Origin: Physcia stellaris
Taxonomy: Eukaryota > Ascomycota > Lecanoromycetes > Caliciales > Physciaceae
NCBI GenBank assembly: GCA_018902385.1
Contig: JABSSW010000007.1
Span: 806,001-870,000, forward strand
Direction of reading: 5' to 3'
DNA length: 64,000 bases
Shown: piece after piece, positions 1 through 64,000 of the stretch
Numbering within the stretch: position 1 is the stretch's first letter
Layout: each line of letters starts with the position of its first letter
Program-made: the position numbers and the translations under genes
Notes under the pieces: model-generated
What the model was told of the DNA's origin: nothing
Seen by the model: only the letters and a program-made list of their open reading frames with translations
The model's database searches: none

Positions 1-483
1 GTGGTGGCAACAGCAAGTGAAATAGTAGAAAAAGGTGGATATAGATTGATGAATACGATGGGGCATGCATGCTATGTAGAGAGAGGGAGATATGAATGGA
101 AATGTGATCATGAAGCATGCGGGATAAGGGCTTAGTATGCAGAGTACGAGAAAAGACATTCGTGCTGTACTTCTACACGCGCACTCTTTGAGATCCGAAA
201 CTTCGACATGCATGCCAAAATAGAATCAATCATATATGCTTCTCAAATTATTCTTCGACGGATTGAATTTGAATTTCTGTTTGATTTTCATCGCTCAAGT
301 TTCATCGTTTCACTTTCATTTTTCGTTCATTTTTCTTTTTTTTTCTTTTCGCTTCTAAAAGCTTTTCAAATTTTTTTTTTTTTTCTTTTTCATAAGCTTT
401 CCAAATTTTAAATTAAAAGTTTCACAAGTAGATTTTTTTCATCTCAATCATTCTATTTACGATTTGGTTCTTGGAAAGTCTTG
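1..483. other. No gene recognised; T-rich tract
   Basis: I see no supported gene here. The stretch ends in a T-rich tract at about 317-385. A short frame through that tract encodes mostly phenylalanine and is a composition artefact. Confidence 0.6.
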
Positions 484-488
484 AGAAT

Positions 489-687
489 TATTGAAAGAAT
501 CATGGGTGACTATCATTCTATTGCTCTGAATCTCGTTATTCTAGGTAAGTTACATGCAGGTGGAAGCACAAGGAGTGTGCGAGTGCCAAAACACTAGTCT
601 CAACAAGAACGCACTAGTCCTTCTTTCGTCAAATTATATCAATTGGATTTTGACTGCAGCACATTTGCGGAAGCTGTATTTTCAACA
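489..687 (-). repeat. 3' LTR of the 489-3877 element
   Basis: This is the downstream LTR in element orientation. It is more AT-shifted than its partner. Nearly all simple transitions between the two copies have C changed to T before C or T, or the complement. Confidence 0.85.
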
Positions 688-1473
688 CTCTTTCACAGCA
701 ATCGCTTGTGCCATCTGCTCTATATCTTAACGAGCCCAGCCTGAAGCTTCCGTGCAAGCTTTCTCAACGACGTAGCTTCTGAAACTTCTTCAGCGATGTG
801 ACTCTTTCAGCGATGCGTTGTCTGAAGTTTCCGAACAAGCTCTCTCAACGTGATGAGATCATGCATCGATGCGAAGACTGCAGAAACGAACGAATCGAGA
901 TCCGATACACGTATTGACTTGAGATATGACGTAAAGTCGATTTGTAAGACGTGCGATCGAGCATCTGAAGAATTGCGACGTTCTGAATGTCTCGACGAGG
1001 TGAAGCATCGATGTGAAATCTGATACCTGAAATTTGTTAAAAGATACACCATGAAGCAAGTATCCTATGCTTGAGTTCTGCGATGACGAACGAGAATGCA
1101 AATCACACCATGTAGCATCATTGTGAATCTCAAAGTTCTCAGGCATTGCTTGCGACATCAATGGCCGAATATCCATGCAATTTGGCTGTCGAAAGTCCAT
1201 AGGGTATGTCAACGATGTGAGCCAGACAGAAGATGATCGAGAAATCGATAAGAAAGGTAGTGCATCGAATGCGAACAGACTTCTGCGAGCATACATCGAT
1301 GCAAAGAGTGCAGATTCGAGCTTTTCTGACGTGACTAGAACCTGTCAGAGAATCAGATCGATTAGTATGCGAAAAGGTCAAATATCTTCAACATTATTTG
1401 TCCTTCTTGATCGATTCTTGAGTTCTTGATCGAGTTCCTGTCCTTCTTGCAAGACCGAGATGTAATGGCTGCA

Positions 1474-1614
1474 TAGTACGCTCCTTCGAAGCGATACTAT
1501 GTGACTTCATAGTTGTATCTGTACAGTACGCTCCCCCGAAGCGATACTATGTGACTCCAAGTCGAGTTTCGAGTGTGTAATGACTGAATAGTACGCTCCC
1601 TCGAAGCGGTACTA
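1474..1614. repeat. Three regularly spaced hairpin repeats
   Basis: A short inverted repeat occurs three times at 1474-1499, 1525-1548 and 1589-1614. The arms read AGTACGCT and AGCG(A/G)TACT around a 7-base loop, each with a single bulged base in the right arm. The spacing is about 50-65 bases. The repeats lie in the non-coding part of the LTR element, downstream of its ORF in element orientation. The arms are conserved more strictly than the sequence between them, which suggests an RNA structure, but the function is unknown. Confidence 0.7.
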
Positions 1615-2007
1615 TCTAGTCTGTTTCTTCTCCTCTAACAACTGTTCGCACAGTACGTCAAGTACGACGACTGTACTCACTCTCTCTCTCTCGTATTTAT
1701 CGAGCGACTAAGTCTCAAAGAATAGTAAAAAAAGAGACAATTGATTAGTCGTGTTAAATCAAGACGAAGTCACAACAGAGATAAGTTTCTATCAAATTCG
1801 TGAAACAATAAAACAAAGCATACAAATTCTAAAGCTTTTTCAGGCCGAAATAGGGCGAGAGGGGCGAGATATCGAATCCATTAAAACAACAACTTTTATG
1901 CTCCCCCAGGCCATGGCCGATCAACGGTTAATAGGGTGGGGTGGGCGGGCAAACAAACAAACAAACAACATCATGCTAACTCCCCCAAAGTAGTGACCCC
2001 AAGGAGG

Positions 2008-3279
2008 TCAATACTCCCCCAAAGTAGGGCGGGGAGGAGCAAAACTCCAATAGCGCTGCCCCATGGGTATCTCATTGTTCCCAACTCTGGAGGCATTTGG
2101 CATGGCCCAACCGGTAGGCCAATAGGTGGCAGAACGCCCTTGGCAATGCCTGCAAACAGGAGGTGGGCGAGAGACCATTGGGAATCGAGAAGTAGAACGA
2201 AACAAACGAGGCCAGATAGGTGAGGCCGATGGGGAGACCGAAAATTGGCGCGGAACGTTTCCGCGGGCATGTGCTGGCCCAAATGCTTCGGATTTGGCCG
2301 ATTTGGAAGCAGGTGTGGCCACCGCATGGAAGTATGACGTAATGCGGCTTTGTATGGGGCCAGAAGTTCTAGAACTGCTTCTGCCAGGGGCCTTTGGAGA
2401 TAACGAGCGCATCTGGTGCCGCTGCAGGCCAAATGGGCTCGGCTTCCCAACGAACATGCGGAACAGGTCGTCCACGGTGAGGTAGGGCCTCGGTGTAGGG
2501 GTTCGAGGCGGAGTAGGCGGGCAAGCAACGCTTGCATTCTCCAACGGTTTGCACACCGATTTGGGTGTCGCAATCGGGAGACGAGAGGGCTTCGGTGCAA
2601 TGATTGGGCGTGATGCTATTTCTGCCCAAGATATCGGTTTCTTTGGTGTTGCAACCGACAAGGAATCTGGTGAGGGTTCTGAAGGAGTAGCTAGGGACTC
2701 GGCTACTGATTTCGGTGATACGCTCTCTGAACGCTCGCGTACAACTTCTGGTGCGGGCATCGAGAGAGGCAAGACTTTCGGTGACGTTGGAGGTGAGGAG
2801 GTTACCGATCGAGGTGACGAAGAAGATGACGATTCGGAAGCAGGTGAAACAGCGGACTCAACAGGCTGCTGAGCAGGCGTCGATTTCGACTTCTTTGCAT
2901 GACGAGTACGGATATGCTCATGCAGCTTGGTGTTGCTGTCGAATTTGGCCGAATGCTTGCAACGCCTGCACGTAAATCCTTCTGCCCGTTTCTTGGCTAG
3001 GCGGGCTTTCTTCTTTTGCTTTGTCAACTGCTTCATTTCCTCCTTGAGCTTGTTCTTGACCTCCAACTCATGCTTTCGTAAATGGTAACTCTCTTGTGCC
3101 CTCTTCGCCTGAGTGAACCAACTGCATCGCAAAGCCTTAGCATCCCCTGTCAGGTGCATGCTATACAGCGTTTTCAGATCTTGCGTCATGGGGTGGCCTT
3201 CAGGGACGTGGTCGCAAAGGGCAGACGAAAAAGGTAAGAGGTCAGGTGCGGAGGTGGATGCAGGAGTAGGAGTCGTCAT
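2008..3279 (-). CDS. Gag-like C2H2 zinc-finger protein of the LTR element
   Basis: This is an uninterrupted 423-codon frame. The N-terminal third has a basic coiled stretch (about residues 60-100) followed by a zinc-finger-like motif, CRRC then HEH and RTRH, at about residues 102-127. A long Ser/Pro-rich linker follows, then a segment containing SWAEIASRP and YLTVDDLFRMF at about 218-280, and a low-complexity tail. I recall similar ORFs repeated in many Pezizomycotina genomes and associated with LTR elements. Position between two LTRs with a target duplication supports a Gag or nucleic-acid-binding role rather than a host gene. No pol frame follows it. Confidence 0.6.
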   Translation of the reverse strand: MTTPTPASTSAPDLLPFSSALCDHVPEGHPMTQDLKTLYSMHLTGDAKALRCSWFTQAKRAQESYHLRKHELEVKNKLKEEMKQLTKQKKKARLAKKRAEGFTCRRCKHSAKFDSNTKLHEHIRTRHAKKSKSTPAQQPVESAVSPASESSSSSSPRSVTSSPPTSPKVLPLSMPAPEVVRERSESVSPKSVAESLATPSEPSPDSLSVATPKKPISWAEIASRPIIAPKPSRLPIATPKSVCKPLENASVACPPTPPRTPTPRPYLTVDDLFRMFVGKPSPFGLQRHQMRSLSPKAPGRSSSRTSGPIQSRITSYFHAVATPASKSAKSEAFGPAHARGNVPRQFSVSPSASPIWPRLFRSTSRFPMVSRPPPVCRHCQGRSATYWPTGWAMPNASRVGNNEIPMGQRYWSFAPPRPTLGEY

Positions 3280-3664
3280 TCTGACTGAGTGATAGGTAGG
3301 TTTCGCGTAGAGGTCCGAGTAGGTATATGCGAATTCGTAAGGTAAGGTCGGTAGATAGGCGAATTCGCGAAGGATTCGTGAGGGATTCGCGAAGGGTATG
3401 CAGGTAGGTCGAATTCGTAAGGTGGGTAGGTGTTACCGACGTAACTGAGGGCGTACTGAATGTACTGTGTATCAAGGTACTGAATGCTGCCAATGCAACT
3501 GAGTCAATTCTGGTCTGACAAGACTGGATACTCCACTGAGTTGGTACTGCTGTTGTACTGCAAACCTGCTGTACTGCGTGCGGCTAGTTACTACGTGCTC
3601 ATGACATGCTCTGACATGCTGCTGCTGTAGCTGGTACTAGATGTAGTAGCGAAAGCTGCTAACC

Positions 3665-3678
3665 CGGTTCTCATAACC
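3665..3678 (-). other. Primer-binding site, half initiator tRNA-Met type
   Basis: Directly after the 5' LTR (minus strand) comes GGTTATGAGAACCG. The core GGTTATGAG is complementary to the anticodon stem-loop of fungal initiator tRNA-Met. This kind of primer is used by copia elements that prime from an internally cut tRNA. Confidence 0.65.
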
Positions 3679-3877
3679 TATTGAAAGATGTATGGGTGAC
3701 TACCATTCTATTGCTCTGAATCTCGTTATTCTAGGTAAGTTACATGCAGGTGAGAGCACAAGGAGTGTGCGAGTGCCAAGGCACTAGTCCCAACTAGGAC
3801 GCACTAGTCCTTCTTTCGTCAGGTTATACCAACTGGATCCTGACTGCAGCACACCTGCGGAGGCTGTATTTCCAACA
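3679..3877 (-). repeat. 5' LTR of the 489-3877 element
   Basis: This is the upstream LTR in element orientation, starting TGTTGGAAATAC and ending TTTCAATA. It is less mutated than the copy at 489-687. Confidence 0.85.
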
Positions 3878-3888
3878 AGAATACTGAT

Positions 3889-3990
3889 AAGAAAAAGAAA
3901 AAAAATGAAAAAAAAAACGAAAAACGAAAAGAAAGAAAAAAAGAAAAAAAAAGAAAAAAAGAAAAAGAAAGAAAAAAAGAAAAAAAAAAG
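3889..3990 (+). repeat. A-rich (GAAA)n-like purine tract
   Basis: A roughly 100-bp purine tract of A runs with scattered G lies just outside the LTR element. Frames through it encode only F- or K-rich peptides and are not genes. Confidence 0.8.
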
Positions 3991-4180
3991 ATAGTTTTCG
4001 AAAACGAAAAAGAAAGAAGAAAAACGCAGTGATAAAGATGAAGTCATTGGCGTCTTTCTTTCGCGAGAAAGGCAAAGGGAGAGTTCTCATTCACGGCTCA
4101 TCGACTGAAGCGCCTTGAATTCGTGATTTTTTCTTAATTCTTTTTCTTGTTGATCAGAAAGCTTGCGATCTATCGAAAGT

Positions 4181-4524
4181 CGACCTGCTGAACAGAAATG
4201 CTGATGCAGAAAAGACGCATGAAGACTCAATCGTCAGAAAAATTGCTCGAATCTTTTGCTCGTTATATTGCAGGCGACCGCTCATTGTTTTCCTCTTTCT
4301 GTTTCCCATTCTTCGAAACGTTTGTTTTCCCGCCCACCCGCTCCTGGGAGGTCGTTTCATGTACATATCAACTCCATAGCTCGACCGTGTTAGGTAGGGA
4401 AGTTAGCCGACGATGCTACTGCCCAGCAGAGCCCTTGTTGTGGATGTTTTCTTGCATAGGCGGTGCTCGCTGGCCGGGCCAACCACCAAAGTCTCTATAC
4501 AGAAGCCTTCAGGGGCATTAGCGC
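4181..4524 (+). repeat. Copy A of a diverged 340-bp duplication
   Basis: This segment recurs at 4824-5152 in the same orientation. Shared blocks include GCTGATGCAGAAAAGACGCA, ACATATCAACT(C/T)CATAG and a GC-rich block containing GCTGGCCGGGCCAACCACC. Identity is patchy, so the duplication is old. An LTR fragment lies between the copies. I recognise no coding function. Confidence 0.7.
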
Positions 4525-4587
4525 ATGGACACAATGACTGCATGAACTGCGTGTAATATCTAAATACAGACAGACTCAAAACTCTGA

Positions 4588-4700
4588 TGTGTGCGATATC
4601 AAGGCACTAATTTCAACAAGAACGCACTAGTCCTTCTTTCGTCGTTTTATACCAACTGGACCCTTGGGCGCCTGTCACTGCGGAGGCTGTCTTTTCAACA
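4588..4700 (-). repeat. Fragment of an LTR of the same family
   Basis: About 113 bp matches the TGTTG-side part of the LTRs at 489-687 and 3679-3877, ending in the same TCAACA. The other half is missing. It is a relic of a solo LTR or an older insertion, with no matching target duplication that I can see. Confidence 0.75.
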
Positions 4701-4823
4701 CGATCAAGGGATTGTAGTCATACAGAACAGTCAAGAACAATAAAAAATGTTGTTACTTATCTCGATTTAGATTTCCGCCACTCGACCCCTTCATAACCCG
4801 TGCATCAACCACAAAGAGAGATT

Positions 4824-5152
4824 CGCCTGCTGGACAAGGGTGCTGATGCAGAAAAGACGCATATATGCCCAACCGTCAGAGAAACTATTCGAATCTTGTA
4901 CTAATTAGAATGCAGACGGTCGTTCATTAAGGTTTTTTGTTCTTCATTTTTCAGAAGTTTTGTTTCTTGTTCGTCCGTTCCTGGGGGTTATTTCATTCAC
5001 ATATCAACTTCATAGCCCGACCGCTAGATAGTCGGAGTTAATTGGCGATGCTACTGCTCAGCAGAGCCCTTGTGGGTGTTTTCTTGCATAGGCGATGCTC
5101 GCTGGCCGGGCCAACCACCAAAGTCTTCAGAGACATTAGCAACGCTCGAGAA
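4824..5152 (+). repeat. Copy B of the 340-bp duplication
   Basis: This is the partner of 4181-4524 in direct orientation. It keeps the same order of conserved blocks with several small gaps. Confidence 0.7.
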
Positions 5153-5971
5153 TAATGCTTTAGAGTATCGGGCGGGCTCGGAATTTGGTTTGATATCACC
5201 TATGGTTTACCCATGAGAAGGCGATTGAAAAGCTGAAAGTATTGAGACTTACAAGGGATTAGCGACACACCGCCAGTTCGGTCAAGGACTTCGGGCTTGC
5301 TGATACCCTATTTTCGGCCCAGCTGAACCGGGATGCTGGCCGAGAAACTGGGTGTCCGCTGCTTTTCAGTTGTATAGGAGTGTTGGGATGTCAGGTTAGT
5401 TTTAGGATAAAGGGAATCATGAGCAAGACAAGAGTGATGCGAAAGAACAGTCCTTGTAAACTCGTAGAACGAAAGTAGGTTGAGGAATCCATGTCAAAGG
5501 CTTGTTGTGGCGGGGGACACGATAAGTAGTCTACAAAGATATGTGGACCAGGGTTGCATTTGTCGTGCTATTTTGCCCAGTTGTGGGGTTGATGTTCTTG
5601 CTTTTTTGTGCATGGAAGTCAATAATAGGTCCATGCGGATTTCATGGTCTCGAGAGAAGCCGGATGCAGCGAAACGGTGAATCCTTTGTAAAATCTGAAG
5701 TCCCCATCTTTTAGCTTGGATGTTTGATTGATGAGTGAGATTTCTGAGATCGGTGTTGTCGATTTTTTTGCTCATCTCTTTTTCATAGTTTTACACCTTA
5801 TGCTAGTTCCTTCATCGGTGTTTAATTGTCTCAAGGGCAGGGTAGGTGGCTCATGAGTTTAGCAGTCCTCGATTGAGATATCAACTGCATCTAACAAAAA
5901 GTAGTAAGTCGGAGAATCCTCGTCTCAGCTCCAAAGCCGACATCGTCTCGGTCCTTGATTTGCTTTTTGTT
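5153..5971. other. No gene recognised
   Basis: Both strands have only short frames without recognisable domains or a convincing exon structure. Confidence 0.5.
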
Positions 5972-6353
5972 GGCTGCCAGTATACGGACCCCCCCATCTT
6001 GGTAAATGGACTCCCCGCGTTCGGTAAATGGACCCCCCTACCCGGAACCGCCCCCTGCTCCCGCGCCCTCCGGAGCCGTGCTCGCCCCCGCGGAACCCAG
6101 CCCGGAGACCCCCATCTCGTGTCGAAGCTCAATTTTGCCATACAAAAAGGACATTTTCATTGGAGACACTCAATCATTTCAACAGTTCATGTTATTGTCC
6201 GAGATAAACGCAGAGACAAAGTCATGATTAAATGCGAAACATGAAGTTATCTCTCACGTCTTCTATCAATCTACTATTACCTATCTACTCACCTATCTAC
6301 CCACCTATCTACCCACCTATCTATTCACCTATCTACCCACCTATCTACCCACC
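5972..6353 (+). repeat. SINE-like repeat, copy 1
   Basis: The head begins GGCTGCCAGTATACGGACC, is GC-rich, contains the phrase GGTAAATGGAC twice, and is followed by about 100 bp of less conserved sequence. The tail is a simple array of CTATCTACCCAC units (6268-6353). Two further copies (6359-6631 and 24799-25004) share the head and end in related TATCTAC-rich tails. A unique head with a microsatellite tail suits a SINE-like retroposon, but I find no convincing polymerase III box pair and no target duplication. Confidence 0.6.
6268..6353 (+). repeat. CTATCTACCCAC minisatellite
   Basis: About seven imperfect 12-bp units of the CTATCTACCCAC type form the tail of the SINE-like copy at 5972. Confidence 0.85.
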
Positions 6354-6358
6354 AAGAT

Positions 6359-6631
6359 AAACAGGTAGGAAGGTAGCTGAACAGGTAAATAAGTAGGGAA
6401 GCAGGGATGTAAAGAGCTAGGAAGCTAGGTAAACAGGTAGATAGTAGATACATTGCTTTGAGGTATCTCCAACAGGAAGGTCATTTTTGTATGGCAAGAT
6501 CGAACTTTGACAGGAGATATGGGTCGGAAGGTTTCGGGGGGCGGTCCCGGGCGCAGTTCCGGGTAGGGGGGTCCATTTACCGAACGCGGGGAGTCCATTT
6601 ACCAAGATGTGGGGTCCGTATACTGCTAGCC
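6359..6631 (-). repeat. SINE-like repeat, copy 2 (inverted)
   Basis: On the minus strand it starts GGCTAGCAGTATACGGACC, carries the GGTAAATGGAC phrases, and runs into a CTAC/TACC-rich tail that meets the tail of copy 1. The two copies form a tail-to-tail inverted pair of about 660 bp. Confidence 0.6.
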
Positions 6632-7059
6632 TTTTTGTTTTGTCTGCTTGGTAAGAAAGCCTAGCTGAGAGCTTCCTAGAACAGAGTGTGTCTATTTGGT
6701 GAGACCGACGACGAGGAGAGAGGGATTGCAGTATTTGTTCATTGCTTAAAATTTTTCTTGCATCTGTTGGGTTTGATCGATTGGAAGGTGTAACACGGAA
6801 GATTCGTAAATCTGTTGTCATCCAGCATGACAGGAAAAGCAGTGTCAATTCCAGACCGTACTTCACGTGAAAGTCCGAGGATGCCCTTATGTGTCACTCT
6901 GTTGTGTCAGCAGAATAGGATCACTCTCAGTAATTCGGGGTAACTCCTTATTTGTCAATCCTTGTCCCAAATATCATATCAGGTCCATCATTACTCTTTT
7001 CTCCTTCTTACTCTTGCAAAAATCATTGATTTACCAGATTTCTTCCATTTAAGCTTACG
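6632..7059. other. Intergenic and 5' region of the BTB gene
   Basis: No gene is recognised. The long minus-strand frame that crosses this stretch also runs through the SINE-like repeat and shows no domain. The 150 bases before the BTB start are pyrimidine-rich, as in many fungal promoters. Confidence 0.5.
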
Positions 7060-7937
7060 ATGGACTCGTACCTCACGTCGCCGATCGTCACAGTAGCTGT
7101 TGGCCGAGACGAAGCCCAGCGAACCTTCTTCCTGCACAAGGATCTCCTCGAGGATTCTTCTGGTTTCTTCATGAGTGGTCTCCATGACTATTTTGAATCA
7201 GGACAAACCAAAACCTTCAACTTGCCTGACGATGACCCTGATATTTTTGCTCTGTTCGCGAAATATATCTACAGCGAAAAGTATGAAGTAAACGGCCTTG
7301 AGGAGAACGTTGAGCGCGACATGGATGCCTAGTAAGTAATGTTCGGACACTACACTTACCGCCCCCATCTTTCCTCCCATATTAGCGACAAAGATGTTTT
7401 CATGATTACTCCATCTCTATCAGCATCGGCGCTGATGTGTCTTTAAGCATCTTTGGCCAGAAACACCTAGCACCTGAATTTAGTCAAGCCGTCTTCCGTC
7501 AGCTGGAGAAATATCTCAACTCAGGTTCAGCGAACGCCGACAAGGCTTTAAGCGTCGATAAGGTCCTGAAATACGCACAAAAGACCTATGACGGGACCAC
7601 CGCGAGTGATCCACTACGGCAGCTGGTAGCAAAGCTTGCAGCGTCGATGTTAGGCCAGTCTCGTGAGGCTGCAAAGCCCTCGAGGCAGACGCGCGGATCC
7701 CGATACACCCGATACGTTGCATCGAGCCCATCGGATTCTGGGCTCAGTGGATCATCATCGGATTCTGAACCGGCCGCGAAGGAAGTCGAGAAAAAGCGAG
7801 TATTCAGCGCAGAGGAGAGGATGAAGCTTGTCAAAGAGGGTGGCGACGAGTTTCTTTGCGATGTGCTGGGACACTGCGTAGCGCCGCATATGGGCGATCC
7901 TATTCCTTATGAGACTTCAGAGCGTCCAGTGGTGTAA
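7060..7937 (+). CDS. BTB/POZ domain protein
   Basis: The proposed exons are 7060-7331 and 7424-7937 (261 aa). The intron starts GTAAGT at 7332 and ends CAG at 7423, which is the in-frame choice. The closer TTAG at 7385 would lead to an early stop. Residues about 8-115 match a fungal BTB fold: SPIVTVAVG at the start, FFLHKDLLEDSSGFF, the DDPDIFALFAKYIYS segment, then FGQKHLAPEF. BTB domains mediate dimerisation and often recruit cullin-3, but this protein has no BACK or Kelch repeats. The tail is Ser/Asp-rich, then charged (EKKRVFSAEERMKL), with a C-terminus I do not recognise. Many such short BTB proteins occur in Pezizomycotina with unknown function. It stands alone, with no obvious partner gene nearby. 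Confidence 0.75.
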
Positions 7938-9192
7938 ATGGTGGGAAATTTTCTCAATCGCCTGGTACCACACCCAGACACCGATGTTTAGAGTGCACCA
8001 CCTTGGCAGTAGGTCGATAGGTAGCGAGAGATATTCAGCCAGGCCAGCAGTCGCTGCGATGGTCGTAAGCATGCACAAGCATACTTGGTTGACTAACGAG
8101 ATATGAAAACCAACTCCACTTAAAAGTGGCGCGAGTTGAGTAGTGTCAGCGTCCAGTCGTTGTGATCGAGGACCTATTAATATTGTTTGTTCCATGGGCC
8201 AGTGACAAAAAACCCTCTAAGTAAAAGTACATTTGCTTATGTAAGCGTGCATAAAATTATGAATGTCTTGGCGTCTTGGTTTCGACACGACAATTTCTCT
8301 CCTGCACCTTTTATCATGGCTCAAGACTATCGGCATCACTACTGGTCTTGCATTTGACGGGTTCAATCATGAGCTTTGTAGTCACGCCGGTCATTGTATC
8401 CGTATTTGACCCTTGCTCAGTTGCGCTCTCTGTCGTTTTGTACTATCGTATTGGCATGCCTTGCACCCAATCGCAGAATTCTGCGATCCAGATGTACCAC
8501 TCAAAGCCGCTGTACAGGCTTGGTGTTTGGTAGCAAAATGATTACGATCTCACATGATCAGTGCGAGAATGTTTGTGCGATGTCACATGATCAGTGCGAG
8601 AATGTTTGTGCCTCAACCGTTCCTGCGGCTTCCCTTGGTTCTGACATTTTCGAAACGCTAGTACGGTTGGCGACAGTCGTGCAATGTTGATTCTTGAGCG
8701 CCTGATTTGATTAGTGTTACTTGGAGACAGAAAACTGTCTAGCTAAGTTCTCCCAGTCTAGTTTCTGTGTTCAGCGCCCATGCTACAATTTCTTGCTGTT
8801 CACTATTTGTGATTTTCCACTTCTTCCTGGAGATTTTTCATCATGTTAGGAATCACGTGGGCCTAGTGGGTTGTATGTTTGATAAAAGTTGTTTGTATCT
8901 CAAACATAGCTGACCCTCCCGTTTGAAAGCCTTTGGTCAATTCCAACAAACGGAGCTGTGGGGTACTTATACCGCATAATATCCTTGGGTAAGATCTCCA
9001 GAGCTAGTTGCTACAGAATATTACCATTTCTTTATTTGCTCTAATGGTCTAGGTGATCTTTGTTGGATATTCAGTAATCCGCGCTTCGGCGACTGTTGCG
9101 CCAACTTTTTTGACCAATAACCGCGCCATAGTGAATACTCCATCCAGCTTTTTCGAGCTACTGCGTCACTCTAACGGAGCTTTTCGCTTCTG
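7938..9192. other. Intergenic, no gene recognised
   Basis: The 1.25-kb stretch lacks a supported gene. Frames at 8276-8690 have no domains, and one overlaps a short tandem duplication. The last few hundred bases are presumably the Argonaute promoter. Confidence 0.5.
8550..8611 (+). repeat. 29-bp tandem duplication
   Basis: Two identical 29-bp copies (8550-8578 and 8583-8611) beginning TCACATGATCAGTGCGAG lie with a 33-bp period. Exact identity points to a recent event. Confidence 0.9.
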
Positions 9193-12100
9193 ATGGCTTC
9201 AGACCCAAACGAGAGGGAATGGCAAACGGTCGGGCAGGGGAGTAGGAGAGGCCCGAAGCGTGGGCAAGGCCCAAGTAATGTAACCAACCAAAACTCTCGC
9301 TTGGTACCTGGTCAAGCACAGCGTCCAGTGGGCCAAGACTCTGGTCGAAATAGTCAGGGCAACACGCAGCTTCCCCCTCGAGGACCAGGCTTGGGAAATG
9401 AACCGCGATCAAACAATGCTCCTCAAGATTATTCGCAGCGATATCGAGGTTATGGTCAGTCCGGGCGGACTCAGCCGAACTTGAACCCCAACGAGATCAC
9501 TGGACAATCCACTGGGACTATCCGAGCGAGCAGTCAAGCGCAACCAAACCAACAGGGTCAAGGTAAAGCGCCTAGCTCAAGCACGTTGCAGACAGACCCC
9601 ATCTATCAGTGAGATACCCGCTAAGAGCAAAAGTATAGTACTGATAGTGTTGAACTAGGGGAAGAAATGGGTCCTTTCCCACCCCAGATACGCGAGTTTC
9701 AGCCATGGAGGATAAATTCGTCCAATGTGGCTCGGTTCCCGAACAATTGAACCTGCGCATGTGCCTTCGTCCCGGATATGGTACTAGAGGTAGCGCGGTC
9801 ACACTGTGGACTAACTATTTTGAGGTGAAGTCGCAAGCTTCACATGTTGCTATGTATCTGTACACAATGACAGTAGATCCCAGCGACAAATACAGCATTC
9901 CAAAGGGTAAGAAGAGAAAGCAGCTTATCAATTTGATGCTGAGAGATCCCATGTTTTGGGCTTTGAAGCCAGTGGTCATTGCTACCGATTTCAACGAGAA
10001 TCTCCTGACGAAGACTCCACTGGCATTCAGCGGCGAGACTGCGAGAATATCTGTCAATTTTCGAGGAGAAGGCGCGTTACATGCACCTGAAAAGCCCATT
10101 ACTTACACGGTTTCTATCAAGAAGAAGCACACCCTCAATTTGTCCGATTTCCAGGACTACTTGGATCCCACAAAGATGACTTCCGAATACAACAAGTCCC
10201 CTGTTCTAGAAGCTTTGAATATCATTCATGGTTACCATTCCAAGCAATCGCAAACACTCACTACTGTTGGCGCTAAAAGGGTGTTTCCACTTGACCAACA
10301 GGGAGGGCAGCCCATTCCTCCAGGTTTGGTTGCACTCCGCGGCTTCTACTCGAGTGTCATAGGGGCCACTTCCCGAATCCTTGTCAATGTCAATATCACT
10401 CATTGCGCGTTCCATAAACAGAGACCTTTGGGCGAGTTGATATGGGAACTATGCCCTGAGCACAACCAAGATGATATTGACTACCCTAGATTACAGCAAT
10501 TCTTAAAGAGGTTGCGAGTCACAACAAACCACCTCACGGAGAAAGACAAGGCTTTCGGGAAAGTCAGGACTATCTTTGGTCTTGCGATGTCCGACGACGG
10601 GACAGGACGAGAGAGGCCCCCGAAGATTTCTGGGAGAAAGCTTGGGGCGGGACCCGCGGCAGTGTCTTTCTTCGAAAACGTTTGTGCTCCGTCCTCGAGC
10701 ACAAGCGAGTCCTCGCGACTTCAAATCTCTACAAATTCAATGAAAGAGAACGTCCCACCATCGTCAGCAACAAATGAAGGCAAATACATCAATGTTCAGA
10801 ACTTCTTCCGGAAGTGTAAGTCGTCGTTGATCTTGTATAGTGACCTCGCTCATGGTTTATAGCCTATCCTTACTCGGTCAAAGCGTGCAATCTCGATCGG
10901 ACTATGCCTGTTGTGAATGTTGGCACCAAGGAGATACCTATTTATTTACCCGCCGAAGTATGTGACGTACAACCTGGACAGCTCGCAAAACTCAAGGACG
11001 ACCAGACCAAGTCAATGATAGAATACGCAAAGGTAGAGCCCGCTTTTTGTGCGAGAAAGATTGTGCAAGACGGTCTTACGAAATTAGGGTTTTCTCCGCC
11101 GTCCGAGGCGTTGGTAGGTGTTTATGCATGGAAGAAGTGTCATACAGATTTAGCTAACAGCTATTAGGCTGAACTGGGCTTGACGGTTGGGGACGACTTG
11201 ATCACAGTACCTGGCCGTCTTCTCAAAGCCCCAGAAATCCAGTATAAGGAAAACTTTGTCCAGTATCCGATAACAAAGCTGGGCGGCTGGAACTTTGCCG
11301 GCAATAGACTCTATGACTCTAAAAAGCTACCTATTTGGTATTGTCTCAGAATCGCCGAAAGGCGGGAAGACAATAATATGCCACCAGCTACCATGAACAT
11401 TGGAGGCGTTTTGAAAAACTTCCGCCAAATCCTATCTGCTAGCGGTGTCAAATGTGAACGTGGGCCAGTAATGGAAGATTTAGTCCTCCGCAACGTACAT
11501 GACACTACAACACAGCTAATCTTAGACGTGGAACCAAGCTTGCGGAAGATCCTTGAACAACATGCAAAAACAGAGTACTCCGAGAACGGTACCCCACAAA
11601 ACAACAAAGCCGATCCTCCTCTTGTGCTCGTCATACTTCCCAACAAAGTTACGAAACTTTACCATGCGATAAAGATTCTGGGAGATACCAAATTGGGCAT
11701 CCATACAGTGTGTGTCATTGGGAGCGCAGTCAAGCCAAACCCTAAATCCTCATCTCAGAACAAGTTGAAGGAGACGAAATTCTACGCCGAGTCAGCCGAT
11801 CAATACTTTGCCAATGTTGCTCTAAAGATAAATCTCAAGCTCAAAGGGATCAACCATCTGCTAAAGGATAATCAAGGGCTTGATATCATCAACAAGGGTT
11901 CCACAATGGTCATTGGACTCGACGTCACCCATCCTTCACCAGGCTCCCATGAGGATGCACCCAGTATTTTCGCCCTCGTTGCCAGCATTAACAGACAGCT
12001 TGCGCAGTGGCCTGTTGAGCTTGGCGTCCAGAGGAAGTCCCGTGAGGAAGTCATCAGCAACAAAAGTAGGCTCATCGAGATGTTCCAGTCTCTGCTGCAA

Positions 12101-12787
12101 AGATGGCGATCGGAGAATGGCGAACTACCCGAGAACGTCATTATCTACCGTGACGGCGTATCCGAAGGACAATATCAGCAAGTGCTTGACGCAGAGCTGT
12201 CCACATTCAAAGAAGCTTGCCATGAGATGTATAGAAGTGGACCAAGCTTCACGTTCATCATTGTCGCGAAAAGACATCATACTCGCTTCTATCCTACGGA
12301 AGCAAGACACGCCGACTCAACACACAACGCTAAATGTGGCACCGTTGTGGACCGAGGGATTACCCAAGCCCGCGACTGGGATTTCTTCCTACAATCACAC
12401 AGTGTCATCGGAAAAGGAGTTGCCAGGCCCGCGCACTACATCATCCTCCACGACGAAGTTTTCGAAGACCGCCAAGATCGAGCAGATTTGCTTCAAAACC
12501 TGACATTTAATATGTGCTATCTGTTTGGCCGTGCAACCAAGGCCATCAGCGTATGTCCGCCAGCTTATCTTGCTGATCTTGCATGTACACGAGCGAGATC
12601 GTATTTGCATGATCAATTTGTAGCTCCGCCAGCTCCACCGAAGAAAAAAGATGAGAAAGCCCAAAGCAAACCCGAGACAGAGGCAGAGAGAAAATATCGC
12701 TTGGCAGAGAAGGCTAAAGTGCTTAGATCCCAGCAGAAGAGGATTGAGATCCATTCGAGATTGAAAGACTCGATGTTCTACATCTGA
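9193..12787 (+). CDS. Argonaute protein (QDE-2/AGO type)
   Basis: The proposed exons are 9193-9608, 9659-10815, 10863-11113 and 11168-12787, giving 1147 aa. The three introns (50, 47 and 54 bp) have donors GTGAGA, GTAAGT and GTAGGT and keep frame. Order: Gly/Gln/Arg-rich N-terminus (1-140), N domain from about 155 (LRPGYGTRG), linker L1 with GLVALRGFYSSV near 360, PAZ at about 430-600 (MPVVNVGTKE, YLPAEVC), MID, then PIWI from about 830. The slicer tetrad looks complete: D860 in GLDVTHPSP, E902 in SREEV, D937 in YRDGVSEGQ and D1078 in YLADLACTRAR. The protein would bind small RNAs and cleave matching transcripts in quelling or related silencing. No Dicer or RdRP lies in the window. The start is the first ATG upstream of the low-complexity region, so the exact N-terminus is uncertain. 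Confidence 0.93.
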
Positions 12788-13967
12788 GTGCGCGATAGTA
12801 TCTCTTTCGCCAACTCAATTTTCAGGGCTGATTGTATCTTTCGAGGTGGGGGGCGACTACTAACCTGGTGGATGGATGGCCGTATTAGTTGGGCCTGACA
12901 GTTGTAATGTTTCGACTTTCCACTCATTACTTTGTTCTTGCTTTGGTGGTGCGTTTCGTTGGGTTTAGAGCAAAGAAAAAGGGCCACAGGGGAGAGTTCC
13001 GACGACTAACGACTTGATGAATGATGAGACTTTTAGATATTCCTGCTGATAGTTTAGAATCCAGCATAGACCTTTAGCTTCATGGGCCTGAGACGGTGAC
13101 GAGGCTGGATTGATGGAGGTCTAGGGAAAGCGTTTAGGCACTTTGAGATGGATGCCTCCTTCGAAGGTTGTAAAACTATTCTGGAAAGATCAGTGCTAAA
13201 ACAGATTTCGTCTTACTCTCCTTTTGTCGCTGGCGAAACTGCACGTTACTGATCGATCAATAACGAGCAAGTTTGCGTTGTGAGACGATCTTCATTTCAT
13301 TATCGTTATTTGCGATCCAGTCACATTCCTAAGGGAAAAACTTCCCTTCATATAAGTCTGTGCGCTAAACGTTACAGGAACACAAGACCCCACTCACTTT
13401 GTCCTACCTCGTCAAGCTTGATGCAACGTCTCTAACCGCGTGCTAGACATGCACAAAAGAACGCCTACCGAGAGATTCAGCCAATCAAGGACTGGTTAAG
13501 GCACGCATAAGCTGCATGAAGCCAATAATAGATTGCACCATCTCGGGACGCAATCGAATCGAGCTGGACATTTTGGTTCATTTGTTACAGGAAAAAAGGG
13601 TTGCACCAACATTGTGGTACACCGAAACCGGTTATCGAGTTGTACGGAGAGTATGGGACCATCAAGCCCAGGTACTCGACATGCTGTTGTAGTGATACAA
13701 TTCAAGCATGCGGTCAGCCCGGAAGTAATGGCTGTGAGATTGGCGCTGGTGTGCTGTTCTCGTGACACTCATTTGCTAGGGGTATCGTCGATCCCTCGTA
13801 ATGGAAGCTCTCGGCTCGGTCTTTGGCGCTGCAAGTACCTCGCTGTAAAAATCCGGGTCACACGAGAATCGAAGCCCGGAGGCCGCGGCCGCATTTATAT
13901 ATGATGTAAAGTGGACTTCGCAACGCCTATTCCCATGATAATCATCATTGTTTCTTCGCAGTCTTCG
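12788..13967. other. Intergenic, no gene recognised
   Basis: This holds the Argonaute 3' flank and the upstream region of the PhiA-like gene. A frame at 13533-13904 has no domain. A GTAAAG...CGCAG pair at 13906-13961 could be a 5'UTR intron of the next gene. Confidence 0.45.
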
Positions 13968-14758
13968 ATGAACATGGCGATTCCGCAGAGCAATAATCTC
14001 TGGAGATTTCTTGGGCTCCTATGCGTCCTTCCTTTGGGCATAGCAGATCCTACCTCAACAGTCCAAGCAAACAGCACCCGCGGCGCCCCATCGTGTTTCA
14101 CCCTCTACTGTTGGTTGAGAACCCCACTAAGATTCCTAATATCGATATAGCTGCCAGTGACGGCGCTTTCTGGCTTTACAAGAGGACTAACACTGCGTGT
14201 CCACTGGCGGACAAGACCTTGTGCCCGCAAAGTGGCTGGACAGAGATGTTGGCACGAGATGGATTGGGCGAGATCACTCTAGTAAGACCCCTCGAGAATT
14301 CCTCTCGAGATGGTCCCCGAATGGTTTGGTCTGCAATGCTGACCGCATAACAGCACTCCAAAGTCCCAGGTGGCCAGCGCGTCTACGTTGCCCCCGATGG
14401 AGCACTCAAGTTCACAGCAGCCAATTTCCCCCATCCACCTCATGAATCAAGCTCCGGGCCCTTCAAAGTCGGCTTCTCGACAATCGCTGGCCGCGTGGTA
14501 GGAGGCTATATTCTGTACTTCGGTAAAGGCTCCCGACCTGGAGGCTCGCAGATCATCTTCTGCCCCACAAACGAGCCACCACAGGTTTTCAATGCGGGAT
14601 ATCGTGTTACGCCTTTGCAAGCGTTCGTTGATATCGGGGCCTTGAGTGATGCTGATGTACCGCTGGGATCGGTCGCGGACTGCATAAGATGGGAAGTAGT
14701 TACGGAAACGTATCCGGCATTACAGGCTTCGCCACCTAATGCGTGGGAGTATGTCTGA
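13968..14758 (+). CDS. Secreted PhiA/IgE-binding-like cell-wall protein
   Basis: The proposed exons are 13968-14060, 14120-14281 and 14354-14758 (219 aa). The second intron is clear (GTAAGA...AACAG). The first joins frames correctly only with a weak donor, GTCCAAGC at 14061, and either GAG at 14119 or AAG at 14131 as acceptor. The start gives a hydrophobic signal segment (WRFLGLLCVLPLG). The mature part has ASDGAFWLY, then paired cysteines (ACP, LCP), then VPGGQRVYVAPDGALKFT, IIFCPT and a last cysteine. This order resembles the fungal PhiA/IgE-binding cell-wall family, linked in Aspergillus to phialide and wall formation. The family call is from pattern memory. If the first intron is wrong, the signal segment and the core would be in different frames and the gene could be broken. 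Confidence 0.6.
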
Positions 14759-15384
14759 TCTGGGATTTGAGATCTTTGCTAGTGTGAGAGAATTTTTTTA
14801 AGTGAAATAGCCAAAGTAACCTTACAGGCCCAAGCGTGTGGAAGCGTCCGTTTTCCCTTTCGTTGGAGACCGAAAATTACATGTCACCTGTAGTCATAGT
14901 TCAACACTGCTACATCAAGAACGAAATCGAGAAGCTGTACGTAAGAGAACCATATAAGTGGAAGAACGGAACAAATTATCAACGCCAAACGCACAGTCTA
15001 AGCTGCTACGTATTCATTGGCGCTGATAATTGAAATAATGAAATGTCTTCTCCTCTGCCAGAGACCAAGGACTCTTTCTCCAGGGGCTTCGAATCTACTC
15101 CTCAGCTGAGATGAGACATGTATTGTTGTGTCTTGCTAGCTTATTTGAAATGTGGGGAATGTGATAGGGATTTCACGTGGAAAATGGTCGACGGGTCCCT
15201 TTCGGAAAACACCTCGGAAATATCCTACTAGTCCTGATCTCTGCGTCTTTCAACGCCTCATCTCAACATCTCATCCGAAATTACTAGAAAGCAATTTAAG
15301 TGAGACCTTGACATGAGAGATTTTATCCAATCGAAAGGATACCACGTACGAACTTCCGCCTTCCCCACAGAAACAAATCTACAT
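14759..15384. other. Intergenic, no gene recognised
   Basis: The short stretch lies between convergent genes and carries no supported frame. Both genes probably end their transcripts here. Confidence 0.5.
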
Positions 15385-16196
15385 TCACCACTTCTCCGCA
15401 ACATCAAACCCATACGACGTCCCATCGCCATCAAACACATAATACCCGCCCCTCGTATCCTCATGCTTGCCATGGCAGATATCAATGATCCTCTGCATAG
15501 CCCACCGGCACGTATCCTCATCCGCCCGCGTCGGATCGTTGATGTCGGCCGTGAATTTGACAGCGCCGGTCGGTTTGTTGCAGTTCTGCTCGGTCGTGAG
15601 GCATAGTTGCATGAGATGGGTGAATTCCTGGTGAGGGTAGGTTCCGTTTTCGTTCAAGGGTCCGAAGCGGATATGGTTTGGATCATTCATATACATTTTT
15701 GTGCCGCAGGCTCTGTGGAGGTAATGTAAGAGTCAGTGAGTTTGCCTCTCGGGCAGTGCTTGTTGCTGTTTTTGATTTTGTTTTTTCCCCCAATCAGAAG
15801 GTCAATGACACAGAAAAGGCGTCAGAGAAAGGGAGCATTGAGGGAGAGCAAAATATCAGAAAAACAAATAAGACCGTGGGTAAGCGAGCAATATCTGCTC
15901 ATCGGAGCCTGAAATGGAATACAGCGAGGAGACTTGACGTACTGGTTGAGGAGATCATGGACAGTAACTTGCGGCATCCACGCTCCGCCTTTGTAGCAAT
16001 TGAACCAGCCAGCGCGAGCGACATTGATGGCGTCGCGGCCATTATAAACGCCCGATTCATCCTTAGTGAAACGGATCGCTGATGCCGAACCCACGAGGAT
16101 TGTCGTCAGGAAAAAGGGCACCTTTAGGAATTCTTTGATTGTCAATTAGCTTGGAATCAGCAGTGTACACAGCGAAAGGATTGACTTACGTTTCAT
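15385..16196 (-). CDS. Small secreted cysteine-containing protein
   Basis: The proposed exons on the minus strand are 16196-16190, 16132-15943 and 15712-15385, giving 174 aa. The first coding exon is only seven bases (ATGAAAC), followed by a strong GTAAGT donor. The second intron is 230 bp with donor GTACGT and acceptor ACAG. Splicing the tiny exon gives MKQFLKVPFFLTTILVGSASA, a convincing signal peptide. The mature chain has six cysteines (FNC, QACG, QLC, QNC, DTC, DIC), enough for three disulfides, and ends GGYYVFDGDGTSYGFD. I do not recognise the family. Size, secretion and cysteines fit an effector, toxin-like or wall protein. An effector role is inference only. Confidence 0.7.
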
Positions 16197-16961
16197 GATG
16201 TCTAAATACGCTCGCTGTGCTGGGCGCGCAATCGCAAAAATGACTTTCTCCGAAGGGAGGCTTAAAGATATGAGAGGGTGTAGTGAGAAATATGGATAGA
16301 CTTAGAAGCACAATATGGTGATCGGACTGTATATATGATCGGCAATAGCGGGGACGAAAGGGACACGGGAACTGGCAACAATTTGCCGACTGGAAGTCTC
16401 GAAATAATCCCGACTGACGGGCAATACAAGAACTTACGGGCAATGCAAGAAATATTTTCCCGGCCGCGGCAAAAGGATACTACTATAAGAAATCGATACC
16501 GTGGATTGAATCAAATTCTTTTTGCGAATGCGATGAGCCAAAAGCTAGTGATTGGATGCATCTTTTATCAATGCGATCCGTTCCATGATATGCGCATGAC
16601 CAAAATAACTTAGCCGACCCGTGCTGAACTTGTCGAGACTGCGTCAAATCCTCAACCAAGCTCACCGATGCGATAGTAAGCATCTGCAGTACATTTCACA
16701 CAGTAAGTAAAGAAACTCGTGTTGCTCTATGTACTGCAAGGTCAAGTGGAGTCCGAGATCGTCCGTGGAGATCTTTCTTATAAGAATATCCGCCCGCTAC
16801 AACGCGTCTCCGGCAATTTCAGCCTGGATTGTTTTGTTCCAGGTGCAAAATAGATATTGGGTTAATTTACTTACAGTCGTAGATGTTATGGGACGCTCAG
16901 AAAAGGAGGCGTTGATGAGTGATAGAACGATGTGATATGTACTCGCCGCCCTCCACCAAAT
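16197..16961. other. Intergenic, no gene recognised
   Basis: No frame here shows a domain. The first 200 bases are the likely promoter of the minus-strand secreted-protein gene. Confidence 0.5.
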
Positions 16962-17665
16962 CTACGGGCGATTTATAGGGCTACTTTTAGCATCGTCAAA
17001 GCTCGAAAGGCCGGTAATTGAAATTGATGCAATAAGTAGCTTCGCCACCGCAATGGACTTGATGATATTGCTGTCGTCATGGGATGCGGCGTGCAAAAGT
17101 CCATGCCCAAGTACCGCCATCTGCTCCGTGTTGTTCACATTGGCTACGATACAACACAGCTTCTTCCTGATAGACATCGATGGCCATCTCTCACGCAATC
17201 TGTTATCTCTAGCATATCCCATCATGAGATGTTCGCTACCGATTGCATGTGAGGACTCATTTCTCCAGCCGAGGATGTCTGGTATTGGCGCAGTTGTCTT
17301 GTACTGCACTAACGAGGTCAAATACTATGTGGAATGCAGTAAAGTGCTTCCAACTTACGATATTTGATACTGGCAACCTCGGAGTGAGTAGTCAGTCTCT
17401 ATTGTCCAGCAATTGTGGTAGACAGCTTCGCCACGAGGCGTTTTTCGGTATCACAGATGAAGATGAAAATGTGATCACAACGATCCTCAGCCTTCTCACA
17501 CTTCACAATACTTGATGCGCAGGACATAGTTGGATCACTCTTTGACAGAGTTGGTCGAAGTCGCATTGAAAGTAGCGTCTGAGGCGTTTTTCACGTCACT
17601 AAGAAGCCACCGGCCACTTGCATACTCGAAGATATTGCTAGTCGGCAAAGTGGTGTCAAAGACCA
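16962..17665 (-). pseudogene. Decayed APH-fold kinase-like gene
   Basis: Minus-strand pieces match the fungal aminoglycoside-phosphotransferase (APH/Fmp29-like) family in order: FEYASGRWLLSD near 17640; HIFIFICDTEKRLVAKL and THSEVASIKY around 17380-17470; then KTTAPIPDILGW, IGSEHLMMGY and RERWPSMS at 17300-17160. An intact-looking intron (GTAAGT...TTAG, about 17356-17308) joins the last two blocks. In-frame stops interrupt the N-terminal part: a TGA after NSVKE, and a TAG at 17399-17401 just before RLTTHSEVAS. The C-terminal catalytic region is not recognisable. This is a host gene relic, beside a MITE cluster. Confidence 0.7.
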
Positions 17666-17956
17666 GAGTAGCTTTCCTACGATGTGGCGTTTATGCTATT
17701 TGTCGACCACTGAATACACGATCTCAATGGGACTTTTGAACACACCGGTGCCGCTTTGTACGTTGACATAAATAGCTCTGCTCACGCGATGAGGCATGTT
17801 GGGAAGGGAGCGACACCTTTAAAGCTGCTGCGCTTTGCAACAACGGTAGATGGATTGGGGTCATTAGGCCGCAATACACGTCAGCGAGCACGCGAGTCTG
17901 CGAAACTTCTAAGCTCGTTGATGAGCTGCAATCTTCTCTGGCTGAAATTGGTGTGG

Positions 17957-18708
17957 ATTTCCCGGGTGCAGAACGCTTGCAATTAGCGTGGAAAAAACGC
18001 TTGCGAATGCTTGGCATCCTCGTCCCGGGACCCCCTCCCAAAGTTGTATGATAGTAATCTGAGAGGAATTTTCAATTCATGTTTTAAAGATCTTTTCAAG
18101 TATACAAATCGTTGAAACCATAAATACTTCTGTATAGTCGTTTTTTGATGTTGTTTTATCGATTTTCCATCCAATGTCTCTCAAACAAGACTTGAAATTA
18201 ATCTTCAGATTTTGCGAAAAAACATGTTTGCAACATCAAGAAATAATTATACAGAAGTATTTATGGCTTCAACGAATTGTATGCTTGAAAAGATCGTTAA
18301 AACATCAACTGAAAATTTCTCTCAGATTACTATCATACAAATGGGGAGAGAAAATTTCGAGACGAGAATGTCAAACATTCGCAAGCGTTTTTTTCACGTT
18401 AAAATTGTTTGACACTCGTAGATCTTTTTTATTTCAACAGATTCAAGATTTTCAATCGATGTAACTCAACGTCAACATTATAATTTGTTATATAAACATT
18501 TTTGTTCGATAATGTGATCGATACATTGATAACATCGTAAATTTAATGTCGAATCATCAAATATTGATCGAGTTGAAAATTTGACATCGTCAAATGCCAG
18601 AATTTTTTCATTTCAGGGTTAGGTTTGACATGAAATCTTGGTGACGAACTCGGGATAAAAAAGATCTACGAGTGCCAAGCAATTGCAAGCGTTCTGCACA
18701 TGGGAAAT
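17957..18708. mobile_element. MITE, copy 1, carrying a second MITE
   Basis: The ends form an inverted repeat reading ATTTCCC then GTGCAGAACGCTTGCAATT inwards. The right arm continues GCTTGGCACTCGTAGATC. The left arm continues into the same TTTGACACTCGTAGATC only after an inner insertion (17985-18402). Without the insertion the element is about 330 bp, close to the second copy at 28.1 kb. No transposase is present. Right of it, 18699-18842 is an open frame that may be a host exon fragment. Confidence 0.7.
17985..18402. mobile_element. Foldback MITE inserted in the 17957-18708 MITE
   Basis: Two inverted arms of about 165 bp (17985-18150 and 18235-18402) surround about 85 bp. The arms read CGTG(G/A)AAAAAACGCTTGCG then AATG(C/T)TTG(G/A)CAT inwards. 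AATT lies at both borders (17981-17984 and 18403-18406), and skipping the insert with one AATT rejoins the outer terminal repeat almost perfectly. The arm motif CGCTTGC-AATG-TTGGCA also occurs in the outer element's ends, so the two families are probably related. Confidence 0.7.
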
Positions 18709-19882
18709 ATTTCACGGAAAGCCATGCTAGGTTGCTGGATGTCATGCAAACCCTTCCCGGATCGGACCCTCAGCGAGCGACAAAGAAAACATTGTTTTTG
18801 GCGTATGGGCAGGAGGCCAAGATCGTGGCTCGAAGGGTTTAATTGCAGTACGTTCGATGTCTGGTGTAGGGGGTCGTAATCATTACTATCTGTGGGTGTG
18901 GTACAGGCGAATTTCCAGCCGGCCGTGTGCCAAGCATTTAGAACAAGACAGACCACGTGACGTCTCGCTAATTGACCAATTACCGTTTTCTTGTTCCTGC
19001 CTCCCAACAGACACCCTCCTCTAGTATCTTGTACTTTCATGGCAGACCTGCGATGTCTGCTGGGGCTCCCTGGAAGCTTATTATTTCGTTTTCTTTTGGT
19101 CGTCGAGACAGGTTGCGTATCCCATGGTCTGGTGTGGTGCTATCTTGCCTCCCATGCATCGCCATCGATACACCCAATATGATAACACGCTTACCCGTGT
19201 TTGGCACAAAGCATATGAAAACGATCTGAAGACGATATGAAAGTGACATGAAGACAACATCATCTTCTGATTTCGTCCGAAGTCGGGTAATCGTAGATCT
19301 GTCGGTGTATCCTAAAAATAAGCACCACTTATTACCAGACCATGGGATAGCCACGAGCCTCAGAGTATGCCTTGGATGGCTTGGACTCCAAGCATGTGTC
19401 TTGCTTCTGCGGGCAGATCAGAAGGCTCTTCAAGGTTGCCCGCCAGGTTGCCCGCCATTGGCAGCTCTTGAATCTACGTTTTGATAGGTCTTACCTCGAA
19501 AATGGGAATTGGCAAGTTCAACCGAGCGGCTGTGCCTGCCGCAGCCATACGGCAATCACCTTCCTGCATGAGCCAACGCAAGGCTACGTCGGGACTTTTT
19601 TCTCTCAAAACCTTGCCGTCCATTGTCTTTTCCTTCAGATCGTGATCGTAGGCGGGCCTCTACCCTTTTCCTGTAGTGCCATCGTCCTATACATCAATTA
19701 GAGCTACATCCATAGAAATGTCGCGTCCTCTTTCGGTGCCATAAGGATCGCTCCGTAAGGCTGAGGTTCCTCATCGCTCACGATCCCCCTCTACTGGTAC
19801 GCAAGAACTAGCAGAAATCTACCCGTTGTATGTAGCTCGACGAGGCCTGTCTCGGGCACCAACTTTCAGAGAATAGATAGCT
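18709..19882. other. No gene confirmed
   Basis: A frame from 18699 to 18842 reads TLPGSDPQRATKKTLFLAYG and looks protein-like, but it has no start or partner exon. A minus-strand frame near 19495-19640 also looks protein-like but has no acceptable splice. A possible small MITE lies at 19111-19359. Otherwise I see nothing. Confidence 0.4.
19111..19359. repeat. Possible small inverted-repeat element
   Basis: Inverted arms at 19111-19140 and 19322-19359 share ATCCCATGGTCTGGT and a following GTGGTGC. The total is about 250 bp. No transposase, no clear target duplication and no second copy in the window, so the call is tentative. Confidence 0.45.
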
Positions 19883-22120
19883 ATGGCCGAGATCTTTGGC
19901 ATCGTCGCCGGAGGCATTGGAGCAACCTCTCTTGCAATTCAGATCATCGACAAATCTTACCAACTAAACACACTGCTAAAATCTAGTAAGGATATTCCAT
20001 CAGAGGTACAGGACAAGCTCCTTGAGATAGAGCTCTTTGCAAATACCCTGAGTGACATGGAGGAGCTATATCGAAATGGGCAACAAACGTCAACGGCAAG
20101 GTCAGCTGCTAAAGTTATTGAGTTGTGCAAGAAGATTGCAATAGATTTGACATCAATGGTGAACGAGCTTGAAGCATGTTCAACTGGTAAAATCAGAACT
20201 TATGGCTGGAAAAGTGTCAAAGCGGTCCTCCGCAAAGATAGGATCGATCGAGTGACCCTCCGGATGCAACAAGCTATGAATCCTTTGATGATGTGTAATC
20301 AGGTTCACATGCAGTAAGCTATGGTCCCCGAGATACCTGAAAGCTTTCTTACTGAAGCCACGCCAGCGCCTCACAGTCGACCGATTTGAAGACTATCCTT
20401 GACCACACCACTCGTCTATCTCGTCGTGAGGTAATCTCCATAATCCAGCAGCCATCAGATAGTCTGACGCTGTCGCCTTTGAAGTCTCACTCTTCGCAAG
20501 CTCCGCCCAGGCAAGTTGGCAGAGTCACATGGACTTCTATCAATTCGTACTGGGTTGCCATTGGATATTTGACATTCTCTAATGGCAAAGCGCAGCTTTC
20601 ACAAGGAAACCGTCACCATGCTGCACCCACACGGCGTGGAAGCGAGGACGCTATCTGGGAATTACAATTCCATCCTGCGCCTTGGTTCGGGCACAGAGTG
20701 TGTATAGTCTCTGCACGGATATCATTTGGTAATTGGCAGTATACGATGGTTTCCTACAACTTACGAGATCCGGACGCCGCAATATTTATTGCCTGCCAAA
20801 ACGGAGATGTTGAGACAGTGCGCCAGCTACTCGATGATGGCCTAGCTTCTCCTTTTGATTTAACTACTGACGGGGCGACACCTTTGCATGTGAGTTGGCG
20901 ATGAACAAATCCACTACAAATGGAAAGTACTCATTAGTATACTCTGTACAGATCGCAGCTCTTGTGGCTTCACCAGAGATATGCCAGCTGCTCATTGATT
21001 ATGGAGCTGATGGAAACTTTGTAGCTTTACCAGGACAGCCGTATGTAAAATCCTTGATCGTATCTGATTTCCGCATCACTGTCGTCTTCTGACGTTCCAG
21101 CGCTTTGGATAGTTGTACTGACATTACGTTAGGACGCCGCTGATGTGCCTTGCCGAAGAGTCTCACAAACACGATAACGGGATTGATTCTGACGAACCGA
21201 ATGATCGCGTGGAAGTGTCGCTATTGGATCCAAATTATGATCATTTATTCGTTGGACCAAGAGCAACTGCGCGAAAAATTCTTGATACTGTACGGATACT
21301 GGTAGAAAAGGGTCAAAGCGATCCAATGATCGGTACAACTAGAGACTGTGTATCGGACAGCCCTTCTGTATTATTTGGCTGGCAAGGCCCTTCTGAACCA
21401 TTTCTTTGGTTACTCCGCCAAGATCACTTTGATGTGGATATCGAAAGGCGGGATATTTGGGGTCGATCCATCTTTCATTCCAAAGCAAGAGATTATCTGT
21501 CGCAATCCGGTCCGCGTTTGATGCTTGACGCACTATTTGAGAAGAAAAATTACCCTACATTGACCGAAGCTAGAGACAATTTTGGAGACACGGTTCTACA
21601 TCGGGCTGTGCGGAGTTGGTGCTTCAATGTATCAAAATTGGAGAGAGAGAGGAGTGATGATCGTAAGGTTACTGAGTCATATACGCTCGTTCAAAGGTTA
21701 CTCGAGATAGGGTCTGATGTCCACGCTCAGAATCATGATGGATACACACCACTCGATACAATTGTGATAGAGATCGCATCCGTCTTGAGAAGGAGAAAAG
21801 ATACCGATGATCTTCGGGACGTTGAGCTTTTGTGGCGCTCCCTTGTTCGCTCGTGGTTCGCTGCGCTCGTGAATGCAGGGTACAGTCTCAGGGAGTATGC
21901 CCAGACTGAACAGTCACTCCGTCCTAATCAGATACTCAAATCGTACTATTGGGACAACTACAGTATTCGCATCATTTTCTTGTACGGCGATGGCCCGAAC
22001 GATGTTGACATAGACATTGAAGTGCTCGAAGAGGAGGATAAAGAGTCTTCAGACATTTCTGACGACGAGAGCGATCTGGAGGTGGAGGAACCGTTGCCTA
22101 TGCCTGGGAGTTGGCAATAG
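19883..22120 (+). CDS. STAND-type N-domain and ankyrin-repeat protein
   Basis: The proposed exons are 19883-20313, 20367-20889, 20952-21040 and 21133-22120 (676 aa). The donors GTAAGC, GTGAGT and GTATGT all keep frame. The N-terminal 145 residues (AEIFGIVAGGIGATSLAIQII then helices) resemble the N-terminal domain of fungal STAND/NLR proteins. A linker of unknown function follows. Ankyrin-type repeats appear at about 277-345 (DPDAAIFIACQNGDVETVRQLL, GATPLHIAAL) and about 490-560 (DNFGDTVLHRAV, NHDGYTPLD). The C-terminus is acidic. No NACHT or NB-ARC P-loop is present, so it keeps the ends of an NLR without the switch domain. It may be an adaptor or a degenerate receptor. The role is inferred from domain company only. 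Confidence 0.75.
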
Positions 22121-24798
22121 CATATTATACAGATTGGCTTCGAGTTTATTTCCATCTTTCACATTCTAAGACCACCAAATGTACTTATTCTACCACGATC
22201 TAGTCGCAATTCAACTAGAAAAATACCGCATTAGCGACACGCCAACCGAACAACAGCAACAAATCCATCCTCATATGCACTACGTCCATCATATGATAGC
22301 TACACATCGATACCTATTTCTCTAACAGCGAGGAACCACCAACCAAGCCGACAAATCCTATATTCAAGTTTAAGAAATGAGCACTAGAGAAGTCATCTCA
22401 TACTAAGCATAGGATGCATCTGCCTCGTGTTCATACATACTTGTATCTACATCATGAATAAAAGAGACTCTAAACGTCCGGTCGGGACCACTGCACAAGA
22501 GATGGAAGAGAATAAATCGGCCATAAAGGCCATGGACCTCCACTTTCATGACGATGAATCAAGCCCCTTGCTTTCAATTCCATCTCCTATCGAGGGACCC
22601 ACTCGAAAAAGTCTGAATCTAAACAGAAATATTACGCTAGAGTCAACGCTTTGGTTCTGGAAGTGCTAGCCTGGTCTAATGATCATAATGTAAACCTTCG
22701 CTCATCAACTTAAATTCCATTAATCCAGACTTCGTTTCCTCATTCACTTATAAACCAATTATTTCTAAGCTCATATAAAACCCATCACTCCCTCCCAGAA
22801 AACAATGAACAGATTAATAAGCGACATTATTGCTACTTCCACAGATGCTATTTCCAAAATCGCTGCACACGAACTGAGTCACTCACCAAGTTCCTTCATA
22901 CAGATGCATAACGTCCCGGAGGCATGAGCGTGTGGCTTTGAGCGGGACTACGGGGACTTGGATTCTTGCAGATGAATTTAAGATGGACTATGTTCGGAAA
23001 GTGATACTAACGACTTCGAAAGCTGGATGAGATGAGTGTGACGATGTCTACAACATGCAGTCTTCTAGCGGCGATATCGCTGAGGATTGCCCTTAAGAGA
23101 CATGTCAAAGCGAGAGATAAATTTCCTCACGAATCACCATCATGGAATCCAAGCCATTTTAGTCCCTTGGATGGGAAACTTGAGGTAACATCCCTTCATC
23201 CAAGGCGAAAAAAACTCACCGTATCCGAAATTATAACGAACACTATGAATTTAAGCAACTGTGACTCCACACACACCTCAAATTCCACTAACATCAGGTA
23301 TACATAGTGTGCTCTAGCTACTTTTCAACATCTACCCCTTCATCGCACTCTTCCCCTCTTCACTCAGCTTCTTCTTTCATGGAGAAAAAAACTTCTTTCG
23401 CGACAGCATCATCATGAAGCCTTTATCGCCTACTACACATATAAGGGTCTTGATCGAGACTTAGAGCCTTAGTACGGTGAGAGGAGGTTATTATTGACTT
23501 TGTACCTGCTGCCACGCGCAGATTTATGCAGGATCGTTAGTCTGGTCGGTATCTTCGATGAGAAGTGATTATTGCTCTGGGTTTTTGAATAGCGATTTCG
23601 GGAATTTTGATTGCTATGAACTTCTTCGGCGTTTCTTTGTTGAGACTTTATTTCTGATTGAGTAGCGATTTTTTGGGGATGGTGGATAGATCGCTTGTGC
23701 GGGAATGGAATTATTGGTTAGACGAATGATCCTGTCACCGCGATTCTGAGATATCAGAAACAGTGTAGCTGCATCCTTTTGACGCGACACATCTCACCGC
23801 GCTTTTGATGATTCCTTCGGAGTCTCCACAATTTTCGTTTTACTAGATTTGACTGCGAGACATCGAAAAAGCAACTTGGTGGCTAGAAAAGACAGATCTG
23901 AACTTAGAAGAGCAAAGTTGGAATTTTCTGGACGTGGATTATCTTTTGCGCGATCATGTAGATGCGATAGCATACAATTCCCTCGCAGCATTGCATGGTA
24001 TATTGTGCTCAACTGACGATGTATCTCAAACACAAATCATCTCTCAGCGGACCCGAGCTACTCGCAAGGTTACAACATTTTATCGACTTGGCTCTCGGCG
24101 TCCCGAGCATATAATCCTTCTCTTGGCGCCCCTATGGATAGGGTTTTCGAGACTCGAAGCTGTTAAATTCAGGTCACGATACACTATACATTACGAGGTA
24201 AATTCGGAGTATATTTGATTGATAAGAAATGAGCCTGTATTTATAAAGCTTTCAGAGCAAGCAGTACAAAAACCCTCCATCTTGCTAAATCGACGCCCTA
24301 AGTTCAATAAATGGACTCTCAGCCGAAGATAGTTCTCGAAAATGACACTCGAAGGCCTTTCGACTGTTTAACACTCACACATGAAATCTCTCGGTCCATC
24401 GCCTTTTCAACGATCACACTCAAAAAGCATCAAGAAAGACGAAGAAAACATCAACAATCTGCTCTCTACTCCGCGATCAATTTCACTTCAACCTCCGACT
24501 CGCATTAATTCCGCAGTTATATTCTAGTGACATCTTTTTAATTTTGAGCCTTTAAGTTCATGAGACTGCCTACTCTCGAAATCCCTCCCGATGGCGGCGA
24601 GACGTTTGATGCAAAAAAGGTCATGACTATATCCGAAAGTATCGATGCAAATGTCGCGAAATGAAGAAAACGCGAAAGCGGAGTAAGAGATTCGATGATT
24701 TTGTTGTAGACATACTGTGCTGTGGAGTTCTTCGGTTTTGGTCAATTCGATGGAAAGGTGAGGTACGAAATAGGTGAATCGGTGGGCTGGAGGGCGGA
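22121..24798. other. Long intergenic region, no gene recognised
   Basis: In 2.7 kb I find no frame with a domain, signal peptide or credible splicing. Short frames (for example 22427-22669 and 23032-23307) look random. The sequence is AT-shifted in places without reaching the composition of the AT-rich blocks, and may hold unrecognised repeat relics. Confidence 0.45.
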
Positions 24799-25004
24799 GG
24801 TAGCGAGGTAGATAGTAGATAGATAGATTGATATGAGGTATCTCTAACGAAGATGTCACTTTCGTAGAGCAAAATCGGAATTTGACAGGAGATGTGGGTC
24901 GGAAGTCCTCCGAAGGCCATTTCGAGGGTCATTCAGATTGAAGAATTCTTATATCGAATTTGGGACGTCCATTTATCAAGATGGGGGTTCCTATACTGCT
25001 AGCC
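24799..25004 (-). repeat. SINE-like repeat, copy 3
   Basis: On the minus strand it starts GGCTAGCAGTATAGG and keeps the CTTGATAAATGGACG and GACAGGAGATGTGGGTCGGA (reverse) blocks. It ends in a TATCTATCTAC-rich tail at about 24799-24832. It is more AT-shifted than copies 1 and 2. Confidence 0.6.
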
Positions 25005-25721
25005 GTCTTTTAGTAGAGCTGCTATTTAGTTCTTCATGTATTAGAATATTAGTTACTCGAAGCTATTTTCATAGAAAGTGTGCCTAGGGTGAGTTGTGTT
25101 TTGTAAGCGTTTTCAGAGTCGTGCATGTGGATCGGTTTAGACAGATGTTGACGTGAGATCTTCCTTTAGACATTCATGGAAAATGGGTCGCTCTATCAGC
25201 AAGCAGCGGTATTCTGTCTCTAAATACTCTCTATTACCGTGTACGCATATAGCAGTTCGTAAAGGAAATGTTCAAAGCTGGCAATATCGCGTCTCAGAGC
25301 AAGAGGAGATTCTTGTTAGATTTATATACTCATGTCTGTGTGGAACGGTCTGTTTGAATAGAGTTCATATACTTGTTAATTTTTGACATATGTCGTCAAA
25401 GATCTATCGTCAAAGCGGATGTTTCAATCAAGATTTCCAAGAAAATTGAATATCGGAACGCTATTCTTTGGCCGACCTTGTCAGGATCTGAGCGCTTAGA
25501 AATCAATTGTCTCCATAGCGCCCAAGAAGTATATCACAGTTTTTCTCTGACATTGAACCACAGGAAGTAACATGTCCGACCTGAAAAGGAATAGCTGACT
25601 TTGCTCCAGTCACAGAGTTGTAACGAAGACAGCTGTGACAAGACTTTCGTATCAATTCCAAAAACCAATGCATACCTGAATTAACATTCATTGTTGCATC
25701 GCCACTGTCGCAGGCCATACA
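25005..25721. other. Intergenic, no gene recognised
   Basis: The 3' flank of the HET gene. A minus-strand frame at 25503-25718 starts four bases after the HET stop but shows no domain. Confidence 0.45.
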
Positions 25722-27668
25722 CTATGTCAGTGCAATATCCTGCCAGTCGCCAACTGGAAAATTTCTATCAAGCGGTTGACCTCCAAAAAGTTGACGTCGA
25801 AGCTCGTGTTGCCTGAACGATCTCGAGTGGGGTAATGGAGGCTCTCTGAATGCTTCGCCGTCCATGATTCCATGCACGTAACATTCATTGACTAGCTCGT
25901 AAACAGAGTCTTGGTTGTCGTGCTGAACGGGACGAAGCGCAAATGGCACATTTCCGCGATGGATAAAATGCAACTGATCACCTGCCTGAATATCGGATGG
26001 TCCTGCCGAGATACCAATAAAGCCTCGCTTCGTACAAAATAGGTATGCGTTTTGTTGGATATTAACTGCGTGCGTGGCAATAAGGTAAATCTCTGCATCC
26101 GGGTTCCAATGTTCGATACCAGTTCGCGTATTTCGAATCCATTTCAAAAACGAGTTGATGTCTTTACGCTGGATGCGGCTCCAGCCGCGGAAAGCGTTGT
26201 TTGTAAACAAGTCGCAAACGACAGTACGCCAATACGCGTTTTCCATTGATCCACCTCCAACGTATGCTTCGTGGGCTGTCGTGTCCAGGTCGAGGCCAAA
26301 AAAGGATCGCCAGCCTGTGTGCAAAAATCTTTGCATTGAAACATCAACCCCGCTCCAATGGTCAGCTTTGGTATCAGGAACAATGTGGTGGGTCGATACA
26401 ATTTCATCGAAGAACGTACTGCGTATCCAGAGTAAAGGGTATACCAGCCTCGGTGCTGTCCAGGAACCCCATTCACCTGCTGCTGAAAAGTGGTCGAAGA
26501 GAACGGGGCCTTTGTTTAAATCATGAGAGAAATCGAGGGACCACGACGGTAATTCCAATGAAACGGTCTCCCGTTTTGTTGATGTATAGCATAAGGGCTC
26601 GAAGCATTTCATCTGGCAGAACAATGCGTAGGTAGTTTCCGCATAAACAACTTCTACTGGGGAGTTGTAATCGATTATAATTAGCTCCTCAAAACCGGGT
26701 AGCAGGCCCAGGCAGCCGTAGACCTTATCTCGTGGGTCCGTCGCATTGAGCCTGCTTAGTGCTAGAAATGTTTCAAGAGGGAAAATATCGTGCTGCTTGC
26801 CTTCGCTAGTCATATCACTTACGTCGCCTAGATGTATAAGGCTTGAAATAGCATCGATGACACTACTACTAATTGTCAGGGAATATCCTTCATCCAAAGG
26901 CCTATTCGAATTTGTGACCAAATTGTTTATACTGCCAAGGACGAAATTACGAATGTTTGTCCACGAGAAACGATCAAAACCACAATAAAATACCGCTTGA
27001 CGGGCTAGTGCATATTCTTGGACGACCCATATCCTCTTGAACCATGGCCTTTTGCAAAGCGAAGTGAAAGCCCAGAGCTGTTCTGCAGACAACTCTTGAC
27101 CATCAAGCTTGACTGATTTAAGGTCCGGTTGCATCTGTAGTTGTTTCACTACCCTGACAGCCTCGCTGCTGTCATCAGCTGCTTCTCCAAGCCAGATCCG
27201 TACGGTATGTGCATGCCCGTATATTCGGCTCATAAGCAAAATTTGCGAGCTCTTCTCTCCGAGATCACCCTGGTTGATACAAACAGCATCAACCCACAGC
27301 GTAATACATTCGACCTTGTCTCGTAGATGCCGTAGAGCGCTGTCCAGATTCTGCCTGCAAGAAAAGGAATTACCGCCGACGACTATTTTCGCTGTGTCTT
27401 CGACAGAACCCCAGCACCACGATAGAGCATCAAATACTGGATCATCGTCCAGTGAAACTATCCGGATATCGCATGTGATTGGGGCTGTGAAATCCTGAGA
27501 CGGGTGAATATTGAGGACTCGTATCTCATTACGGTCCTTGACTAGAGGTAGGTGGATATGATCTCCCGCCATAGTGATGAGCATAAGCACGTATGTATTA
27601 TCACGGCGGCTCCAATGTCTTGAAATTCTTGACCGGCTAGCGTTCAGTGCATAGCTCTTGGCTAGCAA
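25722..27668 (-). CDS. Heterokaryon-incompatibility (HET) domain protein
   Basis: This is a single open frame of 648 codons without apparent introns. A second in-frame ATG at 27572 (MAGDHIHLPL) would remove 32 residues and may be the true start, since conserved sequence begins only later. The HET domain spans about residues 75-240: DALSWCWGS, RQNLDSALRHLR, LWVDAVCINQGD, SSQILLMSRIYGHA, VRIWLGEA. Then come RPWFKRIWVVQEYALAR and DPRDKVYGCLGLL, typical of long HET proteins. The C-terminus ends with the usual GDQLHFIHRGNVPFALRPV and YVHGIMDGEA. HET proteins can trigger cell death after non-self contact between hyphae. Its specificity partner is not known. It lies 1.2 kb from the nearest AT-rich block and shows no sign of decay. 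Confidence 0.9.
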   Translation of the reverse strand: MLAKSYALNASRSRISRHWSRRDNTYVLMLITMAGDHIHLPLVKDRNEIRVLNIHPSQDFTAPITCDIRIVSLDDDPVFDALSWCWGSVEDTAKIVVGGNSFSCRQNLDSALRHLRDKVECITLWVDAVCINQGDLGEKSSQILLMSRIYGHAHTVRIWLGEAADDSSEAVRVVKQLQMQPDLKSVKLDGQELSAEQLWAFTSLCKRPWFKRIWVVQEYALARQAVFYCGFDRFSWTNIRNFVLGSINNLVTNSNRPLDEGYSLTISSSVIDAISSLIHLGDVSDMTSEGKQHDIFPLETFLALSRLNATDPRDKVYGCLGLLPGFEELIIIDYNSPVEVVYAETTYALFCQMKCFEPLCYTSTKRETVSLELPSWSLDFSHDLNKGPVLFDHFSAAGEWGSWTAPRLVYPLLWIRSTFFDEIVSTHHIVPDTKADHWSGVDVSMQRFLHTGWRSFFGLDLDTTAHEAYVGGGSMENAYWRTVVCDLFTNNAFRGWSRIQRKDINSFLKWIRNTRTGIEHWNPDAEIYLIATHAVNIQQNAYLFCTKRGFIGISAGPSDIQAGDQLHFIHRGNVPFALRPVQHDNQDSVYELVNECYVHGIMDGEAFREPPLPHSRSFRQHELRRQLFGGQPLDRNFPVGDWQDIALT

Positions 27669-28118
27669 GCTCGAATATCATGACAAATGTAACACCCGAA
27701 ATGCCAAGGGTTGCTGAAGCGCGCTGCGTCAATGCGATACAATGATTGCCTGGTTTTGAGTTGGAGAAATTTATGCAAAAGGAGTAATAGTGTCGGATTG
27801 CGAGAACCGTATGCAAAGATTGAAGTGGTTGAATATAATGAGCAAGTAATACCTAACTAATCGTGGGTCGGTCAGGTGTAAAGGAGGCCCCGAGTCTTAG
27901 TCCGGTCCTCATCACGATAAAATGTTAGTTGATTATTAGATTGATTCGCTGAGCACTCGGAGCGGGCTTCAAATCTCAGTTCAGCCCTCATTGAAATTCA
28001 GAACAAGGCGTAGGTGGTCAATCCGATCACATTGATATGGATTTTCGATGAGTGAAACTCCAGGTGGGAGCCTGAAGCCACTGCTATCTAGTTTGCTTAC
28101 TAAATTAAAGGACCAATC
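27669..28118. other. HET promoter region, no gene
   Basis: The stretch between the HET start and a MITE contains two loosely similar GC-rich blocks near 27880 and 27965, with the shared phrase TCAGTTCAGCCCTCAT or a variant. There is no coding sequence. Confidence 0.5.
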
Positions 28119-28464
28119 AACTTCCGATGTGCAGAACTCTTGCTAATGCTTGGCACTTGTAGATTCTTTTTCCTCCGACAGATTCAAAGTTTTCAATCGA
28201 TATAATTCAACGTCAACATTACATTATTTATTATTTGAATATATTTGTGTAATTATATGATTGATATAATGTTAACAACGTTCAATTCATGTTCAATAAC
28301 AACGTATTGATCGAACTGAAAAGATTTACTACTTCGTATCGTCAAATGTCAGTGTTTCAGAATTAGATTTGACATGCAATCTTGATGACGAACTCAAAAT
28401 CTTGTGAGATAAAGAAAATTTACGAGTATCAAACATTAAGAAGAGTTCTGCACATCGAAAACTT
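28119..28464. mobile_element. MITE, copy 2
   Basis: Inverted ends read CGATGTGCAGAACTCTT and run on to TTGGCACTTGTAGATTC or TTTGATACTCGTAAATT. The pentamer AACTT at both borders (28119-28123 and 28460-28464) may be the target duplication. The interior matches the copy at 17957-18708, including TTTTCAATCGAT and CAACGTCAACATTA. No coding capacity. Confidence 0.65.
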
Positions 28465-28901
28465 TGAATGAAATTATTTTAAATAATCATTCTCTCTAGA
28501 CGTTCGCTAAGCGACTAAGATACAATCATTTCAATCAGATTTTGTCACATCGACACACGAGCAAGATTGAGATCAGATTTTCTACAGCTACAGTGATTGC
28601 TTGATGTTTCTATTCGAAATAATACGCTTCAGACATTATTATCTCGACGATTTTTTCTTACAATGAAAAAAAAAAAGCGTTGTGCACAAATCAGCAAAAA
28701 AGCGCAACATATATGTACATTAATTTTTTTCTCATCTAAGACAAATTTCGACTTGATGTTCAAGTCAAGTCGATTGAGATATTTTTCGCTTAGATAGTTC
28801 ATCTCGTTCATCATTCAGTTCAATTCGTCGATCAGAATCTTTAGTATATCGTCGTTTTCTTTTCGTAGTTTGACATTCGTTAGCTTGACACATATTGATG
28901 A

Positions 28902-29055
28902 TGTTACAAATATGTAAAATGCAACGTGCTTATTATTCATGATAATATTATCTATCGTACATGTAATGAATGTGAATTATTGTACAGAATTTGCACGCTA
29001 ATTTATAACAGAATAACGTTTTGACATTGTTTTTAATGATGAATTTATTTCAACA
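28902..29055 (-). repeat. 3' LTR of copia element 1
   Basis: The 154-bp direct repeat partner of 33990-34143. It is more AT-shifted than its partner. Confidence 0.85.
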
Positions 29056-32000
29056 TTCTTTTTCGAATTTGCAAAAATATAAAATCATGATGTTTAATTC
29101 ATTTCGAGCATGTCGATAAATCGTTGATATTTGAACGAAAATAAAGATTTGATGAAATCGTCGATTGACATAATGTCGATCGTTATGTATTTAAATTCAA
29201 TACGATTTTTTTAATCTCGTTTTTTACATAATGATATACGATATCGACGTGCTTGATGCGATCATGATATATCGAATTCTTATTGAATGTTTTGACGTTT
29301 TGACTGTTCGTATTTATCAATATTTTAACGTAATTGTTCGATTGATTTTGAATTCGTAAATCAACGAATAATTGTTTAAATCAAATAATTTCTTTGACGA
29401 CGAATGATATGATCATATATTCGACGACGCAAATAAACGTGATCACGATGAATTAAAATTTTGATATTCAATTTATCGAGTCGTCGTTTAATAAAAACAG
29501 ATATGTTTCGATGAATTTTTTGAAAATTTTGTCACGAATTCAATTTGCATCGCAGTATGTTTCGATGTCTAATTTTTTGTTGAAATTATTGTCGTAAATC
29601 ATGCAAAAATCAATCGTGAAATTGAAATAAATTATAACACGTTTGATTGTTTTGATATGATTAAAATTGAAATTCTGAACAAATCGATTGATTATGAAAA
29701 TCGCATTCGTTACATTTGATTTGATTTCTATCATTGCAAATATGATTGAATTCATCATTGTTTGATATTGTTTGATATTTTGATCGATGATTTGATTAGC
29801 GTTGAAAATTGAATCAAATGATTTTTTCATGAGTGTTCGAATTGATTTCGCATTTTGTAAATCGAATTTTTTAACGACGCGTTGAATATATGTCTTTTGA
29901 TTAAAACGAATTATGTGCATTTCGCGATTTCTGAAAATGATCATATCAAGATAGAAATTTATTGACTCAAAATCAATCATATCGAAAGCGTTATTGAGTT
30001 TCGTTTTTGCTTTATTAATCATGATTTTATTGAAAACAATGATTTTGATATCATCGATTCATGTAATAATGATAAAATTTTTGAAATCAACATTCGTGAT
30101 GAATATGCTTTGATTCGCGTCGAAAAAATTGAAAACTAATTTTTGTAAAAAAATTCGAACAAACGTTTATATCATAGTTTGAATGATTGTTTTAAATCAT
30201 ACAATGTTTTGTTCAATTTGCAAATAGTTTTGTCATTGTCACATTCAATTGAATATTTAACGTAAATGTTTGAATCAATGAATTCGTATAAAAACGCAAT
30301 TTTCACGTTCATTTGTTCAATTTTCAAATTCAAAAAAACGACGACGACGAATAAAACTCGAAAAATCATTGATTTGACGACGAAAAAAAAAAAAAAAATC
30401 AAAATCAATATCGTATTGTTGTAGAAACTTTTTGACGCATCATTTAATTTTGTATCGTATTACAACGTCATCGACATTGCGTTTGAATTTGTAAACTCAT
30501 TTATCGTTCAACGATTTTTTCTCATCGAGCGTAAAATTTACTAGATTTCAAATGTGATTTTTCGATAAAAAATCGAGTTTTTTTCTCATTGTTTTTAATC
30601 ATTGTGAGAAATGAAAATTTCGTGCGACGTCGTTGTAGTTATTTGATTTTTTCTCGTCAATCGTCAACATTGTTATGAATTTTTCAAACGAAAAAACGTC
30701 GATGTTTTCGACGTAATCGATCAACAATGAAACGAAATTGATCGTATCAAATTCAGCGTCTGTAATTGAAATTGATTGAAAATCAGCAATGCTGTCGAAC
30801 AAAACAACTAAATCATTTGAACTTGAATTTCAATTCGCGAACAACTCACGCATTGCTAAATGAAACATCGTGAAACTGACAAAAATTATGACATTGTAAA
30901 CGATAAAATTCATAAAAAATTTATTCGAATTGTTTTTTTGTTTGAGCGCATTGTAACGTATTTTTGTAAAATTTTTTGAAAATTTTTTTGCTGTTGTGAC
31001 GTCATTGATTTTTGTATAATGATATTTGAAAATTTGATTTTGATATGTGATCGAATTTCAATGTTTTGAAAAATTTGAAATTGAATTTTTTGTTTTTTTT
31101 GCAATGAATTCAATGTGAATAACAAAAAAATTCATCATTGTTGAATCAATAATTGATTCGATAAAATTTTCATCGAATTCGATATCAATCTTTGATGTTG
31201 ATTTGTGATTATAAATATCGAAATTTTTGACGCGTTCGATTTTTGACTAATCGATATATAAATTCGATAAATGATGTCATCGTCATATTCGATGAAAAAT
31301 TTTTTTCGACATTCGATTTCAAATGATTTTTGATTTTTTTGTTGATGACGACGTAAACGATTGATTCGAATGAATACATGTTCGTCAATTTCGAAAATTG
31401 TTCGTAAATATTTTCGAACGATGATTGATTTTCAAAATACGAAATTGAACGTCGATTTTTGATATACGTCATTGCATGTGTGATGTTTGATCACAAAAAT
31501 TCGATATGTTTTTCGTCAATAACGTTGTTTTGATCATGATGATGAAAATACGTTGATGTGTTTCGATTACATCATTGACGTTCTGAACATTTGTTAAAAT
31601 TGAATTGAATTCAATGTTTTGATTGTCAAAATAATTGATTGATTACGTGTTGCGAAATTCGTTGTCATAATTTGTATATACGATTTTGACGTCAACATCG
31701 AATTGACGTTTGATTCAATTGATGTATTTGATAAAACATTGTAATCATTCGTGTTTGTTTTTGACGATGTATATTTTCGTTCAACGTGATTTGTCATCGA
31801 TGATATTGATGTAATAACGTTCATTTTCAAAATTTTCGATCGTTATTGATATTAAATCAATGTGAATAATATGAAACGTTTTTTCGACATGATGAATATT
31901 TTTTCTATTCGATTTTTTTTTTGTTTTGATTAATTTGCAAACATCGCAATGATTATTTTTGCAATCGTTTTGATAAAAATGATTCAATTTCTTTAAATAT

Positions 32001-33989
32001 TGACGTAATAAAAAGAAATTCATGTGATTCAAATTTCGATGTCATACGATAAACGACAATGATGATGTTGTTGACAATGCAATCATTTGATGTGATTGCG
32101 TTTTCAAAACGTATAATTCGTTGTTTTGCAAAAAAAAAAATTCGATTGATTTGTTTTGATGTTTGAAAATGTGATTTTCAATGTTTCAATAAACGTTTTG
32201 TTTTTCGAATGTTGATATTGACAGCAAATTTGTTGACGAGTTTGACATATAAAAAATTGACAAATCAATGAATTGATCATTTGCATTGTTGTAAAAAAAA
32301 ACGAGCAATAATTTAATTTTTTTTTCAACAATGAAACGAATTTTGTTTGCAATTACAACATGCTCGATGTGAAACATGAAAAAATGTATCAAATCTCGAT
32401 TTTTGTACACGTGAATGTTGATGTTCGAATTTGTGTATCACAACATATCGTTGATTGAATGATTAATGAACAAAATTTGTTTTCAAAATTCAATCAACGA
32501 CGTTGATTGTTATTGTGAATTTTGAATTTTTTCAAAATTTTGTCGTATGAATGATCAAACATGTTTTTATCAATTCATTTTTTGAAAGCGCTTTTTGAGT
32601 GATTATAGTAACATTTTTCAAAATCATGTTTGATGAAATCGTTGTTTATGCATTTTTGATTGATGCAAAAAAAATCGATATATTCAAATCTTGATATATT
32701 AAAACGAATACGTTTAAATTTTTCGAAACGATCAACGATCAATGCAATTGAGTTTGATTCTGCTATCGTATCGATAATGACTTTAACGAAATTCAGAAAA
32801 AAAATTTCGATTTCGATGAAATTTGTGTTTTCGAAAATTCATTCGTCACGTTAACGAATCACGAAATAATTGAAATAAATTAATTTGTGCATTTTGAATA
32901 ACAAGATATTTTGACAAAATACGTCGACAATGAATTTCGAATCAGCGTTTTCGATGATCAATTGATTGTGTAATGATTTAACGATTTTGATGTAAAATTC
33001 GACGTTCGTTAAAATAACAAATCGATCAATGAAATCGAAAATGATATCGACGAAAAAAACGAAAATATTTTTTTTGAAACGTTTTGCTATTTTTGTTCAA
33101 TAAATCAATGATGTTGAATTCGTTATGACAATGATAAAAAAACGATGATTGACGTTCATTGCATTGAACAAATAAAAAAAAATTTTATTCAAATTTCGTT
33201 CGTGTTTTTCGACGACGATGATGAAATTCGTGAATTTGATTTTCGTTTTTGCATCGATGAAATTTCAATCGATATTTTTGTTGTGTAAAAATTCGACGAT
33301 AAACATTGATTTTATTGATAAATTGATTGTTCATTCAACATGATTGATTCGAAAATCGTTTTTGACGTCGATTTTTCAATTGAAATATTGTTTTGATTTT
33401 GAAATGAAAACGACAAAACTGTAAATGATGTTTGACGTAATCATTGTGATATTTGAATTTGAAAATTTGAATCGTATAAATGAAAAAAAAAAAGAAATAA
33501 AACGTATGTGATTCGTGAAGTCGTGTAAAACGTGTGAATTTCATGTCGTATTTGTTTTTTTTTTCATTTCGTAACAAATGAATTCGAAACATCAATTCGA
33601 AACAATGACGAATTCATTGAATTATCGAATTGTGTATGTGAAATTTCGTGTTTTTGAAAACGTTTTTATCGAGATCGAGTGATCGATCGTGCGTTCGGAT
33701 TTGACGTTCGTTTGAACGATGAATGACGTTTTCATCGATCGACGTCGATGTTGATTTTTTGAATTTTTGAGAAACTAGATGACGATCGTTAAAATAAACA
33801 ATATGCATTCTATTGACGACACTAAATGACGATAAGCTCGTTGTGAACTCAGTTTGATGTTTTCGAGTTTGATCGTCGTTTAATCAATCAGAGATTTTTC
33901 GATCGATGCATGAAATCAACGTTTGAACGTTGTAAAATAATATGAATCGATTCGAATGATATTTGACAAACATTGTCGAGCTCATAATT

Positions 33990-46180: not shown

Positions 46181-46372
46181 TATTGAAAAGTACGATGACA
46201 AAAAATTGAAATATAAACACGAATAAAATCAAAATTTTTGATTGATCGATTAAACGAAACGTGTCAAAATCGATTATTATTAAAAACATTTGCGCAATCA
46301 AATTGTATTTATTTTTGTACGTAATTTCGATAATAATACAATGCAACGATAATCATTTACATTCGTTCAATA
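46181..46372 (+). repeat. 3' LTR of copia element 2
   Basis: Pairs with 39612-39807. It ends only 68 bp before the gypsy LTR. Confidence 0.85.
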
Positions 46373-46440
46373 CATACAATTTTTTCATCGATTCAAAAAC
46401 AAATTTTTTTAAAATACATCGTTCGTTTAAACAACATCGA

Positions 46441-46636
46441 TGTAATGAAACGAAATCGATCAAACGAACGTTAAAACGTTACGAATTTAATTGTCGCATT
46501 TCATGTTTATATATTCGAAATTTTACGAATTTTTTTCTGTTTTATAACAATTAGTTTTATTATGTGTTTAACATTTATTATAGCAATTCATATTATTATT
46601 CGCACATTTTAATTACGCAATATTTACATTTTTACA
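46441..46636 (+). repeat. 5' LTR of the gypsy element
   Basis: A 196-bp repeat starting TGTAATGAAACG, paired with 53696-53892. Confidence 0.85.
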
Positions 46637-49600
46637 ATTTTAATTGCTTTATATCAAAAATTGTTCGATTAAAAATGTTCAATTCAACAAATGCGTTTCG
46701 TCGTCGCGAAATTCGTTCGCAAATTCGTGATCGTGCGATCGTATCGATTGCATTACAATTAAACATTATTTCATCAAACAATTTTTTTATGTTTTTTTTT
46801 TTTATCAATCGAATTATTGAGTTGTTCGATGATGTTCAATTCGAAAATTTCGATAAAAACGATGATTTTGTCGATTTTGAAAATGTCGACGTTTCAATTA
46901 AACACATTTCAATTTTCGAATTTTTGATTTCAAATGTTGATCAATTTTTCAATTCAACATTTGTTACGCATTCTAATCAAAATGAAACACAACGAAAAAA
47001 CAATTTTGTTTCGTTGTCGTCAAATAGCGATATCGTTGTGTTTGTTGTTGTCGATTCAAACGTGATTTTCAAACAAATGAAAATGCGTATCAAAATGTTG
47101 AAAATTGAATCAAAATTCAATGATTTTAAAATATTTTGATCAAAACAAAAACGAAACGTGATCGAAATCGTCGTCGTCGTCGCAACAACGATAATTAATA
47201 TGAAAATTCGTTTTCGCATATCAAAAAACGAATCGCACGATCAAAAATTTCAAACACGCAAAAATGTGAAAATTGAAACAATTTGAAAAATTGATTGCGT
47301 GATTGCGAAAAATATATCGTTTTCGATTTTGTTAATTTTCAAACAAAAAAAATGAAAACAAATTGATCGACGTCGTTCTTGATAACGACAAAAAAAAATC
47401 AATGACGTAATTATGTTGATGTTCAATTTGAAAAACAAACATGAAAACAATATAAAAATTATTTGTTGACGTTGTTTAACAATTCGATGATTCGTGTCAT
47501 GAACACGACTATTGTCATTGAAAATGTCAAACAATTGTTTCAACAAAACATTGTTACGTTCAATCAATATTTAATTAAATTGTGAAACAAATTGAAACGT
47601 CACGTTTCGAACGAGAAACGACAAAAAAATTGTTAATTAAAGTTCATGTTTTCATTTGCATCAAATGTGTAAAAATACGAAATCATAAAATCGATTTTTA
47701 TTTCAAATTAGTCGTCAATTTGTTGATTGCGAAATAATTGTTTGTCAACGATAATACGTTAAATAAATCGTCGAACAATGTTACGAAAACAAAACAAAAT
47801 AGTGAAAATGATCAAAAAAATCACGAAAATGACAATGACGACGATAAAAATAAAAACAAAAAAAATTTCGCGTAACAGATTTGTTGAATTTGACAACGTT
47901 CAAAAAATAATCAAAATCAATTTTCGAAATCGCAACAAAATCAACAAAATGAAAAAAAAAAAAATAAAAATCGAAATCAAAATCACAATTTCGCATTTTC
48001 AGAATTCGAAAACGCACATGTTTTTCATGTCACAAATCGAATCACATAACAAATGATTTTGTGTGCGAAAATTATGCGCAAATTCAAAAAAAACGCAATC
48101 AAAATCAAAATCAATCGTCGAAAAAAAAACGAATTTGATGTTTGTCGTTAAAACATTGAAAATAAATTTAAAACGAAATAAATTTCGTGTTTTGATAATC
48201 ACGTTATCAATCAAAACATTTGTTATTCAAACAAACAATACAACAATTATTTGTTTGATTGATTTTAATGTCGAAACAAATTTTATATCACAAATTTTTG
48301 TCAAACAAATGCAATTGTTTGAATTCAAAAAAATTGCTAAACAACATGTAAAAATTGTTGACGATCGTGTGATTCAAATGTATAAACATCACGAAAACGT
48401 GCATATTATGACACGAAATAATGAAAAACATGTAAAAAAACAAAATATTAATTTTTGAGCGATTAACATGCGTGAATACGACATGATTTTTGAATATTTA
48501 TGATTAAATGTTGTCGATTTTGACATTCGTTGACATGATCGTCGCTGACTATATCGTGATGATAATTATGAAAAACTCAAACAGATTTCAATCAATTTCT
48601 GTTTTGCGAAGAAATTCGTTGATTTAATTATGATTGTCATTGCGAATCGCGATCGTGTTTATGTCGCAATATTATATCAAATGTTTTTCTTAACACAAAA
48701 TTATCAATATCGAAAACGAAATATTGCTCGTTGTGATGCGTTACAAGTGAATCGTAACGATCACATTTTTGATATTATCAAAAAATAATCGAAATATTTT
48801 TCAAAACGTTGTCGAACAATTTGAATACGCATGATCAAATCGAACATGTTATTGATTTGCAATCAAACAAAAAATCGCGTTTTGAATTTATATACAATAT
48901 GTCACATAACGAATTTATTGTTATACGCAATTATTTCGAAAACGCGTTGACGAAAAAATGAATTCGTTTTTTCAACGCATTTGCGAAAACATTTATGTTG
49001 TTTGTCAAGAAATCAAATGACAATTTGCGTTTATGTGTGAATTATCGAAAATTCAATGAAATCACGATTAAAAACAATTATTTATTGTCGTTATTGTTTG
49101 AAACGTTAAAACGTTTCGCGAATGCTAAACATTTCATCAAAATAAACATTCGAAATGCGTATCATAAAATTCGTATTCGTCAAAAAAATGAGTGAAAAAT
49201 TGCTTTTCGTATTCGTTATGAACAATACGAATATTAAATTATGTTTTTCGATTTTGTTAACGTTTTTGCTATTTTTCAATTTTATGTTAATGAAACATTA
49301 AAATCATACATTGACGTTTTTTGCGTGATGTATTTGAATGATGTGTTGATTTATTTCGAAAATAAACAACAACATTGAAAACATGTTCGTTTGATGTTTA
49401 AAACGTTGTTACGTTATCGTTTGTATGTCAAATTGAAAAATGCAAATTCAAAAAAAAAATCAATTTTTAAATTTCGTTGTTGAACGCAATAATATTCAAA
49501 TGAAACGTTCGCGTATAAACGCAATCGTCGATTGATTTGAATTCGAAAATGCGAAAAATATCATAATTTTTTTGAGTTTTGCTGAATTTTATAAACGTTT

Positions 49601-52600
49601 TGTTAAGAGATTTTCGCAAATCGTAACATCATTTACGAATTTGACGCGTGATGCGAAAAAAAAAAAAATCGTTTTTCATTTGTTATGACAAAGAAAATTA
49701 AAATTGCATTCAACGAATTTAAAATTAAATTTACGATTGTTTTTATTTTTACGCACTATGATTGAAAAACGAAATTACGTATGAAAATTGATGCTTTTGA
49801 TCGCGAAACAAATAATATGTTTAATAAAAAAAAACAAAAACGATCAATAATATTTCATTGCGTTTTTCAATTACAAATTCAAAAAAGCAAAAATTAATTG
49901 AAATACGCATGACAAAAAATTGTATGCGATAATGTTTGATTTTAAAAATTGAAAACATTATTTGCAAAATAACAAACATTTCATTCGCGTTATTTTTGAT
50001 CACAACAATTTTCGATATTTTATGACAATTAAAAAATTCAATGCGAAACAAATTCGTTGAATTGAAAAATTAATTGCGTTTGATTTCAATATAAAATATC
50101 GCAAAAACAAATTGAATTTTGCGAACGCGTCGTCGAAAAAATTTGATTTTATAAAATCGAACGATAACGACAAAAACAACGATAAATTTTTGTTTATTTT
50201 GCGAAACAAATTTCGCAATCAAAATTATCAATTTGATTTGCAAAACGATCAACGTGTGTTTGTTTTAATCAAATTTGCAACATCGACAACGCGATTGCGT
50301 AACATTGTTACAACAAATATTCGAAATATTGTTTCGAATGAAAAAATTCTCGATAGATGTGTTTGCAAAATTCTAAACATTGTCGCATTTCGACTTTTAA
50401 TTCATCAAATTATGAAGTCGAAAAAATTTTATTTGAAATTGCGAAAATCAATGATTGCGTGATTATTCAAACTACAACAAAAAAACGTTTTTGTTGTTGA
50501 AAAACAATGACGTCAAAAATACGCAAATAAACAAAACGAATTTTCGAAATGAAATGTTGAAAAAAATGAATTGTTTCGTCGTGATTTCGCAATTTATGTG
50601 TTTGAAAATTTCGTTACAAAACAAAAAATTCTTCGTATGAATCATGACGATTCAAATGTTGAACATTTTGCGCGAACAAAAATCGAAAATGTTGTGCGAC
50701 GCAAATATTTTTGATTTAACATAATTAAAAAAATAGTAAATTATGTACGCATTTGTTCAAATTGTTAACGAATGCGAATTCATCGACATAAATTTTATAA
50801 CGACATAACAATAATTTCATCAAATGAAAAACAATCATTTGATACAATTATCGCTTAATTTCATTACAAATATGTTTTTTGTTAAAAAATTTTATATTGA
50901 AAAAATTAGCGATTCGATATTAATATTGATAAATAAATTGACGAAATACGCAACGTATATAACAATCACAAAAACATTAAACGCGATAGATTTTGCGAAT
51001 TTGCTATAACGAAAATTCGTATATCGTCATGAAATAATGCGTAACATTATTTCGAATCGAAAATTTTTTTCAAAAACAATTTTTGATTTATTTTGTGTTG
51101 AAATTTGAAAACGAAACGTAAATTTAGCATTTTTTTCATTTACAAACAAATGAACAAACAAAAAAACAAAATGTTGTGTTCGAATATTATTTGCGTGTGT
51201 ATTGCAATTTCAAACAAAACAATTAATTAAAATTGCTATTCATGACACAATTTGTCTACAATAATAATAAACATTCAAACATTGATCAAATTTTTCAAAA
51301 ATTTGTTTGAATACGTTGCGACGTTAAACAACGATTTTGTGAACAATTTTCAAAAAGAAAAAACAACATTTGCAATAAACAAAACAAAAACGTTCGAAAC
51401 AATCGAGCGCATTTAATGAGATTGTAAAAAACGATTTTCGAATAACAAATAAAATATTAAAACAAAAATTATATGATGAAAAATTTAAAATAAAAAAAAA
51501 TGTTGTTACGTGATGTAAATAAACGCACATTACGTTTCAAAAAAAATCGATTATAAATAATTGAATTTTTTCGAATTTATCAAAAAAATAAATACGCAAA
51601 TTTACGAATTTGATTTGTTTAAACAATATGAATTCATACATTTTGTGTTTCATGTTTTTTTATTCGAATTTTGATATAATCGTGACGACGCAAATTCAAA
51701 ATCGCAATCAATATTAATGAAAAACGAAAAAAAAATGAAAAATATCGCAAATGCTAAACAAACGCATTAAAAAAAATCAATTTGAATATTTTATTGCATG
51801 AATAAATTTATCGTCATATAAAAATTCGTGAAAATCAATGAAACATTTCGAAAATTCGAAAAACGCAATTGTTAAATTCGAAAATGCGCGCGAATTACGC
51901 AAATTTAAAAAAATTGCGAAACGTCGAAAAACAAACAAATTCAAAACGAAATCGAACGAGAAATTTTCAACAAAAAAACAAACACGTCAATTTTTAAAAT
52001 TGAAAAAACGTGAACGATTCAAAAACAAAAATAACAATAATTGCGATGCAAAAGCACAAACAATAAAATGATATTGTGAATTGTTTTTGATTATATGCAC
52101 AATTTGCATACAACAAACAGACAACAAAACAACACGTTACAACAAAAAACAAAACTCAACATTCAACGAAAAAAACATAACAACAAACAGAATCATGCGA
52201 TCATTAAATCGAAAAAAACACGAAAATGTAAATCAACGCGTCAATAAATTCATCAATCAAAATTCATATTACAACAATCAAATCGATCTCGATTGCGTCA
52301 TGTTAATTGTCGTCACGTTTAATGAAATTTTGTTTATCATTGATTACGCGATTTTGTGAATCGAAATCGACGCAAAAATAAACGCGATAACAAACGAATT
52401 TGTTTACGATGCAAACGCAACGAAATCAACAAACGAAACAAACGCAAACGAAACGAAAACGAGAAAAATTAAAGAAAAACGACGCGAAAATCGAAAAACG
52501 AAACAAAAAAATTTCGAGTTTTTTTTTTTCGAGCAAAAGCAAAAACAAACGAAAAAAAAATGACAAACAAAATGATGTTTTTTTTTCAACGAATTTTGAC

Positions 52601-53695
52601 GTGACAATCAACGCAAATTTGCGAGAAAAATCTTGATAAAAACAACGAATTCTTTTTATGTCATTTTGTTTCATATTAATCACGTTATGCATCAAGAATC
52701 GTATGTCATTATTTTTTCAATATTGAAAATTCAATTTCAAATTGTCGTTATTTTTGACAACGAAAATGCGAACGTTGTTTTGCAATTTGTAAAAAACATT
52801 GTTTTTTTCACAATAATGAGAATTTTTGTTGCAAAGTTCGCATTTGTTTTGTTTGTTTTCGTTAAAAAAAAACGCAAACGTGTTTTGAATCAAAACGAAA
52901 TTTTCGAACGCAACGTTGACATCATATATGAATTGATTTTGTTACGCGTCAAACTGATATGAAACAACAATGTGTGTTTGTTTATTGAATTTGATTATAA
53001 TGCGATCGCGAACATCGCGATTCGAATACATATTTGTCGTATTGATTGTATTCAACAATTTGAACGTAAAAAATTTATCAATTTAATACGCGTCAACAAC
53101 GTCATCGTTATTTACAATATATTTACAACAGAAACAGCAAATTGCGTGTTTTTGCGAAACGTAACAAACAACGAAAAAAAAAAAAATGAAATCATGATTT
53201 ATTGTATCGTTAACACACGCATTGCATTGTCGACGTTCGAAAATCAATTTCGTCGTCATTGAAATATCATTGCGACAACATTATCATTTGCAAAAACGAT
53301 GTGATAATTGTACAAACAACGATATATCATGTTGACATCATTGTCGCAATAATTGTTGTTATCGCAAAAACAAAAAAAATCAAATGAAATATTTATCATG
53401 TTATGAAATAAAAATGCTAAAAAAGAAAATTCAAAAAGTGAATTGAAAAATTGAAATAAACATTCATCAACACACGACGCGATTCATTTCGATTCGATTT
53501 CACAACACGAACGCGATATTTGAAATTGCATTACATTGTTATTGCTATTTCTATTTATTGAATTACAATGTTTCAAAATTACACGTCGAAAACACAAAAC
53601 TATTTACAAAACAACGTTGTTGCGATACATTTCTGATATGCTATAAAAACATTGATAGTTGACGCGAAAAATCGATCATTCAAGAAAAAAACAAT

Positions 53696-53892
53696 TGTAA
53701 TGAAACGAAATCGATCAAACGAACGTTAAAACGTTGTGAATCTAATTGTCGCATTTCGTGTTTATATATTCGAAATTTCACGATTTTTTTTTTGTTTTTT
53801 TAGCAATTAGTTCTATTATGTGTTTAACATTTATTATAACAAATTATATTATTATTCGCACATTTTAGTCACGCAATGTTTACATTTTTACA
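53696..53892 (+). repeat. 3' LTR of the gypsy element
   Basis: A 197-bp partner of 46441-46636, followed directly by the target duplication ATCGA. Confidence 0.85.
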
Positions 53893-55401
53893 ATCGACAT
53901 GTCATTCAAAATCAAAATGATTAAAAATGTTGCAAATCATTTGTTCAAATTCGCAAATTCATTCAATTCGAAATTTCGACGCGTATTTCGAAATTGAATT
54001 ATTCGTTTTGTTGATCGATATGACGTTTTCAAAAAAAAACAAAAATCATTGAATGTTGTTCGTAAAGCGATTGAAAAATTGAAACAATTGAAACAACATT
54101 TTATTCGATTTCAACGCGTTTGCAAAAAACGAAATATCAAATTTCTCAATTTATACAATATGAATGAAATTGACTTTCGTGTGAATTACGACACGAATCA
54201 TTGAATATTGACGTTGAATAAATTGTTTTTTCAAACGTTCAACGATGCAAATAATCGAAAATCGATTATTTCAATCGAATGTATCAATGCGATAAATTTT
54301 TCAATATTTTTTTATTTCATAGTTTTCGATATCGAGATTCAAAAGCGTTGATTTCAACAAAACAAAATCGTGAACGATATGCGAATAAACGTATTTGATA
54401 CAAATTATTCGAACGACGATATAACATTGAAATGATTACAACATTTCGATCGTTATACAAAATCTGTTCAAAAAAAAACTTGACGTTTGTTCATAATGAA
54501 TGATCACGATTTTCACATGATTTGAAAATTTTTGAATTATGTTTTGATTCATCGTATTGAATTATTCGACTTTTTTGTTCACAATACGCATTTTATTCAA
54601 TCGTTGAATGTGAATGTGTTTCAATTTTTCAAATATTATCACAAAAATATCGTGAATTTGATCATGAAATATGAATGTGATACTTTCACGAAAATGAACT
54701 TTTTTTTCGATTTTTTTCGCATACACGATTTCACGTTTACGAAACTCACGATAATTCACGTTTGAAAAAAAGCAAATTTTGTATCATACAATTCAAATCA
54801 TGTTTTTGTTTCGATTCGTGCTCGAATAACGAAAAATCGAAAAAAATTAACGTCGTCATCGTCAATTATTTCGTTGAATGTCAAAATTTTTCGTGAAATT
54901 CAAAAAATGATTGAAAAATTTCAACAATTCAACGCAACAATTCGAATCAATGAATTATTGACTTTTAATACAAAACGCATTTATTTGCAATACGTCAAAA
55001 ATTCGAAAATTTGCGTTCATTTTCGAAAATTTTCGAAACAAAAATTGTTCGAAACAAAAATTTATCAATTGATCAAAAATTTACGCAATTTTCAATTCAA
55101 AAAAATTGTACAAAAACACGATTCTGTATTTTTTGACATGATACGTGCTCAGAAACAACGACGAAAAAAATTTGAACTTGAAAAAACGAAAAAAAAAATC
55201 AAACGAAACGAAATCGCTTTGAAACGAAAACGAGTAATTTTCGAAAAAAAACGTTTTAAATCATGAGCTTTGATGTTTATTGAACTTAAAAAAACTCATA
55301 AAACTTATAGTAAACGTGTAATCCTCGAAAGAAAATCTAAAAATGTATATAAGCGTTGTATGATGATCATACGAAAAAAAAAATTAATTAATGTAATAAC
55401 G

Positions 55402-55466
55402 AACGTCAACTAGAGACGAACGTCAGGTGGAACGCACTAAGAGTCTCGCGATTAGTGCAGCACGAT
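55402..55466 (-). repeat. Right terminal inverted repeat of the Fot1 element
   Basis: Read on the minus strand it begins ATCGTGCTGCACTAATCGCG. It is almost unmutated and marks the edge between AT-rich and normal sequence. Confidence 0.88.
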
Positions 55467-56021
55467 TAGGCTCAGCGTCGATCCTTGCTGTTTCAAAGAA
55501 AATTCGCAAGCGAGCTGAAGTCGAACGTTGATTGGGGAAGTCGCCCGTTGAGTCATCTTCGAAGATGCTGTCAATGGTATAACGCGATGACATTTCATTT
55601 TAGTAAAGAGGCGAGAAAGACATCGTTTTTGCTTGAGAGAATCGTAAGATCAGGGTCTTGATACGCTAAAGGACGTCATCAACCATACCATACCCCCATA
55701 CACACTAAACAATCTTCAACCCTAAAGTAGGTAATGTGAAGATACCAGATAATAATTAGAATACTCATCTTCTCTAGACTACCGAGGATGGGTGATTCGT
55801 TCTCAAGTCGCAGAGCCGAAGATTAAAGCCTTTAAAGACTAGATCACAGAGGTCCAAGACTAGTAAAAGAGCCTTTAAATTTGAGAGGATCATAGAAGGG
55901 AAGCGTGGAATACTACGCCCAACACCAACCACACTTCCTCTCAGTAGAAGTGTACCTATTTTAGCACCGCCGACGCTCCTTATCTATCGCTATATGAGAA
56001 GCCAGCCACTATCTCCCCTTT
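55467..56021. other. Intergenic, no gene recognised
   Basis: Normal composition returns here. There are no supported frames. Confidence 0.5.
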
Positions 56022-56525
56022 TCAGATAGACTTCCAAGTCTCCCCGTACCGTCCATTTCCCCCCTGACCCTCCAGGTGTCCCATCACCAACCCCTGCAAG
56101 CCACACATGAATTCCCATGCGAACGATAATATCCCCGTGCGGGTTGTATACGGGAACCCGCGGGGCAGGTCAGCGCGCTCGGAAGATTCGAATGTTGAAA
56201 GAATAGACTCCGTGATCACGCTTGTGGCATCTGCGGAAAGGATAAATGGGTAAAAGACCGACGCTAGTGTGGGACGTTCTTGGGAGGGTAGGTGCCTTGG
56301 ATTTTGAGGATGTGTGACAGGAGGTGGAAGCAGAGGGTCCGTGTGCTGGAAGAGCGTAGAGGATGGCTGTTCTGGGAGAGGTGCTGAGAGAGGAAAAGAG
56401 CTGTTCAGTGGTATCGCTGGAGAAGGTAACGTAAGGGTGGGAACATGAGTAGCAGATGGGTCTTCGGAGAAAGACGAGGATAATGTAGAGTGGAACATAA
56501 TACCATGACTGTCTGCAGTTGCCAT
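56022..56525 (-). CDS. Hypothetical Ser/Pro-rich protein
   Basis: A 167-codon frame starts at an ATG (MATADSHGIMFHSTLSS), with a Ser/Pro/Thr-rich first 95 residues. A more ordered end follows: LASVFYPFILSADATSVITE and TGILSFAWEFMCGLQGL. I recognise no family. It might be a full small gene or an exon of a larger one. Overlapping frames on the same strand are less protein-like. Confidence 0.35.
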   Translation of the reverse strand: MATADSHGIMFHSTLSSSFSEDPSATHVPTLTLPSPAIPLNSSFPLSAPLPEQPSSTLFQHTDPLLPPPVTHPQNPRHLPSQERPTLASVFYPFILSADATSVITESILSTFESSERADLPRGFPYTTRTGILSFAWEFMCGLQGLVMGHLEGQGGNGRYGETWKSI

Positions 56526-58230
56526 GTTGAGGATTCACGTGACACAAGAAAGTGCTGTACGAGCGAGTGAAGAGGTTGAGATCTAGTAGACCAGTGGAGA
56601 AAGAGAGATCTTTCGACAAATAGTATTTAGAAAGTTAGGTAGCTTGAATATAGCGATCTAGAGAGGGGATGCCCGTTGATTTCGAAGAGCTGTATTCCCA
56701 GGACTAGGTTATGAGGGTATGATCTAGAAAAGACATCGTCATAGAGTAGATAACAACGGGACACGACTTAAATACCTTCTTGGCCATTGGGTATGACGCA
56801 TAATGAGGGCGAACAAAAGAGCGTTGTCATTCCAAGGTAGATGACTGTTCAAAGCATGCAATGAATTGTGTTTCCACTGTTCCAGGGGAAATCTTACCAG
56901 TCACTAGGTATTCACCAAGCCGCATCGCGACCAAAGAGGATTCCCGGAATAGACCAGCACCTAGAATGTGTTGACGTCCTACGAATATGACTGAAAAATG
57001 CAAACATTATTCTGATTTGTTTGCTGGATGAGGTTGCGTCGACTTGATAGTAACATGTGAATAATTACTAATTTGCTTTTAGATAAGGCCCTGATAAGGA
57101 AGAGACGGCAGGTAGGGCCGGGAGGCCGAGGCTGATATTGCATCAGCTGAGAGCTGTTGTGCTGCTCGAGTGCTCGATCGTGAGCGTTGGAGCCTTGTAT
57201 GATGGAATTTTAACGCTTCTGGGAGACCTCCTGATATGCTATATCGAGAGACGGCGACAGTCGGACAATTCCCGGAGCCATGGGTCGAGTGCGAGGAGAG
57301 ACCTTCTCTATGGGCAATGTCAGTTCCCGACTCTTTCTTTTCAATCGCAGATGCTTTTCTTCCAGCCCATATTACTTGATATGAAGAAGGTAGCTCTCTC
57401 TCAATGTTGTTCTTTTCTTGTCCGCATCTTCCTTGGTGTCCTCATCCAGTAGTGCCATCTGCGAGTCAAAGATCAGATAGCCTATGTCTTGGAACACTGG
57501 CCCAATATTGACTGCATGGCCTCTTCGAACGCGGATACTCTCCTCTAAGTTCAGGCACCAACGAGCCAGCACACTCGGCGACTATGGATTGCTCATTCGG
57601 TGTCTGAGAAAGACCGGCTTCGAGTGGGAACTTGTTTGCAGCAGCCGTTACCTCAACGCAAACCACTTGTAGGACTGGAATTCGGCATGGCGAATGAAGT
57701 CTTAATCCTAATATCCAGTGGATTCTCCAATATCATTCCGCCATCGTCTCATCTCGGTGGAAGGGATGTTTATGGATCTTTTCGATAGGCTTGGCAAGCC
57801 CAGCGGGGAAAATAGGGATAAAGCGGAAATAATCCCTCGCACTAAAATTCACTAAAAGTCTCCACGATCCGTCATCCACCAAAAAAAGGTGATGCTTCAA
57901 TATCGCCCGAAAGGAGTCAAACCATGGCTCCGCCTTCTATAATTTGCCAGATCATCCAGGAAGCTCAGATGCACCATCAAACGGAATTTCTTTCTCGCGA
58001 GCCCAAAGACAACGTAGCGAATGCGCCTGATCAGTTGCCCCAACTTCTTATTAGGCTCGCCGTTGATATCCGGTCCACGTTTGCTCGAGCACACGAGCAA
58101 TCTTTTCCTCCTTCACTCATTCCCCCGACATCTCAAAACCCAAAAAGATTGTCAGGTCTTCTAGCAACCCTCCTCTTGCATTGACGAGTCCTCTATTACC
58201 ATATCCATCCGGTTTTGCGCTTTCTGAGCC
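56526..58230. other. Mostly no recognised gene; leader of the PFKFB gene
   Basis: A minus-strand frame at 57372-57572 contains VRRGHAVNIGPVFQDIGYLI, which looks protein-like, but it has no clear start or partner exon. From about 57900 the sequence is probably the 5' region of the PFKFB gene, including a conserved-looking open frame that ends at 58234. Confidence 0.4.
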
Positions 58231-58234
58231 ATGA
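58127..58234 (+). other. Upstream frame resembling the PFKFB N-terminal extension
   Basis: In the frame ending with TGA at 58232-58234 the sequence reads KIVRSSSNPPLALTSPLLPY followed by PSGFALSEP. From memory, fungal 6-phosphofructo-2-kinases carry an N-terminal stretch of this kind, with a phosphorylatable RSSS site. Its stop overlaps the ATG of the catalytic frame (ATGA), and the two are out of frame. Confidence 0.45.
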
Positions 58235-59688
58235 TTCGTCATGAGCAAAACAGTCCACGGACGGTATATCGAAATGCTAATGGCAAGGGTGTCCAGGTCG
58301 AAGAGACCCGTATTGCCGTTGTTATGGTCGGACTGCCTGCACGTGGCAAGAGTCTCATAGCCCAAAAAGGTGGGTTTACCCCCTCCCCTGGCTTCCAAGG
58401 TCCTCATGCTGATACTGTACATTTACCTAGTGGTCCGCTACCTTGCCTGGCTTTCTATACCTGCCAAATGCTTCAATGTTGGCTCCTACCGTCGTAATGA
58501 CACCCCTCAACCTACAGCCGAGTTTTTCAGCAAAGGCAATTCAGAAGGCGAGCGGATGCGTCATGCCGCTGCTGAGGCTGCCGTGAAGGACATGGTTCAG
58601 TGGTTCGATAGCGGAGAGGGCGTGGTAGCTATTTTGGACGCTACAAACTCAACCAAGGCTCGTCGCCGATGGGTCGCCGAGCGCTGCGAAGCAAATCGTA
58701 TCCAGACACTATACGTCGAGTCGAAATGCGACAATGACGACATCATCATGGCCAATATCATGGAAGTGAAGACCACATCTCCAGACTACAAGGGCCAAGA
58801 CCCGGAAGTCGCAAGTCGAGATTTCCGCAACCGAATCAAGGAATACGAGAAGGTGTACGAGACCATTGATGAGGACGAGAAGGATCTTACATACGTCAAG
58901 CTGATCGACGTCGGCCGACAAGTCATCATCAACCAGATCAAAGACTACCTCCAAAGCCGAGTCGTCTATTACCTCATGAACCTCCACATCCGCCCGCGCT
59001 CAATCTGGCTCTCACGAGTAAGCTTCCCTCCACCCTCACAAAAACCCCACTAATCAATCTCCCCCAGCACGGAGAATCCGAATTCAACCTCTCCGGCCAA
59101 ATCGGCGGCGACGCCAACATCTCCGAGCGCGGCGAGCTCTACGCCCGCGCCCTCCCCTCCCTCGTCGCACAATCCGTCTCCCCAGACCAAAAACTCATAA
59201 TCTGGACCTCGACCCTAAAACGCACGAACCAAACCGCGCGCTACCTCGCCTCCTCCTCAAAAGGCTACGACAAACTGGAATGGAAAGCCCTGGACGAGCT
59301 CGACAGCGGCGTCTGCGACGGCCTCACCTACCAGGAAATCGCAGACCAGTACCCGGAAGACTTCCGCGCGCGCGACGACGACAAGTACAACTACCGCTAC
59401 CGCGGCGGCGAGTCCTACCGCGATGTGGTTATAAGGCTCGAGCCGATCATCATGGAGTTGGAGAGGAGCGAGAATATTATTATTGTTACGCACCAGGCCG
59501 TGCTGAGGTGTATCTACGCTTATTATATGAATGTGCCCCAGGAGCAGAGTCCGTGGATGGAGGTTCCGTTGCATACGCTTATTAAGCTTACGCCGAGGGC
59601 GTATAGTACCCAGGAAGAGAGGTTCAGGGCTAATATCCCGGCCGTGAGCACGTGGAGGGGGAAGGGGAGCACGGCGAAGCATCAGTAG
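58231..59688 (+). CDS. 6-phosphofructo-2-kinase/fructose-2,6-bisphosphatase
   Basis: The proposed exons are 58231-58369, 58431-59017 and 59068-59688 (448 aa). Introns of 61 and 50 bp (GTGGGT...CTAG, GTAAGC...CCAG) keep frame. The kinase half has Walker A VGLPARGKS at about 33-41, FNVGSYRR, NDTPQP and AILDATNS. The phosphatase half, from about 243, has RHGESEFNL with the catalytic His, TSTLKRTNQTA, ELDSGVCDGLTYQEIA, RYRGGESYRDVV and VTHQAVLRC with the second His. Both activities therefore look intact, making and removing the glycolytic regulator fructose 2,6-bisphosphate in the cytosol. Yeast PFK26 lacks the catalytic phosphatase His, so this is closer to the bifunctional form. The start is uncertain because an N-terminal extension may lie upstream. 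Confidence 0.9.
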
Positions 59689-60981
59689 ATATGATTGGAG
59701 CAGTGAAAGTGAATAGAGAAAAGACGGGAGAAAGAGAAGCAGGATGGCGGATATGCTTATAAAAGCTTGCTTGCATTGCCAACCATGGATGAGATTTGCT
59801 ACACTGCATTCTAGCTCGTATCTCCCCCGCAAGATATATGCTCACCAGCACCACCATTAACGCAGTATCATAGTACTAGAAAAAGCATGCTATCAGCGCT
59901 CAGCAAGTATCAATCTCCCTTCTCTGATCCTGATACCTTCAAAGTACCTATGATGTACTACCTTACCTAAGTAATGCCCGCTCCGGAGAAATATCAATCA
60001 AGTGCACCATCTCTGAACTCTTCAACAGTCTTCCTCTCATCTCGTTCTTTTCCGTTCCTCTTGTCTATGCCTCGAAGGCTTAAACCACTATCGTCTTTCT
60101 TCTTTTCTTCTTTTCCTTTTCCTCTTCTTTCTTCCTTGCTCTCTCATTCTTTTTTTCTTTCATCTTTTCTTCGAGGGGAGTAAGTAGGGTAGATCAGACA
60201 ACCACTCAACAAGTATTCTCCCTAGAGGAACACACCTCACCCCTCACCCCTCTCATCATCCTCACCGCTCTCCATAAGATATCCCGAACTCATCCCTTAC
60301 TCCCTCCCTCCCTCTGCTCTCAAAAAGATGGCCCCAGTCAGGGATTATATCACCTTCCCTCTCCACGCCTCTCGCGAAAAGAATGAATGAAAGGAATAGA
60401 TAGGACGGACCCCTATCTCGCCCCCTTTTCTTTTTCTTTCGTCGAAGGTCTGGAAAAGCTCAAGACCAAGCGGGATCCTGGGTGCTAAGGGCAGAGGGCA
60501 GAATATCGACTCTATTAGGCTGGCTTTTCTATGGATACTCAGTTCCAATTCACATGATATTCGATAACTCTATACTGAGATCCCCGACGCCACCTCGGCT
60601 CAAGGACACGACGACCTCATCACTACTCGAAGCTTAGCACCCAATCACATCACCAACTTCATCATCCCCAAAAACCCGCACAGTCACAGAATCACCAAGT
60701 ACAAGTCTCTCTCACTTCACCTTTCGCCCCACCATCCCATTCACCCAGGGCGCTGTGAACCGAGTATTCACCCGCCCATCCTCACCAACGTCAGTATCAG
60801 CATAAATCGCCCTCTCACCTCCTCCCCAAGGCGCGCGACTCACGTTCCCCAGCAACGCACTCACGATGCCCTCCCACTCAACCAGCACCCTCACAATCCC
60901 CTCGCCCCTCACAATGCCACCTCCACCCGCCAACCTCCCCACAGCACCACCACCCCCAACACAGTCAAATCCTCCCCCACC
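59689..60981. other. Intergenic with pyrimidine-rich tracts
   Basis: This holds the PFKFB 3' flank, then TC-rich runs at about 60080-60180 and 60200-60320. There is no supported gene. The last 250 bases are CCC/CAC-rich, and the following gene may begin there. Confidence 0.5.
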
Positions 60982-62767
60982 ATGACCGCCTTCATGACAA
61001 ACCTCACCCCAACCCGGACCTTCCTCCCCCCTCCCCCTCCCTCCCGCTCCACACCATCGACCTCTCCCCCCTCAACAGAGCCAGCAACACCATCATCCGC
61101 GTCCGGCCCTACATCCGGGGCATCACGCCTCCGTGCGCGGAATACGGGCTGCGGGAAAGGGAAAACGATGGCTATATGGGGCCTGTGTGGGACGATGATC
61201 GCACGGGCATGTATCACCCGAGCGAGAAGGGGGCGAGGGCGTTGGAGAGACGGTTGGGGGTTGGCGAGGATAGGGAGAGGGTGAGGAGGCGGAAGAGGGG
61301 GTTTATGACCTGCGGAGGAGGAGGGAGAGGGAGGAAGAGGAAAAGCGGGCGCGTGCGGAGGCGGAGAGTGGGGAGGGTGATGGGAGCGGCGGAACAGATG
61401 AAGGAGATGGAGAAGAAGTGAAAGAGCAGGAAGTGGGAGCGAATGCGTCTGAGAGCGAGCCAAAGACCAGCTTGTTGGTTACCCTCGCGACTACTTCGGA
61501 GACGGGCAAGGCTTGCCTTCAGGCGCTTGGGGTTGCTGGGGGACGCCGGACTCGGAAACGCTTTTACGAACAGCCTGCTGAGGGGACCGCTGCTGGTCCG
61601 TCTGGTAGGAAGAAAGCGAGGACGGAAATGCCTGACGATGAAGCTTCGACGCAGATGTGTTCGGCTATGGTACCAATCTCTACAGCGCCCACTTTGGAAC
61701 CGATGGAGAAGGGTAAAGACGCCGCTGAGGTATCCACGTCCCTTGCTGGAGCTCTGACGGACATGACTCTGGTCGAGACTCACGAGATCACGCCGATGCC
61801 AGCTGGGCAGTTCAAGGACAAGGCTCAAGATGAGATTGGTCAAGCGTCTTCAGTGCTGACGGATAATGGCAAAGACGACACTGAGGTTTCCGCCTCTTCT
61901 ACTTACATCGTCACCGACGAATCTTTACCCGATGCGAATGCAGCTTCCTCAAAGCCAGCTGAGCAATCCACAGACGAAATCCAAGAAAAACCCGACAAGG
62001 TTCCTCCATCACTGACTTGGAAGACGTCGCATAAAAAGCAGACCAAGCTAGACGATGTTTTCGGAATATCTAGGGAAAATCCAATTGCAAGAAGCAGAGC
62101 AAAATCGATAAGCTCTTCCCAGTCGTCAAGTCAAAGCCAAGAAGGAAAGTATACTGTACCTGCCGTAGACCTGCATTTGGCTTCATGATCTATTGTGAAG
62201 GACCTTGTGGGGAATGGTATCATGGCCGCTGTGTAGGGATTACTGCAAGTGATGCTAAGGAGATGGATAAGTACTTCTGTGAGTGCTACGTTTTCGTCTC
62301 GAGCTTCTCCGTTGCTGATGATCTGGCTAGGCAAGAGTTGTACTGCGCCACCAGCAGCTGCGCTAGACGATGCTGTTGCTGAGAAGGATGCGCCTCGCAA
62401 CACGGTCGAACCGATGACTGCGGTGGACCATGTTGTGGAACAGGCTCCCAAATCTGCCTCTCCTGACGTCCAGGTTGAGCCGACTACTGCCCACGTCGAA
62501 GATTTGGAATCTACCTCCTCTGTCACCCCAGCTCCTACTCTTCAGCATGTCACTACTGCACGGCTCAAATACTTTTCGCCGAGCTCGAACACCCGAGTGA
62601 CAATAGAGAGACCCGCTGCTGTTCAGGAACCAAAGCTATTGACTACCCATGCCCCATCGAGCAATGCAGAGGATTCATTTGCTCAGGCACTTCATAGCTT
62701 CACAGCCCTTCGTGGTGGAGCCATTCGATTCGACTTCGGTTCTTGCAAGGATATCTTCGAAGACTGA
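60982..62767 (+). CDS. PHD-finger protein with unresolved frame changes
   Basis: The best supported part is the C-terminal half. A PHD finger reads YCTCRRPAFGFM, CEGPCGEWYHGRC and DKYFC, with its last Cys pair completed after a 52-bp intron (62279-62330, GTGAGT...CTAG) as CKSC, then a tail to 62767 ending CKDIFED. Upstream, 61418-62188 is an open frame rich in Ser, Thr and acidic residues. Earlier still, HTIDLSPLNRASNTIIRVRP and GYMGPVWDDDRTGMYHPSEK look coding in another frame. Three frame changes are needed: near 61030-61050 (C runs), near 61295-61305 (a G run) and near 62000-62100. The last could be an intron with a poor donor. PHD fingers read methylated histone tails. The gene may be a pseudogene or carry homopolymer sequencing errors. 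Confidence 0.55.
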
Positions 62768-63459
62768 ACGTTGACCAAAGGTATTCCAGCATGACAGATC
62801 AACATCGGGACCGATATTTGCGCCGAGTTAATGAAAAGGAGAACCAGAGCAGACTTAAAGACTCAAGAGGTCTGCAAAAAAGTTGAAGAACACGATGCGA
62901 GTGTGGCGCGATGGTATGCTATTCGCAGCGCCAGCTTCGCTAGGTGGACACTGGGAAAGTTGTTACTGTACCTCTGCTGTTCGACAGGGTTTTCGACTGT
63001 TTTCGCACCTATGATGTTACTAGCTTCATCGTTAATTAATCATCCACCGTAGCAAACTAAAAAGTCGATTTTGTCCGTCTTAACGTCCTCTAATCGACAA
63101 GCTCGCCTCTGATAGGCCTGAGTGCCTAGACTCTTGACTCCACCGTCCGGTATGCATGAATAAAATCGTCCTTCACCGGTCTTCCCGATTCTGTAAACAA
63201 AAAGACAAGGAAAGCAAAGTGAGAACCCAGGTTATCAATTTGTTTTGTTCCGCACCCGCGAAACTATTTCCATGTGTCTGCACTCAATCTTTGCGGAGGC
63301 AAGTGATCCTTGCACAGAAGACACACATCCTACGCAATCTTCGAAGCAGGGAACACAGGGTAATAACATCTGTTCGCCAATCCCACCGCAAGTGCAATAC
63401 CTTTTTTGTGTCCAGCCTTCGAGAAGACTCTACCTTGGATCACGGCTTCTACCTATCAC
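62768..63459. other. Intergenic, no gene recognised
   Basis: The region between the convergent PHD-finger gene and the right-edge gene holds only short frames without domains. Confidence 0.5.
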
Positions 63460-64000
63460 TCATAGCCCTCGTCTGCTAATAATTTGTGCCGTTGTGTTTG
63501 TCGTTTTCGTTGATGCTGTCGTTGATGCCGATTCTTTCTCCCAAGCTTCGCTAGAACGAACACTGGATCCAGCGGCGAAATTCGAATAGGTAGGCGGAGG
63601 AAATTCATGCTCAGCATCCGAGTGCTCATCTCCTGGCGGCTCTGAAAAGCTCGAGATAGTATCTAGCCCCTCATGATCGCTATGATGGCCCATGTCCTGA
63701 CCTTGACGGGTATGAAGCAGACTCTCCGTATCACTGGGACGAGAATTATCAAAATGAGCCCCGTCGTCAGCGTGCAACTCTGTTTCAGAGCCTTCCTCGG
63801 TCAATGGCCCAACCTTTGGCTTAGGCTTCTTCATCGATTTGGGGCTTTTACCCGTTTCCTTCACCTTCCCCGACTCCGGTGTCTTAGAAGGCTTTGCTTT
63901 CTTCTTCTTGGTGCCTCCAAGCGGCTGATCGCCCATTACCCATTCCAAAACTTTATGACCAGCTCCGTCTTTGCTTTTCCCACCTTTGCTGTCTCTAGTT
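63460..64000 (-). CDS. C-terminal part of a gene running off the right edge
   Basis: The minus-strand frame is open from the window edge to a stop at 63460, so the ATG at 63948 need not be the start. The sequence includes HKVLEWVMGDQPLGG, a Lys/Pro-rich basic stretch, then a Ser/Asp/Glu-rich acidic part and EFPPPTYSNFAAG. It looks disordered. I recognise no family. Confidence 0.5.
   Translation of the reverse strand, partial: TRDSKGGKSKDGAGHKVLEWVMGDQPLGGTKKKKAKPSKTPESGKVKETGKSPKSMKKPKPKVGPLTEEGSETELHADDGAHFDNSRPSDTESLLHTRQGQDMGHHSDHEGLDTISSFSEPPGDEHSDAEHEFPPPTYSNFAAGSSVRSSEAWEKESASTTASTKTTNTTAQIISRRGL

Follow-up and report, generated by a model that had tools for sequence, protein, structure and literature searches.

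Repeats of Physcia stellaris carry C-to-T changes before pyrimidines, at CpC first and CpT next

In the lichen-forming fungus Physcia stellaris (Lecanoromycetes), C has changed to T at CpC and then at CpT, on both strands and across many contigs. The likely cause is repeat-induced point mutation (RIP) with an inverted preference, CpC > CpT >> CpA, CpG. The window analysed is a stretch of 64,000 nucleotides (contig JABSSW010000007.1, positions 806,001 to 870,000 of the forward strand). It contains two AT-rich blocks mutated where C precedes a pyrimidine (CpY). Their edges are sharp in 60-base bins, the blocks being delimited as wholes; around block 2, CC is gone from about 38880 and back at about 55320. 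Expected values are from base composition.

28260..28949, no strand: lightly mutated left shoulder of block 1; CC+GG is 0 in all 60-base bins of 28260-29160, and CT+AG is mostly 5-10 per bin to about 28850
28950..33900, no strand: core of AT-rich block 1, CpY-mutated; CC+GG 1 (185 expected), CT+AG 97 (483), CA+TG 687 (494), CG 276 (88)
39200..55300, no strand: core of AT-rich block 2 (16.1 kb), CpY-mutated; CC+GG 1 (542 expected), CT+AG 198 (1541), CA+TG 2109 (1551), CG 933 (270)

The earlier note gave the range 28480..55466 for its observation. The observation is correct for the two blocks, but the range is not a single unit, because it includes ordinary gene-like DNA at about 34150-38880. 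On recounting, the note's two sample segments, 33241-33300 and 47281-47340, indeed have no CC, CT, GG or AG and contain five and four CG, respectively. In short repeats near 489-5126 the depletion of CC is weaker than in the blocks. With the window's gene-like parts as the reference, the densities in the AT-rich blocks are 0.001 for CC, 0.107 for CT, 0.995 for CA, 1.098 for CG and 1.17 for TA; TG, like CA and CG, stays at the gene-like density in both blocks. According to these dinucleotide densities, loss is set by the 3' neighbour of C, and the 5' neighbour is nearly without effect. Full CpY change applied to the gene-like DNA of the window brings its dinucleotide distance to the blocks to 0.092, compared with 0.582 for unchanged DNA and 0.727 after full CpA change (the models were compared on a coarse grid, with "Neurospora-like" rates that are our own illustrative values). 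Such change bottoms at 24% GC; the blocks are at 26%.

Several elements were recognized in the window.

28902..29055, plus strand: left LTR-like direct repeat of a Copia-like element, 89% identical to 33990-34143, among the 40 aligned copies described below
33990..34143, plus strand: right LTR-like direct repeat of the same element, less mutated, with CC back from about 34080
29543..30058, minus strand: open frame similar to RVT_2 (Copia reverse transcriptase), Pfam E 1.6e-8, C7:835828-836381 in the genome search; it encodes no Pro, Gly or Trp
39333..39406, plus strand: left terminal inverted repeat, mutated copy, paired with 55395-55468
55395..55468, minus strand: right terminal inverted repeat, the less mutated of the two copies, paired with 39333-39406
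39614..39810, plus strand: LTR-like direct repeat, 92% identical to its partner 46183-46375
46183..46375, plus strand: LTR-like direct repeat, partner of 39614-39810
46441..46686, plus strand: LTR-like direct repeat, 86% identical to its partner 53696-53939
53696..53939, plus strand: LTR-like direct repeat, partner of 46441-46686
49007..49435, plus strand: broken RVT_1 reverse transcriptase domain in block 2 (C7:855007-855435 in the genome search), with two TGA and one TAA inside

The terminal inverted repeats differ at 12 of 74 aligned columns, three of these in the ragged outer seven columns. Each of the remaining nine differences is a C-to-T change with C or T as the next base, or its complement, as had been claimed from the letters. 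The name Fot1, which the earlier note used for these repeats, is putative; of the 10 DDE_1 matches in the genome-wide list, none falls in the window. Context counts from the window's own LTR pairs were dropped, as these alignments had misaligned ends beyond the repeats; a multi-copy alignment was used instead.

Reverse transcriptase sequences were taken from the genome, starting with 12 of the 137 listed RVT_2 and 8 of the 150 listed RVT_1 matches. Three mutated RVT_1 copies were compared with an unmutated relative; of the other four, L075 and L076 form a different unmutated family, and L078, at 66% identity, and L079, which gave no long alignment, stand outside this polarised comparison. Changes were seen at 154/159 CpC, 150/180 CpT, 9/198 CpA and 8/174 CpG sites, and reverse changes at 5/345 (A-to-G) and 11/372 (T-to-C). 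The two strands contribute 63/63 and 91/96 changes at CpC, and 72/81 and 78/99 at CpT. The LTR set (42 matches minus two short fragments, leaving 40 copies, 38 of them distinct) gave changed cells at CpC 263/376, CpT 248/603, CpA 47/1020 and CpG 38/339. CpC is lost before CpT. Overall, the rule of a CpY target with CpA and CpG nearly spared held in four alignments from many contigs besides that of the inverted repeats (the reverse transcriptase and LTR sets above, nine Copia copies of one family and a duplicated host gene), and where AT-rich windows fell in 40 stretches sampled at other places in the genome, they showed the same signature. Not all repeats are mutated, since two Gypsy reverse transcriptase copies, 96.6% identical, are both intact in this respect (CC+GG 51 and 53).

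These counts bear on classical CpA-directed RIP, under which the composition of the blocks would merely be misleading. An ascomycete assembly with RID/Masc1-like genes is where such RIP could be looked for. However, CpA is changed at 9/198 sites as against 154/159 for CpC, which refutes it for the copies examined; CA density is 0.995, and the RIP indices are negative in 54/54 low-GC windows (mean TpA/ApT 0.45), as the earlier note had predicted for TpA-based indices. The profile of classical RIP, with CpA as the main target, TpA raised and the index over threshold, is not the one seen, and this explanation is hardly credible. What is seen agrees with a broad definition of RIP in that repeats carry C-to-T transitions on both of their strands. 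It also differs from MIP, where duplicates are methylated without sequence change, as here the sequence is altered.

An APOBEC-like single-strand cytosine deaminase acting on retroelement cDNA would edit one strand, with the context set by the 5' neighbour. Some APOBEC3 enzymes do favour CC. In P. stellaris, however, both strands are changed alike, the 3' neighbour is decisive and the 5' neighbour hardly matters, and mutation extends to a duplicated host gene and to a pair of inverted repeats, which makes this mechanism very improbable. A search of the genome gave no APOBEC_N match; as the positive control gave none either, this does not establish absence.

In the mutated copy of the duplicated host gene 88/99 CpC and 76/131 CpT sites are changed. 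This is the most diverged pair, and here CpA (21/120) and CpG (26/82) are changed too, in excess of the reverse background (T-to-C 15/228, A-to-G 7/250). Thus the sparing of CpA and CpG stands for transposons, but is not absolute in this duplicate. The parent copy is unmutated; RIP normally mutates both copies of a duplication.

TGA, the sole stop that the CpY rule can create, accounts for most of the stops in broken transposon domains. Among the matches listed, TGA, TAA and TAG number 401, 101 and 3 in RVT_2, 250, 33 and 3 in RVT_1, and 44, 3 and 0 in DDE_1; TAA is not rare in RVT_2 (101 of 505 stops). In a model of full CpY change, four transposon frames that are still intact acquire 12 stops, all TGA and one per Trp, compared with 42 for full CpA change; amino acid changes number 275 and 178, respectively. 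CpY change also strips frames of Pro and Gly, and 85 of 109 reverse transcriptase relatives in a public protein collection, some of them maybe from Physcia itself, contain neither residue. Frames so emptied mean that mutated repeats can look like genes, or like organisms reading TGA as Trp, in metagenome gene calling. When the rule was sought in the DNA of other organisms, the LTR pattern was found in no viral contig, and the reverse transcriptase alignment gave 178 pattern stretches in genome contigs and 29 in viral contigs, with no confirmed relatives among them.

Nanopore and Illumina reads were combined in the published assembly (PMC7513301), and an assembly or base-calling artefact could be suspected. 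It would be a most implausible source of a 16.1 kb block with one CC or GG in place of 542, of the graded loss of CT by which Copia copies of one family differ, or of the public relatives devoid of Pro and Gly, even if some of the latter are Physcia's own.

Three PF00145 loci were found in the genome, answering the suggestion that RID/DNMT genes be checked. We take one to be DIM-2-like and two to be RID/Masc1-like, the type of methyltransferase associated with RIP; the labels follow motifs and domain layout, with no named match. In the tree, from which nine of 33 methyltransferase rows lacking the motif pattern were left out, RIDa is of the type typical of Lecanoromycetes, and RIDb is a divergent second gene that Heterodermia also has.

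Slow decay would be another route to the same pattern. The DIM-2-like enzyme, or one of the RID type, would methylate heterochromatic repeats at CpC and CpT, a non-CG pattern as in the first step of MIP, and the methylcytosines would then deaminate spontaneously over many generations. In the accessible portion of PMC13297926, Neurospora DIM-2 methylates mostly non-CG cytosines and prefers CpT, and purified RID has no detectable activity in vitro. A difference in rates would explain the loss of CpC before CpT no less than successive rounds of RIP would. On the other hand, 97% of CpC is changed while reverse changes relative to the unmutated relative are only 1-3%, and therefore decay would need a very high relative rate. 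The absence of CC and GG from 9/9 Copia reverse transcriptase copies weakens it further, and we consider slow decay unlikely, if less so than the other alternatives.

On the reading as RIP with the inverted preference, repeats (retrotransposons and, in at least one case, a duplicated host gene) are changed from C to T on both strands where a pyrimidine comes next. CpC is consumed first and nearly completely, CpT next, and C before A or G is largely spared. RIP elsewhere is set off by duplication, in haploid nuclei before meiosis, and depends on RID. In Physcia, too, duplication may set off the change during the sexual cycle, and a RID-type enzyme, RIDa or the divergent RIDb, may read the target. 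A changed specificity of a methyltransferase or deaminase may then underlie the CpY rule. Counting against this reading are the changed CpA and CpG sites and the unmutated parent copy of the host-gene pair, the two unmutated Gypsy copies and the number of TAA stops in RVT_2.

Comparisons with known systems rest on the parts of the cited papers available to us. RIP of Neurospora crassa (CpA > CpT > CpG > CpC; PMC5496416) shares both-strand C-to-T change in repeats, AT-rich transposon graveyards, and RID-type and DIM-2-type enzymes; however, CpA leads there, whereas in Physcia CpC exceeds CpT, and CpA and CpG are near background in transposons. Trichoderma reesei also has repeat-directed C-to-T change, but with CpA and CpG above CpT and CpC, nearly the complement of the Physcia rule (PMC5496416). 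In Botrytis, Sclerotinia and Magnaporthe transposons, which share CpT as a context and a RID/Masc1 gene, CpT occurs together with CpA and no CpC signature is given (PMC4352252), whereas in Physcia CpC leads and CpA is spared. In the Lecanoromycete lichen fungus Cladonia rangiformis, which has homologs of RID and DIM-2, transposon blocks are likewise strongly mutated, but the mutated windows peak near 16% GC (PMC12542154), as opposed to 26% in the Physcia blocks; being below the 24% floor of CpY change, this suggests wider targets there. In Microbotryum, context-directed C-to-T change in transposons targets CpG (PMC4352252, PMC2621366), which Physcia spares. Thus CpT signatures are already known; a CpC-first, CpA-sparing signature was not found in the literature searched, whose coverage did not extend to the main older survey (Clutterbuck 2011).

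As the preference is opposite to the textbook one, the usual RIP indices are blind to mutation in Physcia. RIP-like defences have been stated to share a CpA preference (PMC12543289, section 9); since published indices miss heavily mutated DNA, that statement may in part reflect the method used. For the question of how RIP reads the dinucleotide, Physcia, with a nearly opposite preference and two RID-type genes, is a natural comparison for enzyme swaps. More tentatively, Physcia, and perhaps Physciaceae, might have a RIP that mirrors that of Neurospora and is set by a fast-evolving RIDb; such RIP could be cryptic among lichen fungi, missed by indices based on TpA and CpA.

A sharp mutational rule, the change of C to T where the next base is C or T on either strand (CpY), recurs across the genome of Physcia stellaris, a lichen-forming fungus (Lecanoromycetes, Caliciales, Physciaceae). 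The genome analysed consists of 43,974,083 bases in 147 contigs (denoted C below), with the window at C7:806001-870000. It is smaller than the published assembly JABSSW (46.57 Mb, 184 scaffolds, N50 594.86 kb, according to the accessible text of PMC7513301).

The earlier note described near-absence of CC, CT, GG and AG and retention of CA, TG and CG in two AT-rich blocks, and this holds for the blocks as a whole (28950-33900 and 39200-55300). CC+GG occurs once in each, against 185 and 542 expected, and CT+AG 97 and 198 times, against 483 and 1541 expected; CA+TG and CG are above expectation. Recounts of two 60-base examples and of the inverted-repeat pair (39333-39406, plus strand; 55395-55468, minus strand) agree with the figures given there. 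Relative to the gene-like parts of the window, the density per kb is 0.995 for CA and 1.098 for CG, and thus these dinucleotides were kept, not newly made. With both strands pooled, the blocks contain no ACC, CCC or GCC and two TCC, and CT after A, G or T is left at 10-18% of the gene-like density. The context is thus set by the base on the 3' side, with little influence of the one on the 5' side. Elsewhere in the genome, a sample of 40 fixed-position stretches, half of them 10 kb and half 2 kb long, gave 480 windows of 500 bases. In the small AT-rich sample (19 windows with GC below 0.32, located in three stretches), the same pattern is seen: CC, CT, CA and CG stand at 0.011, 0.20, 0.90 and 1.02 of their density at GC of at least 0.40. 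LTR and reverse-transcriptase matches fall on dozens of contigs among the matches listed. Short repeats of about 200-310 bases at 489-687, 3679-3877, 4184-4494 and 4826-5126 have 50-116 CC+GG per kb, with little or no depletion; this would be compatible with a minimum repeat length like that of RIP. The window also contains a long frame:
35062-36876, minus strand: unmutated ORF of 604 aa between the two blocks.

Alignments of repeat families give the direction of change and place it, as the earlier note had proposed, at CpC and CpT, with CpA not the main context. For 40 LTR copies, of which 38 are distinct, the count covers columns in which C remains in four or more copies; the changed cells are 263/376 for CpC, 248/603 for CpT, 47/1020 for CpA and 38/339 for CpG, and variable sites 10/10, 16/16, 15/27 and 4/9, respectively. 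Of the CpG cells, 33 of 38 lie in a single column, and of the CpA cells, 12 of 47 lie in one other; the old state there may be wrong. Three mutated reverse-transcriptase copies, compared with an unmutated relative (L077), have changed at 154/159 CpC, 150/180 CpT, 9/198 CpA and 8/174 CpG, with few reverse changes (A-to-G 5/345, T-to-C 11/372). The strands are alike (CpC 63/63 and 91/96; CpT 72/81 and 78/99). All nine Copia reverse-transcriptase copies have zero CC+GG; at sites with C in at least two copies, T is found in 217/333 CpT, 85/928 CpA and 47/706 CpG cells. Two Gypsy reverse-transcriptase copies (C5:1166521-1166997 and C12:60312-60788) share 96.6% identity, contain no stops and show no CpY loss; these are repeats that have so far escaped CpY mutation.

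In 300-base windows from the window and the sampled stretches, CT+AG averages 133 per kb at 90-150 CC+GG per kb, 94 at 10-30, and 17 where CC+GG is zero. Of 89 windows with fewer than 40 CT+AG per kb, only one has 10 or more CC+GG per kb. CpC is lost before CpT. The best-fit rates on a coarse grid are 1 for CpC, 0.9 for CpT, 0.05 for CpA and 0 for CpG. A related repeat at 17983-18707 and 28147-28461, present in several copies with one pair inverted (77%), has lost part of its CC and seems to have only begun to undergo this mutation.

Standard indices do not register this process. RIPper calls a window positive at product above 1.1, substrate below 0.75 and composite above 0 (accessible text of PMC6714961). 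TpA-based indices were expected to be low, and indeed none of the 54 low-GC 1-kb windows is positive (mean product 0.45, substrate 1.44), nor is any of the remaining 453. TA/AT is 0.42 in the blocks versus 0.69 in genes, which makes the blocks look even less RIP-like than the genes.

The stop codons are mostly of the type produced by CpY change. Simulated in full on four intact transposon frames, it creates only TGA stops, one per tryptophan codon (2, 1, 5 and 4), and full CpA change only TAA and TAG. Among the matches listed, TGA/TAA/TAG counts in broken domains are 401/101/3 for RVT_2 (stops in 133/137 rows; 150 of 165 candidates scored), 250/33/3 for RVT_1 (140/150 rows; 150 of 527 candidates scored) and 44/3/0 for DDE_1 (9/10 rows). 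The TAA stops in RVT_2 are not negligible; possible sources are TAG altered by AG-to-AA, rare mutation at CpA, and frame drift.

Candidate enzymes of the RID/DNMT type, to which the earlier note pointed, are encoded: a PF00145 profile search found three genes, on C3, C5 and C6. The C3 gene has DNA_methylase and DUF7893 domains and a BAH match under the cut-off, and from this layout we take it to be DIM-2-like. The other two, RIDa (C5) and RIDb (C6), are presumably RID/Masc1-like, as labelled from their motifs. The RIDa ORF is 99% identical to P. stellaris protein G7Y79_00005g016670 and clusters with Lecanoromycete relatives. RIDb matches a Heterodermia protein at 67% across nearly its whole length, and its two in-frame TGA codons, judged by eye, fall within introns. 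RIDb groups with the Heterodermia protein and two further relatives in a 24-row tree; the clade has 100/100 support, its stem measures 1.05 changes per column, and the second copies present in Haloplaca and Lecanora lie outside it.

The RIDb protein, used as a query against the genome, led to a broken copy on C41:
C41:13800-16200 (L109): RIDb duplicate including the upstream flank, destroyed by CpY mutation, compared with C6:790057-794028 (L001).
C19 (L110): further RIDb-gene fragment.
Over the 923 columns retained by the local alignment filter against the intact gene and flank, the C41 copy has transitions at 88/99 CpC, 76/131 CpT, 21/120 CpA and 26/82 CpG (reverse changes: T-to-C 15/228, A-to-G 7/250). 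This mutated duplicate is not a transposon, which favours duplication as the trigger. However, in this diverged pair CpG and CpA also change above background, and the parent RIDb gene is unmutated; both count against the simple story, as do the two unmutated Gypsy copies. The unmutated parent fits RIP only if selection or outcrossing preserved it.

No CpC-led, CpA-sparing case was found in the accessible parts of the RIP literature searched; an earlier mention is possible in Clutterbuck 2011, known to us by citation only and reportedly the main older survey of mutation contexts. As far as the accessible texts go, CpT signatures alongside CpA are already known (PMC4352252, PMC2621366), and one study that tested RIP-capable control fungi by alignment even named CpT as the dominant context (PMC7882544). 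A kingdom-wide k-mer survey states CpA preference as shared, its 130 strong species falling in four classes that do not include Lecanoromycetes (PMC12543289, in the portions available). The accessible text of the P. stellaris genome paper (PMC7513301) has no match for 'transpos' or 'methyl'. The process in P. stellaris works like RIP but is not of the CpA type, and the rule is most likely RIP with an inverted dinucleotide preference; we infer the trigger, the timing and the enzyme of CpY mutation alike.

Public data contain similar sequences. The query, an open reading frame from a mutated reverse transcriptase, free of proline, glycine and tryptophan, favours relatives of the same kind, and 85 of 109 relatives lack both proline and glycine (17,914 residues; 43 clusters at 80% identity); nine of the 109 exceed 5% proline and glycine. 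The codons of proline (CCN) and glycine (GGN) cannot be written without CC and GG, and so proline- and glycine-free frames come from DNA without these dinucleotides. Some of the hits may be Physcia itself. Tryptophan is present in 35 of the 85 (P0243 among them), even though its codon, TGG, contains GG. This is most simply explained by gene calling that took TGA for tryptophan in CpY-mutated repeats. Such repeats could be mistaken for an organism with genetic code 4.
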